A stretch of DNA of 57,655 nt, taken from IMG/VR virus record IMGVR_UViG_3300033144_001394, positions 1 to 57,655 of that record. One strand, written 5' to 3'. The stretch comes from a virus. The position numbers and the translations under genes were made by a program. Below are positions 1-57,655 of the stretch, in pieces; within the stretch, counting starts at the first letter, position 1; each line of letters begins with the position of its first letter. The notes under the pieces are model-generated. The model was not told the DNA's origin and did no database searches. It was given only the letters and a program-made list of their open reading frames with translations.

Positions 1-3000
1 TCTGGTCAGATAACCATGAAGGGTGTACCACATCCTGTAATAGGTATAGACGAGTTTGGTAATCAGCAGTACATGATGCCTGGTGGTGAGTACAACTTCC
101 CAGGCAATCAGGTATTTGAATTACCCATACGTCAGGGTGGTGGACCGGCTCCTGTGTTTGTAAGTGACCCGAATGATTATAGATATAAAGCTTACTCAGA
201 TAGTATTCAGTTCAGACATAATTATCCTAGAGCTTTACATTCTGTTAATGCTAATCCAGAAAAATTTGGTAGCCACGCTGCTTATCTAGATGCTCTTTGG
301 AATAATCCTAAATACCCATTGCCAGATACTCTAGGTAGAGTAGCGAAGAAGAATCCTTACGCTCCAGAAAATTTGAAATTTACCATTCCTCCTGGAGTTT
401 GGTCAGATTACCCAGGAGGTACTAATATGTACGATACTGGTAGAAATATTCCAAAACCTAAACAGCCAGTATACTTAGAAGGATCTGACGAAGCAAATAT
501 TATTAAGAAGCAACAAGAACTTAAAGAGGTTGGTTTATATAAAGGTAAGATAGATGGTATCTGGGGAGATAAATCTCAAAAAGCTTGGGATGAACATCAA
601 AAGGATAAAGCTGTTGTTGAAGAACAAACTACAAAACCTATTATAGAAGAACCTATTATAGAAGAATCTGTTAAGAAAGAATCTGTTAAGAAAGAACCTA
701 AAGAACCTGTTGAAGTTATTAATCAAAAACCTGGAGCTTGGTATAAAAACGAGGAAGGTAAATGGGCACAAGCATCTATGCAATCAGGTGGAACCACAGG
801 AATTCCTAACTTTGTAAAAAGGATGCAAGATCCTAATGCTCCAATAGTACATAATAAAGATGGTTCAGTATCATCTCATTTAATGACTTATGGTGAGTCT
901 GATGGAAAATATTATGCGTACCCTACGTTAGTACAACAGGGAGACAGTTTAATGACACCTAATGATCCGTGGCAATACGCTATGGACAACAATAATTATT
1001 TACAATTTGATACAGAAGCTGAGGCTAAAAAGTTTGCCGCAGGTTCATGGAAGAAAAAATACGGAGGAAATATGGCCTATACAGATTTTAACCGCTTTAT
1101 GCGACAGGGAGGAGCACCTATTCAAAGAGGTTCTCAAATTGGATTAGAGGACTATCGTTGTGGTGGTAAACATATGCAAGAAGGCGGTGTTCCAGAAGGA
1201 TTTCATATGATGCCTGATGGAAGACTTATGCAAAATGAAGCTATGGTTGATCAATTTGCAACAGGAGTTCAAAACTATTTCACTAAGCAAGCTAAGCTTC
1301 GTGAGAAAGCGTTAGGTGGTAAAACTGCGACTATGAATCAAGATGTTGATGACATATTAGGAAATAGAAAGAATGCTTTCACTCAATATATTCAAGGTCA
1401 GGTTGGTCTTAATATTGCTTCTGAAACAGATCAAGAAGTACAAGACGCGCTTATTGAAGGTTTTGCTGGAGTTATGCAAATGGGAGGTAATACAAATGCT
1501 AATCAGTTTGCAGCATTTGCCGCTAATCAAACCGATTGGCGTAATGATCGTAATCAGGCTAGTGGTGAACTTTTAGGTGCATTAACTAGCTTAGGGTTAA
1601 ATGCTAATCCATATATCCGTACTAAGATTAAGAATCAGGATACGGGCTATAAGTTCAAGTACGATCGACCATGGGAGGCTGGTTTTGATTTTGCTAGACA
1701 TGGTGGTTCTATGAATAGCGGTTATTTACCTCAACATCAAACTGACGGTCAGCCAAATAAGTGGAAGCTATCAGAAGAAGACTTATTAATCAATTATCCG
1801 CCTGAGCAGTATCCTAGAGATAAGGATGGAAATATTTCTATGGATTCTAGAAAATCTTGGACGGATAAAGAAAATTCAGAGATATTTGGACTTCCCCCAT
1901 CTAATCCAGATGATTTTAGTGAGCATTATCTTAATGAAGATGGTACTCCTTGGACTTATGGTAAGGCGCTTCGAGATAAATATAACAGCGGTGAAGGTAT
2001 TACTGATGAAAGTGGAGTACATTATAAATCAGCTGATTTATATAAAAAATCACCTGCAAATAATATAGATAAAGATCGTTTTGCCGGCCGTAGTTTTAAA
2101 GTTGAACCTGAAGATGACAATCCATTACCTGATCCAAACGAATCAAGTGTTGTTAATCCTAAAGGTTTATATGATCCTGCAGCAACCAATACTAATACCA
2201 CTACTACTACTACTTCAGAAGGAGCTAACAACAACACTACTACTTCAGGTAACCGTGGTAACTATGAAAATACAAATACAGGAACAGGTGATGTGAATTA
2301 TAATATCCCAAATCAAGGTTTAGCAATGTTACCTGGAAACTCAGGTTTCGGTAATCTTTTGTATAACCCTTATAATACTTATCTAGATACATTAGATGAG
2401 AGAGGTCGTTTATTCGGTAAAGGATTGCGACGTAGGAAGAGTACCTTTTCACATGGTCCTTGGGGTGGTATAAATCCTAATACCGGATTACCTATTAATC
2501 CGAATGAGACAGTTGATCAGAATGGACAACCTATTCAAGATCCAACTGCATATGTACCTCCTACTGAAGAAGAGATTAGTCAAGGTCGTGATGCTTATAT
2601 TGAACAACAGATGGAAGGGATGTCACCACAGCTTTATTCACGTAAGGTACATGGTGATATTAGTCCTGAACAAGAAACTGAATATACTCGTTTACATAAT
2701 GAGCTTACTCAGGAGTATGATTCTGATATTGCACGTAAAGAACAAGATAGACTTGATGAGATTGAGCGTAAAGAAAATAGTCGATTTAGCAGAGCACAAA
2801 GTCCTATTACTCCATTTGAGAAACCAGGCTTTGGAACCCGTATTGAAAACTTCATGCAGGAACGTCAGGCGGAACGTGAGAGACAAGGTAAAGGTCGAGG
2901 TCCAAGACAAGAAAGAAGAGTTGGGAGACAAAACGATAGACGCACTACTAATATTCAGCAAGCGAATGATAAGAATAGACGTCGTAGCGATAAAAAAGGA

Positions 3001-3126
3001 GTTACTCACCTCAGACGATGGAACAGATGGATGAATGGCGGAAACAACAATCACAATTACCTATGCAAGAAGGCGGTAAGGTTACAGATATTCCTGCTGA
3101 TTTTCAAGGAGGTTACAGGGACTTAG
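1..3126 (+). CDS. large Gly-Gly-motif virion/cargo-type protein, 5' partial, 3' frameshifted
   Basis: The frame is open to the left window edge; the first ATG is at 16, but five sense codons precede it, so the gene probably starts upstream. About 1040 residues are visible. Residues 160-200 (from the ATG) resemble a peptidoglycan-binding_1 repeat (QQELKEVGLYKGKIDGIWG). A tandem Glu/Lys linker follows, then a segment with a DGSVSSHLMTYGE motif that I associate with large phage virion proteins. Short x-x-GG motifs recur (RQGGGP, MQSGG, MRQGGAP, MQEGGVP, MQMGG, RHGGS). A Thr/Asn-rich stretch lies near nt 2190-2260. The last ~36 codons (after about 3000) read like out-of-frame sequence, while the coding signal continues in the frame of the next gene. 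Position just upstream of the giant ejected proteins suggests a cargo or tail-associated role; function is inferred, not shown. Confidence 0.7.
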   Translation, partial: SGQITMKGVPHPVIGIDEFGNQQYMMPGGEYNFPGNQVFELPIRQGGGPAPVFVSDPNDYRYKAYSDSIQFRHNYPRALHSVNANPEKFGSHAAYLDALWNNPKYPLPDTLGRVAKKNPYAPENLKFTIPPGVWSDYPGGTNMYDTGRNIPKPKQPVYLEGSDEANIIKKQQELKEVGLYKGKIDGIWGDKSQKAWDEHQKDKAVVEEQTTKPIIEEPIIEESVKKESVKKEPKEPVEVINQKPGAWYKNEEGKWAQASMQSGGTTGIPNFVKRMQDPNAPIVHNKDGSVSSHLMTYGESDGKYYAYPTLVQQGDSLMTPNDPWQYAMDNNNYLQFDTEAEAKKFAAGSWKKKYGGNMAYTDFNRFMRQGGAPIQRGSQIGLEDYRCGGKHMQEGGVPEGFHMMPDGRLMQNEAMVDQFATGVQNYFTKQAKLREKALGGKTATMNQDVDDILGNRKNAFTQYIQGQVGLNIASETDQEVQDALIEGFAGVMQMGGNTNANQFAAFAANQTDWRNDRNQASGELLGALTSLGLNANPYIRTKIKNQDTGYKFKYDRPWEAGFDFARHGGSMNSGYLPQHQTDGQPNKWKLSEEDLLINYPPEQYPRDKDGNISMDSRKSWTDKENSEIFGLPPSNPDDFSEHYLNEDGTPWTYGKALRDKYNSGEGITDESGVHYKSADLYKKSPANNIDKDRFAGRSFKVEPEDDNPLPDPNESSVVNPKGLYDPAATNTNTTTTTTSEGANNNTTTSGNRGNYENTNTGTGDVNYNIPNQGLAMLPGNSGFGNLLYNPYNTYLDTLDERGRLFGKGLRRRKSTFSHGPWGGINPNTGLPINPNETVDQNGQPIQDPTAYVPPTEEEISQGRDAYIEQQMEGMSPQLYSRKVHGDISPEQETEYTRLHNELTQEYDSDIARKEQDRLDEIERKENSRFSRAQSPITPFEKPGFGTRIENFMQERQAERERQGKGRGPRQERRVGRQNDRRTTNIQQANDKNRRRSDKKGVTHLRRWNRWMNGGNNNHNYLCKKAVRLQIFLLIFKEVTGT
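637..714 (+). repeat. tandem 15-bp repeats encoding an acidic/basic linker
   Basis: Two copies of cctattatagaagaa (637-651, 652-666) are followed by two copies of tctgttaagaaagaa (667-681, 682-696) and degenerate Pro/Lys/Glu codons. They encode PIIEE twice and SVKKE twice. This is a charged flexible linker after the peptidoglycan-binding-like segment, probably grown by slipped-strand duplication. Confidence 0.85.
2992..3017 (+). other. apparent -1 reading-frame break in the cargo gene
   Basis: The upstream frame reads GAT AAA AAA GGA here. Convincing coding then continues in the -1 frame (KRSYSPQT leading into MEQMDEW). That frame is closed by a TAA at 2991, so the crossover must lie after 2993. 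One missing A in the A6 run (2992-2997) would restore a continuous frame. Alternatives are programmed or transcriptional slippage on A6, or a separate downstream gene starting at 3018. The phase does not match the canonical A_AAA_AAG heptamer. Confidence 0.6.
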
Positions 3127-3986
3127 ATGCTAATCAGAGAAAGCTGATGGATTACTATTTGAAGCTTAATAACTCTGCATACAGAGCATTTGAAGGATCA
3201 TCTGCAGCAAGACTTAGGGGTTCTGATGCTGCTGAAGATGCCGCTGGTAATTCATGGATGATGAGTCGACTTCAAGATGAAGCTCATCAAAAAGCAAAGG
3301 CAGACTTTCCAAATATGTTAAGACTGTATTATGATAATACTCAGTCAGATGATGATCCTAATACATTCTTACAGGATGAATGGGTACCTAAATTCCGCAG
3401 AAGCGGTGGAGCATTATATCCACTTGGTGGAGCGATTCCTTATGGTAGTATGCCCTATGCTGATATGGAATATGCTAAGCTGATGTATGCTCTTGGTGGA
3501 AACATCCCTCAGTATATTGGTGGAGGTAGCAACAATTTAGTTGAAACTAATGCCTATGGCAATCCATATTTAGATCCCAATAGTAAAACCGATGTAGATG
3601 AAAAACTAAAGTTTCAGTATAATCCTGAAGAAGTAGTCGGAGCTGGAATAGCTGCTACCAACTGGGGCGCTAACCTTTTAAATTACGATCCAGGATTAAG
3701 TGGGCAACTTTCAGATATGCAAACAGCGGATGCGCTTAATCCAGTGATATCGCGTGAAAATGCTAGAGAAGGTACTTATGACCCATTTGGTAACTTTATT
3801 GATGATGAGAAAGTTGTTGCTCAAAATAAAGGTTATAACATGTTTGGAGATAGAGGTTCTAATCTAAATCAAGGAAGATATGGTGGTACTCCTAATATGC
3901 AGTATAAGCAAGGTGGTGAATATGATTTATCTAAACCTGAGATTGATGCAATAATTAAAGCAGGAGGTGAAGTAGAATACTTATAG
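3018..3986 (+). CDS. Gly-Gly-motif virion/cargo-type protein (likely C-terminal part of the upstream protein)
   Basis: This frame codes for 322 residues from ATG 3018 and overlaps the upstream gene by 109 nt, unusually long for adjacent phage genes. It continues the same kind of sequence: LPMQEGGKV, RRSGGALYPLGGAIPYG, ALGGNIPQYIGGG, YKQGGEYDL and a C-terminal IKAGGEVEYL. I see no catalytic motif. The coding signal extends upstream of the ATG to about 2994, which favours one ~1320-residue protein broken by a frameshift over two genes. The next gene starts 9 nt after the stop, so the block is co-transcribed. Confidence 0.7.
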   Translation: MEQMDEWRKQQSQLPMQEGGKVTDIPADFQGGYRDLDANQRKLMDYYLKLNNSAYRAFEGSSAARLRGSDAAEDAAGNSWMMSRLQDEAHQKAKADFPNMLRLYYDNTQSDDDPNTFLQDEWVPKFRRSGGALYPLGGAIPYGSMPYADMEYAKLMYALGGNIPQYIGGGSNNLVETNAYGNPYLDPNSKTDVDEKLKFQYNPEEVVGAGIAATNWGANLLNYDPGLSGQLSDMQTADALNPVISRENAREGTYDPFGNFIDDEKVVAQNKGYNMFGDRGSNLNQGRYGGTPNMQYKQGGEYDLSKPEIDAIIKAGGEVEYL

Positions 3987-3995
3987 AATAATATT

Positions 3996-6572
3996 ATGGC
4001 AAGAGTAAGAATAGTAAGAAAGGGAAATACGATGCAAGTCGGAGGATCTGCTCATACAGGCATGCCCGGTATGGGTGATAAGTCTTTATCATATCCTATT
4101 TCAGACCCACTTGGTGGAATGCAAGAGGCGACCAGTGTTAATAAAACTCTCAAGCCAATAGCTCGACAAGGAGCTACATTAGAAGCTGAGAAAGGGGAGA
4201 GTGTTGTTACAGATCTTGCTAAGATTGGTATACCTCAGCACTTTAATATTGGGGGCAAACGTCATTATGATGGCGGTACGCCTCTTAATTTACCTAATGA
4301 TTCATTTATCTTCTCCAGAGATAAGACCATGAAGATTAAGGACGATATGATCTTAGAACAGTTTGGAAAGAAAACACGTAAAGGTAAGCGTTCTTTTACT
4401 CCGGCTGAGATAGCGAAACAGTATCAGAATAATAAGTATTTAAAAATACTTATGGATCCTGACTCAAGTAGAATGCAGAGAGATACGGCTGAGATGATGA
4501 TTGAGAATAACAATCTTAAGTTAGGTGCATTAGCTATGGTACAAGAATCACGAAAAGGTTTTCCAGATGGAATACCCGGTGTTGCTATGCCTTATATGGA
4601 ACGTCTAGGATTAACTCCTGAGCAGTTGGTTCCTCAACAAGAACCACAAGAGGGACAGCAAGGACCACCACAACAAGAACAACCTCCTATGGAAATGCCT
4701 CAGATGGCACAAGGTATGAAAGCTGGTGGTTCTACAGGTAAGACGCGTGTTCGTATTAAGAAGACCGGTGGTTCTATACCTTCATATCAAAAAGGTGGTG
4801 GATTTAGACATCCCATTGGACCAATGCCAGGAATAACTTGGGAACAATGGGATAACATGTCTCCACAAGAAAAAGAAAGAGCAAGTCCTACTGACAACCC
4901 TGTAGAAGTGAACGGAGAAATAGTTCCCTCTACTTCGAATAAAAGCACCAAGCATCAAAACATTCCAGATGATGCTGTTAAGTGGGACATGACTACTGAA
5001 GGATATGACGAAAGTCAGGTTCAGCCAGGTGACTATATCCTTAAGGAGGATGGTAAATGGTATAGGACTACAGGTTATACACAAAAGAACTATGGTTATG
5101 AGGATAGCAGACTAGGTGAACTGCAACCAGCTTACGGTCACCTACAGAATACTATTACTGGTAACGAAGATCTGCAGAATGCAATTTATATCAATTACCA
5201 AAAGCATATCCAGGACAGTAATCTTTCTAAAGAGAAGAAAGACCGCCTCCTTAAGATGCCGAAGGATCAAGTAATCAATACTTTCCTACAGGGTCAGAAA
5301 CAAGTATATGCTATCAGCAACTCTGGTGCACTCTATCAACACAATGAAGATGGAAGCATCAAGGAAGATGTAGATGGCAATCCAATCATGAAATCTGAGA
5401 AAGATCTTAAGGTTTGGGAGAAGCGCGATAGTCCTGAGTATTATAAGCGAATGAAAGAGCTTGGTTTTAGTGAAGATGAGTTATTCTCAGGTGAGATGAC
5501 AGCTGTATTCCAAGCAGCGTATCGCGGACTAGAGGATGCTAGTCTTGATGAGCAATTCACTGAGACACTTGGTAACTTTAATATTACTCCAGTGGGTCTT
5601 AAAGATTCACATGGAATGCATACATATGACGGTAAGGCTATATCTCCAGTAGATGAGATCTTCGGAAATACTACGGCAGGTCAAGCAGTTCTTCCAATAG
5701 ATCTTGATAAAGATCTTACAACAGAAGAAGTTGAGTGGACTCCAGATGGAGTAGTAGATACTCCTGAAGGATTAAAGGTTCCACCACAGGGTGCTCCAAA
5801 TGCAGACTTTTGGTTACAGGACGTAGTCAAGAACTGGGGAGCTTTTAGTGATAGGGCTCGTATTAGTAAGGAAGCACCTTGGCAAGGACAAGCTGCAGTT
5901 AAACTAGCGGATCCTACATTTTTTGATCCAACAAGAGAACTTGCAGCCAATGCTGAGCTAGCTAATATTGCTACTCAAGGAGCTGCCATGTTTGCAGGAC
6001 CTCAAGCATATAATGCTAGATCTTCTCAGATTCAAGGACAGGCTGCTCAGAATGCTGCTAATATTCTTTCTCAATATAATCAGAAGAATGTCGGTACAGC
6101 AAATCAATTTGAGATGGCTAATACTCAGATAATGAATCAAGCTGCACAACAACGTAGTCAATTAGCTACACAGCTTTGGGATAAGAATGCTATTCTTAAC
6201 CAGCAGTATAAGAATTCTAAGAACAAGGCTATCGAGAACCAACGCCAGTCTTATATTGACGCTCTTACTAATAGAGCGCAGACTCAGGCGCTTAACTCTT
6301 TATATCCACAGTATAATGTAGATCCTATGTCAGGAGGCTTCTTAGACTATGATGCAGAAGCAGGTCGTAGAAGAAAACTAGAAGCTACCCAAAGTCAGAA
6401 TAAGACCATAACAGATAGCTTTGCTCGAATTAAAAGAGAGAATGCTGGTATTGATGATGCTACGGCTTATAAGTTAGCTTCTAAAGAAGCAGGTATGCCA
6501 GATGATACACCCTATGGTGCAGAAGCAGCATACTATGGAAACTACTTGGGCAACATGGCAGGGCATGAATAA
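3996..6572 (+). CDS. 858-residue Gly-Gly-motif virion/cargo-type protein
   Basis: The product starts with a basic segment (MARVRIVRKGN) and then NTMQVGGSAHTGMPG. Further GG motifs are FNIGGKR, YDGGTP, MKAGGSTGK, KKTGGSIP and YQKGGG, nearly all in the first ~270 residues. A Gln/Pro-rich linker lies near residues 210-240. The C-terminal third (about 650-800) is Ala/Gln/Asn-rich and probably long helix or coiled coil. I recognise no enzyme fold. It shares its GG motifs with the two preceding reading frames, so the three probably share a feature of virion assembly or processing. The role as an internal or tail cargo protein is inferred from position in front of the giant proteins. Confidence 0.75.
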   Translation: MARVRIVRKGNTMQVGGSAHTGMPGMGDKSLSYPISDPLGGMQEATSVNKTLKPIARQGATLEAEKGESVVTDLAKIGIPQHFNIGGKRHYDGGTPLNLPNDSFIFSRDKTMKIKDDMILEQFGKKTRKGKRSFTPAEIAKQYQNNKYLKILMDPDSSRMQRDTAEMMIENNNLKLGALAMVQESRKGFPDGIPGVAMPYMERLGLTPEQLVPQQEPQEGQQGPPQQEQPPMEMPQMAQGMKAGGSTGKTRVRIKKTGGSIPSYQKGGGFRHPIGPMPGITWEQWDNMSPQEKERASPTDNPVEVNGEIVPSTSNKSTKHQNIPDDAVKWDMTTEGYDESQVQPGDYILKEDGKWYRTTGYTQKNYGYEDSRLGELQPAYGHLQNTITGNEDLQNAIYINYQKHIQDSNLSKEKKDRLLKMPKDQVINTFLQGQKQVYAISNSGALYQHNEDGSIKEDVDGNPIMKSEKDLKVWEKRDSPEYYKRMKELGFSEDELFSGEMTAVFQAAYRGLEDASLDEQFTETLGNFNITPVGLKDSHGMHTYDGKAISPVDEIFGNTTAGQAVLPIDLDKDLTTEEVEWTPDGVVDTPEGLKVPPQGAPNADFWLQDVVKNWGAFSDRARISKEAPWQGQAAVKLADPTFFDPTRELAANAELANIATQGAAMFAGPQAYNARSSQIQGQAAQNAANILSQYNQKNVGTANQFEMANTQIMNQAAQQRSQLATQLWDKNAILNQQYKNSKNKAIENQRQSYIDALTNRAQTQALNSLYPQYNVDPMSGGFLDYDAEAGRRRKLEATQSQNKTITDSFARIKRENAGIDDATAYKLASKEAGMPDDTPYGAEAAYYGNYLGNMAGHE

Positions 6573-6573
6573 T

Positions 6574-6622
6574 AAACCTAAGAGGTTTGTTAAACTTATA
6601 TTATTTTTGAATTAAACTTATA
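6574..6622 (+). repeat. small hairpin and 11-bp direct repeat upstream of the GIY-YIG gene
   Basis: Just after the previous stop a 6-bp stem (AAACCT, 6574-6579; AGGTTT, 6583-6588) has a 3-nt loop. Next come two copies of TTAAACTTATA (6590-6600 and 6612-6622), spaced 22 bp, which end 7 bp before the ATG at 6630. This is the only sizeable gap in the left gene block and probably carried the leader of the ancestral gene before the endonuclease gene arrived. Promoter or operator function is only a possibility. Confidence 0.4.
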
Positions 6623-6629
6623 AAGTAAC

Positions 6630-7271
6630 ATGGCAACTTATTTACCAGGTGAATCTGGAATATACCAAATAGTAAACTTAGTATCTCAAAAAAGATATAT
6701 AGGTCTTGCTTCAAATATGAAAACTCGTATGAACGGTCATCTATATGACCTTAGAAGAGGCATCCATGCAAATGCTTATTTACAGAAAGCTTGGAATAAG
6801 TATGGCTCTAAAGCTTTTACCTTTAAATGTTTAGAGAAATGCGCTGTGTCTTCTTTACATTTACGTGAGGATTATTGGGTTCGAGTATTGAAGGTTGATC
6901 AACGATACTATGGTTATAATATTAAACCAACTAATCCTGAAGGTTGTTCTCAACACTCTGAAGAAACTAAGTTTAAGATAAGTAGAGACCATAAGTTTAA
7001 AGGTATAAAACCTGGTATATTATGTCTTAAAAAGAGACAAGAATTAGGAGTTACCGAAAGACAAAGAATTGCTATGCGAGAATCGTTAAAGAAGGTTAAC
7101 TTTTCTAAAGTGCATAGAGAAAAACGAGGAAAGAAGGTTATTAATGTTAAGACTCAAGAAGTATATAGTTCTTTAGCAGAAGTTGCTGAATTACTAGATG
7201 TTCATAAAGGTAGTCTTTCACGTAAACTTTCAGGTAAACGTAATAATAATACACATTATAAATATTTATAG
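6630..7271 (+). CDS. GIY-YIG homing endonuclease
   Basis: This 213-residue protein has an N-terminal GIY-YIG nuclease domain: GIY at 10-12, YIG at 23-25, the catalytic Arg in KTRMNGH (R33) and a Glu near residue 69. The C-terminal ~40 residues (VINVKTQEVYSSLAEVAELL) match the NUMOD1/helix-turn-helix DNA-binding modules typical of free-standing phage homing endonucleases. It lies inside the virion gene block, immediately before the MATYLPG... gene, with only 2 nt between its TAG and the next ATG. Its first seven residues, MATYLPG, are not part of the GIY-YIG fold and are identical to the start of that neighbour, although five of the six codons after ATG differ synonymously. The gene therefore appears to have captured the neighbour's start region. 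Confidence 0.93.
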   Translation: MATYLPGESGIYQIVNLVSQKRYIGLASNMKTRMNGHLYDLRRGIHANAYLQKAWNKYGSKAFTFKCLEKCAVSSLHLREDYWVRVLKVDQRYYGYNIKPTNPEGCSQHSEETKFKISRDHKFKGIKPGILCLKKRQELGVTERQRIAMRESLKKVNFSKVHREKRGKKVINVKTQEVYSSLAEVAELLDVHKGSLSRKLSGKRNNNTHYKYL

Positions 7272-7273
7272 TT

Positions 7274-10200
7274 ATGGCCACATATTTGCCCGGCGTCACA
7301 GATTATATACCGCAGATTCAACCATTCAAACCAGATTATAATTTTTACTCTGGTGCGCTTCAAATGAAGCAAGGTCAATATGATGCTTCTCATAAGCAGT
7401 TGAGTAACCTTTACGGATCTTTACTTAATGCTCCTATGTTGCGTGATCAAAACATTGAATCTCGTGATCAGTTCTTTAAAGCAATTAATAATGATATACA
7501 GAAGATATCCGGACTTGACCTCTCACTGCGAGAGAACGTTAGTGCAGCTTCCGACCTTTTTACTCAGATCTACGACAACGAAAATATCGTCAAGGACATG
7601 GTCTATACCAAGAACTACCAATCTGAGCTTACCAGAGCCGAAAGTTTCAGGAACTGTGTAGACATTGAGAAGTGTGGTGGGGCTTACTGGGAAGATGGTG
7701 TTAAGGCTTTAAACTATAAAGCAGATGAGTTTCGTAAGGCTTCTGATCAAGATGCATTAGGTATGCAGAACAGTAAATTTGCTTCATATCAAAATGTTAT
7801 GGAGAAGGCGGTTAAGCTTGCTAAAGATGCTGGACTTAACATTGAGATTGATCAGGTAAACGGCAGATACATTTACACAACTAAGAACGGTCCCAATCTT
7901 ATAAGACCACTTTCTGATTTATTTACAGGAGTATTTGCTAATGATCCTTCTATTCAGGAGTATTATAATGCTCAGGCTTATGTTCAACGTAAGGAGTGGA
8001 TCTTTGGAAACGCTAATCAATATGGTGGTGAAGCAGGTGCTGAACAGGCATATGCTGATCAGATGATCCAAGGCATGCAAGCTATGTTTGGTCAAATGGA
8101 GGAGGATATTACTTTTCAGAAAGATATGAATACTGGTCAGAAAAGTAATCTTGAAGATAGAATTACTAAGGAAGGTACTATTCCAAATAGTCCCCTTGCT
8201 AGACAGTATCAAGCACTTAATGAATATGAGCAACAGATTGATGCTACTGGAAAAGTCATAGAGAACACCAATGGTTATATTAAAAATGTACAAGATCCTG
8301 CTTTAAGAAGAGCAATGGGTGCTAACCTAGATAAGGTTATGGCCTCTTTCTTATTACAAGGGGATATTACAGGAGCTGCTGAAACACTTGCTTATAAGGA
8401 TTATTCTGTTAAAATGGAAGCTGATCCATATGCATTAGAAAACGTTAAGCAATCTAATAGATTAGCACTTGCTGAAAGGAAATTCCAATATGATATTGCT
8501 CTTGAAAAGTATAAGCTAGACCCAGAAGCTTGGGAGAAAAAACAGATGGAGATTGGTGATATTGATCAGAATATTCCAAATACGGTAGATGATGTAACCG
8601 GAGCAAGCGAAATTAATTTAGATGACGACGGTGCAGCTGTTGTTTATGAGGATATGATAAAAGAAGGTCGTAATGACTTTAGTAAGTCCGAGAGAGTGTT
8701 GATTAAAGATTATCTTGAACGGGTTAAAGAACAGTCTCGAGGTGAAGAATTTAAGGGTATCGCCTCTGAAGATTTAGTTGCCTTTGGTGAGGCTATGATT
8801 AATGAGATTAATACTGAGGAGAAGTATTCCACTTTTGAAGAGGGCGTTACAAGTACTATAAAAGGACAACGGGCTGAAGGAGGCTTGCGTCTTAAAGAAC
8901 AATGGGATAGTTTATCTAAAGCGGATAAAGTTAAAGCTATGCATACTAAAGATTTTGAGCAATACCTTACTGCTGATTATGGTTCAGGACTTAGTGGTAC
9001 AGCTATTGATAATATATTCGATAGTCAGATTCGACCTATTATACCTAAGAATGAAGATGAAAAAGTACAGAGGGAGTATCTTGGGGCTTGGAATACAGAT
9101 ACAGGTACTCTAAACAACCTTAGCATAATTGATCATAAGGAACAGGTTCTTGATGAGTTGAATAACTGGTTTATGTCAGAGAATGAAGATGTTCTTGGTA
9201 AGATGAAAGGGGATACTGGTTTCTTAGAATATAAACCCTATTTAGATCATTATTTTGATGAGAACTTTAAACCACGTAGTGCTCGAGAATTTGCACATAG
9301 TTATTTAGATGCTAATCCCGAACAAGACCCGGCTGATCCAAAGGTCCTTGAAAGATTAATGGAGGTATATTATGGTGATAGTTACGGAGCAATAAAAGAT
9401 AGTCCTAGTATATATACATGGATGGATTCTAGGGCGCGTGAAGGTCAAGGTGGGTTATCAAATAAGCTATTGGAAACAACCTTAAGTCTTTTGCCTAACC
9501 CTATGGCTAGGAGAACAAGAACAATTTCTGGGCTTATTTCAGAATTACCAGCAGATGAACAGGATGCAGCATGGGAAAAAGCAGAGAAAGAATATGGTAT
9601 TTCTAATCCTAATATGAATAAGTTTATCACACCCACAGGAGCTGGTTTAGATGTGGCATGGAGAAACGGTTTCTCAAAACATGCTACACCGGAAGGTGGA
9701 GCAATGTATCTAGGGCTTATGGGTAACGACAGCTATGCTGCAAGAGGAATAAACTACGCTAGAGTAGATCCCATAGCTATTAAGAGTGGAGCCACTATGA
9801 ATGTTATGAGTTTCTTTAGTGACGTTCTAGGAGCAAGTACCGGTGATATGCGACTTACTTTAGAAGGTCCTCAAGCTGAAATGGAAGATGTTGAGCATAA
9901 GGCAGACCTAATGCCTATATTTAATCAACTCTATCAGGACATGTTTAATATGGCTAGTCCTAAAGAAGGAAATCGACCTGTGTTAAACGTAACCTATCAA
10001 GATATTGCTGGAGGTACTCGTGACTGGACTGCTCTTAATATAAAATTCAATGAGCCTTATATGAAGGAATATTTAGGTAGTGATGCCAACAAAGGTATAT
10101 TTAGAGAGAAGGAGCAACTAACGGTTTTGCTCAGGGTACATCTAAAACTTCTCTTGAAGAAGATTTATATTGGACAGGTCAACATGAAATTAAAGGTTAT

Positions 10201-10312
10201 AATGATATATTTGATAATGTTAGGCTTATTCGGGATAAGGAGAATGGTGGATTCAAGCTTACAGGCAGAATGTATGATGGTCTTAATAAAGAAGGCAAAG
10301 TTAATTGGATAA
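7274..10312 (+). CDS. large virion/cargo-type protein (MATYLPG family), frameshifted near its 3' end
   Basis: This frame codes for ~1012 residues starting MATYLPGVTDYIPQIQPF, an N-terminus that I recall as conserved at the start of a large structural/cargo protein of crAss-like phages. The sequence is mostly acidic and helix-forming, with no catalytic motif that I can identify. The true product follows this frame to about nt 10105-10117 (GIFREKE) and then switches to the -1 frame; the last ~65 residues of this frame (Leu/Ile/Lys-rich) look spurious. The corrected protein would be about 1065 residues ending at 10470. It sits directly before the three giant genes, so delivery with the virion polymerase is a reasonable inference. 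Confidence 0.75.
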   Translation: MATYLPGVTDYIPQIQPFKPDYNFYSGALQMKQGQYDASHKQLSNLYGSLLNAPMLRDQNIESRDQFFKAINNDIQKISGLDLSLRENVSAASDLFTQIYDNENIVKDMVYTKNYQSELTRAESFRNCVDIEKCGGAYWEDGVKALNYKADEFRKASDQDALGMQNSKFASYQNVMEKAVKLAKDAGLNIEIDQVNGRYIYTTKNGPNLIRPLSDLFTGVFANDPSIQEYYNAQAYVQRKEWIFGNANQYGGEAGAEQAYADQMIQGMQAMFGQMEEDITFQKDMNTGQKSNLEDRITKEGTIPNSPLARQYQALNEYEQQIDATGKVIENTNGYIKNVQDPALRRAMGANLDKVMASFLLQGDITGAAETLAYKDYSVKMEADPYALENVKQSNRLALAERKFQYDIALEKYKLDPEAWEKKQMEIGDIDQNIPNTVDDVTGASEINLDDDGAAVVYEDMIKEGRNDFSKSERVLIKDYLERVKEQSRGEEFKGIASEDLVAFGEAMINEINTEEKYSTFEEGVTSTIKGQRAEGGLRLKEQWDSLSKADKVKAMHTKDFEQYLTADYGSGLSGTAIDNIFDSQIRPIIPKNEDEKVQREYLGAWNTDTGTLNNLSIIDHKEQVLDELNNWFMSENEDVLGKMKGDTGFLEYKPYLDHYFDENFKPRSAREFAHSYLDANPEQDPADPKVLERLMEVYYGDSYGAIKDSPSIYTWMDSRAREGQGGLSNKLLETTLSLLPNPMARRTRTISGLISELPADEQDAAWEKAEKEYGISNPNMNKFITPTGAGLDVAWRNGFSKHATPEGGAMYLGLMGNDSYAARGINYARVDPIAIKSGATMNVMSFFSDVLGASTGDMRLTLEGPQAEMEDVEHKADLMPIFNQLYQDMFNMASPKEGNRPVLNVTYQDIAGGTRDWTALNIKFNEPYMKEYLGSDANKGIFREKEQLTVLLRVHLKLLLKKIYIGQVNMKLKVIMIYLIMLGLFGIRRMVDSSLQAECMMVLIKKAKLIG

Positions 10313-10470
10313 CCCTTAATGAATACTCCCCTCCAGGAACAAGTCCAGACGTAATTAAGAACAGATTTCTTAATGAATTTGCACCTATTATTCAACCTGT
10401 TTATGATGATGAGATGCAATTCTATATGTCTAATCATCCTAATTATACCACCGATCCATCACAACTTTAA
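10105..10470 (+). CDS. C-terminal part of the MATYLPG-family protein in the -1 frame
   Basis: From 10105 the -1 frame reads REGATNGFAQGTSKTSLEED and continues as good coding sequence to TAA at 10470. There is no start codon until 10270, so this is not a separate gene. A TAG at 10102-10104 closes the frame upstream, which confines the crossover to about 10105-10117. Either one missing G in GGAG or an extra AG in the (AG)n run at 10103-10108 would restore continuity. The next gene begins 11 nt after the stop. Confidence 0.7.
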   Translation, partial: REGATNGFAQGTSKTSLEEDLYWTGQHEIKGYNDIFDNVRLIRDKENGGFKLTGRMYDGLNKEGKVNWITLNEYSPPGTSPDVIKNRFLNEFAPIIQPVYDDEMQFYMSNHPNYTTDPSQL

Positions 10471-10481
10471 TATTTTAGGTT

Positions 10482-13400
10482 ATGCCAAAATTAGACACCC
10501 ATGCGTTACTTACTCAGAGCCTAGCGGGTATGGATGTTTCTGATCCCTCTACTAGGGATGATATAGATCCATTAAACATGTCAGGTGATGAACTTCTTCA
10601 GGCTATCAATGATATGCCTGGTGATAAGATACCTGGAGTAGAACCAGAACTTCCAACAACACCTGAGACAGGTAATCCTCATAGTAATTATGTAAGAAAG
10701 GCATGGAGTGATTTTAAGTCTACAGCTCCTTCAGCAGCATTTAATCCATTAGCATCAGGTCAACAAGAACTCTTTGGCGCCGGTGTGGATCATCATTTCT
10801 ACGAAAGATATTATGAACATCCTAGCTTTGATAAACTTGGGTTTACACCCTTCCGAGATAACGAATCCTTCTATAACGAAAACTCATCTGCTTTAAGCGA
10901 TCTTCGTAGAACATATGGTGAATGGGCTTCTTTAGGATGGCTTGGTCTAAAAGATGCTGCTGGTTTTGGTAGTCATAGCGATGCTAAAACAGCTAAGGAG
11001 TTTGAGCATCATATGGCAATTGGTTCTAGTACAAGAGGTGGTACTACTGAATTTCTAAATAACTTGTTTCTTAATACAGGACATACTTTTGGTATCTTAG
11101 GTGAGTTAGCTATTGAGGAAATAGGACTAGCTTTAATTACAGGAGCTTCACTGGGTTCAGCTGCTCCTGTAACTGGATCTATTGCAGCTGCTCGTTTTAC
11201 TCGAGCAGCGATGAAGATTAAAGAGGGATTCAAAGTCAGTAGGAAGATAATGAACACTCTTGATAATCTTAAAGACGTTAGTAAGGCTAAGAAGTTTTTC
11301 TTAAATACAAGAAACGCAGCAGGTCGTTTTATAAATCCGTTATCATCAACAACAGCGTTCTACAAAGCAAAGAAAAGCGGTAAACTGACTAACCTAGATG
11401 GTTTAGCTACATCTACTTTAGGCTTTGCTTCTTTTTATCGTGATGTTCGTAATATCCGATTAGCTTATGGAGAATCTGCTCTTGAAGGAGGGCTGGTTCA
11501 GAATCAAATGTCTAAGGAGCTTCTTGCTGAGTTTATAGAAAAAAACGGTCGTCCTCCTACTGATAAAGAAGCGGACGAAATAACAAACACAGCTATTGCG
11601 GCAGGTCATAGTGCGGCATGGCAAAATCTACCTACTATATTCTTTAGCAACAAGATTGTCTTTGATAATATGTTCAAGACTTTTAGTCCCGTTAAAAGAC
11701 TAACTGATGATATTATTGAGGTAGCTAGTAAAGGTAAGTTTTCATTTACCAAAGGAATAGGTTATGGTAAATTAGAGAAAGGTTGGAAAGGTCTTGTACA
11801 GACAGCTAAGAATCCTAAATCATATTTTCGAAGTGGTAGAAATTACTTCAAAGCTAACTTTGCAGAAGGTCTTCAGGAAATTGCTCAGGAAACTATTTCT
11901 GGAGCTACCATGGATTACTATAAGAATAGAGGTTCTAAAGCTAATATACTTACGGGTGGTTATATGAACGTACTAGGGGAGAACTTAGAGCATATGGCTT
12001 CTGCTGAAGGACTCGAGATCTTTGGATCCGGTTTCTTAATGGGAGGTATGGTACAAGGTCCACAAAAACTAATAACAGGAGCTTGGGAAAGTAAAGGTCG
12101 GTTAAGTAAGAAGGGAAGAGAATCATATAAGGAAACTAAAGCTAAAAAAGACGAGCAGCTTAATAAAACAATTAATATTCTTAATGAGTTTTATGAAGAT
12201 CCTAAGAAGTTCTTGGCACCCGATCTTGAGAATATGATGGAGCAACATGAACTTGCTGCTGCTATGATTGAGGCAGATAATGCGGGTGATGAGAAAACAT
12301 TTAGAGATTTAAAGACAGATTCTCATTTTTCACATGCTATGACAGCCCTTGAGATGGGTAGATTTGATAGCATGGTTGAACAACTTAAGGAAGAGTTAAA
12401 CTTAAGTGATGAAGATATTTTAGCAATACCAGGTGTTAAATCAGTTGAGGGATATAAAGCCAGTATTAATAAAGCAGTAAGTCGAGCTAAAGATATCGAG
12501 AAGCGTTATGATGTAATGCAGAAGCAGTTTCCTAATCCAATTAACCCTAATCAATTTTCAGGTGTAGAACGTATAGAAGCTATAAAAGCACATGATGCTT
12601 GGAGTGAGGCTCAGAAGAATGCAATCTTTATGGGACATTCTTTCGATAGAACCTTAGAGCGAATGAATGATATTCTTAAGACAGCTAAGGAGTCATCTGA
12701 CCTTAATAATATTCCTGTAAGCGATTTCAATAAGCTATTCAACTTTGAAGATATTCATATAGAACTTCAGGATATAGAAGCTCAGATGAAGCTTATGGAT
12801 ACTGAAGAAGGCACAGCATCTAAGGAGACTAAGAAAATACGTAAGGATCGAGAAACTACATACAAGTTGCTTCAGAGTTATGAAGAAACTATGGCTGATT
12901 ATGTATCTGTTGGTGAAGATACAGTAGACGCTCCTGGATCGGAAATGACACAGGAAAATAAGGATAAGTTTAATGCTGCAGCTGATGCTTTTGAAAAATA
13001 CATTAAACACTTAGGTCAAAAACACAACCAGCCAATCTTTAATGATAACCTTGCGGAAACGTTTCAGAAAATAGTTGATTACTTCCAGTTAAAAGATGAC
13101 TCTAAAAGACTTACCTCAGCAGTAAATACTTTGATGAACCCTAGGGCTTTTAAAGAACATGTTCAACTTATTGCGGAGATTAATCAATATAACTACGAGA
13201 ATAGGAAGGTAAAAATTGGTATAATGCTTAAGGCATATGCTGATGCTAAAGGAGAGAATAAGTTCCTGAACGAATTATATGATGCAGGGATATTCTTTGA
13301 TCCAGAAGACTGGACTGCATTAAAAGAAAATGGTGATAGACCAGAGACTTTTTATGATGTTAATACAAAGGACGAAATTCAGAGAGGTACTAAGAAATTT

Positions 13401-16214
13401 ACAAAGGCATTAGAGATTGTCAATAAACATATGGAGATCTCTGGTAAGGAGATTCCAGAACATGTTGCTGAAACTACATTCTCTACCAAGAAAAGACGTA
13501 AGAAGTTCAATGATCGACGTACATATAAAGACCTAGCTGAACAATATGGATTCGATCCGAAGGCAGAGTCATCAGATGTTTCTACTATGGATGTATTAGG
13601 AGCCATTACTGATAGCCCTCATGCAACCAAACGAGAAAAAGCACTTGCTCGAGCATATATGAATCATGTTCCACTTGGAGCTACTATTAAATTTGTAAAG
13701 AACCATGATTCACCAGGATCCTATCAACATGATGATGAAGGTGGGGTAGTTACTATTGACGCTAGATATAGTTCTCGTGAGTATAGGTTAGGTTCATCAC
13801 CTATAGAGTTTGTTATTCTACATGAAGAAACGCATAGACTTACTGTAGAAGCTCTTGCTACAGATGAGGCTTATAATGAACAGATCACCGAACTAAGGGA
13901 GAAGACGCTGGCTCATTACGAGTCAGAAGCAGAAGATAAGACGGAAGGTCTTGTGAGAAGACCAGGTAAACCTTATTACGGTTTAATGGATAATGCGGAG
14001 TTCGTGGCTGAGGCCATGTCCAATTATGTATTCCAAAAGTTTTTAGGTAGTATCCCACATGAGCATAATCCTCAGAATAAAACTATTTGGGATAGCTTTG
14101 TTACACGAGTATTACAAATGCTGAAAAATACTTTCGGTAAAAAGAATACTACGGGTACGGTACTTAATGCAGCTATAGATATCATCACGGGTCAGATCGG
14201 TGGCGTAGATGCTCCTATGACGAAGATGGAGTATGAAGATGCCAAGGAGAAAATAAAAGCTCAACGTGATGAAGCTTTACAAGAACTTCAGGAACAAGCA
14301 GCAGGAGAAATTCATGAAATTGTTCAAGATGACGTAAGTTATTATCGAGGACAGATGGGAGAACCTGAAATAGATGTTGATGGTAATTTAGTTATTTATG
14401 GTAAGATAGATCCTTTATATGAAAAAGCGGGAATAAAAGGGTCTGGTGTATCTATGACCGATAATCTTGATTCAGCCGTAGACTATGGACATGGTCAAGT
14501 AGAAGTAGCTAAGAATTTAGCATCTGATGTCCTTGATGCTGAAGAGATGTTAATGGAAATTGATGAACAAGGCTGGACTCTTATTCAGATTTCAAAAGAT
14601 GCTGTAGATGTAAATAATGTAGTTAGAGAAGCAGGTGAAGTTAAAATAAAAGGTGATGTATTAACTATTCCTAAAGGTAAGTTTAAAGTACAACACATTA
14701 AAGAGGATGGTAGTATAACAATTGGAGAAATAAAAGCTCAACCAACACAACAAGATAGTGGAGGTACCCTGACTCAAACTACTCCGTATGAAACACCAGA
14801 TGGTAAAACAATTCAACTTCCAGGTACAAAAGAACGTGAATGGCCAGGAGCACCACTCCTTGGTGAAGAATGGGTAAGTGCTACCGGTAAGGAATATACA
14901 ATTACCGAGGTAACTGAAAAGGAAGTATATGCTAAGGTTGATGGTAAGAAACGCAAGCCTATCAGTAAGAAAAGCTGGTTAGATAGTCTAGATAACGGTA
15001 AGCTTAAACCATGGGAAGGTGAGTTCGAAGGTGGGATTGTTCCTACGGAAGCCGAAGTAGAAGTTCCACAAGAAGAAATTGATGCGATTCATGAGAAGTT
15101 TGATAAGAAGCTTGGTGCATTAGATAAACGTTATGCTGAGTCTAAAGTAAAAGAAGCTACAGAAGAGGCTGAGGTTGGAGACAAAGCTCAAGCATTTGAA
15201 GTAACAAGAGATACTCCTGTAGAGAGAATGCCAGAACTACTTGTTGAAAGACTGGTTGAAGGTTTTATAAACCGTAATAAAGACATGGAGCTTACTAAAG
15301 AAGATCCAATGCTTCCCGGTTTTGCTGAGATGAATCCCTTGCAAATTTCTCAGAGTAATGCATTTAGAAATTGGGTTAGAGATAGCGGTTTCGCTAAACC
15401 AGAGAAGATAATCGAAACATTTTTTGGACCTAAGAAGACTAGTAAAGATAAGATTAAGACAGAGAAAATGCGTCGTGATCTTGTAGCTCTTGGTGGATAT
15501 ACTCGTGAGGATACTAATATCATGAGTTATGCTGAGATAGAAAATGCTATTGATATAGGATTGAGTAAAGAAGAAGCTGAGGCATCATATGAGGCTGAAG
15601 ATTTAAGTACTGAAGCTAACCTTAAGGAGTTAATTAATGAAGCTAAGGTAGAGATTGTTGAGCTGCTTGCTGAACCTATAACTATGGAGGAGTTTAAAAT
15701 AGCCAAAGCTAAAGCTCAATCTATTTTTACTGAACACATTCTTAAGGGGGATGAGTCATTTACTGCAGCATGGTTTGATGAAGTTATTGAGGATACTTTA
15801 GATAGACTGGCTTTCTCATTTACTGCTGATAAGATTAAGAATGGAATGATTGTTCAAATGAAGAGTGGTCATATGATGGAGGTGGTAAATGCTAATCCTA
15901 AGAACAAAACTATACTGCTTGTAAATCCTAAAACTCAGAATGAATTTAGAGTATATCGAGATAAGGTACAGGAGCAGATCAAATACGTACCGAACGAGGC
16001 TATGAAAGAACCTAGTGTAATTAAGAAGATGACTCCTGAGAAAATTACTCCTAACGATTCAGATACTTCAGATGAAAGCATGAAGGAGACTAAAGAGATC
16101 AAAGATACAGCAAGAGAAGATACCGAGGCTGGTAAGAAAGCCGGTGAGACAGATGAAGATGTAGAAGCACAAAAGCAAAAGAGAAAAGACGCTCTTAAAA
16201 AGAACTGTAAATAG
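10482..16214 (+). CDS. giant virion/cargo protein with zincin metallopeptidase and possible ART-like segment (1910 aa)
   Basis: This is the first of three giant genes, corresponding in position to the capsid-cargo/polymerase giants of crAss-like phages. A zincin motif HEETH is at residues 1114-1118 (VILHEETHRLTVEA), with a likely third ligand Glu in NAEFVAEAMSNY near 1172. Residues ~1284-1410 resemble an ADP-ribosyltransferase-like domain: YYRGQ, then GVSMTDNLDSAVDYGHG, then GDVLTIPKGKFKV. The ART ExE position is not clearly conserved, so activity is doubtful. Residues ~205-300 are Ala/Gly-rich and partly hydrophobic; the middle and the Glu/Lys-rich C-terminus look coiled. The stop TAG is immediately followed by the next ATG. 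Combining protease and effector-like domains in one long chain fits the polyvalent-protein theme of phages. Cutting of host or phage proteins on entry is inference. Confidence 0.8.
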   Translation: MPKLDTHALLTQSLAGMDVSDPSTRDDIDPLNMSGDELLQAINDMPGDKIPGVEPELPTTPETGNPHSNYVRKAWSDFKSTAPSAAFNPLASGQQELFGAGVDHHFYERYYEHPSFDKLGFTPFRDNESFYNENSSALSDLRRTYGEWASLGWLGLKDAAGFGSHSDAKTAKEFEHHMAIGSSTRGGTTEFLNNLFLNTGHTFGILGELAIEEIGLALITGASLGSAAPVTGSIAAARFTRAAMKIKEGFKVSRKIMNTLDNLKDVSKAKKFFLNTRNAAGRFINPLSSTTAFYKAKKSGKLTNLDGLATSTLGFASFYRDVRNIRLAYGESALEGGLVQNQMSKELLAEFIEKNGRPPTDKEADEITNTAIAAGHSAAWQNLPTIFFSNKIVFDNMFKTFSPVKRLTDDIIEVASKGKFSFTKGIGYGKLEKGWKGLVQTAKNPKSYFRSGRNYFKANFAEGLQEIAQETISGATMDYYKNRGSKANILTGGYMNVLGENLEHMASAEGLEIFGSGFLMGGMVQGPQKLITGAWESKGRLSKKGRESYKETKAKKDEQLNKTINILNEFYEDPKKFLAPDLENMMEQHELAAAMIEADNAGDEKTFRDLKTDSHFSHAMTALEMGRFDSMVEQLKEELNLSDEDILAIPGVKSVEGYKASINKAVSRAKDIEKRYDVMQKQFPNPINPNQFSGVERIEAIKAHDAWSEAQKNAIFMGHSFDRTLERMNDILKTAKESSDLNNIPVSDFNKLFNFEDIHIELQDIEAQMKLMDTEEGTASKETKKIRKDRETTYKLLQSYEETMADYVSVGEDTVDAPGSEMTQENKDKFNAAADAFEKYIKHLGQKHNQPIFNDNLAETFQKIVDYFQLKDDSKRLTSAVNTLMNPRAFKEHVQLIAEINQYNYENRKVKIGIMLKAYADAKGENKFLNELYDAGIFFDPEDWTALKENGDRPETFYDVNTKDEIQRGTKKFTKALEIVNKHMEISGKEIPEHVAETTFSTKKRRKKFNDRRTYKDLAEQYGFDPKAESSDVSTMDVLGAITDSPHATKREKALARAYMNHVPLGATIKFVKNHDSPGSYQHDDEGGVVTIDARYSSREYRLGSSPIEFVILHEETHRLTVEALATDEAYNEQITELREKTLAHYESEAEDKTEGLVRRPGKPYYGLMDNAEFVAEAMSNYVFQKFLGSIPHEHNPQNKTIWDSFVTRVLQMLKNTFGKKNTTGTVLNAAIDIITGQIGGVDAPMTKMEYEDAKEKIKAQRDEALQELQEQAAGEIHEIVQDDVSYYRGQMGEPEIDVDGNLVIYGKIDPLYEKAGIKGSGVSMTDNLDSAVDYGHGQVEVAKNLASDVLDAEEMLMEIDEQGWTLIQISKDAVDVNNVVREAGEVKIKGDVLTIPKGKFKVQHIKEDGSITIGEIKAQPTQQDSGGTLTQTTPYETPDGKTIQLPGTKEREWPGAPLLGEEWVSATGKEYTITEVTEKEVYAKVDGKKRKPISKKSWLDSLDNGKLKPWEGEFEGGIVPTEAEVEVPQEEIDAIHEKFDKKLGALDKRYAESKVKEATEEAEVGDKAQAFEVTRDTPVERMPELLVERLVEGFINRNKDMELTKEDPMLPGFAEMNPLQISQSNAFRNWVRDSGFAKPEKIIETFFGPKKTSKDKIKTEKMRRDLVALGGYTREDTNIMSYAEIENAIDIGLSKEEAEASYEAEDLSTEANLKELINEAKVEIVELLAEPITMEEFKIAKAKAQSIFTEHILKGDESFTAAWFDEVIEDTLDRLAFSFTADKIKNGMIVQMKSGHMMEVVNANPKNKTILLVNPKTQNEFRVYRDKVQEQIKYVPNEAMKEPSVIKKMTPEKITPNDSDTSDESMKETKEIKDTAREDTEAGKKAGETDEDVEAQKQKRKDALKKNCK

Positions 16215-19200
16215 ATGGCAATAAATTGTAAGTTGGGTCAAGAGGCTCAGAGAGAGATTAGAACAACAGTAGCAGCTGAACTAACGCAAATGTTAAGAAA
16301 AGGAACTCCCTTTGAACTTAAGTCTTTTATAAAAAATGTATATGATGAGATCAAAGAAGACTTTGGTCATGAAATTGCTATTGATGCAGCTCGTCTTACT
16401 CCTATCTTTATTAAGCAGGTTATCAATAACGATACTCAATTACTTAAGACCTTAATTAAAGATAGAGGTCTTGTTGAATCAGATATTACCAACCTAATCT
16501 TCGAAGTAGAGGAGGATGGTGGTGCTGAATACATGGAAGATTATTTAGGTACGTCTGAGAGTGTAGCAGATATACTTGAAATACTTAATGAGGATCAAGA
16601 CTTTAGAACTGAAGAGGAGATTGATAAGGAGAAGGCTGAAAAGATGGCTGAAGGTACAGCTCCACCAACTCGTCCTGCTTTAACGTTTACTGGATCTACA
16701 GGACAAGTTCCTTCAGTTAGAGAAGAAGAAGGAGAGTTCCAAGCATACGCCCCAACTCTTTTATCCGATCTAGGGCAAGAGGCTTTGTCCATGAAGAAGA
16801 ATGATCCTAATTATAATGTCCCAGATAAACAACAGTCTATTTATTATAAAGTAAAAAGAGCCATTATCAAAGGTTTAGGTCTTGCTGACTATGATAGTTC
16901 ACTTATGGATTTTCAAAGCAAAGGACCTATGTTCCTCAAGGCTGTTTCTTTAAGTGAGATAGCTAAAGGAGATAGAAAGCCAGGTACGTTGTCTGATGCG
17001 CAACTTAAATCAGGCGTTGCTATGATGCTTGTAGATAAGAATGGTAAACCTATGAGATTTGATGCGGAAGGTAATGTAGCAGATGTAGGTACATTAATGT
17101 ATTATAATCTACGTAGGGCCAATAAGAAAGAGATTTACGATAAGGACGGTAATATTAAATTAACTAAGAACGATCGTAAAAGAGCAGAGTCTCTAGCTGC
17201 CATGAAAAACATTACTGTAGCAGAGGCCGAGACTACCATTAAACGAGAGATTAAGCTTATTGAGAGCATTCGTAATTATATTAAGGAAGATGCTAATAAT
17301 AGTATCACCTTTAAGATTAACGGAGGATCTTTAGGTTATTCTCCATTTGACTGGAATGTGCATACTCCAATAAGTGATATTACTTTTGATAGTCCTGATG
17401 AGTTTGATCCAGTAACTGTTATTTCTAACTTCGAGGTACCTGGTTTATTAGAAGGTGAAACATACTTTATTTTAGATTCATTACATGGTAATCCTATTGT
17501 AGCTGAGAGACCCGCTCTTAAGGATACACCCTATGGTGAGTTTCTTACTTCATTGCTTATTGATGATGTGGTGGATAAGTTTGGAGTTCCAATAACCAAC
17601 CAACGTAAACGGAAGATCCTGAATGATTATATTAACACTGAGGAAGGTAATTTTAGATTTTATCCGGATACTGGTGATGTTTTATTATATACTGAAAGAC
17701 TTAAGACTAATACTTCTGAACAACGTGAAATTGCCAGAAAGAAGCTTACAGAACATTTTTCTGTGCTCAGCCCTGTTCGTAGAATTACAACTGACCAAAT
17801 TAATGATCGAAGAAAGATCTCCTCTACTACGCCGAGAGATCAATGGAAACTTAATGACATTCTTGTTTATACAGATAAAGATGGAGGTAAGACCTATCGT
17901 GTTATAGAGTACGCTAAGATTCATACAGCCAAATCTCTTATTAGCGGAAAACTCCAAGATATCAAGGCTATGGATAGACTTGATGATGGTACCGTACGTA
18001 TGATTACTGAGCCGGTATCTTATAAGGAATTCATCAAGAAACATTATACGGTACATCATACACTTAATGGTCAAGATAAGATTGTTAGACTTAATGCCTA
18101 CATGACCTTTGAACCTATGGTTGAAGAGTTGAGTAAGATAGAAGCTGAGGATTATGCTGAAAGTATAATAACCAAGTCTCAAGCTAATAAACCACGTCCA
18201 CAATCATTAACTGATGAGTTTAATGATGATCCTATAGCAAAGCTTATTCAGGAGCATAGAGATAATACTAAGCTACATAAGAATCTTGATCGTAAAGTAG
18301 ATGAGATGAAAGCTACATCTACTCAGATGAAAGAAGCTGAGGAATGGTATAAGAATCATCCACTATCAGAACATTTTCCTCTAAAGGTTTTAATGAAGAT
18401 GGTTAATCAGAAAGGTTCCGCAGTAGCGAGCTGGTCTATGGCCGGTATTACTTTATATAAAGGAGCAGATTTCTCTGATGTATATCATGAGGCATGGCAT
18501 GCGTTCACTCAAGCATATCTAACTAAAGAACAGAAGAAAGAACTTTACAGTGAAGCACGTAAGAAAAAAGGAACCTTTAAAGATCATCATAACAATCTAG
18601 TATCTTTTGCATTTGCTACAGAGTTGCAGCTTGAAGAGTATTTGGCTGAGGAATTTAGAACATATATGTTATCTGGAGGTAAAAACATTAAAAATGCTCC
18701 GGTACGTAATAACATATTCCAGAAGATACTTAATGCACTTAAGGCGTTATTCGAAGGAGTTACGGTTACACAGATGGCATTGGATGAACGTGCTAATGTT
18801 AAGATCAAAGAACTATATGATAAACTTCGTGTAGGTAATCTTACTGAATATACCCACTCTGCAGAGAACGTTCAGTTCGGTGAGTTAAATCAAGGTATAC
18901 AACCTTTTGATGCAGAATCAGATATGCAATACCAGTTGGATTATGAAAATTCACAAGGAATTGTTAATATGATTGATGCTTTAGTATCAGAATGGGCTGA
19001 TGTATTAAATGCTATTCCTGGAGTAACTGACGAAGAAGCATTAAGAATAGCAGCACTTAAAGATCAGGTAGCAAATGGTGAATTAAAAGGAGCAGAGCTT
19101 AAGGAAGCTAAAAATACTATAGAGGGGCTTAAAGCTAAGTCAACCTATAAGTATACCTCTACTCTATTTAATACACAAGAGGATACGAAACGTACTTATA

Positions 19201-22200
19201 AGTATGTAAAAGTTCGTATGGCACAGCTGCATAATGAATTAGAAGCTAAGAGAGAAGCAGCAACCACTGGAACAGAGAAAGCACAATTCGATAAGACCAT
19301 ACGAGATATCTGGTATGCTCTTGTACACTTCGGTGATGTAGAGAACTTTTCTAATAATGCTACGGATGATAGTAACAACGTTAAAGGAGTCATGGCGTAT
19401 CACGCTAAGAAGTCTCGTTACATCATTGAGGAAATTGTAGACTTATTCTTTGCTGAAGATAATATGAGTGAGACTGATCTTATGGTTAAAGGTCGTCAAG
19501 CTATGTATGATAAGTCTGGTAATGAGGTCTCTTCACTTGAGCTTGCTTCTCGTGAGATTGTTTATTTGCTTCATGGGTTGTTTGAAGTGAATGAGGATAC
19601 TGGCGAAATAGGGCAGGATAACTTTGGTGCTCCTAAACTAGCGCCTTTTACTGAGGTGTGGAATAGATTGGCACGGTCTCTTTCTAATAAACCAGGGCCG
19701 GAGGCTATGGAAGCCGCGTTACTTGCAGAGGCGGAGGACTATCCTCCATTCAAGCAGCTGCTTAATAAGCTTGGCCCGCTATCTACTTTATCTACTACAG
19801 AAACAGATTTGTGGTCTAAATTCTGGCAGACATTTAACTTGACTAGAGTTCCTCTAATGCAGATGACTGTAGAAAAGGTTGTTGATGATAAGGGTAATGT
19901 AACATATGAGTCAAAGATAGGTGAGGCATCTGCTGATCATAAAAGAATTGGTCGTGACTGGCAGTCACAATTTGCTTCTGTAATTCCTAGTAATACAAAG
20001 GGTGATCCGGGTTATTATATGAAGAATGATGATGAGGGTAATTATCTTGATGTTAAAAGAGTAATAGAAGATTTTCCATTTTCGGCTTTATCCAATAATG
20101 TTTGGGAGTTCTATAATGCTATTGGCATTAAGCTCTCGGATAAGGATGTCATTCGTAAGGGACTTGAAGATAAAGAGATTATAAAATCAGCTATCTTTTA
20201 TCTTAAACGTCTCTATGTTTTTAGAGGTAAAGATGCCAAAGGCGATGAGGGTTGGAAGATTCGCAGTATGGCTGATCTGAATAAAGATTTGGAGATGCCT
20301 AAATCCAAGCAGAAAAAAGAATTGAAAAAAGGTGAGAAAGCTAAAGTAATTCCATATTTGATTCCTAGTACTCCAGGTGTCGAAAAGTTTTATGTTTATG
20401 GAGAAGGACAAGGTAAGATCTATAAAACGCTAATGGAGCTAGAGGCTAGATACTCGAATACTCTTAATAATTTTATGGTGACTAATGCTGAGGGTAATAC
20501 TCAGTTTGAACATAGTCAAAATAATACACTTACCATTACGGTTAATGCTATTAACTACGCTAAGAGCTATCAGGATTTAATAGATATGCCTCATATGGCT
20601 CATCTCGATATAGAGAGGAACCCATTTGCTAAGGCTTCTATCTGGTTGAATTCTATTTTCCATATGGATGCTAATGATCCAGTTTTATTTGGTCAAAAGC
20701 GTGAGGTTAATGGAGAAGAGGTTAAGCTTCGACTAAACAACCTAAGTGGTGTTATGTTGGAACAGGAAGGAAAAGATACAACAGAAGGTGTAGCCTCAGC
20801 TAAAGCTGATAAGTTTGCTAAGCTGATCATGGATTTTCATTTAAATACTGAAGAACATCTCCCTGAGCTGATGAGACACTCTGATAAAGGAACGTCGTTC
20901 TCTGTTTCTTTAACTAAGATATTTCCTCTGAATGGAGAAGGCTCTAATCAATATATTGATAATGTGACATTCCTAGATGAACCATCTTCCTATAACGGAG
21001 CAGCTGCTAATCTTTTGATTCCTCATATTAATGCTGAGTTGCAGAGGATTAGAATAATGGAGCAGATGTATGCTAAACCAGATGGTCCTTTTGATTTTAG
21101 ATATATGGAGCGTGGTCTTAAATTTACTGCCTTTGATGATATTCTTCTGGATAAAACCAAGGAGCTGATTCTTGAGCAGGATGATCTGATTGAGTATCTT
21201 GATACTGCTACTCCAGAGAGTAATGCTTTGAAGGCAAAGATTGTTCAGGATCTATCCAACTATTTTGCAGAGCAGACTGATACTGTTGTTAAGCTGATGG
21301 TTGGTAATGAGTTTATTTCTGATAGCTTGGTTGATAAGATAGAAGGTACTGCTCGGAATCATCTTCTTCAGTTTGATGATGCGAAGACTAAGAAGGCCTT
21401 AATTAATTCTTATGTCTATAATTCTTTTATCCATAATGTTGAGTCCTTAAGTATCATCTATGGAGATCTAGCGCAGTATAACCACATTAAGGAGGAGTTT
21501 CATAAAAGGAATGCTGGTGCTGGTTCTACTGGTCGAATCTTCCGTACTGATGCTGCCATGAAAAATTACGTCAATAAGATTCGAGGTAGGAAATATTCTG
21601 AGGCTTATGGTGGAGAGAATGGATATAAGGATTTTGATGGTACTATGGAGACAGCTATTATTCAGGATAGTGAGGTTGGTTCTGTTTATCATAAGGAATA
21701 TGCTAAAGCTACTGGTAATAAAGAAGCTGATCCATATGCTAAAGGTAATATGAATGAAGCTGATGCCCAAGGGTATATTAGTTTTGACTCTTATCGTATC
21801 TTAAAAACAGCTCAGGGCGCCTGGTCTGATGAGCATGAAGAATTATACAAAGACATTGTTAATGGTCGTGAGTATGACTCGACTAAGGTTTCTGTATTCT
21901 TTTCTAGTTATAAGGTGCAGTATTTCGGTGCATTGAAAACGGAAGGTCTTCCAGTAACTGCACTTCATAAGTTTAACCTCTTTCCTCTTATACCAACAGC
22001 AATCAAGAATACTAAACTTGAGAAGTTACATGAGAAGATGATGGCTGAAGGTATTGATTATACTTTGTTTGAGTCAGGGTCCAAGGTTGGTACTCTGACA
22101 AATCCTTATGTATTAGATGAGAATGGTAATCCTACAACTGAACTTAATGTTGATGCTGAGGGAAACTTTTTAAGAGATGAGGGATATGATAAGGATCGTA

Positions 22201-25200
22201 AGTTAAGTGAAGTTCCTTTTACCAAGAATACAATCTTCCTGGAGTATCTTAAGGATCAACTTGAGATTGCTCCTAAGTATAAGAACAAGGTGATCTTCTC
22301 GACTCAGATGCGTAAGCTTATTGAAGATGGGCTTATGGAGAATGGTGTCCCTACTGACTTCATGGTTGGTAAGAAAGCTGATGATCGTATTGCTGCTTGG
22401 GATAAGTTGGGTAAAGCTAAAGATGGCGAAGCTAAACGTATTGCTAAGTCTGACCGTTATAGAAAGCTTAAGCGTTATGAACGTAATATTCGTCGACTTA
22501 CCCAGTTAAAGAAAGAGGAGTTACTTCGTGATATTAATTGGAAAGAAACTAAGGATGGAGTAACTGGAAACATCTCGGATCTGCTCAAGTTTGTTCAGAA
22601 AGAATTAACCCGTCAGGATCTAGCTGATCATGAGATTAGATTTTTGGATACTGTGAAAGGAAAGATGCAACATGATGTGTCCCTATCACTCAGTGCAGAT
22701 AAAATAGAACGTCTGCTTAATGCTCTTGTAACAAAGAGGTTAGTGAAGCAGAAGGTTACTGGTGAAGGTTTGATCCAGATATCAGGTGCAATGTTTGAGA
22801 ATATTGCTGATGATGAAGGTCGTAACTATAGTAACCCAACGGATGAAGATAAACGTAAATATGGTACTAATGATTTACCTACGTATCATGAAGGTGCTGA
22901 TGGCAAGACTGTCGCTATGAAGGTTAAGGTTGCTCTTCAGGGGGATTTTAAAAAGCTACTTAAGGCTAAAGATAAAGATGGTAATGAGATAGGTTCAATC
23001 GAACGTCTTAATGCTTTGCTTAAAGATGAAGACTGGCTGAACATGGATGACAATCGCAGAATGATCACTATGGTCGGTGTACGTATTCCAGTTCAGGGAC
23101 TTAACTCTATGGAGTTCATGGAGGTATACGAGTTTCTTCCAACCGAGGCTGGTAATATTATTATTCCGCCTGCCGAGATTGTTGCCAAGACAGGATCCGA
23201 TTTTGATGTTGATAAGTTAACTGTTATGATGCCTAACCTAGCTGTGCTTAACGGTACTACAAAACTTATTAAAGAATTGAATACCGGTAAGAGTTATGAG
23301 ACATTGCAAGATGATGTACGGTCTATTAAAAAGAAGATACAAAGTGTTCGTAAAGAGTTTACTAAAAAGTTTAATGATATAGCTTTTGAGAAGGAAGCTG
23401 CTGAAACGTTTAAAAACGATTGGTATCCTCAGAAGAAAGATGTTGATACCAAATTGGATTACTTCTTGGATCTGCAAGCTGAGTTAAATACTAAGCCAGA
23501 AAAGACTATAGAAGATAAGGAACGTCTCGAGAGAGCTACTAGTGCTATTAAAGCTCTTGAGGCTAAGCTTGATTTACTTGAGACTCAGTTTACAGCTTTT
23601 TTCTCTGAGCTAGAGAATGCTAAGATTCATGAGATATCTGCAGAACAGAAACAAGCCTTAAATCCATTTTATGAAGAGCTTGCCGAAGCACAGAATCTGT
23701 TACATGGTGCTGGTGAGAAAGCAATAGAGAATAACCTTATCGACGATATAAGAGGGATTCTTGAGTTGCCTGAGAATTTCTCCAGTTTAGTACGTCCTAA
23801 TAATATAGATATCCTTGAACCTTTGGCTGAGGAGTTGGGTCCATTAGTTATGGATTTTAATCCCAAGGATACCATTACTGGTGAGACAAGAACTGAAATG
23901 GTAAATGGTAAAGAGAAAGAAGTTATCTCCCCTACTCGCGTACTTGAGGTTCATTATAACTTATATAAGCATGCTTCTAATAAAGTAGGTAAGGAAACAC
24001 TTGGATTAGGTGCTGTTGATAATACATACAATGTAGTTTTTAATAGGATTGGGGCTCGTATGGAACCAACTGCAGGTACAACTACTACTGAGTTTGAAAG
24101 GATTAATGCTCAGATAAAGGCGGGTCGTGAGAAAGATTTGTCTAAGGCCGATTTTAAGAAGTGGAAGAAATATCACCGTCAGAAATTATTTTTACCTCAT
24201 CATACAATTACTGTTGGTGATGAACAAGCTATTTCATTGTCTCATACTATGGATGCTGAGGGGGTTCATAAGATTTCAGATGTCATTAACCAGATGATTA
24301 ATGGATGGGTCGATGTTGCGGCTAATGCTTGGATCTTTAATATACAAGGAAACAAGGAAGTATCTCCTACTTTACTATTTATGATTCAAGCAGGAGTCCC
24401 AATTAAGCATGCTGTATATCTTTCATCTATGCCAATGGTACGTGAATATGTTGAGGAAATGCAGATAGCTAAGAGTATTTTTGCTGAACCTCTTGGTAAG
24501 GCTCCAAGTAATCCAAACTTCTTTCAGAATAAAGCCCGAGCTGAGATCTTATCTAATCCTAAGTATGGATTTAACATGAAGAAAAAAGACTTAGATCCTA
24601 AAGTTATAGGTAAGACAATCAATAATGAGGCGAAAGATAAGATTAAAGGTAAGGTCTTAACTGATGGTCATTTAAGTTCTACTAAGATGAAGACCGTTAT
24701 TACCAAATTTGCTAAGGAGCAGGTTGAAGATAAGGTACATAAGTATTCAGAATTTGAGAGAGCTGCTTTCTTACATTTTTTAGAGATCGAGAATATGGGT
24801 AAGGCGGTACGAGATGTTAAGCTTCGTATGAACGTTGATACCTCTAGATCAGGAACTTTGTTTGAAGCTCAGAACAGAACAATGATGATTGAGGAATTGA
24901 AAGACGATGCCCGGATTCCACATACTATTGTTGATGATATCTTGAATGATTCTCCTATTGGTAGTTTCTATATCCAACCTTTTCAGTTAGAGGTCTGGGG
25001 AGAACTATTCGAACTACGTAACCACGAAAAGGTTAATGAAGTACTTTATGATCTAATGAGTTCTTCTGAAGGTAAAACAATCATCAATGAAACCTTTGGT
25101 AATAATGAACAGTTTGCGAATGCTTTTCGTAATGATCTACCGAGTTTTATCTTTCAAAATGCTGTTCGTAGTTTTGATATTAATAAGATGGATTCTTATC

Positions 25201-26969
25201 GTGGATACATTACCAACAGTACCACGCCAATAGAGACCGTTACTTCACTTGAGCATGGTGCTCTTGTAGTAGATGGCGTCCTCTATTTCGACAGGAACCG
25301 TTTGAAGAAAGACTATGCCCTTAAAGGATATACTGGTGGTCAATATATTCGTCAGGGATTATCTACTGTATCAAGTATGGCTTTCGATACACCTGGTCAG
25401 TATTATAACTTCGTGTTTGAACGTGCATATTTACGCAGTACTTTACCTTATTCTGAGATCAAAGATTCTACTGAGTATCGTCAGAAACGTAACGTAGTAG
25501 CTGTTGAGCTGAAGCCACGTGAGAAAGAAACTAAGGCTAAGTTTGCGGATCGAATTAGTAAGGTGGCTTATGAGAATTATCTACGTGATAAAGCGCTCGA
25601 TAACACATTTAACCACTGGAAGATTTTCCAGAGTGATGACAATTTCGCTCAGCAGTTTTTACAACTACGTCAGACTTATGATGCTTTAGGTAAAAAATAT
25701 AGTATTATAAATCAACTGTCTTCTAATTCTAAGCAAGGCTTGGATATGCAGAATCTTAAGTTGGATGTTACATCCATGAATACTGATAAGATGAATGTGT
25801 ATCATGAAAACCTTATGAAGTTATCTAATCCTAATGAAAAGAAGGTGCCAGATCCTGTAGATAATAAAAGAATTAGTGATTTCTTTAAGCGCTTTTCTAT
25901 TGTAGCGTTACTCCAGTCAGGTCTTGATACGAAGAGTCAGTTCTCTATGGTGCGTATTGTACCACAGAAAGCTTACCTGGATATCATGGCTAAGCCTGTT
26001 AAGAAGTTCGTAACACACTTAGATTGGGCTGTCAAGAAAAATATTACGCCGCAAATTCTGTTAGAGTTCATTGAGCAGTTTCATAAAGTAAACAATGTTA
26101 GTGAGAGAGCTGTTCGAATTAGAGGGAAGAACTATATGAAAGATCAGAATGTTGAGCTTACCTTAGATGATTCTATTGAGCTACTTAAAAAACATAAGGT
26201 AGGAATGCCTTGGTTAAGAATTAATGCAGCTCAAGCTAAGGAGTTAACAGAGAATACTAAAAAACCATGGAAAGGAGCATCTGATTTTATTTATAAAGGC
26301 ATACAATATTTTGTAAGTCTTAGCGAAGATGTTTCTGAGACGACGATTTCTGAGATAGCTCCTGATCCAACTACAAATAAGGAGAGTGGTCAACAAGATA
26401 TTGATGGTACACGTATTCATGGTGGTAATGATTTAGCGTATACCTATGTAGAGAAGTATCCTAAGAAGACTTTCATATACAACAAGGCATTTAATGGAAT
26501 GGGCGGTATAAGAGATCACCAGTTCCAGGAAACTCAAGCAAAGAATACTATAGGTATCACTACTCTGAAGAACTATAGTGGTTTGGATATGAACATTAAA
26601 GATGACCGTAAGGATGGTGTAGCTGTGGTTAATCCACAAGCTAAGGAGGCTATTGATAACGCTATAGAGGAAATACATAAACATCTTAGAACAGGTCAGT
26701 CATTAGTCTTTATGAAAGAAGGTTATGGTCAAGCTATGATTGGAGCGGATCCTCAGAAGGCTTCTATGCCGAATGCTGCTAAAGCTACTGCGACTAAAAC
26801 TTTTATATATTTGTCAGATCAGTTGTACCAGAACTTTGGATATGTTAATCCTAATATGTTAAACCATGCTGACGGTAGAACTATTGTACAGAAAGGTAGA
26901 GACGGAAACTCTCAACCAGCTACGGATGAGATGGTACAAAATTTAATGAATGTTTGTAAAACACAATAG
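16215..26969 (+). CDS. giant crAss-like virion RNA polymerase with N-terminal zincin domain (3584 aa)
   Basis: The RNA polymerase catalytic loop D-F-D-V-D is at residues 2329-2333 in AKTGSDFDVDKLTVMMP, preceded by RIPVQGLNSMEFMEVYEFLP and AGNIIIPPAEIV. This block is the hallmark of the DNA-dependent RNA polymerase of crAss-like phages (phi14:2 gp66 type, related to two-double-psi-beta-barrel polymerases), whose Asp residues bind catalytic Mg2+. It is longer than phi14:2 gp66 (about 2180 residues). A zincin motif HEAWH is at 758-762, with a likely Glu ligand in EEYLAEEFRTY. Near residues 3330-3372 there is a half-zincin-like segment (KKPWKGASDFIYKGIQYFV) without HExxH. The C-terminal ~190 residues form another unassigned domain (NGMGGIRDHQ, MKEGYGQAMIG, TKTFIYLSDQLYQNFGYVNP). 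In known relatives the enzyme is packaged, ejected into the cell and transcribes early genes. The frame is intact over 10.7 kb. Confidence 0.92.
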   Translation: MAINCKLGQEAQREIRTTVAAELTQMLRKGTPFELKSFIKNVYDEIKEDFGHEIAIDAARLTPIFIKQVINNDTQLLKTLIKDRGLVESDITNLIFEVEEDGGAEYMEDYLGTSESVADILEILNEDQDFRTEEEIDKEKAEKMAEGTAPPTRPALTFTGSTGQVPSVREEEGEFQAYAPTLLSDLGQEALSMKKNDPNYNVPDKQQSIYYKVKRAIIKGLGLADYDSSLMDFQSKGPMFLKAVSLSEIAKGDRKPGTLSDAQLKSGVAMMLVDKNGKPMRFDAEGNVADVGTLMYYNLRRANKKEIYDKDGNIKLTKNDRKRAESLAAMKNITVAEAETTIKREIKLIESIRNYIKEDANNSITFKINGGSLGYSPFDWNVHTPISDITFDSPDEFDPVTVISNFEVPGLLEGETYFILDSLHGNPIVAERPALKDTPYGEFLTSLLIDDVVDKFGVPITNQRKRKILNDYINTEEGNFRFYPDTGDVLLYTERLKTNTSEQREIARKKLTEHFSVLSPVRRITTDQINDRRKISSTTPRDQWKLNDILVYTDKDGGKTYRVIEYAKIHTAKSLISGKLQDIKAMDRLDDGTVRMITEPVSYKEFIKKHYTVHHTLNGQDKIVRLNAYMTFEPMVEELSKIEAEDYAESIITKSQANKPRPQSLTDEFNDDPIAKLIQEHRDNTKLHKNLDRKVDEMKATSTQMKEAEEWYKNHPLSEHFPLKVLMKMVNQKGSAVASWSMAGITLYKGADFSDVYHEAWHAFTQAYLTKEQKKELYSEARKKKGTFKDHHNNLVSFAFATELQLEEYLAEEFRTYMLSGGKNIKNAPVRNNIFQKILNALKALFEGVTVTQMALDERANVKIKELYDKLRVGNLTEYTHSAENVQFGELNQGIQPFDAESDMQYQLDYENSQGIVNMIDALVSEWADVLNAIPGVTDEEALRIAALKDQVANGELKGAELKEAKNTIEGLKAKSTYKYTSTLFNTQEDTKRTYKYVKVRMAQLHNELEAKREAATTGTEKAQFDKTIRDIWYALVHFGDVENFSNNATDDSNNVKGVMAYHAKKSRYIIEEIVDLFFAEDNMSETDLMVKGRQAMYDKSGNEVSSLELASREIVYLLHGLFEVNEDTGEIGQDNFGAPKLAPFTEVWNRLARSLSNKPGPEAMEAALLAEAEDYPPFKQLLNKLGPLSTLSTTETDLWSKFWQTFNLTRVPLMQMTVEKVVDDKGNVTYESKIGEASADHKRIGRDWQSQFASVIPSNTKGDPGYYMKNDDEGNYLDVKRVIEDFPFSALSNNVWEFYNAIGIKLSDKDVIRKGLEDKEIIKSAIFYLKRLYVFRGKDAKGDEGWKIRSMADLNKDLEMPKSKQKKELKKGEKAKVIPYLIPSTPGVEKFYVYGEGQGKIYKTLMELEARYSNTLNNFMVTNAEGNTQFEHSQNNTLTITVNAINYAKSYQDLIDMPHMAHLDIERNPFAKASIWLNSIFHMDANDPVLFGQKREVNGEEVKLRLNNLSGVMLEQEGKDTTEGVASAKADKFAKLIMDFHLNTEEHLPELMRHSDKGTSFSVSLTKIFPLNGEGSNQYIDNVTFLDEPSSYNGAAANLLIPHINAELQRIRIMEQMYAKPDGPFDFRYMERGLKFTAFDDILLDKTKELILEQDDLIEYLDTATPESNALKAKIVQDLSNYFAEQTDTVVKLMVGNEFISDSLVDKIEGTARNHLLQFDDAKTKKALINSYVYNSFIHNVESLSIIYGDLAQYNHIKEEFHKRNAGAGSTGRIFRTDAAMKNYVNKIRGRKYSEAYGGENGYKDFDGTMETAIIQDSEVGSVYHKEYAKATGNKEADPYAKGNMNEADAQGYISFDSYRILKTAQGAWSDEHEELYKDIVNGREYDSTKVSVFFSSYKVQYFGALKTEGLPVTALHKFNLFPLIPTAIKNTKLEKLHEKMMAEGIDYTLFESGSKVGTLTNPYVLDENGNPTTELNVDAEGNFLRDEGYDKDRKLSEVPFTKNTIFLEYLKDQLEIAPKYKNKVIFSTQMRKLIEDGLMENGVPTDFMVGKKADDRIAAWDKLGKAKDGEAKRIAKSDRYRKLKRYERNIRRLTQLKKEELLRDINWKETKDGVTGNISDLLKFVQKELTRQDLADHEIRFLDTVKGKMQHDVSLSLSADKIERLLNALVTKRLVKQKVTGEGLIQISGAMFENIADDEGRNYSNPTDEDKRKYGTNDLPTYHEGADGKTVAMKVKVALQGDFKKLLKAKDKDGNEIGSIERLNALLKDEDWLNMDDNRRMITMVGVRIPVQGLNSMEFMEVYEFLPTEAGNIIIPPAEIVAKTGSDFDVDKLTVMMPNLAVLNGTTKLIKELNTGKSYETLQDDVRSIKKKIQSVRKEFTKKFNDIAFEKEAAETFKNDWYPQKKDVDTKLDYFLDLQAELNTKPEKTIEDKERLERATSAIKALEAKLDLLETQFTAFFSELENAKIHEISAEQKQALNPFYEELAEAQNLLHGAGEKAIENNLIDDIRGILELPENFSSLVRPNNIDILEPLAEELGPLVMDFNPKDTITGETRTEMVNGKEKEVISPTRVLEVHYNLYKHASNKVGKETLGLGAVDNTYNVVFNRIGARMEPTAGTTTTEFERINAQIKAGREKDLSKADFKKWKKYHRQKLFLPHHTITVGDEQAISLSHTMDAEGVHKISDVINQMINGWVDVAANAWIFNIQGNKEVSPTLLFMIQAGVPIKHAVYLSSMPMVREYVEEMQIAKSIFAEPLGKAPSNPNFFQNKARAEILSNPKYGFNMKKKDLDPKVIGKTINNEAKDKIKGKVLTDGHLSSTKMKTVITKFAKEQVEDKVHKYSEFERAAFLHFLEIENMGKAVRDVKLRMNVDTSRSGTLFEAQNRTMMIEELKDDARIPHTIVDDILNDSPIGSFYIQPFQLEVWGELFELRNHEKVNEVLYDLMSSSEGKTIINETFGNNEQFANAFRNDLPSFIFQNAVRSFDINKMDSYRGYITNSTTPIETVTSLEHGALVVDGVLYFDRNRLKKDYALKGYTGGQYIRQGLSTVSSMAFDTPGQYYNFVFERAYLRSTLPYSEIKDSTEYRQKRNVVAVELKPREKETKAKFADRISKVAYENYLRDKALDNTFNHWKIFQSDDNFAQQFLQLRQTYDALGKKYSIINQLSSNSKQGLDMQNLKLDVTSMNTDKMNVYHENLMKLSNPNEKKVPDPVDNKRISDFFKRFSIVALLQSGLDTKSQFSMVRIVPQKAYLDIMAKPVKKFVTHLDWAVKKNITPQILLEFIEQFHKVNNVSERAVRIRGKNYMKDQNVELTLDDSIELLKKHKVGMPWLRINAAQAKELTENTKKPWKGASDFIYKGIQYFVSLSEDVSETTISEIAPDPTTNKESGQQDIDGTRIHGGNDLAYTYVEKYPKKTFIYNKAFNGMGGIRDHQFQETQAKNTIGITTLKNYSGLDMNIKDDRKDGVAVVNPQAKEAIDNAIEEIHKHLRTGQSLVFMKEGYGQAMIGADPQKASMPNAAKATATKTFIYLSDQLYQNFGYVNPNMLNHADGRTIVQKGRDGNSQPATDEMVQNLMNVCKTQ

Positions 26970-26972
26970 ATT

Positions 26973-29900
26973 ATGGCAGCAGTATGTCCCAATAAAAATA
27001 CACCAGAGTGGAAATCCTTAGTTAACGAAGTAGGAGAGTTTGAAGCTTATCGAGACTTCTTAGAATACAACGGGGACATTCGAGGTGCTAGAGTCGTTCG
27101 AAAGAAACTTGCTGTCAGGGCTCGTAATATTCCAGAGAGATTACAGAAGGAGCGTACGACCAGCGCAGGGGTTCCTGTTGCTTTAGATATTTTAGAGAAC
27201 TTAGCTAAAGATCTTGCTGCTAAGTTTGGTGATGAGTATGCTTATCGTGTGGAGCCATATCCTAATAAACCTTGGAAAGGGAAGGTAGAGGCAGCCAGTG
27301 TTGAGAATGGTGGTAAACGTACTATTGTTATTAACAGTGCTAAGGCTACTCTTGATACACCACTTCATGAGTTTAGTCATATTCTTTTGGATATGATTAA
27401 GAATGAGAATCAAGTTCTTTATGCTGAGTTACGTCGAACTATTCCTTTAACTAAAGAAGGTCGAGCCGAATTAGCTCAGGTACGTAAGTATTATCCAGAG
27501 CTTAAGGAAGGTGAGGATATTGATGAAACTATTGTTGAATTAATGGGGCGTCATGCCGCAGATCTAATTAGTACTAAATCAAAACTATATACTTTATTAG
27601 AAAGCATATGGAATAGTATTAAAAAGCATATTGCTAAAATTATATCTGAGGGTACAGGACATACAGTTCAGACAGTAGACCTTGAAAAAGATACTACAAT
27701 AGCAGTACTTGCTGAGTTACTTACAATAAAGAATTTAAAGTTTACAGCAGGAACTCAAGTTAAAGAAAAGTTATCTGAAATAGCAGCAAAGAATAATAAG
27801 CAGATTCAAGAAATGGAGAATCAACTTACTATTATGAATTCTTTAGACGTAGATAATCCAGAGACATCTAATGATCCAGAAGCTCTAGTAAGCTATTATT
27901 CCGATTATAGAATACATGCTATTTCTCGAAAGTCTCTTGATGCGATTAGTGATATAGGAAAGGTTTGGCCTATTATTAAAAAGTATCTATCCGCAACTTC
28001 TGATCCAAGTCAGTTTCATCAAGACACAATAAAGCTTACCAATAAAATGATGGAGATGGGTGCTTCACTTACACCTGAAGAAAAGCTTACAACCTTACGT
28101 CTTAATGATGAGTTTGATAATTGGTTTATGGTGTTTAACTCTTTTAAAAATGAGACTAAAGAAAGTTTTATTAAAGATTTAAAAGATGATCCTAAAGCCC
28201 TTTGGCCCGCAGGAAAGTTTATATCATCAGTAAAGAAGCAGACTGATAATTATTCACAACAAACCACTATTGCAGCTATTACAAGTTCTCTTAGAAATGA
28301 TGAAAGATTTATAACTAAGTTATTTCCAAATGTACACAGTACATATTCTATTGAGGAACAGTTAAATGAAAAAACTATTGCCGATATATCTGCAGTATTA
28401 GAATATAACATAGAGGACTTAAAGATCAATATTAGTAAACCAATTCGAGCTAAGGGTGAGTTTGTTATGAATATTGATAATGTAGGAAGAGGTTTTGAAG
28501 GTGATTTTAAAGATGAAACTATTACTGTCAATATTGATTATAAGACAGATGGTAGCCTCTATGTAGGTTTTAAATCATCTGAATGGCTTTATGGAGATCC
28601 GGTTTGGGTTGTAGATTTTGATAAGGATAAAGCTAAAGTAGGTGATAGAGTTATGCTTAAACAACCTCCTGGTGTAGCAGCTGTGCAGAAGAGACATAAG
28701 ATTTATAATCAACCTTTTGGACAAATTGAGGATATATTAGAAGACGGTACTGTTATTATGGAATTGTTGAATATAAATGATCCATATACAATACTCGATA
28801 CATATCTAAAAGATGATTATCAAATAATAGGTGATCAAACTAGTGGTGTTATAGCGATTTCTCCTGATCTACTTAATTCAGTTGTTACTCAGTCGGGTCG
28901 TGCGGCAAGGGTTATGAGGCAAGTTTTAAAAGAGGTTAGTCGGTATGGTTATAATTTTAATTATACAGCTATTACTTTTGCAGCTTCTGAGAGCGATTGG
29001 GGTAATGAGAGTATGATGCGTCAAGCAATATATCAAGGAATGGCTCAACGAATGTTTGGTAAAGATTTTGCATTAGTTTCTCATAATGTAGCAATAAAGT
29101 CACACGCAGAACTTGAGGCTGAGGCTAGAGATAAATGGATTGCTGAAGGTAAAGATCCTGAGAAGTTTAGTATGAAAACTATAGCCGGTTTAATTAAGCG
29201 AGGGGAGATAACTAATATCAATTATGACCTAGATACTATTGTAATTCCTCAGAGTTATCGTGATGGTTTGTTTGTACAAAAGGATGTTTATCAGAAGGAA
29301 CGTATAGATAGTTCTGTACCAGAAGATGCTGTTGATTCTTTGGCAGGTTTATCTACAGCCCAGAATCCTATTAAAGAAAAACCTCTTTCGCCTGAAGAGA
29401 ATAATAAGATTAGGGCTGTTGAGATAGCAAAAAAACTGAGTAATCAGTTGGATGTAGATTATCAGATGGTCACTTCAGATGAAGCTATGGCTATCACGGC
29501 TAATGCAGAGAACCCGTGGAATGGTCAACCTGCTTTCTTCTTTGGAGGTATAGTATATTTTGTTGGAGATAAGTTGGATACGGATCTTGTGTTACATGAG
29601 TTTGCTCATCCACTACTTAGACAAATTAAAGTTACTAACAAAGAATTGTTTGATAACCTTTATATGCAGTTATCTCAGACCAGTGAAGGTCAGAAGATTA
29701 TTAAGATGGTTAGTGAAAAGTATCCTAACCTGACTGAAGATATGGCTAAGGAAGAAGTTTTAGCTCAGGCGTTAGGTGAAGCGGGGGCTCAGCAACTTGA
29801 TGGTTTAAAACCCCAATCTAAGTTTGCAGCATTTATCAAGGAGTTAATGTATCAGATTAAGCAATTATTACGCGGAAATTTCGGTCAGAATATAAAGATA

Positions 29901-32900
29901 TCAAAGCTGAATCCCTCTACTTCGATGAACTCTCTTGCAGAGATTCTAATGAAAGGTGGGAACTTCGACATACAAACAGATCAAATTTCTCAGGAGGATG
30001 TTGTTGCTTATCAACAAGAACAAACGCAATATATAGATGACCTTATTAATGTTGATACCGGTGGTATACAGGCTATGCTTAATAACGCACATAATGCGTC
30101 TTCTCACCAGCTAGAGACACTAATCAAGCAGAAGAAATGGGCTGAGCTAGCCGATCTTCTTACAGATGAGTATGGGTATGGTGATCTTCAGAGGATTAAA
30201 AAGGAGACTGGAGCTTTTCAGAACGCTCTATTAAATGCTGCTAAGGAAGCTAAGAATTCCAGTGAGCATTTACGTAATCAGGCAGGTGCATTGGTGAATG
30301 TTATTTTCCGCCTTGAGAAGATCATGGATAAGATTAACAGACACGTTAAAGATCTTATGACGGATGAGGAGACCGATTCTTTAGAGAACTTAACCAAGCT
30401 TACATACTATGATTCAATAGTTAGTTATTGGGCCCAGTTTGTTGAGGAAGCTAAGGGTGAAATTAACAAGAACGATATTCCACATGACTCAGCTATTGTT
30501 CAATCAATTAATGGTATCAGTACTTTAACAGATCGTTTTCATATCATGAGAGATGAGATTTTTGCTATAGGTGCTAGAGATACTTTATACAATGAGCTCG
30601 AACCTATGGGTCGTGACCTGAAGAAACGTTATGAGTCAATCATAGCTAAGCTTAAGGAAAGAAAAGCTCCTCAAAAGCAGATTGATAAATGGCACATGGA
30701 GTATTATGGAATGACTGAAGAGGAGTTCATAATACTGGACCGTTTACGTAAGGAAAAACGTGCTGGTAAACTTAGACTTAGTGAACAATCAAAATACGAT
30801 GCTTTGATGCTTAAGAATGCACAAGGGATTGAGATCTCTCCAGAGAAGATAGAAGGTCTTCTTAAAGGTCAGATGGGTGATGCCAATTTCTTTAACTCTT
30901 ATCTTGAGGGGTATCTATATAATACAGACCCCGTTATAGGAGGCCTTGCTTTATACGTAAAGAACCACCTGAACCAAGTGATGGTTACAGCGCAGGCTAA
31001 GTTCCAAGACTTTAAGAAAGACATATGGCCTCTGATGGATGCCATTGGAGTTAACCCACATAACATTGGGAAGTTCGGAGAGATGATGGGTTTTGAAGAT
31101 TCTGTTGGTAAGTTTAACAGGGAAACGGGTGAGATTGAAGATCGTAAAGTATGGACCTTACTTAACAAGTTTAAGGACTATCGTTTGGATTTAGCTCGAG
31201 TTAGAGATGCGGTAGATAGAGCTGAGACCGATTATCAAACCTCTGGTAGTGACAAGGACAAACGAGTTCTTATTGCAGCAGTTAATACACGTAAACAACT
31301 ATTACGAGATTATTTCCATCAGGAGTATACGGATAAGTTTTATAATCGAGATCAAGGTCTTGTTAGAAATGATCAGGATACGATTGGTCAAGACGCTACT
31401 TACCTTCGAGATAACATCTATGAAAGAATGAATGCTCTTACGGATAATGCTAAGACAGAATCTGATAATCTAGCATTAACCTCTCAGATGGATAACTTGT
31501 GGTCGGAGTATCATCAGTTACATTCCTTATATACATTAGACGGCAAACCTAAGAATGCTCGCGATACTGAGATTGCTAAGAGATTAAGAGCTTATCGAAA
31601 AGAGTCTAAGCAATATTATGAATGGAAGCTTCGTAAAGGCGTCTTTGAAAATGCCTTGGCTAGATATGAGCAGGAACTGCGTGAGGCTGGTGTTATTGAT
31701 AAAGATATCTTTGATACAGCTCGTGCTGAATGGATCCATAAGAATACACGTTCTGTTATTAAACAGGAATGGTATGATCATAGAGCTGATTTACTTAAGA
31801 AGATTGATAAGATTAATTCTAAGTTATATAAACATCTAACTGCTGCTGAGATAAAAGCCATTAACCAAAATGTAGATTATGAGAAGATCATGGATCTTAC
31901 ATCCCCTTTTAAAGATGATAATAAGCAGACTCGAGCTAATGAGATGAGCATTGAATCTCTTGCTGCTGTAAAAGCATCTGAAGAAGCAATCGCCAAAAAG
32001 AAGAAGAACTATATTACACGAAGCGGTCTTACTCCAATACAATCAGCTAGGCTTTCGGAATTACATAAAATAGATAAGAAGAAACGTACAGTTTCTCAGA
32101 ATCAAGAGATGGCTGATATCTATGCTGATAAAAAGAAGTTCGGCTTAAGTGAAGGAGAAATCTTAGCATTAGATGCTTATTATGCTGAGCTTGCTTCATT
32201 ATCTAATAGAGACGCTAGTGAATATTATGTTGAGGTTATGAACGGTTGGTTATCTATGTTGGATACTACTTACCTGTATGATCAGTATGAAACTAATGAC
32301 ATTACTTCTGAGAGTGCTAATTCTATTCTTGAGCCTAGGATTCTTCAATCTCTTATGGGACAGAATGAAGAGTTTGACAAGTGGTTTAAGGCTAATCATA
32401 TCTTTAAAGAATTTTTCGATAAGACAGCTACACCTCCAGCAATGTCCGGAGCTTGGGAACGTACTAGAGCATGGAGTATAGTTCGACCTAGTGATCCAGC
32501 TCACTATGAATCAATAGAGGTTGTTAATTCTGAAGGTGAAGTGGAAACTATTCCAGGACTTCCTAAGTTAAGTTATTATGCTCGAGTAGTTCGACCTGAG
32601 TTTCGTACTGAACGTATTGTAGGTGAAACTGTTGATAATCAAGGACAGTGGTTACCTAAGACTATTGAACAAAAAGCTAAGGACGGTAAGTACCGTAATC
32701 AAGCATATTACGATATGGCTGAGAATGAGCCAGGTCAGTTTAAAGCATTGATGATGCTTACTAAACATCATCTTGCTAATCAAGAAGGTTTATCTTGGAA
32801 GAACCGTTTATATTTAGATTTTCCTCGTTTTAGAAAGTCTAATCTTGAAACGGTTCAGAGAGGTAATCCGATAACTATTTGGGCTAATCGTGCTAAGGAT

Positions 32901-34733
32901 TTCTTTAGAAAAACTAGAGATGATGCTGAGGATGGTTTCAATTATGATGAAGATGAAGCTAATCTAGTTAGAGCTGATATATTTGATAATGAAGTTACAG
33001 GTGTCCCTATTGCAGGATTATACGATATAGAGAACAACGACGTATCAACTGATATTACTTATACAATGATGAGATATATGTTATCTGCTGAACGTCAAAA
33101 ACAATTGGTTGCTATTTCACCAGTAGCCCGAGCGATACAGAAAGTAGTTAATGATCCTAAACATGAAGTAAAGGATCTAACTAAGAAGCATAGATTCAAT
33201 CTGGTACATAAAGGTATTACAACCTATCTTAATAAGAAGGGTATGAAAGTTCGAGCTAGCGCTGTTAATAACTTTATGGAGCGTGAGTTTGAGGGACAGA
33301 ACATGAAAGGTATTGAAACACCTTGGCTTAACAATGCTGCTAATAAGATGTTTGGTAGAGCCTCATTTGGGTTCTTTGCTTTGAATATTCCTTCAGCTCT
33401 TAAGAACTCATTTGGAGCTAAGTTCCAGGGAATGATTGAAGCTGCTGCAGGTAAGTATATGAATGCTCGATCATTTGCGGCAGGGGATATTTTGGCAGGG
33501 AAAGTTATGATGGAGACGAGTAATCAGATTTATAGACGTACTCCTAAGAGTCTTCATATGCAGATGACTGAGGTATTTGATTTTTCACAAGGAAGATTTG
33601 AGGATCCAACTAAGTTTGGTACAGATCTATCACGTACGATTACTCAAGATATAGCAAGTTTTAGTTGGTTATATAACTTTCGTAAATGGGTAGAATTACA
33701 GGCAACATATCAGATTGGATTTGGTATGTTAAAGTATCAGAAAATAGAGATGGAAGATGGAACTATAATTAATTATGATCAAGCTTGGGAAGTAGTAGAT
33801 GGAAAGATTCAACTTAAGGAAGGTGTTCCAGCGGAATGGGGTATTACTTATAATGAAGAAGGTGAGATTCAAATAGGCAAAGAGTTTATGCGTTGGAAGA
33901 ATAAGATGCAGCAGGTGATGAATAATCTTCAAGGTGCTTATTCTAAGTTTGATCAACCAGAAGCTCAAAGATATTTAGCATTTAGATTTTTGTCTTATTT
34001 ACGTAGATACTTTACTACAATGACGATGAACCGTTGGGGTTACTCAGGTAAATTCTGGAATGCAAAACCTCGTCTTAATCCAGGGCTTGGTGATACACAA
34101 AAAGGTTTCTATGTTGAGTTCCTTAACACATTTAAAAATACAATAACTTCACTTGGTGGTAATCTGCAGTATATGACTAAGGAGGAGAAACGAGCTGCAA
34201 TAAAAGTAATTACTGAGGTAGGTTCTCTTATCTTACTGAACTTTTTAATGGGCGCACTTTTCGGATGGGATGGTGATGATGAGGATCGGTTTAAAAAGTT
34301 ACGTGAGAAAAGTGCATCATTACCATTTCCTTTTGTTTCTGATCAGAAGGGACGTGAGTTTGATGGATGGGGTTTTTTAGAGAATCATGTTCTATTGTTA
34401 TTTATGAATATTCAAGCGGAGAATGAACAATTCTTACCTCTACCTGGAATAGGTTTAGATGATTATACAGCAATGCTTGATTTAAAATCAATAGCATTTG
34501 GACCTACTGTTAAGACGTATCGTCAGATAGTAGATGATCTTTTAGATATAGCGCAGGGTGATGATAGCGCTTATTATAAAAGAGATGTTGGACCTTATAA
34601 TTGGCAACGTAAAGGTGGTGCTAAGATCTGGTCTCATATTGCAAGAACTGTTGGATTAACAGGTTCGTCAATAGCTCCTGAAAAAGCAATTAAAGGTTTA
34701 CAGACATCTAAAGCTGCAGGTAGAGCTGGGTAA
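26973..34733 (+). CDS. giant virion/cargo protein with two zincin domains and a hydrophobic C-terminal helix (2586 aa)
   Basis: The N-terminus MAAVCPNKNTPEWKSLV is of a kind that I recall from crAss-like giant proteins. Two related zincin modules are visible: HEFSH at residues 132-136 (with TIVELMGRHAADL after it) and HEFAH at 875-879 (preceded by NPWNGQPAFFFGGIVYFV, followed by EEVLAQALGEAGAQ as likely ligand helix). The middle (about 1060-1900) is strongly charged and probably coiled coil. Near the C-terminus, GSLILLNFLMGALFGW (about nt 34220-34270) is a likely membrane-inserting helix, with a second amphipathic stretch near 33350-33450. The gene starts 3 nt after the polymerase stop and ends at the convergent terminator. 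By analogy with capsid cargo of crAss-like phages it should be ejected with the polymerase; the hydrophobic helix could help it cross or anchor to the host envelope (inference). Confidence 0.82.
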   Translation: MAAVCPNKNTPEWKSLVNEVGEFEAYRDFLEYNGDIRGARVVRKKLAVRARNIPERLQKERTTSAGVPVALDILENLAKDLAAKFGDEYAYRVEPYPNKPWKGKVEAASVENGGKRTIVINSAKATLDTPLHEFSHILLDMIKNENQVLYAELRRTIPLTKEGRAELAQVRKYYPELKEGEDIDETIVELMGRHAADLISTKSKLYTLLESIWNSIKKHIAKIISEGTGHTVQTVDLEKDTTIAVLAELLTIKNLKFTAGTQVKEKLSEIAAKNNKQIQEMENQLTIMNSLDVDNPETSNDPEALVSYYSDYRIHAISRKSLDAISDIGKVWPIIKKYLSATSDPSQFHQDTIKLTNKMMEMGASLTPEEKLTTLRLNDEFDNWFMVFNSFKNETKESFIKDLKDDPKALWPAGKFISSVKKQTDNYSQQTTIAAITSSLRNDERFITKLFPNVHSTYSIEEQLNEKTIADISAVLEYNIEDLKINISKPIRAKGEFVMNIDNVGRGFEGDFKDETITVNIDYKTDGSLYVGFKSSEWLYGDPVWVVDFDKDKAKVGDRVMLKQPPGVAAVQKRHKIYNQPFGQIEDILEDGTVIMELLNINDPYTILDTYLKDDYQIIGDQTSGVIAISPDLLNSVVTQSGRAARVMRQVLKEVSRYGYNFNYTAITFAASESDWGNESMMRQAIYQGMAQRMFGKDFALVSHNVAIKSHAELEAEARDKWIAEGKDPEKFSMKTIAGLIKRGEITNINYDLDTIVIPQSYRDGLFVQKDVYQKERIDSSVPEDAVDSLAGLSTAQNPIKEKPLSPEENNKIRAVEIAKKLSNQLDVDYQMVTSDEAMAITANAENPWNGQPAFFFGGIVYFVGDKLDTDLVLHEFAHPLLRQIKVTNKELFDNLYMQLSQTSEGQKIIKMVSEKYPNLTEDMAKEEVLAQALGEAGAQQLDGLKPQSKFAAFIKELMYQIKQLLRGNFGQNIKISKLNPSTSMNSLAEILMKGGNFDIQTDQISQEDVVAYQQEQTQYIDDLINVDTGGIQAMLNNAHNASSHQLETLIKQKKWAELADLLTDEYGYGDLQRIKKETGAFQNALLNAAKEAKNSSEHLRNQAGALVNVIFRLEKIMDKINRHVKDLMTDEETDSLENLTKLTYYDSIVSYWAQFVEEAKGEINKNDIPHDSAIVQSINGISTLTDRFHIMRDEIFAIGARDTLYNELEPMGRDLKKRYESIIAKLKERKAPQKQIDKWHMEYYGMTEEEFIILDRLRKEKRAGKLRLSEQSKYDALMLKNAQGIEISPEKIEGLLKGQMGDANFFNSYLEGYLYNTDPVIGGLALYVKNHLNQVMVTAQAKFQDFKKDIWPLMDAIGVNPHNIGKFGEMMGFEDSVGKFNRETGEIEDRKVWTLLNKFKDYRLDLARVRDAVDRAETDYQTSGSDKDKRVLIAAVNTRKQLLRDYFHQEYTDKFYNRDQGLVRNDQDTIGQDATYLRDNIYERMNALTDNAKTESDNLALTSQMDNLWSEYHQLHSLYTLDGKPKNARDTEIAKRLRAYRKESKQYYEWKLRKGVFENALARYEQELREAGVIDKDIFDTARAEWIHKNTRSVIKQEWYDHRADLLKKIDKINSKLYKHLTAAEIKAINQNVDYEKIMDLTSPFKDDNKQTRANEMSIESLAAVKASEEAIAKKKKNYITRSGLTPIQSARLSELHKIDKKKRTVSQNQEMADIYADKKKFGLSEGEILALDAYYAELASLSNRDASEYYVEVMNGWLSMLDTTYLYDQYETNDITSESANSILEPRILQSLMGQNEEFDKWFKANHIFKEFFDKTATPPAMSGAWERTRAWSIVRPSDPAHYESIEVVNSEGEVETIPGLPKLSYYARVVRPEFRTERIVGETVDNQGQWLPKTIEQKAKDGKYRNQAYYDMAENEPGQFKALMMLTKHHLANQEGLSWKNRLYLDFPRFRKSNLETVQRGNPITIWANRAKDFFRKTRDDAEDGFNYDEDEANLVRADIFDNEVTGVPIAGLYDIENNDVSTDITYTMMRYMLSAERQKQLVAISPVARAIQKVVNDPKHEVKDLTKKHRFNLVHKGITTYLNKKGMKVRASAVNNFMEREFEGQNMKGIETPWLNNAANKMFGRASFGFFALNIPSALKNSFGAKFQGMIEAAAGKYMNARSFAAGDILAGKVMMETSNQIYRRTPKSLHMQMTEVFDFSQGRFEDPTKFGTDLSRTITQDIASFSWLYNFRKWVELQATYQIGFGMLKYQKIEMEDGTIINYDQAWEVVDGKIQLKEGVPAEWGITYNEEGEIQIGKEFMRWKNKMQQVMNNLQGAYSKFDQPEAQRYLAFRFLSYLRRYFTTMTMNRWGYSGKFWNAKPRLNPGLGDTQKGFYVEFLNTFKNTITSLGGNLQYMTKEEKRAAIKVITEVGSLILLNFLMGALFGWDGDDEDRFKKLREKSASLPFPFVSDQKGREFDGWGFLENHVLLLFMNIQAENEQFLPLPGIGLDDYTAMLDLKSIAFGPTVKTYRQIVDDLLDIAQGDDSAYYKRDVGPYNWQRKGGAKIWSHIARTVGLTGSSIAPEKAIKGLQTSKAAGRAG

Positions 34734-34757
34734 TTTAGTATGACAAGGTTGACTGGT

Positions 34758-34799
34758 GAAAAAAAAAAGGAGTACCGAATGGCACTCCTTTTCTTTATT
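34758..34799. terminator. bidirectional intrinsic terminator between convergent blocks
   Basis: AAAAGGAGT (34765-34773) pairs perfectly with ACTCCTTTT (34784-34792); two further C-G pairs inside follow one A-C mismatch, leaving a GAAT loop. A run of A precedes the stem and a T-rich tract follows it, so a U-tract exists on both strands. It lies between the end of the giant-gene block and the stop codon of the minus-strand replication block. Confidence 0.9.
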
Positions 34800-36687
34800 C
34801 TACCTCTACCAAGGCTTCCATTAAAACGACCACTTCACCGGTGTTTAATGTAACGTTGTATTGTTTATCCTTCTTCTCAAATGTGAACTCCTTTATGGAG
34901 CCATATATGTCAAGTAGTTCCTCTTGAATCTTCTGACGAATAGGATCCGGATCATCTGCTTTATCTTCTGCAGGTGGTATGATTTCAATCTCATCATGAG
35001 ACATCATAGTTGCAGCTTTCAAACCATCCTCCTCTACGGCATCTACATTAAGTTCTGCAGGTACTTCCTCTTCACTTGATGCTGGAGGTTCTTCCTTAAC
35101 ATCCTCAGCTGTTGCTTGCTTAGGTAAAACAGGTTCAGGTGTCTCCTCCTCTACTTCGACAACTTCCTCTTCAATTTCAACTTCAAGAGTTATAAGAGCA
35201 AAGTTCTTATCATCATGATCGATTACAGTAAGTTCGAAGAAGTCTCCCTCTATCTCTATTATATCACCAGCACCTTGTCCAGGGAATGCATACTCTACAT
35301 CTACCTTAGACATGGTTGGGGTATCGTTGTTAACGGTAACCACAGTTCCTTCAGCTTCAATAACAGATGTTTTCTTGAGTATGTATTCTACAGCTGTCAT
35401 ATCTATAATCTTATAGGATTCTTCATCAATCGTGATAAGAGTCCCTATGTCTGCGTTAGGTTCAAATTGACGAACATCAACTTTACTCATATTAACAGTA
35501 GCTAATTCAGGATCGGTAGAAACAAGTTCTTCACTGCTTGCTGCTCTAAGTTTAGCTACTTCTTCTTCAGTCATATTATCTCCATACTTCTCAATGATTT
35601 CATCTACAGTAAGTTTCTCAGTCTTAACAGTACCATCTGTTAACATAGCTGCTAACTCCTCTTGGGATTTAGGATCTACTCTTTCAGGAGTTACTGATTT
35701 GAATTCATCTGGTGGTACAACCTCTGCAACTTCCTTTTCAACTTGCTCATGATAATCATGTCCGGGTTCCTCCTCCTCTTTCATCTCTACTGGGCTGAAT
35801 GTGTTGGTTGCTTTAACCATCTCTTCAAGCTGATCGATTGGTTCTTCTGAAGGAGTAATTGGTTCACTTCCATCAAGATTAGCTAATGGTGGATAAACAA
35901 TTAGATCTTTAGGATCAGTTTCTAAATCAAGGACTACTTCAGCTACTTCTGTTTCTTCCGAATCAAACTGTTGAAGACCCACATGATCCATGATAAACAT
36001 GTGCACCATTCTCTGCTGGTCCATCCAGTTCTTTGGATTGGATTTAGCAAGAGATACTAAGATGTGATTATAGCATGACCATAGTGAGTCTGATGCTGTG
36101 GTATATTGGAAGCGAGGCTTCTTATATTCCTTCTTAATAACACCCGCCTGTTCTCCACTGATGATACCCAACTCGAAATAGAGGATGCCAACTATCTCAG
36201 CCAACTCTCGTTGAGTTAGCGTCTTTGCTTTCATTTGGTCTTTATCTCGGCATAGTTGTGAGAAGTATGCTTCTGCTGCAGCGATCTGTTCTTGGATTGT
36301 CTTATTAGTCTCCTCATCAGCATTTCCTGTATGTTTCCTGTTGTAGTTGTTTATCGTATCAGAGATAACGGAAGCTCCACTAGCTCTAACGAATCCACCT
36401 ACAGCACATTTAAACTTCATAGATTTATCATACGAGTTTGCCCAGGTAAATAACATACCTAGATCCGGATCGCTTCCGTATTCAATTCTGTATTGTGCAG
36501 TGGCTACTTCACCATTTGCGTTTGCTTTGTATACTTCTTTCTTCACATCAAAGCCCCGCTTTTCTAGCTCAGCTCTTGTTGTATCAATTAAGAATTCATG
36601 TGATATTACAGTATACGTTTTAGTTGCGTTTGGTAATGCTACGTCTATTAGACTAGCTGCATCAACTTTTCCTGCTCTTGTTCCCAT
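34795..36687 (-). CDS. DUF932-like (YfjQ-type) protein with long acidic tail
   Basis: The N-terminal ~260 residues resemble the DUF932 family found in phages and plasmids: an extended N-terminal region, then FTWANSYDKSMKFKCAVGGF, and later DSLWSCYNHILVSL. The family has no firmly established biochemical role. From about residue 265 the protein is Glu/Asp/Pro/Val-rich low-complexity sequence containing two or three short repeated modules (around MSKVDVRQFEPNADIGTLIT and MSKVDVEYAFPGQGAGDIIE) that look like small beta-domains. It is last in the minus-strand operon, 11 nt after the DNA polymerase gene, and its stop lies inside the terminator. A DNA- or replication-associated role is suggested only by position. 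Confidence 0.65.
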   Translation of the reverse strand: MGTRAGKVDAASLIDVALPNATKTYTVISHEFLIDTTRAELEKRGFDVKKEVYKANANGEVATAQYRIEYGSDPDLGMLFTWANSYDKSMKFKCAVGGFVRASGASVISDTINNYNRKHTGNADEETNKTIQEQIAAAEAYFSQLCRDKDQMKAKTLTQRELAEIVGILYFELGIISGEQAGVIKKEYKKPRFQYTTASDSLWSCYNHILVSLAKSNPKNWMDQQRMVHMFIMDHVGLQQFDSEETEVAEVVLDLETDPKDLIVYPPLANLDGSEPITPSEEPIDQLEEMVKATNTFSPVEMKEEEEPGHDYHEQVEKEVAEVVPPDEFKSVTPERVDPKSQEELAAMLTDGTVKTEKLTVDEIIEKYGDNMTEEEVAKLRAASSEELVSTDPELATVNMSKVDVRQFEPNADIGTLITIDEESYKIIDMTAVEYILKKTSVIEAEGTVVTVNNDTPTMSKVDVEYAFPGQGAGDIIEIEGDFFELTVIDHDDKNFALITLEVEIEEEVVEVEEETPEPVLPKQATAEDVKEEPPASSEEEVPAELNVDAVEEDGLKAATMMSHDEIEIIPPAEDKADDPDPIRQKIQEELLDIYGSIKEFTFEKKDKQYNVTLNTGEVVVLMEALVEVE

Positions 36688-36698
36688 TTAATAAAGGT

Positions 36699-38714
36699 TT
36701 AGAATAATTTAATTTGATTGTTGAATATTTCTGGTGTTAGCCCTTTGATCTCTGAATAGATCTTGTCTAGGTAGTATCTCTCATTGATATCATACTTCTT
36801 CCAAGGTTTCTCCTCGTAGACATTAAATACTGTGGCTAACCAACCGCCGGCATCAACTTGAATTTCCCGACCGTCGCTAATGTTAATCTTCATTAACTTG
36901 CTACCCTTGTTAGAGACATAGTAGCGTAGTGTCTTTTGAATATCTACTCTTTGTAATATTCCGTCTTCCATATAGAGCTCGATAAACTTCCACATACCTG
37001 TAGCCCTAGTGGCCCCGCAATAGTCGAAGATGTTTCGGTTCTGTTTTAAATAGTCCTCTGGTAGAGTACCATGAACGAAATAGGCGAAGATTGCCTTTCG
37101 CACTACAAGCAAGGATTTATTCTTGTGCAGCGCTAGGTCAACAAAGTCTAACCTTCCTTTACCTTTTGTTGGTGAGTACCAATATTTCTTACCTTCAGTT
37201 GTCTTATCAATACTCAGTGGATAATGTGTATGAGCTTGTGATAGTTCCACAAATTCTTCCTTGGATATTTCTTTCTTCTTGAATATTCCGATATAGTTAT
37301 TCACATCAGGTAAGATGAGCTTGATGTACTCATCATGCTCTAGGTTTAACAGTGTAAGATCTTCCCATTCCTCACAGATCTCCATGTATTGTTTCTCATA
37401 TTCTCGTGGAATCATGGTTTCAATACCATCTGTATTTTGCATGAGCGGCATCGCTCCTGGTATACGTTCAGAGATCATTTCATATAACATCATCAAGGTC
37501 AGCTGTCCATTCACTGTGACACGGATCATAAACTCCGGATCATATAGGAAACTGTTCTTGTCATTACTTTGTCCATAGGCTGCGTTAAGTACAATCTTGT
37601 ACACATAGTTCTTTGGATTCTTTTTCGGAATAGTTTTCCTCTCGTCAAAGAGACCTTCATATACGTCACAAAAATCCTTCTTTGGTAGATGAGCTGGTGC
37701 CCACTTGTTACGAATAGCTAGATTAGGATAGAAGCTGGTAACATCTGATGACATGATGATCATATCATTTTCTGCTACATGTACTCCTTTAGGACGAGCA
37801 CCATGTACTCCTCCAGTCCCAAATGTTGTCTTCACGCCACGATACTTCATCGTATGCTTGAATGTACCTTTCAGGTTGTTTGCGTCCAACTCAAGCTCCG
37901 TAAATGCTTTTAGTAAAGCTTGGAACTCGGGACGTTCGAATTTGATATAAGGCAAGATAAGGTCCTTTACTACGATTTTATCTCTGAATGTACGCATCTT
38001 CTTAAGCTTAGCTTTAGATAGACCAGTCTTCTTACTTATGAAATGCATGAAGACTTCCTTTCCTATTCTAGGTTCAGATGCGCTGTATAGATTAATATCG
38101 TATTCCTTAGTCAATGCACCACGAAGTTCAATCTCCTTAGTATTCCTTTGCATGATAGCCTTGGTAGCGGATACATCATTCCTACAATAGAGAGCAACCT
38201 CCTTGAGCTGCTCCGCTGTCGTGATAAGGGAAGTATGTTTGATAGGCATGTCCATAACGTTATGCCAATCCATACCAACCTCAGCCCATTTCAATGAGCA
38301 TGACTTTGCTCCACTGTCCCAGTGATTTAGTTTGAATAGATCTATCTGTTTAATAGATAGCTTCCATTCGGGGCACTTAGCCCATTCTCGGGCATTACTT
38401 CGTGCTATGGCATCTTGTGCCTCCTGATAGATCATGTTGGCTACCTTCTCACCTTTCACTCGAACCAACTTTGCACCGGCCTTGATGATGAACTGTGTGA
38501 TCTGAGCATCAAACGCAATTCCGTTATAGGAGATGTGCCATTCATTGTTGTTGATATTCTGCTTAAAGAATTGTAGCAGTTCAGGTAGATCATTACGTAA
38601 CTTCCCTATGGTGAATACCTTTACTTCATCTGTCTTGTAGTGTTCGAAGCAACCTAGGAAACAATTACGAAGAGTTTCGTAATCCATGACCCAGTGCGTT
38701 TGTTGATTACTCAT
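36699..38714 (-). CDS. family B DNA polymerase with 3'-5' exonuclease
   Basis: 671 residues from ATG 38714. The proofreading exonuclease is intact: ExoI D11-x-E13 (MDYET), ExoII N64...F68-D69 (SYNGIAFDAQ), ExoIII Y176-D180 (YCRNDVSA). Polymerase motif A is DVTSFYPN (D324), motif B is K373-IVLNAAYG (N377, Y380, G381), motif C is QNTDGIE with T428-D429 in place of the usual DTD. Motifs A and B are only ~45 residues apart, so the fingers are short. An upstream in-frame ATG at 38759 is rejected because its codons form the hairpin and T-run of a terminator. This is the replicative polymerase of the phage and works with the primase, SSB-like protein and helicase encoded upstream in the same direction. 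Confidence 0.93.
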   Translation of the reverse strand: MSNQQTHWVMDYETLRNCFLGCFEHYKTDEVKVFTIGKLRNDLPELLQFFKQNINNNEWHISYNGIAFDAQITQFIIKAGAKLVRVKGEKVANMIYQEAQDAIARSNAREWAKCPEWKLSIKQIDLFKLNHWDSGAKSCSLKWAEVGMDWHNVMDMPIKHTSLITTAEQLKEVALYCRNDVSATKAIMQRNTKEIELRGALTKEYDINLYSASEPRIGKEVFMHFISKKTGLSKAKLKKMRTFRDKIVVKDLILPYIKFERPEFQALLKAFTELELDANNLKGTFKHTMKYRGVKTTFGTGGVHGARPKGVHVAENDMIIMSSDVTSFYPNLAIRNKWAPAHLPKKDFCDVYEGLFDERKTIPKKNPKNYVYKIVLNAAYGQSNDKNSFLYDPEFMIRVTVNGQLTLMMLYEMISERIPGAMPLMQNTDGIETMIPREYEKQYMEICEEWEDLTLLNLEHDEYIKLILPDVNNYIGIFKKKEISKEEFVELSQAHTHYPLSIDKTTEGKKYWYSPTKGKGRLDFVDLALHKNKSLLVVRKAIFAYFVHGTLPEDYLKQNRNIFDYCGATRATGMWKFIELYMEDGILQRVDIQKTLRYYVSNKGSKLMKINISDGREIQVDAGGWLATVFNVYEEKPWKKYDINERYYLDKIYSEIKGLTPEIFNNQIKLF

Positions 38715-38730
38715 AGAAATTAGTTTAGCC

Positions 38731-38756
38731 AAAAAGAGCAGGCTATTGACCTGCTC
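38731..38756 (-). terminator. intrinsic terminator or attenuator upstream of the DNA polymerase gene
   Basis: On the minus strand GAGCAGG and CCTGCTC form a 7-bp stem with a 7-nt loop (38736-38756), followed by five T (38735-38731). It lies between the 172-residue gene and the polymerase start, so the polymerase and DUF932-like genes may depend on readthrough, attenuation or RNA processing. It also decides the polymerase start at 38714. Confidence 0.8.
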
Positions 38757-38787
38757 CATCTGGGTTTGTTATATGAAAAGATTATTC

Positions 38788-39306
38788 TTACGATTTAGGC
38801 ATCGGTATCTTCTTACCCTTCTTAACCTTCTTGGTTAAGTCTGGGTTAATCTCATTTCCATTTTTATCTAAGAGTTTGCCTAATGGACCTTTGATAATAT
38901 TAGCTTCTTCTTTGATGTCTTTATCAATCATGTACTCCTCAAAACTATATTCCAAGTTTATAGCGAAGTTCTTTATGAACGCAATCTGCTCATCCTTCTT
39001 GATGATGTAGTACTCTTGATAGGTCTCAATAATCTTTCGTTCCTTCTTAGCCTTACTTCGATGTCTTTGCGGATCAAAGTTCTTAATAAGCATTGGGTAA
39101 CCATCATCATCAAGCTTCTCGGTCATATGAAAACCGTTCTTCTTATTCTTCCCGATTACAACAAGGAAGTTAATTGAGGGATCATAGATGCATTCCACAT
39201 ATGGACAGTCGTCCGATATGGGAATCATCTTGAATGAATTATTTTCACCGTAATAAGAGGACACTAAAAGCATGCTAGGTTCTCTATATTTTTGTTCTTT
39301 ACTCAT
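38788..39306 (-). CDS. conserved-looking hypothetical protein, 172 aa
   Basis: I do not recognise the family. The product is highly charged, with a predicted alpha/beta N-terminal half (SMLLVSSYYGENNSFKMIP, FLVVIGKNKKNGF) and a strongly basic C-terminus (KKVKKGKKIPMPKS) that could bind nucleic acid. It is separated by 5 nt from the upstream 210-residue gene and by a terminator hairpin from the polymerase gene downstream. Codon use and packing are those of a real operon member. Function unknown. Confidence 0.7.
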   Translation of the reverse strand: MSKEQKYREPSMLLVSSYYGENNSFKMIPISDDCPYVECIYDPSINFLVVIGKNKKNGFHMTEKLDDDGYPMLIKNFDPQRHRSKAKKERKIIETYQEYYIIKKDEQIAFIKNFAINLEYSFEEYMIDKDIKEEANIIKGPLGKLLDKNGNEINPDLTKKVKKGKKIPMPKS

Positions 39307-39311
39307 AATAT

Positions 39312-39944
39312 TTAGCTGGTTTTATCAGACAAATCTACAGATTTTATCTCAAAGTTTAAAATCTTTTTCTTAGCGAATAAGGTCTCTTTTTCCAGATCGG
39401 GTTTACTATATAGTTCTCCGACATCTTTTAAAAGTTCATACATTCGTAAGCGTTCTGCTTCTTGTTTTGACTGATCTTTTAAGTCTACAGTGAGCAACCT
39501 TGCATATTGACCATAGTACCTTTCTGGATATAGAAAGCTTTCCATGTATGTATAGTTACTCAGATTTGTTTTATAGAAGTCAAGTATTGTTTCTTTATGG
39601 CGATCACTTATCTTTGAGTACTTTCCACATAAGATACAGACATAGTCTTCATTATAAGACATGTTAAACACGTATGCTCTAAGACTCCCCTCTTCTAGTT
39701 CATAGGACTTATGAAATAGAGGGTTACCAAATAGTTTAACATCTTCAAATACTTTGAATTCGCGGTCATCACGCATATGATACGTACAGATAAACATTTG
39801 CTTATCAATACCATACTCGCTAAACCAACTCATATAGGTATCTTTCGGGGTTATACTTGATCCACGTTTGATACCTAATATAGGATATAAAAATAATCTA
39901 CTCTTTTGATAATAATCTCGATATAGTTCTTCAATCTTTGCCAT
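39312..39944 (-). CDS. hypothetical protein, 210 aa
   Basis: No family recognised. The sequence is rich in Tyr, Phe and charged residues (LYRDYYQKSRLFLYPILGIK near the start), with two Cys in YVCILCGKYSK near residue 105 but no second Cys pair, so a zinc ribbon is unlikely. The C-terminal 60 residues are helical and charged. It lies between the nuclease gene (5 nt upstream) and the 172-residue gene (5 nt downstream), which suggests co-expression with replication and recombination proteins. Function unknown. Confidence 0.7.
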   Translation of the reverse strand: MAKIEELYRDYYQKSRLFLYPILGIKRGSSITPKDTYMSWFSEYGIDKQMFICTYHMRDDREFKVFEDVKLFGNPLFHKSYELEEGSLRAYVFNMSYNEDYVCILCGKYSKISDRHKETILDFYKTNLSNYTYMESFLYPERYYGQYARLLTVDLKDQSKQEAERLRMYELLKDVGELYSKPDLEKETLFAKKKILNFEIKSVDLSDKTS

Positions 39945-39949
39945 AGTTA

Positions 39950-40999
39950 TTACAGAAGTTTTGTTCCTGTAATAAATTCATAAGGTAGACTGAAGTCTTT
40001 ATTATCGTAGTGATACTGTATCTCATCCATTTTCTTCCACATCTTAGCTGTCCACATAGTCAGACTCGCGTTGCTTACAGCCCACGGGTATATCTGATTA
40101 AACTTATCAACAACTATAAATCGCACTTCAATTTTCCAAGTATCATCTATGACATCCTTAAGGAAGTCCATTACAAGCGTTAAATAAACGGCTGCTTGTA
40201 GCCAGTAGTCCCACATCTCAACTGAGTCGGGGAAATCGGTTACGGACTTTCCGGTTGTCTTTAGATCATTAATACGTATCAGTTTATTTGTTACATCTAC
40301 GGTTACGTTATCTAACACTCCTTTGAGTCCGAAAGGTCTGTCTTTCAGTTCCATCTTCCAAGGCATCTCATTATATACCTGGAAGTTTACTTGATCAGAC
40401 TCTCTGTCCATTCCGAGTAGCTCACGCACCTGTGCATGTTCTTTTAATAACTCTGCTCTTCGACTACATTTATCTAATGTTCCGCTATCAACTATCTCAC
40501 GTCCGTCTTGCGACTGTACTAGAAAGTTGAAATAATTTGTGTATTTCGATTCAAGAATCTTCTCGACTCTCTTTTCATCACCAGTTTTCCAAGGTGCTTT
40601 TTTATCGTCCTTGAGTGACTGGTGTAAATTAATTTCTTGTAGGATCTCCAGTATCTCATCTGGAAAGTCTATAAGTTCTAGATCTGGATCGGCATCACGT
40701 TTTTTCCAAATCTCGAATACTTGTGTTACAACATCTGCTCCACCTCCTGATGGAATTCCTTCTGGAGATACTATAAACTTGTCATCAAAGTTCAACCCAT
40801 CGAGTAGGAGATAATGGATTACCGTTCCCTCGATGAGGTAGGTTTCCCGTTTATCATCCCGCTGACCTAACACATAATCCTTGTAGAAGTTGCGTGGTGC
40901 CTCGAGTAGCTTTCGCTTGCTGCTGTAACTGAAGTAAAAAGGTTTGCTGTAGAACTCAGCTTCTAAGTCGGCTTGTGCTACATCAATTGTGTTTAACAT
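39950..40999 (-). CDS. PD-(D/E)XK exonuclease (DUF3799/RecB-Cas4-like)
   Basis: 349 residues from ATG 40999 (MLNTIDVAQADLEAE). An upstream ATG at 41086 would overlap the previous gene by 77 nt, whereas 40999 leaves a normal 10-nt gap. The N-terminal FYFSYSSKRKLLEAPRNFYK, the GTVIHYLLLDG helix and the catalytic strand LDNVTVDVTNKLIRINDLKT (D...DLKT, the D-x-K element), followed by the Gln-containing helix WLQAAVYLTLV, match phage exonucleases of the PD-(D/E)XK superfamily. It probably resects DNA ends for recombination with the Sak4-like ATPase and SSB-like protein encoded upstream. Confidence 0.85.
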   Translation of the reverse strand: MLNTIDVAQADLEAEFYSKPFYFSYSSKRKLLEAPRNFYKDYVLGQRDDKRETYLIEGTVIHYLLLDGLNFDDKFIVSPEGIPSGGGADVVTQVFEIWKKRDADPDLELIDFPDEILEILQEINLHQSLKDDKKAPWKTGDEKRVEKILESKYTNYFNFLVQSQDGREIVDSGTLDKCSRRAELLKEHAQVRELLGMDRESDQVNFQVYNEMPWKMELKDRPFGLKGVLDNVTVDVTNKLIRINDLKTTGKSVTDFPDSVEMWDYWLQAAVYLTLVMDFLKDVIDDTWKIEVRFIVVDKFNQIYPWAVSNASLTMWTAKMWKKMDEIQYHYDNKDFSLPYEFITGTKLL

Positions 41000-41009
41000 A
41001 CAGTTCGTA

Positions 41010-42200
41010 TTATTGGTTAATAAATGCGACATCTCCGTCATCTGGGATGTCAATTTCTCCAGCATCCTCAATGATATCTTCATCATCTAACTGGCTGAGG
41101 TATTCTTCTTTTAGCGCATAACCTGGTATAACATATTTGTGTGTACTGTGTAATTCGTACTCTTTTGTAATGGGAAATAGGGCACTTAACTTTTGGAAAT
41201 TACTTTGGGTAAGCTTGCCTAGACGCTCTAAGATACTGATGAGTTTGTCTAGTTCGAGATTCTTTTTAAGAATTTTAACATCAAGCTCGAAGTAGTATAA
41301 TAAACTTTTGAAATTTATGTGGCTTGCTCCCTTCATTGGGGCCATTTCTTTACCATACTTTTGTAGTAGGCACAACAAATATATACAACTTTTATCAAAA
41401 TTGCAATTCGCCATCAACTCCATTACAGTAGATAAGTTATCCTTATCATTTGCTCCAGCCATCAGACACATCTCCTCATACCGCTTATCATCTAGGATGA
41501 GACAGTCTGCATTTACTAATTTAAGCATACAGTTTTGATCATATAGATCACACGTGAGGCGATCGAATATTGAGTCAGCCTGTGACATAAACAAATTAGT
41601 ACGTTCAGGATATACCATCTTCACATTGTCTGATAAACGGTACCCACTAAAATCCAAGCCACGTTGACCTCGGCTATTAGGTTTCCCTAATGGTGGTGGG
41701 TTAGTACTGTTTGGAATTTTAAGTCCTACATGACGTATCTTTTCTACACAGTCATTATGCATGAGGATTAGATCTTCACAGTTGTGTGATAAAGAAGATA
41801 CCTTCACCGTAAACGGGTGGTCTTCTCCATAACAAGTACGGATCCACTTTATGATGGACTTTACATTGTAAGGATACATTCTGGTTATTGAGTCAAAGCC
41901 ATCTTCACTACCCTCCAGTGTTTCAGGAGAGATGAATGCAGCTGTTGCATACTCAGGTTTTATTGTGATGTTGAAACGTTCACGTACCTTGAATCTAGGT
42001 ACACTACATCCAGGAAAGAAGTAAGGTCTTTCTGCTTGACCTGGTGTCCAGTCATCTTTTACATCAAGACTTTCTTTAATGTCTTTATTTAGCATTCCTC
42101 TACGCATTTTGACCTTGAGAGGCGTTGCTTCTATAATAGGTCTTCCGGGTGCACTCTCATCACAGTTTACCTCGATGATCATATAAGTTTTTAGTTTCAT
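41010..42200 (-). CDS. hypothetical protein, 396 aa, between MoxR ATPase and exonuclease
   Basis: I do not recognise a family. The N-terminal ~100 residues look like a beta-rich module (MKLKTYMIIEVNCDESAPGR, then PFFPG-type turns and RFNITIKPEYATAAFIS). Residues 200-330 are helical and Cys-containing without a clear zinc-binding spacing. The C-terminus is very acidic (DDEDIIEDAGEIDIPDDGD), like proteins that contact DNA-binding partners. A terminator-like hairpin separates it from the MoxR gene upstream, and the exonuclease gene follows after 10 nt. A role as partner of either neighbour is conceivable; nothing in the sequence proves it. Confidence 0.7.
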   Translation of the reverse strand: MKLKTYMIIEVNCDESAPGRPIIEATPLKVKMRRGMLNKDIKESLDVKDDWTPGQAERPYFFPGCSVPRFKVRERFNITIKPEYATAAFISPETLEGSEDGFDSITRMYPYNVKSIIKWIRTCYGEDHPFTVKVSSLSHNCEDLILMHNDCVEKIRHVGLKIPNSTNPPPLGKPNSRGQRGLDFSGYRLSDNVKMVYPERTNLFMSQADSIFDRLTCDLYDQNCMLKLVNADCLILDDKRYEEMCLMAGANDKDNLSTVMELMANCNFDKSCIYLLCLLQKYGKEMAPMKGASHINFKSLLYYFELDVKILKKNLELDKLISILERLGKLTQSNFQKLSALFPITKEYELHSTHKYVIPGYALKEEYLSQLDDEDIIEDAGEIDIPDDGDVAFINQ

Positions 42201-42202
42201 AT

Positions 42203-42237
42203 TTTAATTAAAATGGGGAGACGTTGTGCCTCCCCGG
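42203..42237 (-). terminator. intrinsic terminator after the MoxR-type gene
   Basis: On the minus strand GGGGAG (42237-42232) pairs with CTCCCC (42222-42217) across a 9-nt loop and is followed by ATTTTAATT. The tract continues into a 14-bp AT palindrome (42203-42216) that abuts the ATG of the 396-residue gene at 42200. It marks the 3' end of the MoxR/VWA gene group. Confidence 0.8.
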
Positions 42238-42242
42238 TTCCT

Positions 42243-43556
42243 CTATTTCGTAGCTATGTCTTGAATTTCCGTATCTCTAAGGATCTTCTCGAACTTCTTC
42301 TTAGCACCAGCATTAATCTTCTTTACTATATGATATCTAAGATCATCAGTAAAGATGCCATCTTCCTTAATCAGGTTAACTACTCGTTGAACCACCTCGG
42401 GTGGTATAGGATTCTTATCAGCATAAGCTATTGCGAAGTTTACAAGTCGCGAGCAAAGTACCATAGCTATGTCAGAGCGATAATCATTACCGGATCCAAC
42501 AGCTTCTTTCATATCTTCAAATACAGCTTTCTGATCTTCTTTAAGAAGGATCTCTTTAGGTGAGATCAGCCTATCTAACTTCTCCTTAATGAATGTGGTG
42601 AAGGTTACACCAGCTTCTGGTCCTATACATCCTTCAGCAATTTGATGGATGAGAGGTAGACTTTCTTCAAAGTCTTTTATTGAGCTAATTGAGTTAAAGA
42701 ACGTAGTTAAACTTCTAGGGTTTACTCTGTTATTCACTATCTCAGGGTTGAATAGTACGAAATTGATGCATCTACCATCTATCCCCTGAATCTCTGCCCA
42801 TTCTGCCCAACGCTCATGACTCCACTTTAGAACTGAGCTTATAAATCTCGTTCGTTGAGCTACATCAATTGAGTTAACCATGTATTCTCCATCATCTGGA
42901 TTGGCTGTAAGAAGGATTGTCCATCCTGGAGGAAGCTTCCAAGAGATATACTCTTGTCGATCAACCAATTCCATTACGGCTTGGATAAATCGAGGCTCAG
43001 CTCTGTTCCAGTCATCTAATAATAGGATCCCTCCTTTAGTCTTTCCTGCTATCCATTCTGGTGGACAGTAGCTCATTCGTTTCTCTCCGGTGAATCTATA
43101 ACCCTGACGAGCATAGTCTTCTGTAGCTACATCATCTACCCAAAGAGTTTCTGATGTTTGTGCTGCTGGTGTATTTCCTGCAGGTTTCATAACAATCTTA
43201 GCTACGCCATCAACTCCTATAACCTTTGTAGGAACCATCTTTTGTTGCTGTTGATTATCTTGTACTTTGTCTTTTTTACACATCTCGAACTGGCGTACGG
43301 GAAATCCTACTAGATCTCCAAGTTCTTCAATCTGCGCTAAGTTTACCTTCTCGATATTAATACCGAACTCCTTAGCCATCTGAATAGCTACACTCGTTTT
43401 ACCGAGCCCTGATTCTCCTATTACTTCAACAGCTATAGGATTCATTCCTTTGTCCTGAATAAACGCATTGTTTTTCATGATATGACGAAGGAAATCTTTC
43501 ATTTCATTGGTGTCCAACTGTACCTGATGATTTATTTCTTCTGTGTGTGATGCCAT
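42243..43556 (-). CDS. MoxR-type AAA+ ATPase
   Basis: This 437-residue protein has Walker A GESGLGKT at 47-54, Walker B ILLLDD at 177-182 followed by WNRAEPRFIQAVMEL, sensor 1 Asn in LLTANPDD near 219 and an Arg-finger-like RTRF soon after. This architecture fits the MoxR/CbbQ-like AAA+ chaperones, which remodel protein complexes together with a VWA-domain partner. The partner is encoded directly upstream: its TAA overlaps this ATG by one base. Residues 95-135 form an unusual Gln/Lys-rich insertion after the first AAA+ strands. The phage substrate is unknown. Confidence 0.87.
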   Translation of the reverse strand: MASHTEEINHQVQLDTNEMKDFLRHIMKNNAFIQDKGMNPIAVEVIGESGLGKTSVAIQMAKEFGINIEKVNLAQIEELGDLVGFPVRQFEMCKKDKVQDNQQQQKMVPTKVIGVDGVAKIVMKPAGNTPAAQTSETLWVDDVATEDYARQGYRFTGEKRMSYCPPEWIAGKTKGGILLLDDWNRAEPRFIQAVMELVDRQEYISWKLPPGWTILLTANPDDGEYMVNSIDVAQRTRFISSVLKWSHERWAEWAEIQGIDGRCINFVLFNPEIVNNRVNPRSLTTFFNSISSIKDFEESLPLIHQIAEGCIGPEAGVTFTTFIKEKLDRLISPKEILLKEDQKAVFEDMKEAVGSGNDYRSDIAMVLCSRLVNFAIAYADKNPIPPEVVQRVVNLIKEDGIFTDDLRYHIVKKINAGAKKKFEKILRDTEIQDIATK

Positions 43557-44782
43557 TATAATTCTAGTTTAATTTTAGCCCCTGGTAGAGACTCGTTTAT
43601 ATCGGATACTCCTGAATGTACCCATAGTACATCCCCTCTTACATTATCTGGGGCAGGTGCTTCTCCGTCTGTGAAGTTGATGAAGCAGCTGTAATTCCGC
43701 AGGTGTTCATTATAAAAATTAATTCCCGGCTGAAAGTCTGTTCCGCCTCGTCCCGTGATTTCAAAATGTTCACGGTGGTTGAATCTTTTAACGCTTGAGA
43801 TAGCTGAGTCGTATTGCATGACTGTTATCTCACTACCTGTTTTCTGCATATGGTAGATCTCGTTAAGGAATTCTTTCAGTTCAGGCATACTTACTGAGCC
43901 TGATGTATCTATTCCTATAAGTAAATGCTTTTGTCGTTTGATTCGTAGTCCCGGATTACCTGGCAGTCTTTTGCTAAGCTTTCTTCGAGTCTTTTTAGTG
44001 TAAGTCTTGATTGACTTACCTGCGAAACGTCGGATGTATCCTTTCCAATCAAACTTTGCTGGTTCTATTGTATTAAGGCGCTCGATGATAGTAACCATTT
44101 CACCCGGGATAGTCCCTCTTGACTTGGTGACTTGGTCAGCAATCTCTCTTACTAGGTGCGCTGTATGAGCTTTAAGTAATTTAGCTGTAGCTTCATCTAC
44201 TTGATCACCGTCCCAATCATGTTGAGGTAATACAATAGTCTCTCCATTAACATTGGATGTTTCATTACCAGCAGCCGCATCTTGAAGTATTTGGTCTAGA
44301 GTAGGGGAGCTTCCATCTTCACGCGCTTTTAAAAGAGCTTTGTAATAATAGATGCTACCTGCTTTCTCATCCAGTTCTAATTCAGGATAGGTCGATAGGA
44401 GCTGTCCTCCTGGTGGTAACCAATCAGCATCAATATACTGATTGATCTCAAGGTCCATGGCTATATTCATAATCATTGCTTTCTCTCTATCAACTACTCC
44501 ACCTGTGGTATAGTAGTGATCATAGTCTGTTAGATGAAAGAATCCTATATGCATTAGCTCATGCTTGAGTAGACCTTTCGGATGATGTTCTCCTGGTAAC
44601 TCATCCCAAAACTTAGGATTCAACCGTAGCTGGTAGTTAAGATTTCTCAATCCTACACACGCTGTTGGTATCTGCTCATCCCACATCTTGTTCAAGTTCA
44701 TCAGAAAGAACCCATAGAAAGGCTCTTTTAGCATAAGATCCTTCGAGGCTTTAGCTAAACTTTCTGATCTAGTTCTTTTCAT
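43556..44782 (-). CDS. metallopeptidase-VWA fusion protein (DUF2201-like)
   Basis: A zincin-type motif HELMH (74-78, in LLKHELMHIGFFHLTDYDHYY) is followed by the helix MNIAMDLEINQYI, as in the DUF2201 N-terminal putative metallopeptidase domain. The C-terminal half is a VWA domain with a complete metal-ion-dependent adhesion site: DTSGS (D292), GRGGTD and FTDGEA. The linker is basic (KTYTKKTRRKLSKRL). DUF2201/VWA proteins are known partners of MoxR AAA+ ATPases; here the ATPase follows with a one-base overlap and a 144-residue protein precedes with a 4-nt overlap. It probably forms an ATP-driven remodelling or maturation complex; the target is not apparent. Confidence 0.87.
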   Translation of the reverse strand: MKRTRSESLAKASKDLMLKEPFYGFFLMNLNKMWDEQIPTACVGLRNLNYQLRLNPKFWDELPGEHHPKGLLKHELMHIGFFHLTDYDHYYTTGGVVDREKAMIMNIAMDLEINQYIDADWLPPGGQLLSTYPELELDEKAGSIYYYKALLKAREDGSSPTLDQILQDAAAGNETSNVNGETIVLPQHDWDGDQVDEATAKLLKAHTAHLVREIADQVTKSRGTIPGEMVTIIERLNTIEPAKFDWKGYIRRFAGKSIKTYTKKTRRKLSKRLPGNPGLRIKRQKHLLIGIDTSGSVSMPELKEFLNEIYHMQKTGSEITVMQYDSAISSVKRFNHREHFEITGRGGTDFQPGINFYNEHLRNYSCFINFTDGEAPAPDNVRGDVLWVHSGVSDINESLPGAKIKLEL

Positions 44783-45213
44783 AGTTTAATATCTTTTCCT
44801 GGTTTATACTTCTCAGTGAGTTTGATCTCAACCTTTTCTAAGAAGTCATAGCCGTAGCTTCTGAGTACTTCTAATAGGTGATTACCAAATTCATCCATGA
44901 AGTATTGCATCTGTTGTACATTAACATTATGTGTAGCTGCTACTTCGATTATGAATTGATAGGTAAGATTCGGGTTATCCCCTAGTACGTCCTTTGACAT
45001 CAATGTCTTTGTTGCATTAGGAGCATGCTGTTCCCACATGTCCCAACCAACTAGGCCTTTCTTCTTCAGTAGAATAAAGAACACTAGGTTCTCTAACACA
45101 TCATAGTTATCTATGATATTGAGTGTTAGTATTTGATCCTCCTCTGAGGATTTGAGCTGCGATATTAGATTCTCTAATTTCTCAGCTGTCATTAGCTTTT
45201 CCGATGTTTCCAT
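44779..45213 (-). CDS. hypothetical protein, 144 aa, coupled to the VWA gene
   Basis: This is a mostly helical, acidic protein (EKLENLISQLKSSEEDQILT, NLVFFILLKKKGLVGWDMWE) with no recognised motif. Its stop overlaps the ATG of the metallopeptidase-VWA gene by 4 nt (ATGA), which implies translational coupling and possibly a stable complex. Its own start directly follows the stop of the upstream DUF6915-like gene. Function unknown; its place makes it the best candidate for a third subunit of the MoxR/VWA system. Confidence 0.7.
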   Translation of the reverse strand: METSEKLMTAEKLENLISQLKSSEEDQILTLNIIDNYDVLENLVFFILLKKKGLVGWDMWEQHAPNATKTLMSKDVLGDNPNLTYQFIIEVAATHNVNVQQMQYFMDEFGNHLLEVLRSYGYDFLEKVEIKLTEKYKPGKDIKL

Positions 45214-45555
45214 TTAGTCTTCAATTTTCATTGTTTTTAACATCCAACGCTTAGGTTTCTCGAGGTTATCAATCCACTCCTTAGCTGTTGGTATATAATT
45301 ATTACAGTCTTCTTTGACATGTTGTTCTCCAACATATCTGGTATAGACTGTCTTACCATCTGAGTTCACAAAAGACTCTCCGAATATTGATTCACATTCA
45401 AAGATGCCTTCACTATGGTGTCTAAACATTCTATGTTTACTGTGTGCAACCCATGCCTTTGTTGCATCAAACCAATTGTGAATATCTATGTAGTCCTCAA
45501 CTTTACCTCCGAATTTTCGGACTGAGGACTTAGCATGTATTAAAGGATGTGCCAT
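45214..45555 (-). CDS. DUF6915-like small protein
   Basis: This 113-residue protein has the start MAHPLIHAKSSVRKFGGKVE, then IHNWFDATKAW, HRMFRHHSEGIFECE, FGESFVNSDGK, GEQHVKEDC and a terminal WM. I recognise this pattern from a family of small phage and bacterial proteins annotated DUF6915. It is rich in conserved His residues (SKHRMFRHH), which might bind metal, but no activity is known to me. It is packed between two genes with 0-1 nt spacing. The family assignment is from memory of the pattern and should be confirmed by a profile search. Confidence 0.75.
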   Translation of the reverse strand: MAHPLIHAKSSVRKFGGKVEDYIDIHNWFDATKAWVAHSKHRMFRHHSEGIFECESIFGESFVNSDGKTVYTRYVGEQHVKEDCNNYIPTAKEWIDNLEKPKRWMLKTMKIED

Positions 45556-46025
45556 TAGATTTCTATTACACCTCCTCCAGATACATTCCAGGTACTATAT
45601 TCAGGTTCATAATCATCATCATCCCAGTTAGCTTCACCTTCATCCTCACCGTTGATCTCATAATGTACATAATAGGTAAAGGTTTTAAGGTTTAAAGCTA
45701 GATAGCCACCTCCTCCTTCATTATTCCACCAATCATATTCAGTATAGTTACCTTCAATAAGGTTATCTAATGTATTCCAGAAATCATCTGAAGTCATAGG
45801 TGCTTTAGCAGCATCTTCTATAAATTCACTCGAGCATAATTCATACGCAAGATCTCCATCTTCATTCATCATTTCTTCTGATACAAGATGTGTATCTGTA
45901 ATCTCACCACTGTCACCACCTCCATGGAATTCAAAGATGGCATGCGTGATATTACTGTCTGATAATATGTCAAGACCTATTGCTAGATCTGCACGTTCTG
46001 CTTTCATTATATGTTTTAGTTCCAT
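45555..46025 (-). CDS. acidic protein resembling DUF6878
   Basis: This 156-residue, very acidic protein has the motif ITHAIFEFHGGGDSGEITD near residue 30, a central helix ending in DNLIEGNYTEYDWWNNEGGGG and a beta-rich C-terminus. The FxGxGDSGxI motif and the later W-x-N-x-G-G element resemble proteins annotated DUF6878 on mobile elements. Strong negative charge over the whole length could make it a DNA mimic, but there is no direct evidence. It overlaps the next gene by one base and begins right after the RuvC-like gene ends. Confidence 0.6.
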   Translation of the reverse strand: MELKHIMKAERADLAIGLDILSDSNITHAIFEFHGGGDSGEITDTHLVSEEMMNEDGDLAYELCSSEFIEDAAKAPMTSDDFWNTLDNLIEGNYTEYDWWNNEGGGGYLALNLKTFTYYVHYEINGEDEGEANWDDDDYEPEYSTWNVSGGGVIEI

Positions 46026-46550
46026 TTATCTAGGAAATTTACGCCGTAAATATTCGGCTATTAATAATGCGTCAACCAGTCCATCATGTGGAACGGATGA
46101 CTTCTCTGTCATTAGCAGGTTTACTTTTGGGAACAGTCTCTTAGCTGCAATGAGTGCCATCTTCTTGGTATCCTTTGCGCTCTTGGATCCCGTCTTGAGG
46201 ATCACCGTCTGTCCCTGAAATATTTCCGCCTGCCATTTCTTAGCGGGTACCATAGTGTACTGTATAGAATTAGCTATGCACATCATTTCAAATGCGCCTG
46301 CCTGGTATCCCATGGAGAAGGCTGTCTTCTTTGAGGATCCGAAGATCACACCAAGTTTTTCAAAACCTACCATTCCATTAAACCCTTCGTACTGAGAGAT
46401 ACCCTGATTGAACTTATGCCAATCAATCTCCTTACCTACCATAGGCATCTTGCCTCGTGATATCTCACTGCCATCTTCTCCCATTATGTAGTAAGCACCC
46501 AACTTACCGATGTCAATACCTATGTAGAGCCGTTGTTTTTTCTGTTCCAT
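46026..46550 (-). CDS. RuvC-like Holliday junction resolvase
   Basis: 174 residues with the RNase H-fold acidic residues in order: D13 (YIGIDIGKLGA), E64 (MVGFEKLG), and a C-terminal HDGLVDALLIAEY with D156 and D160. Between them AKKWQ and the basic helix match phage RuvC relatives. The enzyme should cut four-way junctions made during phage recombination and replication before packaging. The first 38 nt overlap the 3' end of the HNH endonuclease gene in another frame. Confidence 0.88.
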   Translation of the reverse strand: MEQKKQRLYIGIDIGKLGAYYIMGEDGSEISRGKMPMVGKEIDWHKFNQGISQYEGFNGMVGFEKLGVIFGSSKKTAFSMGYQAGAFEMMCIANSIQYTMVPAKKWQAEIFQGQTVILKTGSKSAKDTKKMALIAAKRLFPKVNLLMTEKSSVPHDGLVDALLIAEYLRRKFPR

Positions 46551-47244
46551 ATTTATCTTTATTAATTTGTGTATTCATACCACCTTTAGTCAGATTATCT
46601 TTAGCCCAAAGTGGTTGTAAGTTACTTAACTGCCAACAAGCTATGAACTCTAAGTCCGTTTTTAGAGTAAAATCAAAAGCAGATACTGGTTTGATATGAT
46701 CTATATGCCATTCACCATAGTTATCCCATGTCATACCTTCTTCAAAGAGAGCCTCGATATGAGATCTAAGTACATTAACGGTGTAACCAAAAGGTTCTAG
46801 CCAGTTATTTGCGGTCTTATCAGAATATTTTGTAATTATTCTTGAGAAGGCTCTAGTATACTGCTTATTTAATTTATACTGAGACAAAGACATTTTGTTT
46901 CTACCTTTATGCTTATAGCAACAGTCTTTTGAACAGTACTTACCTGAATGTTTTTTCGTATCAACGGCATGTTTGGGCACAGTGAATTCTGTTTTACATT
47001 CAAGACAACTGAAACCTAACCCACCACCTTTATAGTTAGGGTTATTACTTCCAGTATAGTCACCACGACTATTAAGGAATTTGGTTTTAGTTTCTAAAGT
47101 ATATGTTCTATTCTTGTTACCATTGGCAACTCGACAAGAGTTAGTGCAAAACTTCTTCTTTAGGTCACTGGCACGGTTGATATCAAAACTATGATTGCAA
47201 TAGTTACAGATTCTTTCTATAGGATAATTGTGTTTCTTATACAT
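46513..47244 (-). CDS. HNH homing endonuclease with zinc fingers
   Basis: 243 residues. The N-terminal part has Cys pairs (C13-C16, C33-C37; C80-C83, C104-C108), i.e. two treble-clef/zinc-ribbon-like modules flanking a NUMOD3-like SNNPNYKGGG. The HNH core is WHIDHIKPVS (180-189), then NLQPLWAKDNLTKG with the conserved Asn and Lys. Such genes are mobile free-standing endonucleases. It lies just upstream of the RuvC-like gene, and its last 12 codons are read from the start of that gene in a different frame, as expected for an insertion at a gene boundary. A hairpin ends one base before its ATG. Confidence 0.9.
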   Translation of the reverse strand: MYKKHNYPIERICNYCNHSFDINRASDLKKKFCTNSCRVANGNKNRTYTLETKTKFLNSRGDYTGSNNPNYKGGGLGFSCLECKTEFTVPKHAVDTKKHSGKYCSKDCCYKHKGRNKMSLSQYKLNKQYTRAFSRIITKYSDKTANNWLEPFGYTVNVLRSHIEALFEEGMTWDNYGEWHIDHIKPVSAFDFTLKTDLEFIACWQLSNLQPLWAKDNLTKGGMNTQINKDKYGTEKTTALHRY

Positions 47245-47245
47245 A

Positions 47246-47270
47246 ACTTATATTTTATGTAAATATAAGT
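47246..47270 (-). promoter_or_regulatory. perfect 10-bp inverted repeat at the HNH start codon
   Basis: ACTTATATTT (47246-47255) and AAATATAAGT (47261-47270) are perfect inverted repeats with a 5-nt loop. On the minus strand the hairpin ends one nucleotide before the ATG at 47244. Homing endonuclease genes of other phages are known to use leader hairpins to limit translation from readthrough RNA; here that is an inference from position. Confidence 0.6.
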
Positions 47271-47301
47271 ATTTATCCTATATCTATTCCGATATATTTT
47301 C

Positions 47302-47532
47302 TCATAGTTGTTTAATTATGTCTTTTGGATGTTCATGATTTCGAGTTAAGCTGCTGCCATTTGACAACCAAGCCATGACACTTAAGGCTCTTCCCGGAAA
47401 CTCATCTACATCTGCTTCAAATTTATAATTGGTACCGTTATTAGCTAATCTTAGTGGTGATGTAACCAGACCGTTTCTTAGCTCATATCTTTCTCCAACT
47501 GAGAGTACTACACTTTCTTCTTCTGTATTCAT
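47302..47532 (-). CDS. small phage protein, 76 aa
   Basis: A short, predicted all-beta protein: VLSVGERYELRNGLVTSPLR, a YKFEADV strand, AWLSNGSS and a C-terminal HPKDIIKQL. This layout (GERY.LRNG...W..NG...HP.DII) resembles a widespread small phage domain of unknown function. Its ATG overlaps the primase stop by 4 nt (ATGA), so the two are translationally coupled. Function unknown. Confidence 0.65.
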   Translation of the reverse strand: MNTEEESVVLSVGERYELRNGLVTSPLRLANNGTNYKFEADVDEFPGRALSVMAWLSNGSSLTRNHEHPKDIIKQL

Positions 47533-48533
47533 CTGTTTGGTTCTTCAGGCTTAAGCGCCTTGGTTAGTATTGGAAACAGGAATATTCTGGTGTTCTTAAT
47601 ACCATGTTCCTTCACGCATTCTGCGAGATCCTTTTCTACTTTCAAGTGAGCCTTGGGTATACCATATATCTCTTGATACTTGTCCATAGATCTAATACCG
47701 GCCTGATCATTATCAAAGAGCGTACAGATTCCCTGATAGGTTTTCTTGTACTCATTAATCTGAGCTTCTGGTATTATAATATTCTCACTGTCAGGTGCTA
47801 TACATTCAGCGTTAGACACATTCAATGTATCAAACGTCATCATATCTTTAAGACCACTACAGATAACTAGGTAAGGCCTGTCGCCTTGTAGTTGTCCGGA
47901 TCCTTGAACATATGGTTTCACCTTCAGATATTTTCTGTGTCCTGATAAGGGTTGGTAGATTTTATACAATTTCTTTTCCTCTGTGAAGAATCCATATATC
48001 TGGGATCCCTTTACCACGAACTCACTTGTTGGGTCATCTGGTCTACACATGGTATATTCGGATATAGGAACTACTTTTCTAAAAGCTAGTCCACTAGATC
48101 CTACCTGATACGCTTTCCAATAAGTAGAATCAATTATAGTCCATTTACGTGGTTTGATTCCTACTATTTCATAGCGTTCCTGGATCTTCATTATCCTTTC
48201 TCGATATGCATCGGGATTAGATAGCACTTCGCTATTGTAGTCCTCTATGATCATATGAGCAGCTTCTCCTCTGGTAGTCAGGTCATACATCGCCTTAACC
48301 AGGCTAGTACCATCTCCTGAATTATCAGTAGAAAAGTCCTTGAAATAATAGAAACCTTTGTCACGAGATAGGAAGACGAACAACGACGGGTTTTTATCTG
48401 CTGTGTTGAATACAGATTTGATTTGTATGTCCTGTCCAGTAAGTCTCTCTCCTAATTTCAAGTAATGTTCGAATACCCACTCTCTTGGTACATCAGACAG
48501 CCGAGCTGCCATTGCTTTAGTTCTTAGTCCCAT
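47529..48533 (-). CDS. DnaG-like primase with Toprim domain
   Basis: 334 residues. The N-terminal region (NPSLFVFLSRDKGFYYFKDF, then STDNSGDG) matches the CHC2 zinc-binding domain fold of DnaG primases, but the zinc-binding Cys/His set is missing. The Toprim domain begins near residue 221 with VICSGLKDMMTF and has D274-N-D276 in TLFDNDQAGIRS. The Glu of the first Toprim motif is replaced by Ser, as I recall for a branch of phage Toprim proteins. It should make primers for the family B polymerase. There is no helicase domain; the separate Dda/RecD-like helicase may serve. A terminator precedes the gene. Confidence 0.82.
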   Translation of the reverse strand: MGLRTKAMAARLSDVPREWVFEHYLKLGERLTGQDIQIKSVFNTADKNPSLFVFLSRDKGFYYFKDFSTDNSGDGTSLVKAMYDLTTRGEAAHMIIEDYNSEVLSNPDAYRERIMKIQERYEIVGIKPRKWTIIDSTYWKAYQVGSSGLAFRKVVPISEYTMCRPDDPTSEFVVKGSQIYGFFTEEKKLYKIYQPLSGHRKYLKVKPYVQGSGQLQGDRPYLVICSGLKDMMTFDTLNVSNAECIAPDSENIIIPEAQINEYKKTYQGICTLFDNDQAGIRSMDKYQEIYGIPKAHLKVEKDLAECVKEHGIKNTRIFLFPILTKALKPEEPNR

Positions 48534-48543
48534 ATATGTGAAT

Positions 48544-48573
48544 AAAAAAAGGAGAGCTATAGAGCCCTCCTTT
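48544..48573 (-). terminator. intrinsic terminator between SSB-like and primase genes
   Basis: AAAGGAG (48548-48554) pairs with CTCCTTT (48567-48573); an internal A-C mismatch is followed by three more pairs (GCT/AGC) and an ATAG loop. A run of seven A (48544-48550) gives a U-tract on the minus strand. It has the same architecture as the terminator at 34758-34799. Confidence 0.87.
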
Positions 48574-48593
48574 CAAGTTTGTATTATAGTATA

Positions 48594-49316
48594 TTACAAC
48601 GTGAACTCTTCACTTGCCTTACCATCTACGGCTCCTTCACCTTTTGCTTCTGGTGTATCACCCTCTGCTTCAAAACCATTATCCTCTGCAGGACTTAGTC
48701 TCTCTAGCATCTTCTCATCCTCAGCGTCAAACTGAAGAATTCTAGCAGGTGATGCTGTAAGTTCTTCGTAAGGCACTCCTGCTTTACTGAACTTAGGTAA
48801 GAATAAGTCAAGTCCCGTGTATGTATTTTGTTTCATATACTCACGAGCGCAGATACAAAAGTTCATTGGCTTATCTTTAGCCACGTCATCTGCGTTAAAT
48901 GCCTCAACAAGCTGCTCGATCGTGTCGTGCTTATTATCTTGGTCATCAAACCATTTCTCATTATCTAATGCGATACATAAGTTCTTAATAGCTTTCATGA
49001 TATCCATATCACGAGATACTTTAATGCCACTTTTCGTAGTACCGTCTTTATAAGGCCAGCGACTAGTCTTTACTCGACCTACCTGTCCTTTATAACGTGG
49101 TCCAGACTTCTTCTCAGCGTCTATAAAGAATCCTTCAAAACCTTCGCCCATATCTGACCCTTCTAAGTGAAGTAGTACAAAATACCCTTTCTCCTTGGTC
49201 ATATAAGGTGGTTGGTCTAGCTCTATTCTTCCGATAGTAGCTATTGTATTGCCTGCTTGCAACGTTTTCGGTGTACCTCCGCCGGTCTTTACATCTTTAG
49301 TTCCTAATTTTCCCAT
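48594..49316 (-). CDS. probable single-stranded DNA-binding protein
   Basis: 240 residues. The N-terminal two thirds has beta-strand-like segments (GNTIATIGRIELDQPPYM, GYFVLLHLEG, FCICAREYM) of OB-fold character, and the C-terminal ~35 residues are very acidic and Gly-rich, ending EEFTL, as in single-stranded DNA-binding proteins that recruit partners through an acidic tail ending in a hydrophobic residue. It is encoded 17 nt after the Sak4-like ATPase and before the primase. No sequence-level SSB motif is certain; the call rests on architecture and context. Confidence 0.6.
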   Translation of the reverse strand: MGKLGTKDVKTGGGTPKTLQAGNTIATIGRIELDQPPYMTKEKGYFVLLHLEGSDMGEGFEGFFIDAEKKSGPRYKGQVGRVKTSRWPYKDGTTKSGIKVSRDMDIMKAIKNLCIALDNEKWFDDQDNKHDTIEQLVEAFNADDVAKDKPMNFCICAREYMKQNTYTGLDLFLPKFSKAGVPYEELTASPARILQFDAEDEKMLERLSPAEDNGFEAEGDTPEAKGEGAVDGKASEEFTL

Positions 49317-49333
49317 TTTACTTTTGTATTTAA

Positions 49334-50110
49334 TTAATCAATATAGATTTTGTCCCAGTGGGTAACCAGGCCATCATCCTTCATTTCCGATATTACTATT
49401 TCCGCATTTCTTAGGTGAGCAGGTCGTGCTCCACAGGTTGTATCATCTGCCGTCTTGAAGGTCATGATATTCTGATTACCTTTTCGGTAAATATAACCAA
49501 TCGCATCTGATTGAGCAGCTGTCGTACGTTTAATGTTCCCTGTTAAATTTAAGTCCATTACATTGAACTCAGCACCATCTTTGTCTAGATATATATCTTT
49601 GACATGGCACACTTGAATGACTCTAGGAGCCCAAGTTTTAATATAACCGATCATCTTTGTAAAGGCCTCTCTTAGAAACGCATATCCAGCTCCATTAGGT
49701 AAGTTGAGAATACTTCCGTATTGTGCCTTACCACTAGCGGTGGATAGCTTACTTGTCTTACCATCTTTCTTAAACCAGTTCTTTCCCATAGGTGTTCGAG
49801 AGTATATTATCTCGCCGTAAGGGATACAGAACTGCTCAAGTGCCGTCATAGTATCTATCGCGACATAATCGTAGGGATGACCAAGCTTGGCGATCTCTTT
49901 CCCTATCGCGTTAATGTCTTCTACCGAAGAGGCTTTCACCTTTAAGGCATCTACATAATCAGATCCTTCCTCCAGGTCAAGTATAAGACAGTTGTCTAGC
50001 TGAGCTAGCAACTCCGTCTTTCCTACCTTGGGCTTGGAAAAGATAATTAAGTTCTTTGGGCTCATATAAGCCGCTTTTACCTTTTGTATAGGTAATTTGA
50101 TTTCCGTCAT
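49334..50110 (-). CDS. Sak4-like RecA-fold ATPase (AAA_24)
   Basis: This 258-residue protein has Walker A FSKPKVGKT ending at residue 32, followed by ILDLEEGSDY (49-50 acidic) and Walker B YDYVAIDT (D87). There is a central insertion rich in Lys/Gly and a C-terminal strand pair typical of the phage AAA_24/Sak4 group of minimal RecA-like proteins. Members act in single-strand annealing or strand-exchange recombination together with a phage SSB, and the SSB-like gene follows directly. Its ATG overlaps the stop of the upstream 189-residue gene by 4 nt. Confidence 0.85.
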   Translation of the reverse strand: MTEIKLPIQKVKAAYMSPKNLIIFSKPKVGKTELLAQLDNCLILDLEEGSDYVDALKVKASSVEDINAIGKEIAKLGHPYDYVAIDTMTALEQFCIPYGEIIYSRTPMGKNWFKKDGKTSKLSTASGKAQYGSILNLPNGAGYAFLREAFTKMIGYIKTWAPRVIQVCHVKDIYLDKDGAEFNVMDLNLTGNIKRTTAAQSDAIGYIYRKGNQNIMTFKTADDTTCGARPAHLRNAEIVISEMKDDGLVTHWDKIYID

Positions 50111-50676
50111 TCCACTTTCTTATTTTCATTATTAATAATCTCATTGATAAAAGCTTTTGTGCTGCACGGAGTTCGCATATGAATGGCCATATAATCTCGT
50201 ATAGTCATTGTTCCCATAGGCGCATCTTTTGTATTAGTATCTATATCTTCTAGGATACTAAATAGCTGCTCTACTCCTTCTTGTTTTATCTCAATGAGTT
50301 CACCAACAGGAACAAGATAACGACGATGTCCAGAGATAGGATGTGGTTCAGTTTTGTCATACTCATCCTCAAAGTGAGGATTATGTTCTAACTTCCACAA
50401 ACGTCTTTCCGGATCTTCTGATATATAAGTCGAGCCTACAAATTCAGTATATGTATCTGCTTTTTGTTGCATCTCGCTCAAAAAGAAGGCTAAGTGTTTC
50501 TCGGATTTGCCTGTTGGTATGTATGCTAATTTAGGTATAAATAGTGGATTTTCAACACCTTCTTGTTTAAATAATTTAGTGTGATATACCTTTAATTCCG
50601 CGATTCTTTCCTTCTTATCATAAACGTCACTACTTTTTGGTTGAGTAGTGTTTTTTTCTTTAGTTGATAACTTCAT
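50107..50676 (-). CDS. hypothetical protein, 189 aa, first gene of the central minus-strand operon
   Basis: No family recognised. The N-terminus is polar and basic; the middle contains FIPKLAYIPTGKSEKHLAFF and an acidic/aromatic segment (RRLWKLEHNPHFEDEYDKTE), then GHRRYLVPVGELIEI. It is coupled to the Sak4-like gene by a 4-nt overlap and is the first gene after the divergent control region at 50677-50855, so it is transcribed first. A recombination accessory role is inferred only from the coupling. Confidence 0.7.
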   Translation of the reverse strand: MKLSTKEKNTTQPKSSDVYDKKERIAELKVYHTKLFKQEGVENPLFIPKLAYIPTGKSEKHLAFFLSEMQQKADTYTEFVGSTYISEDPERRLWKLEHNPHFEDEYDKTEPHPISGHRRYLVPVGELIEIKQEGVEQLFSILEDIDTNTKDAPMGTMTIRDYMAIHMRTPCSTKAFINEIINNENKKVE

Positions 50677-50742
50677 ATGTTATCTGTTTTTAGTAGTTAA
50701 TAATTACTTACTCCTTTGGTTAAGTGTAAGTTTTTGATTATA

Positions 50743-50767
50743 TTATTTAGTGTCAGAAACTAAATAA
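50743..50767. promoter_or_regulatory. 9-bp inverted repeat in the divergent control region
   Basis: TTATTTAGT (50743-50751) and ACTAAATAA (50759-50767) are perfect inverted repeats around GTCAGAA. It sits between divergently transcribed gene groups, where an operator for a dimeric regulator or a promoter element would be expected. No Bacteroidota TAnnTTTG promoter is clear nearby. Confidence 0.5.
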
Positions 50768-50841
50768 GATGACTTTTCGATAATATATTTATCAGTTTCT
50801 ATATGCGTTCATTATCAATAACGTAGCGTCATCTTTTTTTT
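50766..50841 (+). terminator. structured leader element ending in a T8 run
   Basis: AAGATGAC (50766-50773) pairs with GTCATCTT (50828-50835) and a T-run follows to 50841. Inside the 54-nt loop are two smaller stem possibilities (GATAA/TTATC near 50779-50793 and CGTT/AACG near 50806-50823), so a three-way junction can form. It lies 15 nt before the holin-like start and could act as an attenuator, a terminator of a short plus-strand RNA, or a riboswitch-like element. Confidence 0.45.
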
Positions 50842-50855
50842 ATAAAGATAAAGAT

Positions 50856-51119
50856 ATGTCAGCATCTAACATAATTAATAAACTTCTCTCAGGTCTTGGT
50901 GATATTATTCGCGAAGACAAAGACGGTAAAGTCTCTTCAAAGAAAATCTGGGGACATATAGTAATGACTCTAGTAGGTCTTACATATGTTGCTGATGGTC
51001 TTCATTGGTATGAAATGAATCTTAGTGCTTTTAACTCTATGTTAATTGCAGGGTGTACTCTTATAGGACTTAAAACCATTAAAGAAGTTTTTAAGAAATC
51101 TACTGTATTAGAGAAGTAA
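50856..51119 (+). CDS. holin-like small membrane protein
   Basis: This 87-residue protein has a charged N-terminus (IREDKDGKVSSKK) and two predicted membrane helices, roughly GHIVMTLVGLTYVADGLHW and FNSMLIAGCTLIGLKTIK, followed by a basic tail. Size, topology and the following spanin-like pair suggest a holin or holin-like protein that controls lysis timing. It is followed after 3 nt by the next gene and is transcribed opposite to the surrounding replication genes. No endolysin is recognisable next to it. Confidence 0.6.
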   Translation: MSASNIINKLLSGLGDIIREDKDGKVSSKKIWGHIVMTLVGLTYVADGLHWYEMNLSAFNSMLIAGCTLIGLKTIKEVFKKSTVLEK

Positions 51120-51122
51120 CTC

Positions 51123-51434
51123 ATGTTTACCAAAACCAACATCATCATAGGGGCCCTTTTAATAGGAGTTCTTATCTTAGGATACATAGTCATCTATCGT
51201 AAGTCAGATACAGTTGTTGAGTTGTTTGATGATACCGAACTTCGGGATTCAATCAAGATAGCTCAGCAGAATGCAGTTTACTGGGAAGACTATGCACACG
51301 GTGTTGAACGTGAACGTGATCTGATTAAAGAACAGAAACAAAAAGTACGTTATGTCTATAAGCCTCAATACATCTATATTAACAATACTGCTAATATCGA
51401 TCAGTTGGACTCAGTCATTCGCACAAACTGGTAG
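51123..51434 (+). CDS. inner-membrane spanin-like protein (Rz-like)
   Basis: 103 residues: one N-terminal membrane helix (NIIIGALLIGVLILGYIVIY), then a charged helical periplasmic part (LRDSIKIAQQNAVYWEDYAH, ERERDLIKEQKQK) ending in a Tyr-rich segment. An N-terminal anchor plus coiled coil is the i-spanin layout, which links the inner membrane to an outer-membrane partner and fuses the membranes during lysis of Gram-negative hosts. The next gene starts inside it in another frame, as in Rz/Rz1 pairs. Identification is by architecture only. Confidence 0.55.
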   Translation: MFTKTNIIIGALLIGVLILGYIVIYRKSDTVVELFDDTELRDSIKIAQQNAVYWEDYAHGVERERDLIKEQKQKVRYVYKPQYIYINNTANIDQLDSVIRTNW

Positions 51435-51762
51435 TGATACTACCAAGTGTTACAACAAGACAGAACTGAAGAAAATTGCTACAGGTCTGGTTCGTGCGAA
51501 TGAATGTGATAGCCTTCTCAAGCTCACTGAACTAGATGTTCAGAAAGCTGATAGTGTCATCATGGCTAAAGATTCGATCATTATACAAGGTATGATTATC
51601 ATAGGTAGCCAAGAAACAATTATTGAAGGCAAGCAGGGTGATATTGATCGGCTGGTTAAACTAGTCAACAAGAACGATCGTCAGAAGAAGTGGCTCAAAG
51701 TGGGCTGGGTTACTACAGCTCTCGCTGAGTTAGCCCTGATCTTCTATCTTATGCTAAACTAA
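51352..51762 (+). CDS. spanin-like exported protein overlapping the preceding gene
   Basis: This 136-residue protein starts at ATG 51352, 83 nt inside the preceding gene in another frame. The overlap encodes a clear signal peptide (NTSILTILLISISWTQSFAQ), which supports this start. The body is helical and charged, and a second hydrophobic helix closes the protein (GWVTTALAELALIFYLMLN). There is no Cys at the signal cleavage site, so it is not an obvious Rz1-type lipoprotein. Signal plus C-terminal membrane segment resembles the topology of unimolecular spanins. A different envelope role remains possible. Confidence 0.6.
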   Translation: MSISLNTSILTILLISISWTQSFAQTGSDTTKCYNKTELKKIATGLVRANECDSLLKLTELDVQKADSVIMAKDSIIIQGMIIIGSQETIIEGKQGDIDRLVKLVNKNDRQKKWLKVGWVTTALAELALIFYLMLN

Positions 51763-51978
51763 GGGGATTAGTTTTTTAACCCTAGAACAACTCATATGGA
51801 GTAGTGATCCATCTTCTTTTTCTACAATATAGAAGCTTTTATTTCTATAATCAGTAATTCCACTTATTGTACCACCTAATCCACTGGCAATACGTTTGTA
51901 GAAACCTACGGAAGTTTGATATTTGTCAACTATTGTGAGAATACCATCCTTTTCTGTTTGTATTTGTCTACCAATCAT
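51754..51978 (-). CDS. small hypothetical protein, 74 aa
   Basis: I chose ATG 51978 (MIGRQIQTEKDG), which clears the stop of the upstream 60-residue gene; an earlier in-frame start at 51990 would overlap it. The product looks like a small beta-barrel (GILTIVDKYQTSVGFYKRIA, then SFYIVEKEDGSLLHM). No family recognised. It is the last gene of the right-hand minus-strand operon and converges with the spanin-like gene, overlapping it by 9 nt. Confidence 0.6.
   Translation of the reverse strand: MIGRQIQTEKDGILTIVDKYQTSVGFYKRIASGLGGTISGITDYRNKSFYIVEKEDGSLLHMSCSRVKKLIPLV
51756..51777 (+). terminator. intrinsic terminator after the lysis-like cassette
   Basis: AAACTAA (51756-51762, containing the stop codon) pairs with TTAGTTT (51768-51774) around GGGGA, and T continues to 51777. 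It ends the short plus-strand transcript and overlaps the 3' end of the convergent minus-strand gene. On the minus strand there is no U-tract. Confidence 0.75.
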
Positions 51979-51983
51979 AATTT

Positions 51984-52166
51984 CTACCAATTTGTTTTTT
52001 GCATTAGTTTCATCTTACATTTACCTAGATATATAAATTTAATACCATCTTCTATTACAAGGATGTCTCCAGCTATATAGGGATTATCTTCGAAATTAAT
52101 TCTGACGACCCCTCTACTAAAGTTTCTCATCCACCAGTATTTAAACTGTTCTCTCCATTTTTTCAT
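51984..52166 (-). CDS. small basic hypothetical protein, 60 aa
   Basis: Starts MKKWREQFKYWWMRNFSRG (basic, Trp-rich amphipathic helix), followed by beta strands VVRINFEDNPYIAGDILVIE and GIKFIYLGKCK. It may form an SH3-like barrel and resembles its 74-residue neighbour in size and predicted strand content. The aromatic basic N-terminus could bind membranes or nucleic acid. Function unknown. Confidence 0.5.
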   Translation of the reverse strand: MKKWREQFKYWWMRNFSRGVVRINFEDNPYIAGDILVIEDGIKFIYLGKCKMKLMQKTNW

Positions 52167-52199
52167 AGCTTAACTAATTTTTTGAATAGACTAATTTAG

Positions 52200-53177
52200 T
52201 TAATCAATCCAGAAAGTTCCACAATCAGCACACTTAGTGCCTGCGGGATATCCGTTTTCATAGCTAGTCTTTCGATGTCTGGTTATATCCATGTCCCCTA
52301 AAGTACACCCACCTTCTTTATGTATTGTGGCATACTTAGCTTTCTGTTTTTCGGTACTGGCTATACTACTCTTTTCTAACTTAGGAACGAGTAGCTCTTC
52401 TGTAATGCTATATGCAGTATCTTCACACCAGCTATTAGACATCCCACATACTTTGTGAGTATATGAATAACCAATGTTTGCACATATAAATACATGATCC
52501 CTCTTAAAAGGAAGTGAGATGTTTCCACCAAACCACATATGATCTCCGGATCCGTTTCCTGTATCAATGATTGCTATGTAACAACCCCTGAATGTAATTA
52601 GGTTACCTTGCATATCCAGATCATTGTGATTTACCCAGTCAGTTAGTATACCTGTGAAGTAGATTACAACTTCTCCTCCATAACTTGCTTGTGAAAGCAT
52701 CGTATGAAAATCATCATCTTGCTCATCGGTAGTAATCTTAAGCTCCTCTTTCAAATCTTTTAGTTTCTCATCTGCATTCATGGACCAGTCCCCTACTTCG
52801 ATCCCTGTGCTATAGAACATAGCCTGGTCTCCAGTGTTTCTTAACAGATCTTGTATCGGAGTAGAGGCATCACGATCGTGAATAATATCACGAAGGTGAT
52901 CTTCATGCTCATCCCACAGCTCCTGTGCCTCATCTTCTTCTATATCAAATGTATTTACCATGGACTTGATCAGTTCTGACTCAGCATGGTCGAGATCTGC
53001 CCACCAATGCTCAAATGCAGTTTCCCATAAAGTACATGATTCAGGATCCTGGATTTCCTCCTGGAGTTCCTTCAGACTATTATCAAGACTATCGCCTCTG
53101 TCTACATAATAGAGATAGTATTTGTCATCGAGAAGCGAAGATATCTGATCAATAGTTATTGTTATTTTAGTTTTCAT
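52200..53177 (-). CDS. acidic hypothetical protein with C-terminal zinc-ribbon-like end, 325 aa
   Basis: I chose ATG 53177 (MKTKITITIDQISSLLDDKY) over an in-frame ATG at 53222, which adds an unconvincing leader almost touching the previous gene. Residues 1-170 are very acidic and helical; 170-260 contain beta-type segments with GCYIAIIDTGNGSGDHMWFGG. The last 40 residues have Cys in GGCTLGD and a CADC pair plus His, suggesting a metal site. Family not recognised. Confidence 0.65.
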   Translation of the reverse strand: MKTKITITIDQISSLLDDKYYLYYVDRGDSLDNSLKELQEEIQDPESCTLWETAFEHWWADLDHAESELIKSMVNTFDIEEDEAQELWDEHEDHLRDIIHDRDASTPIQDLLRNTGDQAMFYSTGIEVGDWSMNADEKLKDLKEELKITTDEQDDDFHTMLSQASYGGEVVIYFTGILTDWVNHNDLDMQGNLITFRGCYIAIIDTGNGSGDHMWFGGNISLPFKRDHVFICANIGYSYTHKVCGMSNSWCEDTAYSITEELLVPKLEKSSIASTEKQKAKYATIHKEGGCTLGDMDITRHRKTSYENGYPAGTKCADCGTFWID

Positions 53178-53223
53178 AAGCGTTGTGTTGATTTGTATAT
53201 ATGATAGTAACAACCTCTCCATA

Positions 53224-53550
53224 CTAGAGAATCTTGACTACCACGGTGGTGGGTTCATGGTCGAATAGTTCCGCTTGGATGTGAGACACTACGAGTGTGT
53301 TGGGCTCATAGCCGTATAGTATCTTGATACCACTTAAATCCTTTAGTGGTAGTTTTATATTCTTAACGGGGAATTCGCTTTTCACAGCACTCATTATAGC
53401 AGGGGACATCCAGATACGGATGTCCTCCTTGTCTATACCCTTTTCTGCCATGAGAGTTAGGGCTCTATTTTGTATAATAGTTAGAGCCTGATTTATGGCA
53501 AATCCCATACCCAAATGGAGGGCACTTAAGGTTGTTACGTCCTTACTCAT
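53224..53550 (-). CDS. hypothetical protein, 108 aa, overlapping the helicase gene
   Basis: A helix-rich N-terminal half (ALHLGMGFAINQALTIIQNR) followed by beta segments (KNIKLPLKDLSGIKILYGYE, NTLVVSHIQAELF, TTVVVKIL). No catalytic motif and no recognised family. Its start overlaps the helicase stop by 8 nt, so it is probably translated together with the helicase; an accessory role is possible but unproven. Confidence 0.65.
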   Translation of the reverse strand: MSKDVTTLSALHLGMGFAINQALTIIQNRALTLMAEKGIDKEDIRIWMSPAIMSAVKSEFPVKNIKLPLKDLSGIKILYGYEPNTLVVSHIQAELFDHEPTTVVVKIL

Positions 53551-55309
53551 AGTTCTTACGTAATATGTAGAGCTTATCGGTTGGACGTGTGTATGCTGTG
53601 TACTTAATCCTGTTTCTCTCTACGGTTCGTTTGTTTCTATCTACATCCTCCTCGATTAGGAGAACGTTTTTATATGTCGAGCCTTGCGACTTGTGACATG
53701 TAATGGCGTAATTATACCCCACGTTTGCAGACCACTTCTGGATGTTGTAATGTTTTACCCATAGCCTAGATTCTCTCATAGCAAGTGCTTGCTTCTTAGA
53801 TTCTGTTAGCAACTCCTGCCATCTTTCCATAGAATCCTCATGCATAATTCTGATTACGTCCTGATATACAACACCGTTCTCTGGATCTATACATTTTACT
53901 TTACATTGGTATACAGCAGCATTCATAGAGTAACCGCCTTCATGGTATTTATGTTTTACTATATTCACATCAGCGATCTCAAGTTCTTGAGATGTCGTAA
54001 ATTGTATTACCCAGGCGCTGCCAAACTTATTCCGTCCTAGTTCGAAGACAGCCTTGTTACATACTAGCTTCTCTCCAACCATCCAAGGGTCTATATCTTT
54101 TCCGTATAACATTTCACGGATCACGCCGTTCATGTAATTTACAGTAGCATTCCTCCAGGCTAAAACTTTAGCATAGTTTGCATCAGCTTTAAACTCATCT
54201 GTTACAAAGTACTCCTTAAGCATTTCACGTACGAGATGTCTAGTCTTATCTGAGTCAATATGGAATACTCCATGTCCTTCATCAGTAAGCTTAGTCTTGA
54301 TGTTGCGAATAGGTTGCGTTGTTGTCAGATTCTCCCTGAGTATGAATGAGGTTTCCACTATTGGATTACCTTTCTTCTGTCTCATGATCTCATCTAACAT
54401 CACTCGTTTAAACTTATACTCGTCGTCTTCTTTGAATGGAATACAGTCGACTCTGTTTATCGGCGGGATCTGTGCAGGATCACCCATGAATATGATGTTT
54501 ACATTCTTAGAATGTTTCATGATTTCAGTACAGAGGGTATCGTCTAACATAGATACCTCATCAACGATAAGGTACTTGTAGTTACGTAGCTCATTCTTAT
54601 CCTTCTTCTTAGCCTTGAATGTCTGATTACCACTCCCGTCTATACTCTCAGTAAGTCCTAAGAGTTTGTGAATAGTATTGTAAGATACTTTTTGACTACT
54701 GTCGAATAAATCATTGAATACACTGTTGTCAGTTGAGTTAGGAATAAACAATCCACTCTGCATAAGCACCTGGACTGCCTTATTGGTAGGAGCTGTTATA
54801 GCTATTCTACGGTGAGGAAATCGTACAGTGATGTATTCTATTATCTTATTCACTAGGAACGTCTTACCTGTCCCTGCATAGCCTTTGAGTACTAATGCAT
54901 CTTCTTCACGATCTCTAAAGAAACTAGCAATCGATATGAAAGCTGCTGTCTGTCCGTCATTAAGAGGTTCTATTAACTTTTCTTCTATCTTCAGACTAAT
55001 GAGTTCATGAGCTAAGTCAAAGTTTTCATCATCCGGAGAATCAATCATAGCCTTAAGGGTCTTCCCCTCGTCTTCACCTACGATATTTTTATCTACTAAC
55101 TCGTCGGCTCTTTGTTTCAATTTATTTTTGCTCATAATATTTTCTGTTGTTACGGATCCTATTCGTATTACGTCCTGTCGTTTTACAACATGTGTATCGA
55201 AGGCTCCACTCTGAGATATCAGTCTTATCTTTATATCAGAACTATTTACTTCAAGAACAAGACATTGACCTAATGTCTTATGAATACCTACATCGTCAGG
55301 TTCAAGCAT
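53543..55309 (-). CDS. Dda/RecD-like SF1 DNA helicase
   Basis: 588 residues from ATG 55309; the preceding gene's TGA shares one base with it (TGATG). Walker A is GYAGTGKT (143-150), motif Ia ITAPTNKAVQVLM, motif II VDEVSML (D250-E251), motif III MGDPAQIPP, and the C-terminal ITCHKSQGSTYKNVLLIEED is the UvrD_C_2 motif V/VI region, as in Dda and RecD2 (5'-3' translocation). The first ~58 residues form a small beta-rich module; an internal ATG at 55136 (MSKNKLKQ) is an alternative start without it. It probably unwinds DNA for the family B polymerase and for recombination. Confidence 0.9.
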   Translation of the reverse strand: MLEPDDVGIHKTLGQCLVLEVNSSDIKIRLISQSGAFDTHVVKRQDVIRIGSVTTENIMSKNKLKQRADELVDKNIVGEDEGKTLKAMIDSPDDENFDLAHELISLKIEEKLIEPLNDGQTAAFISIASFFRDREEDALVLKGYAGTGKTFLVNKIIEYITVRFPHRRIAITAPTNKAVQVLMQSGLFIPNSTDNSVFNDLFDSSQKVSYNTIHKLLGLTESIDGSGNQTFKAKKKDKNELRNYKYLIVDEVSMLDDTLCTEIMKHSKNVNIIFMGDPAQIPPINRVDCIPFKEDDEYKFKRVMLDEIMRQKKGNPIVETSFILRENLTTTQPIRNIKTKLTDEGHGVFHIDSDKTRHLVREMLKEYFVTDEFKADANYAKVLAWRNATVNYMNGVIREMLYGKDIDPWMVGEKLVCNKAVFELGRNKFGSAWVIQFTTSQELEIADVNIVKHKYHEGGYSMNAAVYQCKVKCIDPENGVVYQDVIRIMHEDSMERWQELLTESKKQALAMRESRLWVKHYNIQKWSANVGYNYAITCHKSQGSTYKNVLLIEEDVDRNKRTVERNRIKYTAYTRPTDKLYILRKNYE

Positions 55310-56013
55310 CACCAAGTAATTTCACAATCGTGCTGTTGCTTAAGAACAACATTTACCTGGTTGAATACATTACCACTATCCCAGCTCTCCTTGTTGTTAT
55401 GAGCAGCTGATGCAGGATCTGTTGTAATAAATTTATAATTGCTTTGGGATACTGATTTAGCCCAGTCTCTTGCCTTAGCTCCCATGAACACATAGATTAA
55501 TCCCATATGTTTGAATGCTAGTTGATCAAGTACATGTGCTAAGAATGGTGCCCATAACTTGTAATGCATGCCGGGTGTACCAACATGTGTTGTGAATGCT
55601 ATATTAAGCATTAATACTCCTTGGTTACTCCACCGTTTAAGGTCTGGATCTTTTTCATATTCTGCCTTATATACGGTTTCTTCTATTTCCTTGAAGATGT
55701 ATTTAAGTGAAGGCTGTGGTTTCTTTGTATTACTGCAGGAAAATGCTATCCCATCAGCTACTCCAGCTTGGGGATACGGATCCTGTCCTAATATTATAAC
55801 CTTTAACTGGTCATAAGGGCACTCTTCAAACGCACGTAGTACCTGCTTAAGTCCTGGTGTAAATCGTTCTCCATTTTGACTCTCGTCCCATAAGGTTTTA
55901 AGAATGTCAAGAAATTCATCACCCATGATGAATGTCTTTAGTACTTCAGCCCAACCTGAAGGCTTAAGCTTTTCATACATTTGTTTTTGGTAATCTTTAA
56001 GATCTACGCTCAT
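55309..56013 (-). CDS. ung: uracil-DNA glycosylase, family 1, catalytic His replaced
   Basis: 234 residues from ATG 56013 (MSVDLKDYQKQ), preferred over an ATG at 56052 that lies across the divergent gene's start. The water-activating motif GQDPYP (76-81, D78) is intact, as are GIAFSCSN and LMLNIAFTTH. The C-terminal loop that reads H-P-S-P or H-P-A in family members is here ITTDPASAAH, so Asp199 (codon GAT, 55417-55419) stands where the catalytic His is expected. Either activity is reduced or His205 or another residue compensates; vaccinia D4 shows that viral UNG proteins can also serve as replication factors. The gene is coupled to the helicase by an overlapping TGATG. Confidence 0.9.
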   Translation of the reverse strand: MSVDLKDYQKQMYEKLKPSGWAEVLKTFIMGDEFLDILKTLWDESQNGERFTPGLKQVLRAFEECPYDQLKVIILGQDPYPQAGVADGIAFSCSNTKKPQPSLKYIFKEIEETVYKAEYEKDPDLKRWSNQGVLMLNIAFTTHVGTPGMHYKLWAPFLAHVLDQLAFKHMGLIYVFMGAKARDWAKSVSQSNYKFITTDPASAAHNNKESWDSGNVFNQVNVVLKQQHDCEITW

Positions 56014-56040
56014 ATTAAATAAATTTAGTAAGTTTGTCTC

Positions 56041-56358
56041 ATGATTAAGCATGAAGTTACTGGTGTTAGAAAAGACGCCATTATTAAAATAGAAGTAAGC
56101 GCCGGATTCTTCTTTAGAATTTCACAACTTCTCCTTGAATATGGTGCAGAACATTTTCCTGGTGCTGAATTAAAAGATGTAATGGAGTTTCTTAAAGAAG
56201 GAAATCCTCGTACTAATTATGAGTACCATCTAATAACACTGCTTTCTTTAGTACACGAGCTTGAGACTCAGGCTAAAGAACAAGATCTTATCATAACTGA
56301 AGAGGTGGAGATTGATCTTGCTGAGTCTGATTCTGATACTCCGGAAACTTCCCCCTAA
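56041..56358 (+). CDS. small hypothetical protein on the plus strand, 105 aa
   Basis: Starts MIKHEVTGVRKDAIIKIEVS, then two predicted helices (FFFRISQLLLEYGAEHF and EYHLITLLSLVHELETQA) and an acidic tail (EEVEIDLAESDSD). Family not recognised. It is divergent from ung (27 nt between the starts) and convergent with the 152-residue gene, overlapping it by 68 nt. A TAAGTTTG at 56029-56036 matches the Bacteroidota -7 consensus TAnnTTTG, but without a -33 element at proper spacing. Confidence 0.6.
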   Translation: MIKHEVTGVRKDAIIKIEVSAGFFFRISQLLLEYGAEHFPGAELKDVMEFLKEGNPRTNYEYHLITLLSLVHELETQAKEQDLIITEEVEIDLAESDSDTPETSP

Positions 56359-56749
56359 AGTTAATTCCTACAAAGTCTCCTATCTGGATAATGGTCTGTA
56401 TGACCAGTCCGAGATCCTCCTTAGATAAATCACCAAAGGACGCGCAGTATTCTGCTCCTCTATTATTGGTCCAACACAACCCAGTCTCCCGTTTAATGTT
56501 CTTCTTCATCTCAGCAAAGGTGGCGCCGCTATCGTTGGCTAGCTCTCTGATACACGGATGTATCTTCGCCAGCTGTAGGTTGGTTCCATCGTCTTTCATT
56601 GCCTGGAAGAAGTATTCCACTTCTTGTCCTTCTGCCAGGTTCTTAATGAACTCATCATAGATAGCCTCGTGGCCTTTACTGATGTGAATCATCTTACCAT
56701 CCTCCTTCTTAAGGCGTACGGCTAGTATGTCGTGTTTATGATCTGTCAT
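56291..56749 (-). CDS. hypothetical phage protein, 152 aa
   Basis: The central segment IHPCIRELANDSGATFAEMK, followed by a Cys-containing loop and SFGDLSKEDLGLVIQTIIQI, resembles a small protein family recurrent in phage replication regions that I know only as conserved hypothetical, distantly NinB-like in arrangement. The C-terminus is a Gln/Pro tail (NQTQQDQSPPLQL) encoded in the overlap with the convergent plus-strand gene. It starts 5 nt after the stop of the PAPS-reductase-like gene. Function unknown. Confidence 0.65.
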   Translation of the reverse strand: MTDHKHDILAVRLKKEDGKMIHISKGHEAIYDEFIKNLAEGQEVEYFFQAMKDDGTNLQLAKIHPCIRELANDSGATFAEMKKNIKRETGLCWTNNRGAEYCASFGDLSKEDLGLVIQTIIQIGDFVGINFRGKFPEYQNQTQQDQSPPLQL

Positions 56750-56754
56750 AATAA

Positions 56755-57655
56755 TTAGGTTGGTCCACAGCTGTCACCATAAGCGCCTGCTGGTATTGTC
56801 CAATGGTTAGTAAATATGCTAAGTTTATAAATCTTAGAGGTTGATACAAACATCCAGAACTGCGTAATAGAGGGATAAGGTTGACCTGATTTAATTAGCG
56901 TCCGTAGATCCTCTGCGCGTTTCATGGTGTATCCAAAGTCATTCTCCAGCTCAATCATTCTCTCCCCTATCTCAGGGCTGATTGAGTATGCGCTAGCGAA
57001 TTGATTCTTGTTACCAAAGATACAAAACTTACAGGACACTCTGCCCCATCCCATGTAATATGCTGGATGTACTTTGATCTTGTATTTTTTAATGATTGTC
57101 CAGACCTGTTCTTCTGTCCAGTCACGGATAGGACGCCACCTTTCTACGTGACGTGTACTACTGGCTGCTTTGTCTGGTTCTAAGATAGCAGAACCCGCTC
57201 GAGCTTTACTTTCCTCACCTCTCTCACCTGATAATGTCAGGGTTCTGATGTTGTCAAAGCGTTTCTGATTTCGCAAGGCAGTTGCTCCTACGTCGATCTT
57301 CAAGTATGAAGAACACCATCTTACTGATAAGTTTGGTGAGATCTGTGGGAACTTGCGTCTGGTAGATTTCTTACCTCGCGTTCCACCCTTGGAGTCTTTA
57401 CCTGTAGGTGTCTCCCAATGCATAGGAGCTGTCTTCTCATCTTCTCGGAGCATCTCCCGTAAGAATCCACCCTCCTTATAGGAGAAGTAGATCGGTACCT
57501 GGAATGCCTCTGCAAATTTCCTGCAGTAATCTGGTGTACATTCCCAGTCCATAAAGGTCTCGCCGTCGCCATCTATATCATGATGCCATAGTTCAATCTT
57601 CTCTCTGTCTACTCCTTCTTCTAATAGATGAAGGAAGCAGGCCATAGAATCTTTA
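56755..57655 (-). CDS. PAPS-reductase-like PP-loop protein, 5' partial
   Basis: The frame is open to the right edge, where the last codons read KDSMACFLHLL: the end of the PP-loop motif SGGxDS, whose first half must lie beyond the window. The visible 300 residues include DIDGDGETFMDWE, a basic Gly/Lys linker, WCSSYLK, TLSGERGEESKARA, RHVERWRPIRDW and GWGRVSCKFCIFGNKNQFA with a CxxC pair. These are features of the adenine-nucleotide alpha-hydrolase/PAPS-reductase group widespread in phages and related to DndC of DNA phosphorothioation. Nucleotide adenylation or sulfur transfer to a nucleic acid or cofactor is plausible; the substrate is unknown. The ATG at 57645 is internal, not the start. Confidence 0.85.
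   Translation of the reverse strand, partial: KDSMACFLHLLEEGVDREKIELWHHDIDGDGETFMDWECTPDYCRKFAEAFQVPIYFSYKEGGFLREMLREDEKTAPMHWETPTGKDSKGGTRGKKSTRRKFPQISPNLSVRWCSSYLKIDVGATALRNQKRFDNIRTLTLSGERGEESKARAGSAILEPDKAASSTRHVERWRPIRDWTEEQVWTIIKKYKIKVHPAYYMGWGRVSCKFCIFGNKNQFASAYSISPEIGERMIELENDFGYTMKRAEDLRTLIKSGQPYPSITQFWMFVSTSKIYKLSIFTNHWTIPAGAYGDSCGPT

Follow-up and report, generated by a model that had tools for sequence, protein, structure and literature searches.

The window analysed here is a 57,655-nucleotide stretch of viral DNA (positions 1 to 57,655 of IMG/VR record IMGVR_UViG_3300033144_001394). It carries a gene for a GIY-YIG homing endonuclease and, starting 2 nt past the stop of that gene, a long open reading frame that is referred to below as the target gene. 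Alleles of the target gene lacking a nuclease gene in front of them are called unoccupied or free, and individual loci bear L numbers. The features of the window locus are as follows.

6573..6629, plus strand: native leader of the target gene, now preceding the endonuclease; it aligns with unoccupied L345 and L321
~6591-6610, plus strand: leader block TAAACTTATATTATTTTTGA, common to the window and unoccupied relatives
6630..7271, plus strand: GIY-YIG homing endonuclease gene, 213 aa (Pfam GIY-YIG 8e-7; I-TevI catalytic domain 1.8e-11; Foldseek to 1ln0 4.6e-6)
6630..6650, plus strand: captured native start, now endonuclease codons 1-7 (ATG GCA ACT TAT TTA CCA GGT); 2/21 nt differences to unoccupied L345 (downstream copy, 6/21)
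6651..7294, plus strand: inserted element, likely extent (endonuclease body and recoded start); the exact junction is inferred from the 638/641-bp insertions of relatives
6654..6887, plus strand: GIY-YIG catalytic domain, residues 9-86 (Pfam); GIY, YIG, R33, E80 and N97 are invariant among the family
7026..7268, plus strand: C-terminal DNA-binding-like tail, residues 133-213; L083 has, at the corresponding site, an HNH/AP2 nuclease joined to a homologous tail, and there is a weak I-HmuI NUMOD-like match
7269..7276, plus strand: stop-start junction TAG TT ATG, with a 2-nt gap
7274..7300, plus strand: regenerated, recoded target-gene start, codons 1-9, from comparison with relatives
7274..10312, plus strand: target gene, ORF of 1012 aa as read; putative virion or cargo protein, function inferred from position only

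Both genes begin by encoding MATYLPG. The target ORF starts at 7274 with ATG GCC ACA TAT TTG CCC GGC, and the two starts differ at the third position in five of the six codons after ATG, only TAT being common to both. The original prediction had reported this pair of starts, and that claim held exactly.

We examined the endonuclease protein by several approaches. Pfam, PHROGs, a PDB sequence search and a structure model agree on a nuclease of the I-TevI type from residue 8-10 on. The Pfam GIY-YIG match spans residues 9-86, and the match to the I-TevI catalytic domain begins at residue 8, which is paired with I-TevI residue 2; in the structure model, residues 1-6 have pLDDT values below 50. MATYLPG is an extension that precedes the nuclease fold and lies outside it, as had been claimed. 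Membership of the GIY-YIG catalytic-domain family is met by the Pfam and I-TevI matches listed above and by the invariance of the conserved residues. For a separate DNA-binding module there are only hints: NUMOD3 was detected in 6 of 7 members (best 7e-4), the window protein gave only a weak NUMOD-like match, and its tail is shared with an HNH nuclease. The C-terminal half is poorly predicted in the structure model (mean pLDDT 59.7). All 17 endonucleases of the set are full length, and dN/dS ranges from 0.17 to 0.54 in the 12 most similar pairs (those of lowest dS). Rfam gave no group I or group II intron match within window positions 5900-8000. Given this and its separate ORF with its own stop, the gene does not qualify as an intron- or intein-borne endonuclease. 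A sigma-70 promoter scan of the region gave hits no more numerous than those in shuffled sequences.

Using the endonuclease as query, we recovered nine IMG/VR loci that match residues 1-213 or, in the case of one truncated contig, residues 1-158. Wherever these loci retain downstream sequence, the endonuclease directly precedes a homologous target gene with a near-identical start. Relatives of the target could be reached only through alignment of N-terminal parts; the full target protein found no relatives among viral contigs, and tblastn of the target against INPHARED gave no match. With the N-terminal part of the target gene as query, 101 distinct IMG/VR alleles were obtained: 17 occupied by GIY-YIG genes (the window included), 80 unoccupied, 3 occupied by HNH genes (L083, L091, L234) and 1 deletion fossil (L128). 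A GIY-YIG pattern alone does not flag the HNH loci and the fossil as occupied. An additional scan toward the window's side of the family extended the set beyond the 101: it yielded a further GIY-YIG allele, L303/L304 (MATYIYLPEKSGIYQI), with a leader identical to the one in unoccupied L302, and a further two HNH alleles, L307 and L362. Chance identity of the heptapeptides was rejected, because the arrangement recurs at this gene in distant relatives, whose endonucleases are 47-54% identical. By contrast, none of about 70 further endonucleases in the wider family has more than 3 of 8 residues in common with the beginning of the gene that follows it.

The target protein has no Pfam, PHROG or PDB match. 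Its earlier description as a virion protein is plausible from position and remains a possibility that has not been shown. It may also be a virion cargo protein of a crAss-like phage, an inference, not a proof, drawn from matches to DNA polymerase and Sak4 and from a gene order, set against that of crAss001, that places the gene next to RNA-polymerase-like ORFs of very large size. One such ORF, of 3584 aa, lies a few genes downstream of the target gene. Identity with the crAss001 cargo proteins is not shown by sequence. As a separate observation, the target ORF stops at 10312 and the protein seemingly continues in another frame to about 10470; this apparent frameshift in window positions 10100-10480 is either real or an assembly error.

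Alignment of occupied with unoccupied loci revealed a single clean insertion, of 638 bp in L001/L137, L003/L110 and L130/L123 and of 641 bp in L228/L215. It falls after codon 7 in L001/L137 and after codon 6 in the other three pairs. Leaders were identical at 60/60 nt in three pairs (L001/L137, L228/L215, and L002 or L003 with L110), with the upstream codons differing by 0-3 nt. The unoccupied 60-nt leader and codons 1-7 of L137 are identical to the endonuclease start of L001, whereas 5 of 18 nt are changed in the new start. Among 13 pairs, the mean distance from the unoccupied allele was 1.5 of 18 nt for the upstream copy and 5.6 of 18 for the downstream copy. The window itself has no close empty-site relative, the nearest free ones being 36-37% diverged in codons 16-114. 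Its upstream copy was nearer to the free alleles at 73 of 84 loci and its downstream copy at 4 (the 84 include the 3 HNH loci and the fossil). Free L345, compared with both copies in the list above, also shares the leader block, and 20 or more nucleotides of the window leader are in common with L345 and L321. The spacing between endonuclease stop and target start among GIY-YIG-occupied loci was −4 (ATGA), −1 (TAATG), +1 (2 loci) or +2 nt.

These comparisons establish that 1) the element sits after codon 6 or 7, and the endonuclease, lacking a start that is its own, is started by the leader and first codons of the target; and 2) at its end the element carries a recoded duplicate of the first target codons, which keeps the target protein whole. 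The original prediction had placed the insertion at codon 7-8, with takeover of the start and a synonymously altered second start left behind, and had proposed alignment with endonuclease-free relatives as a check. Its claim held, with the insertion after codon 6 or 7, and the free alleles matched the upstream copy (leader and codons 1-6 or 1-7), not the downstream one. An AT-rich box (TAAACTT..AAGTTTA..AAATTTTAATATATTTACA) is also conserved in most leaders, some 20-60 nt ahead of the start; it could conceivably be a late promoter of these phages.

Next, we asked how far the recoding of the regenerated start extends. Between new starts and their nearest unoccupied alleles, synonymous changes were found at 63 of 93 codons (68%) in codons 2-9 and at 281 of 1240 (23%) in codons 10-114 (odds ratio 7.2). 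Nine separate pairs gave 43/64 for codons 2-9 versus 201/852 beyond (p = 2e-12), and comparisons of unoccupied neighbours with each other gave 86/288 and 735/3705, respectively. Codons 2-9 ranked top of 106 windows for synonymous change (0.68; runner-up 0.34). In the close pair L001/L137, 6 of 8 synonymous codons were changed at the start versus 6 of 101 further on. Compared with unrelated unoccupied starts, downstream starts are changed at 65% of synonymous codons; for unoccupied starts compared among themselves the figure is 41-47%. The native codons at positions 2, 6 and 7 are almost wholly avoided in downstream starts: the majority codon GCA at codon 2 occurs in 48/62 unoccupied alleles, 0/12 downstream copies and 11/12 upstream copies, and CAA at codon 6 in 49/62, 1/12 and 11/12. 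Codon 8, which lies outside the duplicated stretch, was changed in 12 of 13 pairs versus 14 of 34 controls. As recoded starts of one element type share ancestry, these pair tests are not fully independent. In five loci (L002, L003, L006, L210, L238), the upstream and downstream copies of the locus are separated by just 1-2 synonymous differences within codons 2-6, with amino-acid changes contributing. I-TevI has a cut motif of the CNNNG type; such a motif occurs in native and recoded starts alike, and does not discriminate between the copies.

The same insertion point is occupied by HNH nucleases in L083, L091, L234, L307 and L362. The small HNH-AP2 endonucleases of L091, L234, L307 and L362 are unrelated to the GIY-YIG gene, and their gaps to the target are 1-3 nt. 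The L234 gene retains the native leader and ATG GCA, followed by its own codons. In L083 (1723-2499), an HNH/AP2 nuclease carries a fused 81-residue tail that shares 44% identity with the tail of the window endonuclease (E 1e-18), representing a nuclease swap on one DNA-binding tail. That one tail is common to two unrelated nucleases suggests that it chooses the site.

We then compared the histories of endonuclease, new start and backbone. Supported branches of the endonuclease tree and the target-gene tree conflict. L241 and L228 are 88% identical in endonuclease DNA and 54% in target-gene DNA, and the reverse holds for L241 and L238 (73% and 82%). On the target-gene tree, 13 gains or losses are needed, 11 of them forced by supported branches. 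The spelling of the new start is modestly linked to the endonuclease (Mantel r about 0.35, p 0.008; ATG AGT starts in 6/6 rows of one endonuclease clade), its correlation with the target gene body or backbone is less clear (r 0.29, p 0.06), and no relation holds between endonuclease and backbone (r 0.01). The endonuclease transfers from one phage backbone to another, and tends to take the new-start spelling along. Occupied and empty alleles with horizontal spread, a criterion for a homing endonuclease, are met.

Traces of loss were found as well. In fossil L128, the native leader is followed by 31 nt that match the endonuclease tail of L238/L206 at 30 positions and then by the matching recoded start. 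Unoccupied L143 and L132 are identical in the leader (60/60 nt), yet 6 of codons 2-9 differ between them, compared with 3 of the 105 later codons. An excess of change in codons 2-9 was seen in 11 of 30 close unoccupied pairs, involving only 11 loci of one clade. Such respelled alleles are best read as deletion scars or as resistant alleles acquired via recombination, which the data cannot separate. With the fossil, they suggest repeated gain and loss, as inferred from sequence. Separately, codons 2-9 are hypervariable, at silent sites and some residues, within two groups of near-identical unoccupied phages (L132/L143/L204/L145/L155 and L205/L214/L216/L220/L224).

We consider the locus likely to hold a free-standing homing element of the GIY-YIG type that targets specifically the 5′ end of a single gene in a family of uncultured phages, capturing its start and carrying a recoded repair; cleavage, homing and immunity are inferred. 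The endonuclease would cut unoccupied alleles around codons 2-9, and an occupied genome would serve as repair template, the leader giving homology on one flank of the break and the gene body on the other flank. The site in the upstream copy would be split by the insertion and that in the regenerated copy destroyed by synonymous changes, leaving the donor chromosome immune. Translation of the target would re-initiate past the endonuclease stop, which would make the phage dependent on an intact element; this coupling is inferred from gene spacing only. Loss by deletion would leave unoccupied alleles that keep the recoded, presumably resistant start. Self-protection, one of two reasons for the recoding offered by the original prediction, is the best supported and probably correct, as inferred from sequence without cleavage data. 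A bolder reading, which we would as readily doubt as accept, holds that these are natural start-capture home-and-rescue drives, that GIY-YIG, HNH-AP2 and chimeric nucleases colonised the first codons of one gene, and that waves of gain and loss left a synonymous scar, making codons 2-9 the record of an arms race.

Other explanations of the recoding must be weighed. It might mainly stop recombination between the two start copies, which would delete the element, instead of preventing cleavage. In favour of this, the copies form an imperfect repeat 18-21 bp long, and unoccupied alleles with a native leader and recoded codons resemble such deletion products. However, recoding extends to the unduplicated codon 8, pointing to loss of a binding or cutting site more than to repeat avoidance, and it is also found in unoccupied alleles, which have no repeat; we regard this alternative as unlikely. 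A neutral origin, with the downstream start being a foreign allele hitch-hiking with the endonuclease from its last donor or a product of post-insertion drift, is likewise improbable. Elements do move among distant backbones, and a weak correlation links new-start spelling to the endonuclease. But drift is excluded by close pairs, as shown by the contrast between start and gene body in L001/L137, and hitch-hiking alone is disfavoured by the avoidance of native codons and by divergence of 65% where 41-47% is predicted.

Two further alternatives fare worse. The altered codons might tune re-initiation on the target after the endonuclease stop, the native leader having been lost; every GIY-YIG-occupied locus has a junction of −4, −1, +1 or +2 nt, and third-position GC is slightly raised in recoded starts (0.33 vs 0.25). 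Yet unoccupied alleles whose native leader is identical show similar recoding (e.g. L143 vs L132), making this reading very doubtful. The other reason in the original prediction, that the heptapeptide is a functional tag, for instance for packaging, common to endonuclease and virion protein, is not supported. The peptide is conserved at the target start across about 100 alleles, but the upstream codons track unoccupied DNA even at silent sites, as for an inherited start. The peptide also varies (MATFLQA, MASYINI, MATYIYL), precedes the nuclease only in this group, and is absent from HNH nucleases at the same site, L234 keeping Met-Ala only. It appears to be inherited from the insertion point, and a tag is highly unlikely.

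The closest precedent for the start-capturing element is the yeast WHO element. At FBA1 of Torulaspora and Lachancea, WHO homing elements replace the 3′ end of the gene with a diverged, nuclease-resistant version and undergo repeated turnover (PMC7282813). Both systems combine insertion at an essential gene, an own version of one gene end and displacement of the recipient's old end (PMC7282813), a criterion met here at the 5′ instead of the 3′ end. In contrast, WHO elements encode an HO-like intein/zinc-finger nuclease, a criterion not met by the GIY-YIG phage nuclease, and their displaced fragment is a dead remnant; only in the phage element is the displaced native start reused as the nuclease's own. 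As to a resistant regenerated target, the sequence differences lie at the expected place and resistance is only inferred. Phage T4 carries free-standing Seg and Mob endonucleases, GIY-YIG enzymes outside introns among them, several of which are promoter-less and use host promoters and some of which overlap neighbouring genes (PMC2988022). The phage element resembles them in being free-standing and borrowing expression signals (PMC2988022). However, T4 elements adjoin or lie between genes, and the relevant sections of PMC2988022 describe no start takeover combined with a recoded replacement. I-TevI (PDB 1ln0/1mk0) has a homologous catalytic domain from residue 8, with its E75 aligned to E80, but it resides in a group I intron, of which no Rfam family matches here, and begins directly at the nuclease domain.

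In the engineered HomeR system, a nuclease cassette within an essential gene uses the native promoter, and a short recoded piece restores the gene and resists cutting (PMC7968924). HomeR is CRISPR-based, works in Drosophila and recodes the 3′ end, whereas in the natural element some nine codons at the 5′ end are recoded. With cleavage and immunity inferred, the phage element is likely to be a natural counterpart of home-and-rescue drives. Searches of open-access full texts returned no account of start capture combined with recoding of the 5′ end. How a homing element that lacks an intron or intein persists in an essential gene and avoids cutting its own copy is an old question, and start capture with about nine recoded codons is a suggested, testable answer. 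The fossil and scar alleles let the gain-loss cycle of a natural drive be read from metagenomes. As a caution, synonymous divergence at phage gene starts may reflect nucleases rather than translation.

Elsewhere in the window, a second endonuclease-like gene (HNH-like zinc-ribbon; 46513-47244, minus strand) overlaps the start of a RuvC-like gene (46026-46550), and the first residues of its protein are unlike the start of the RuvC-like gene.
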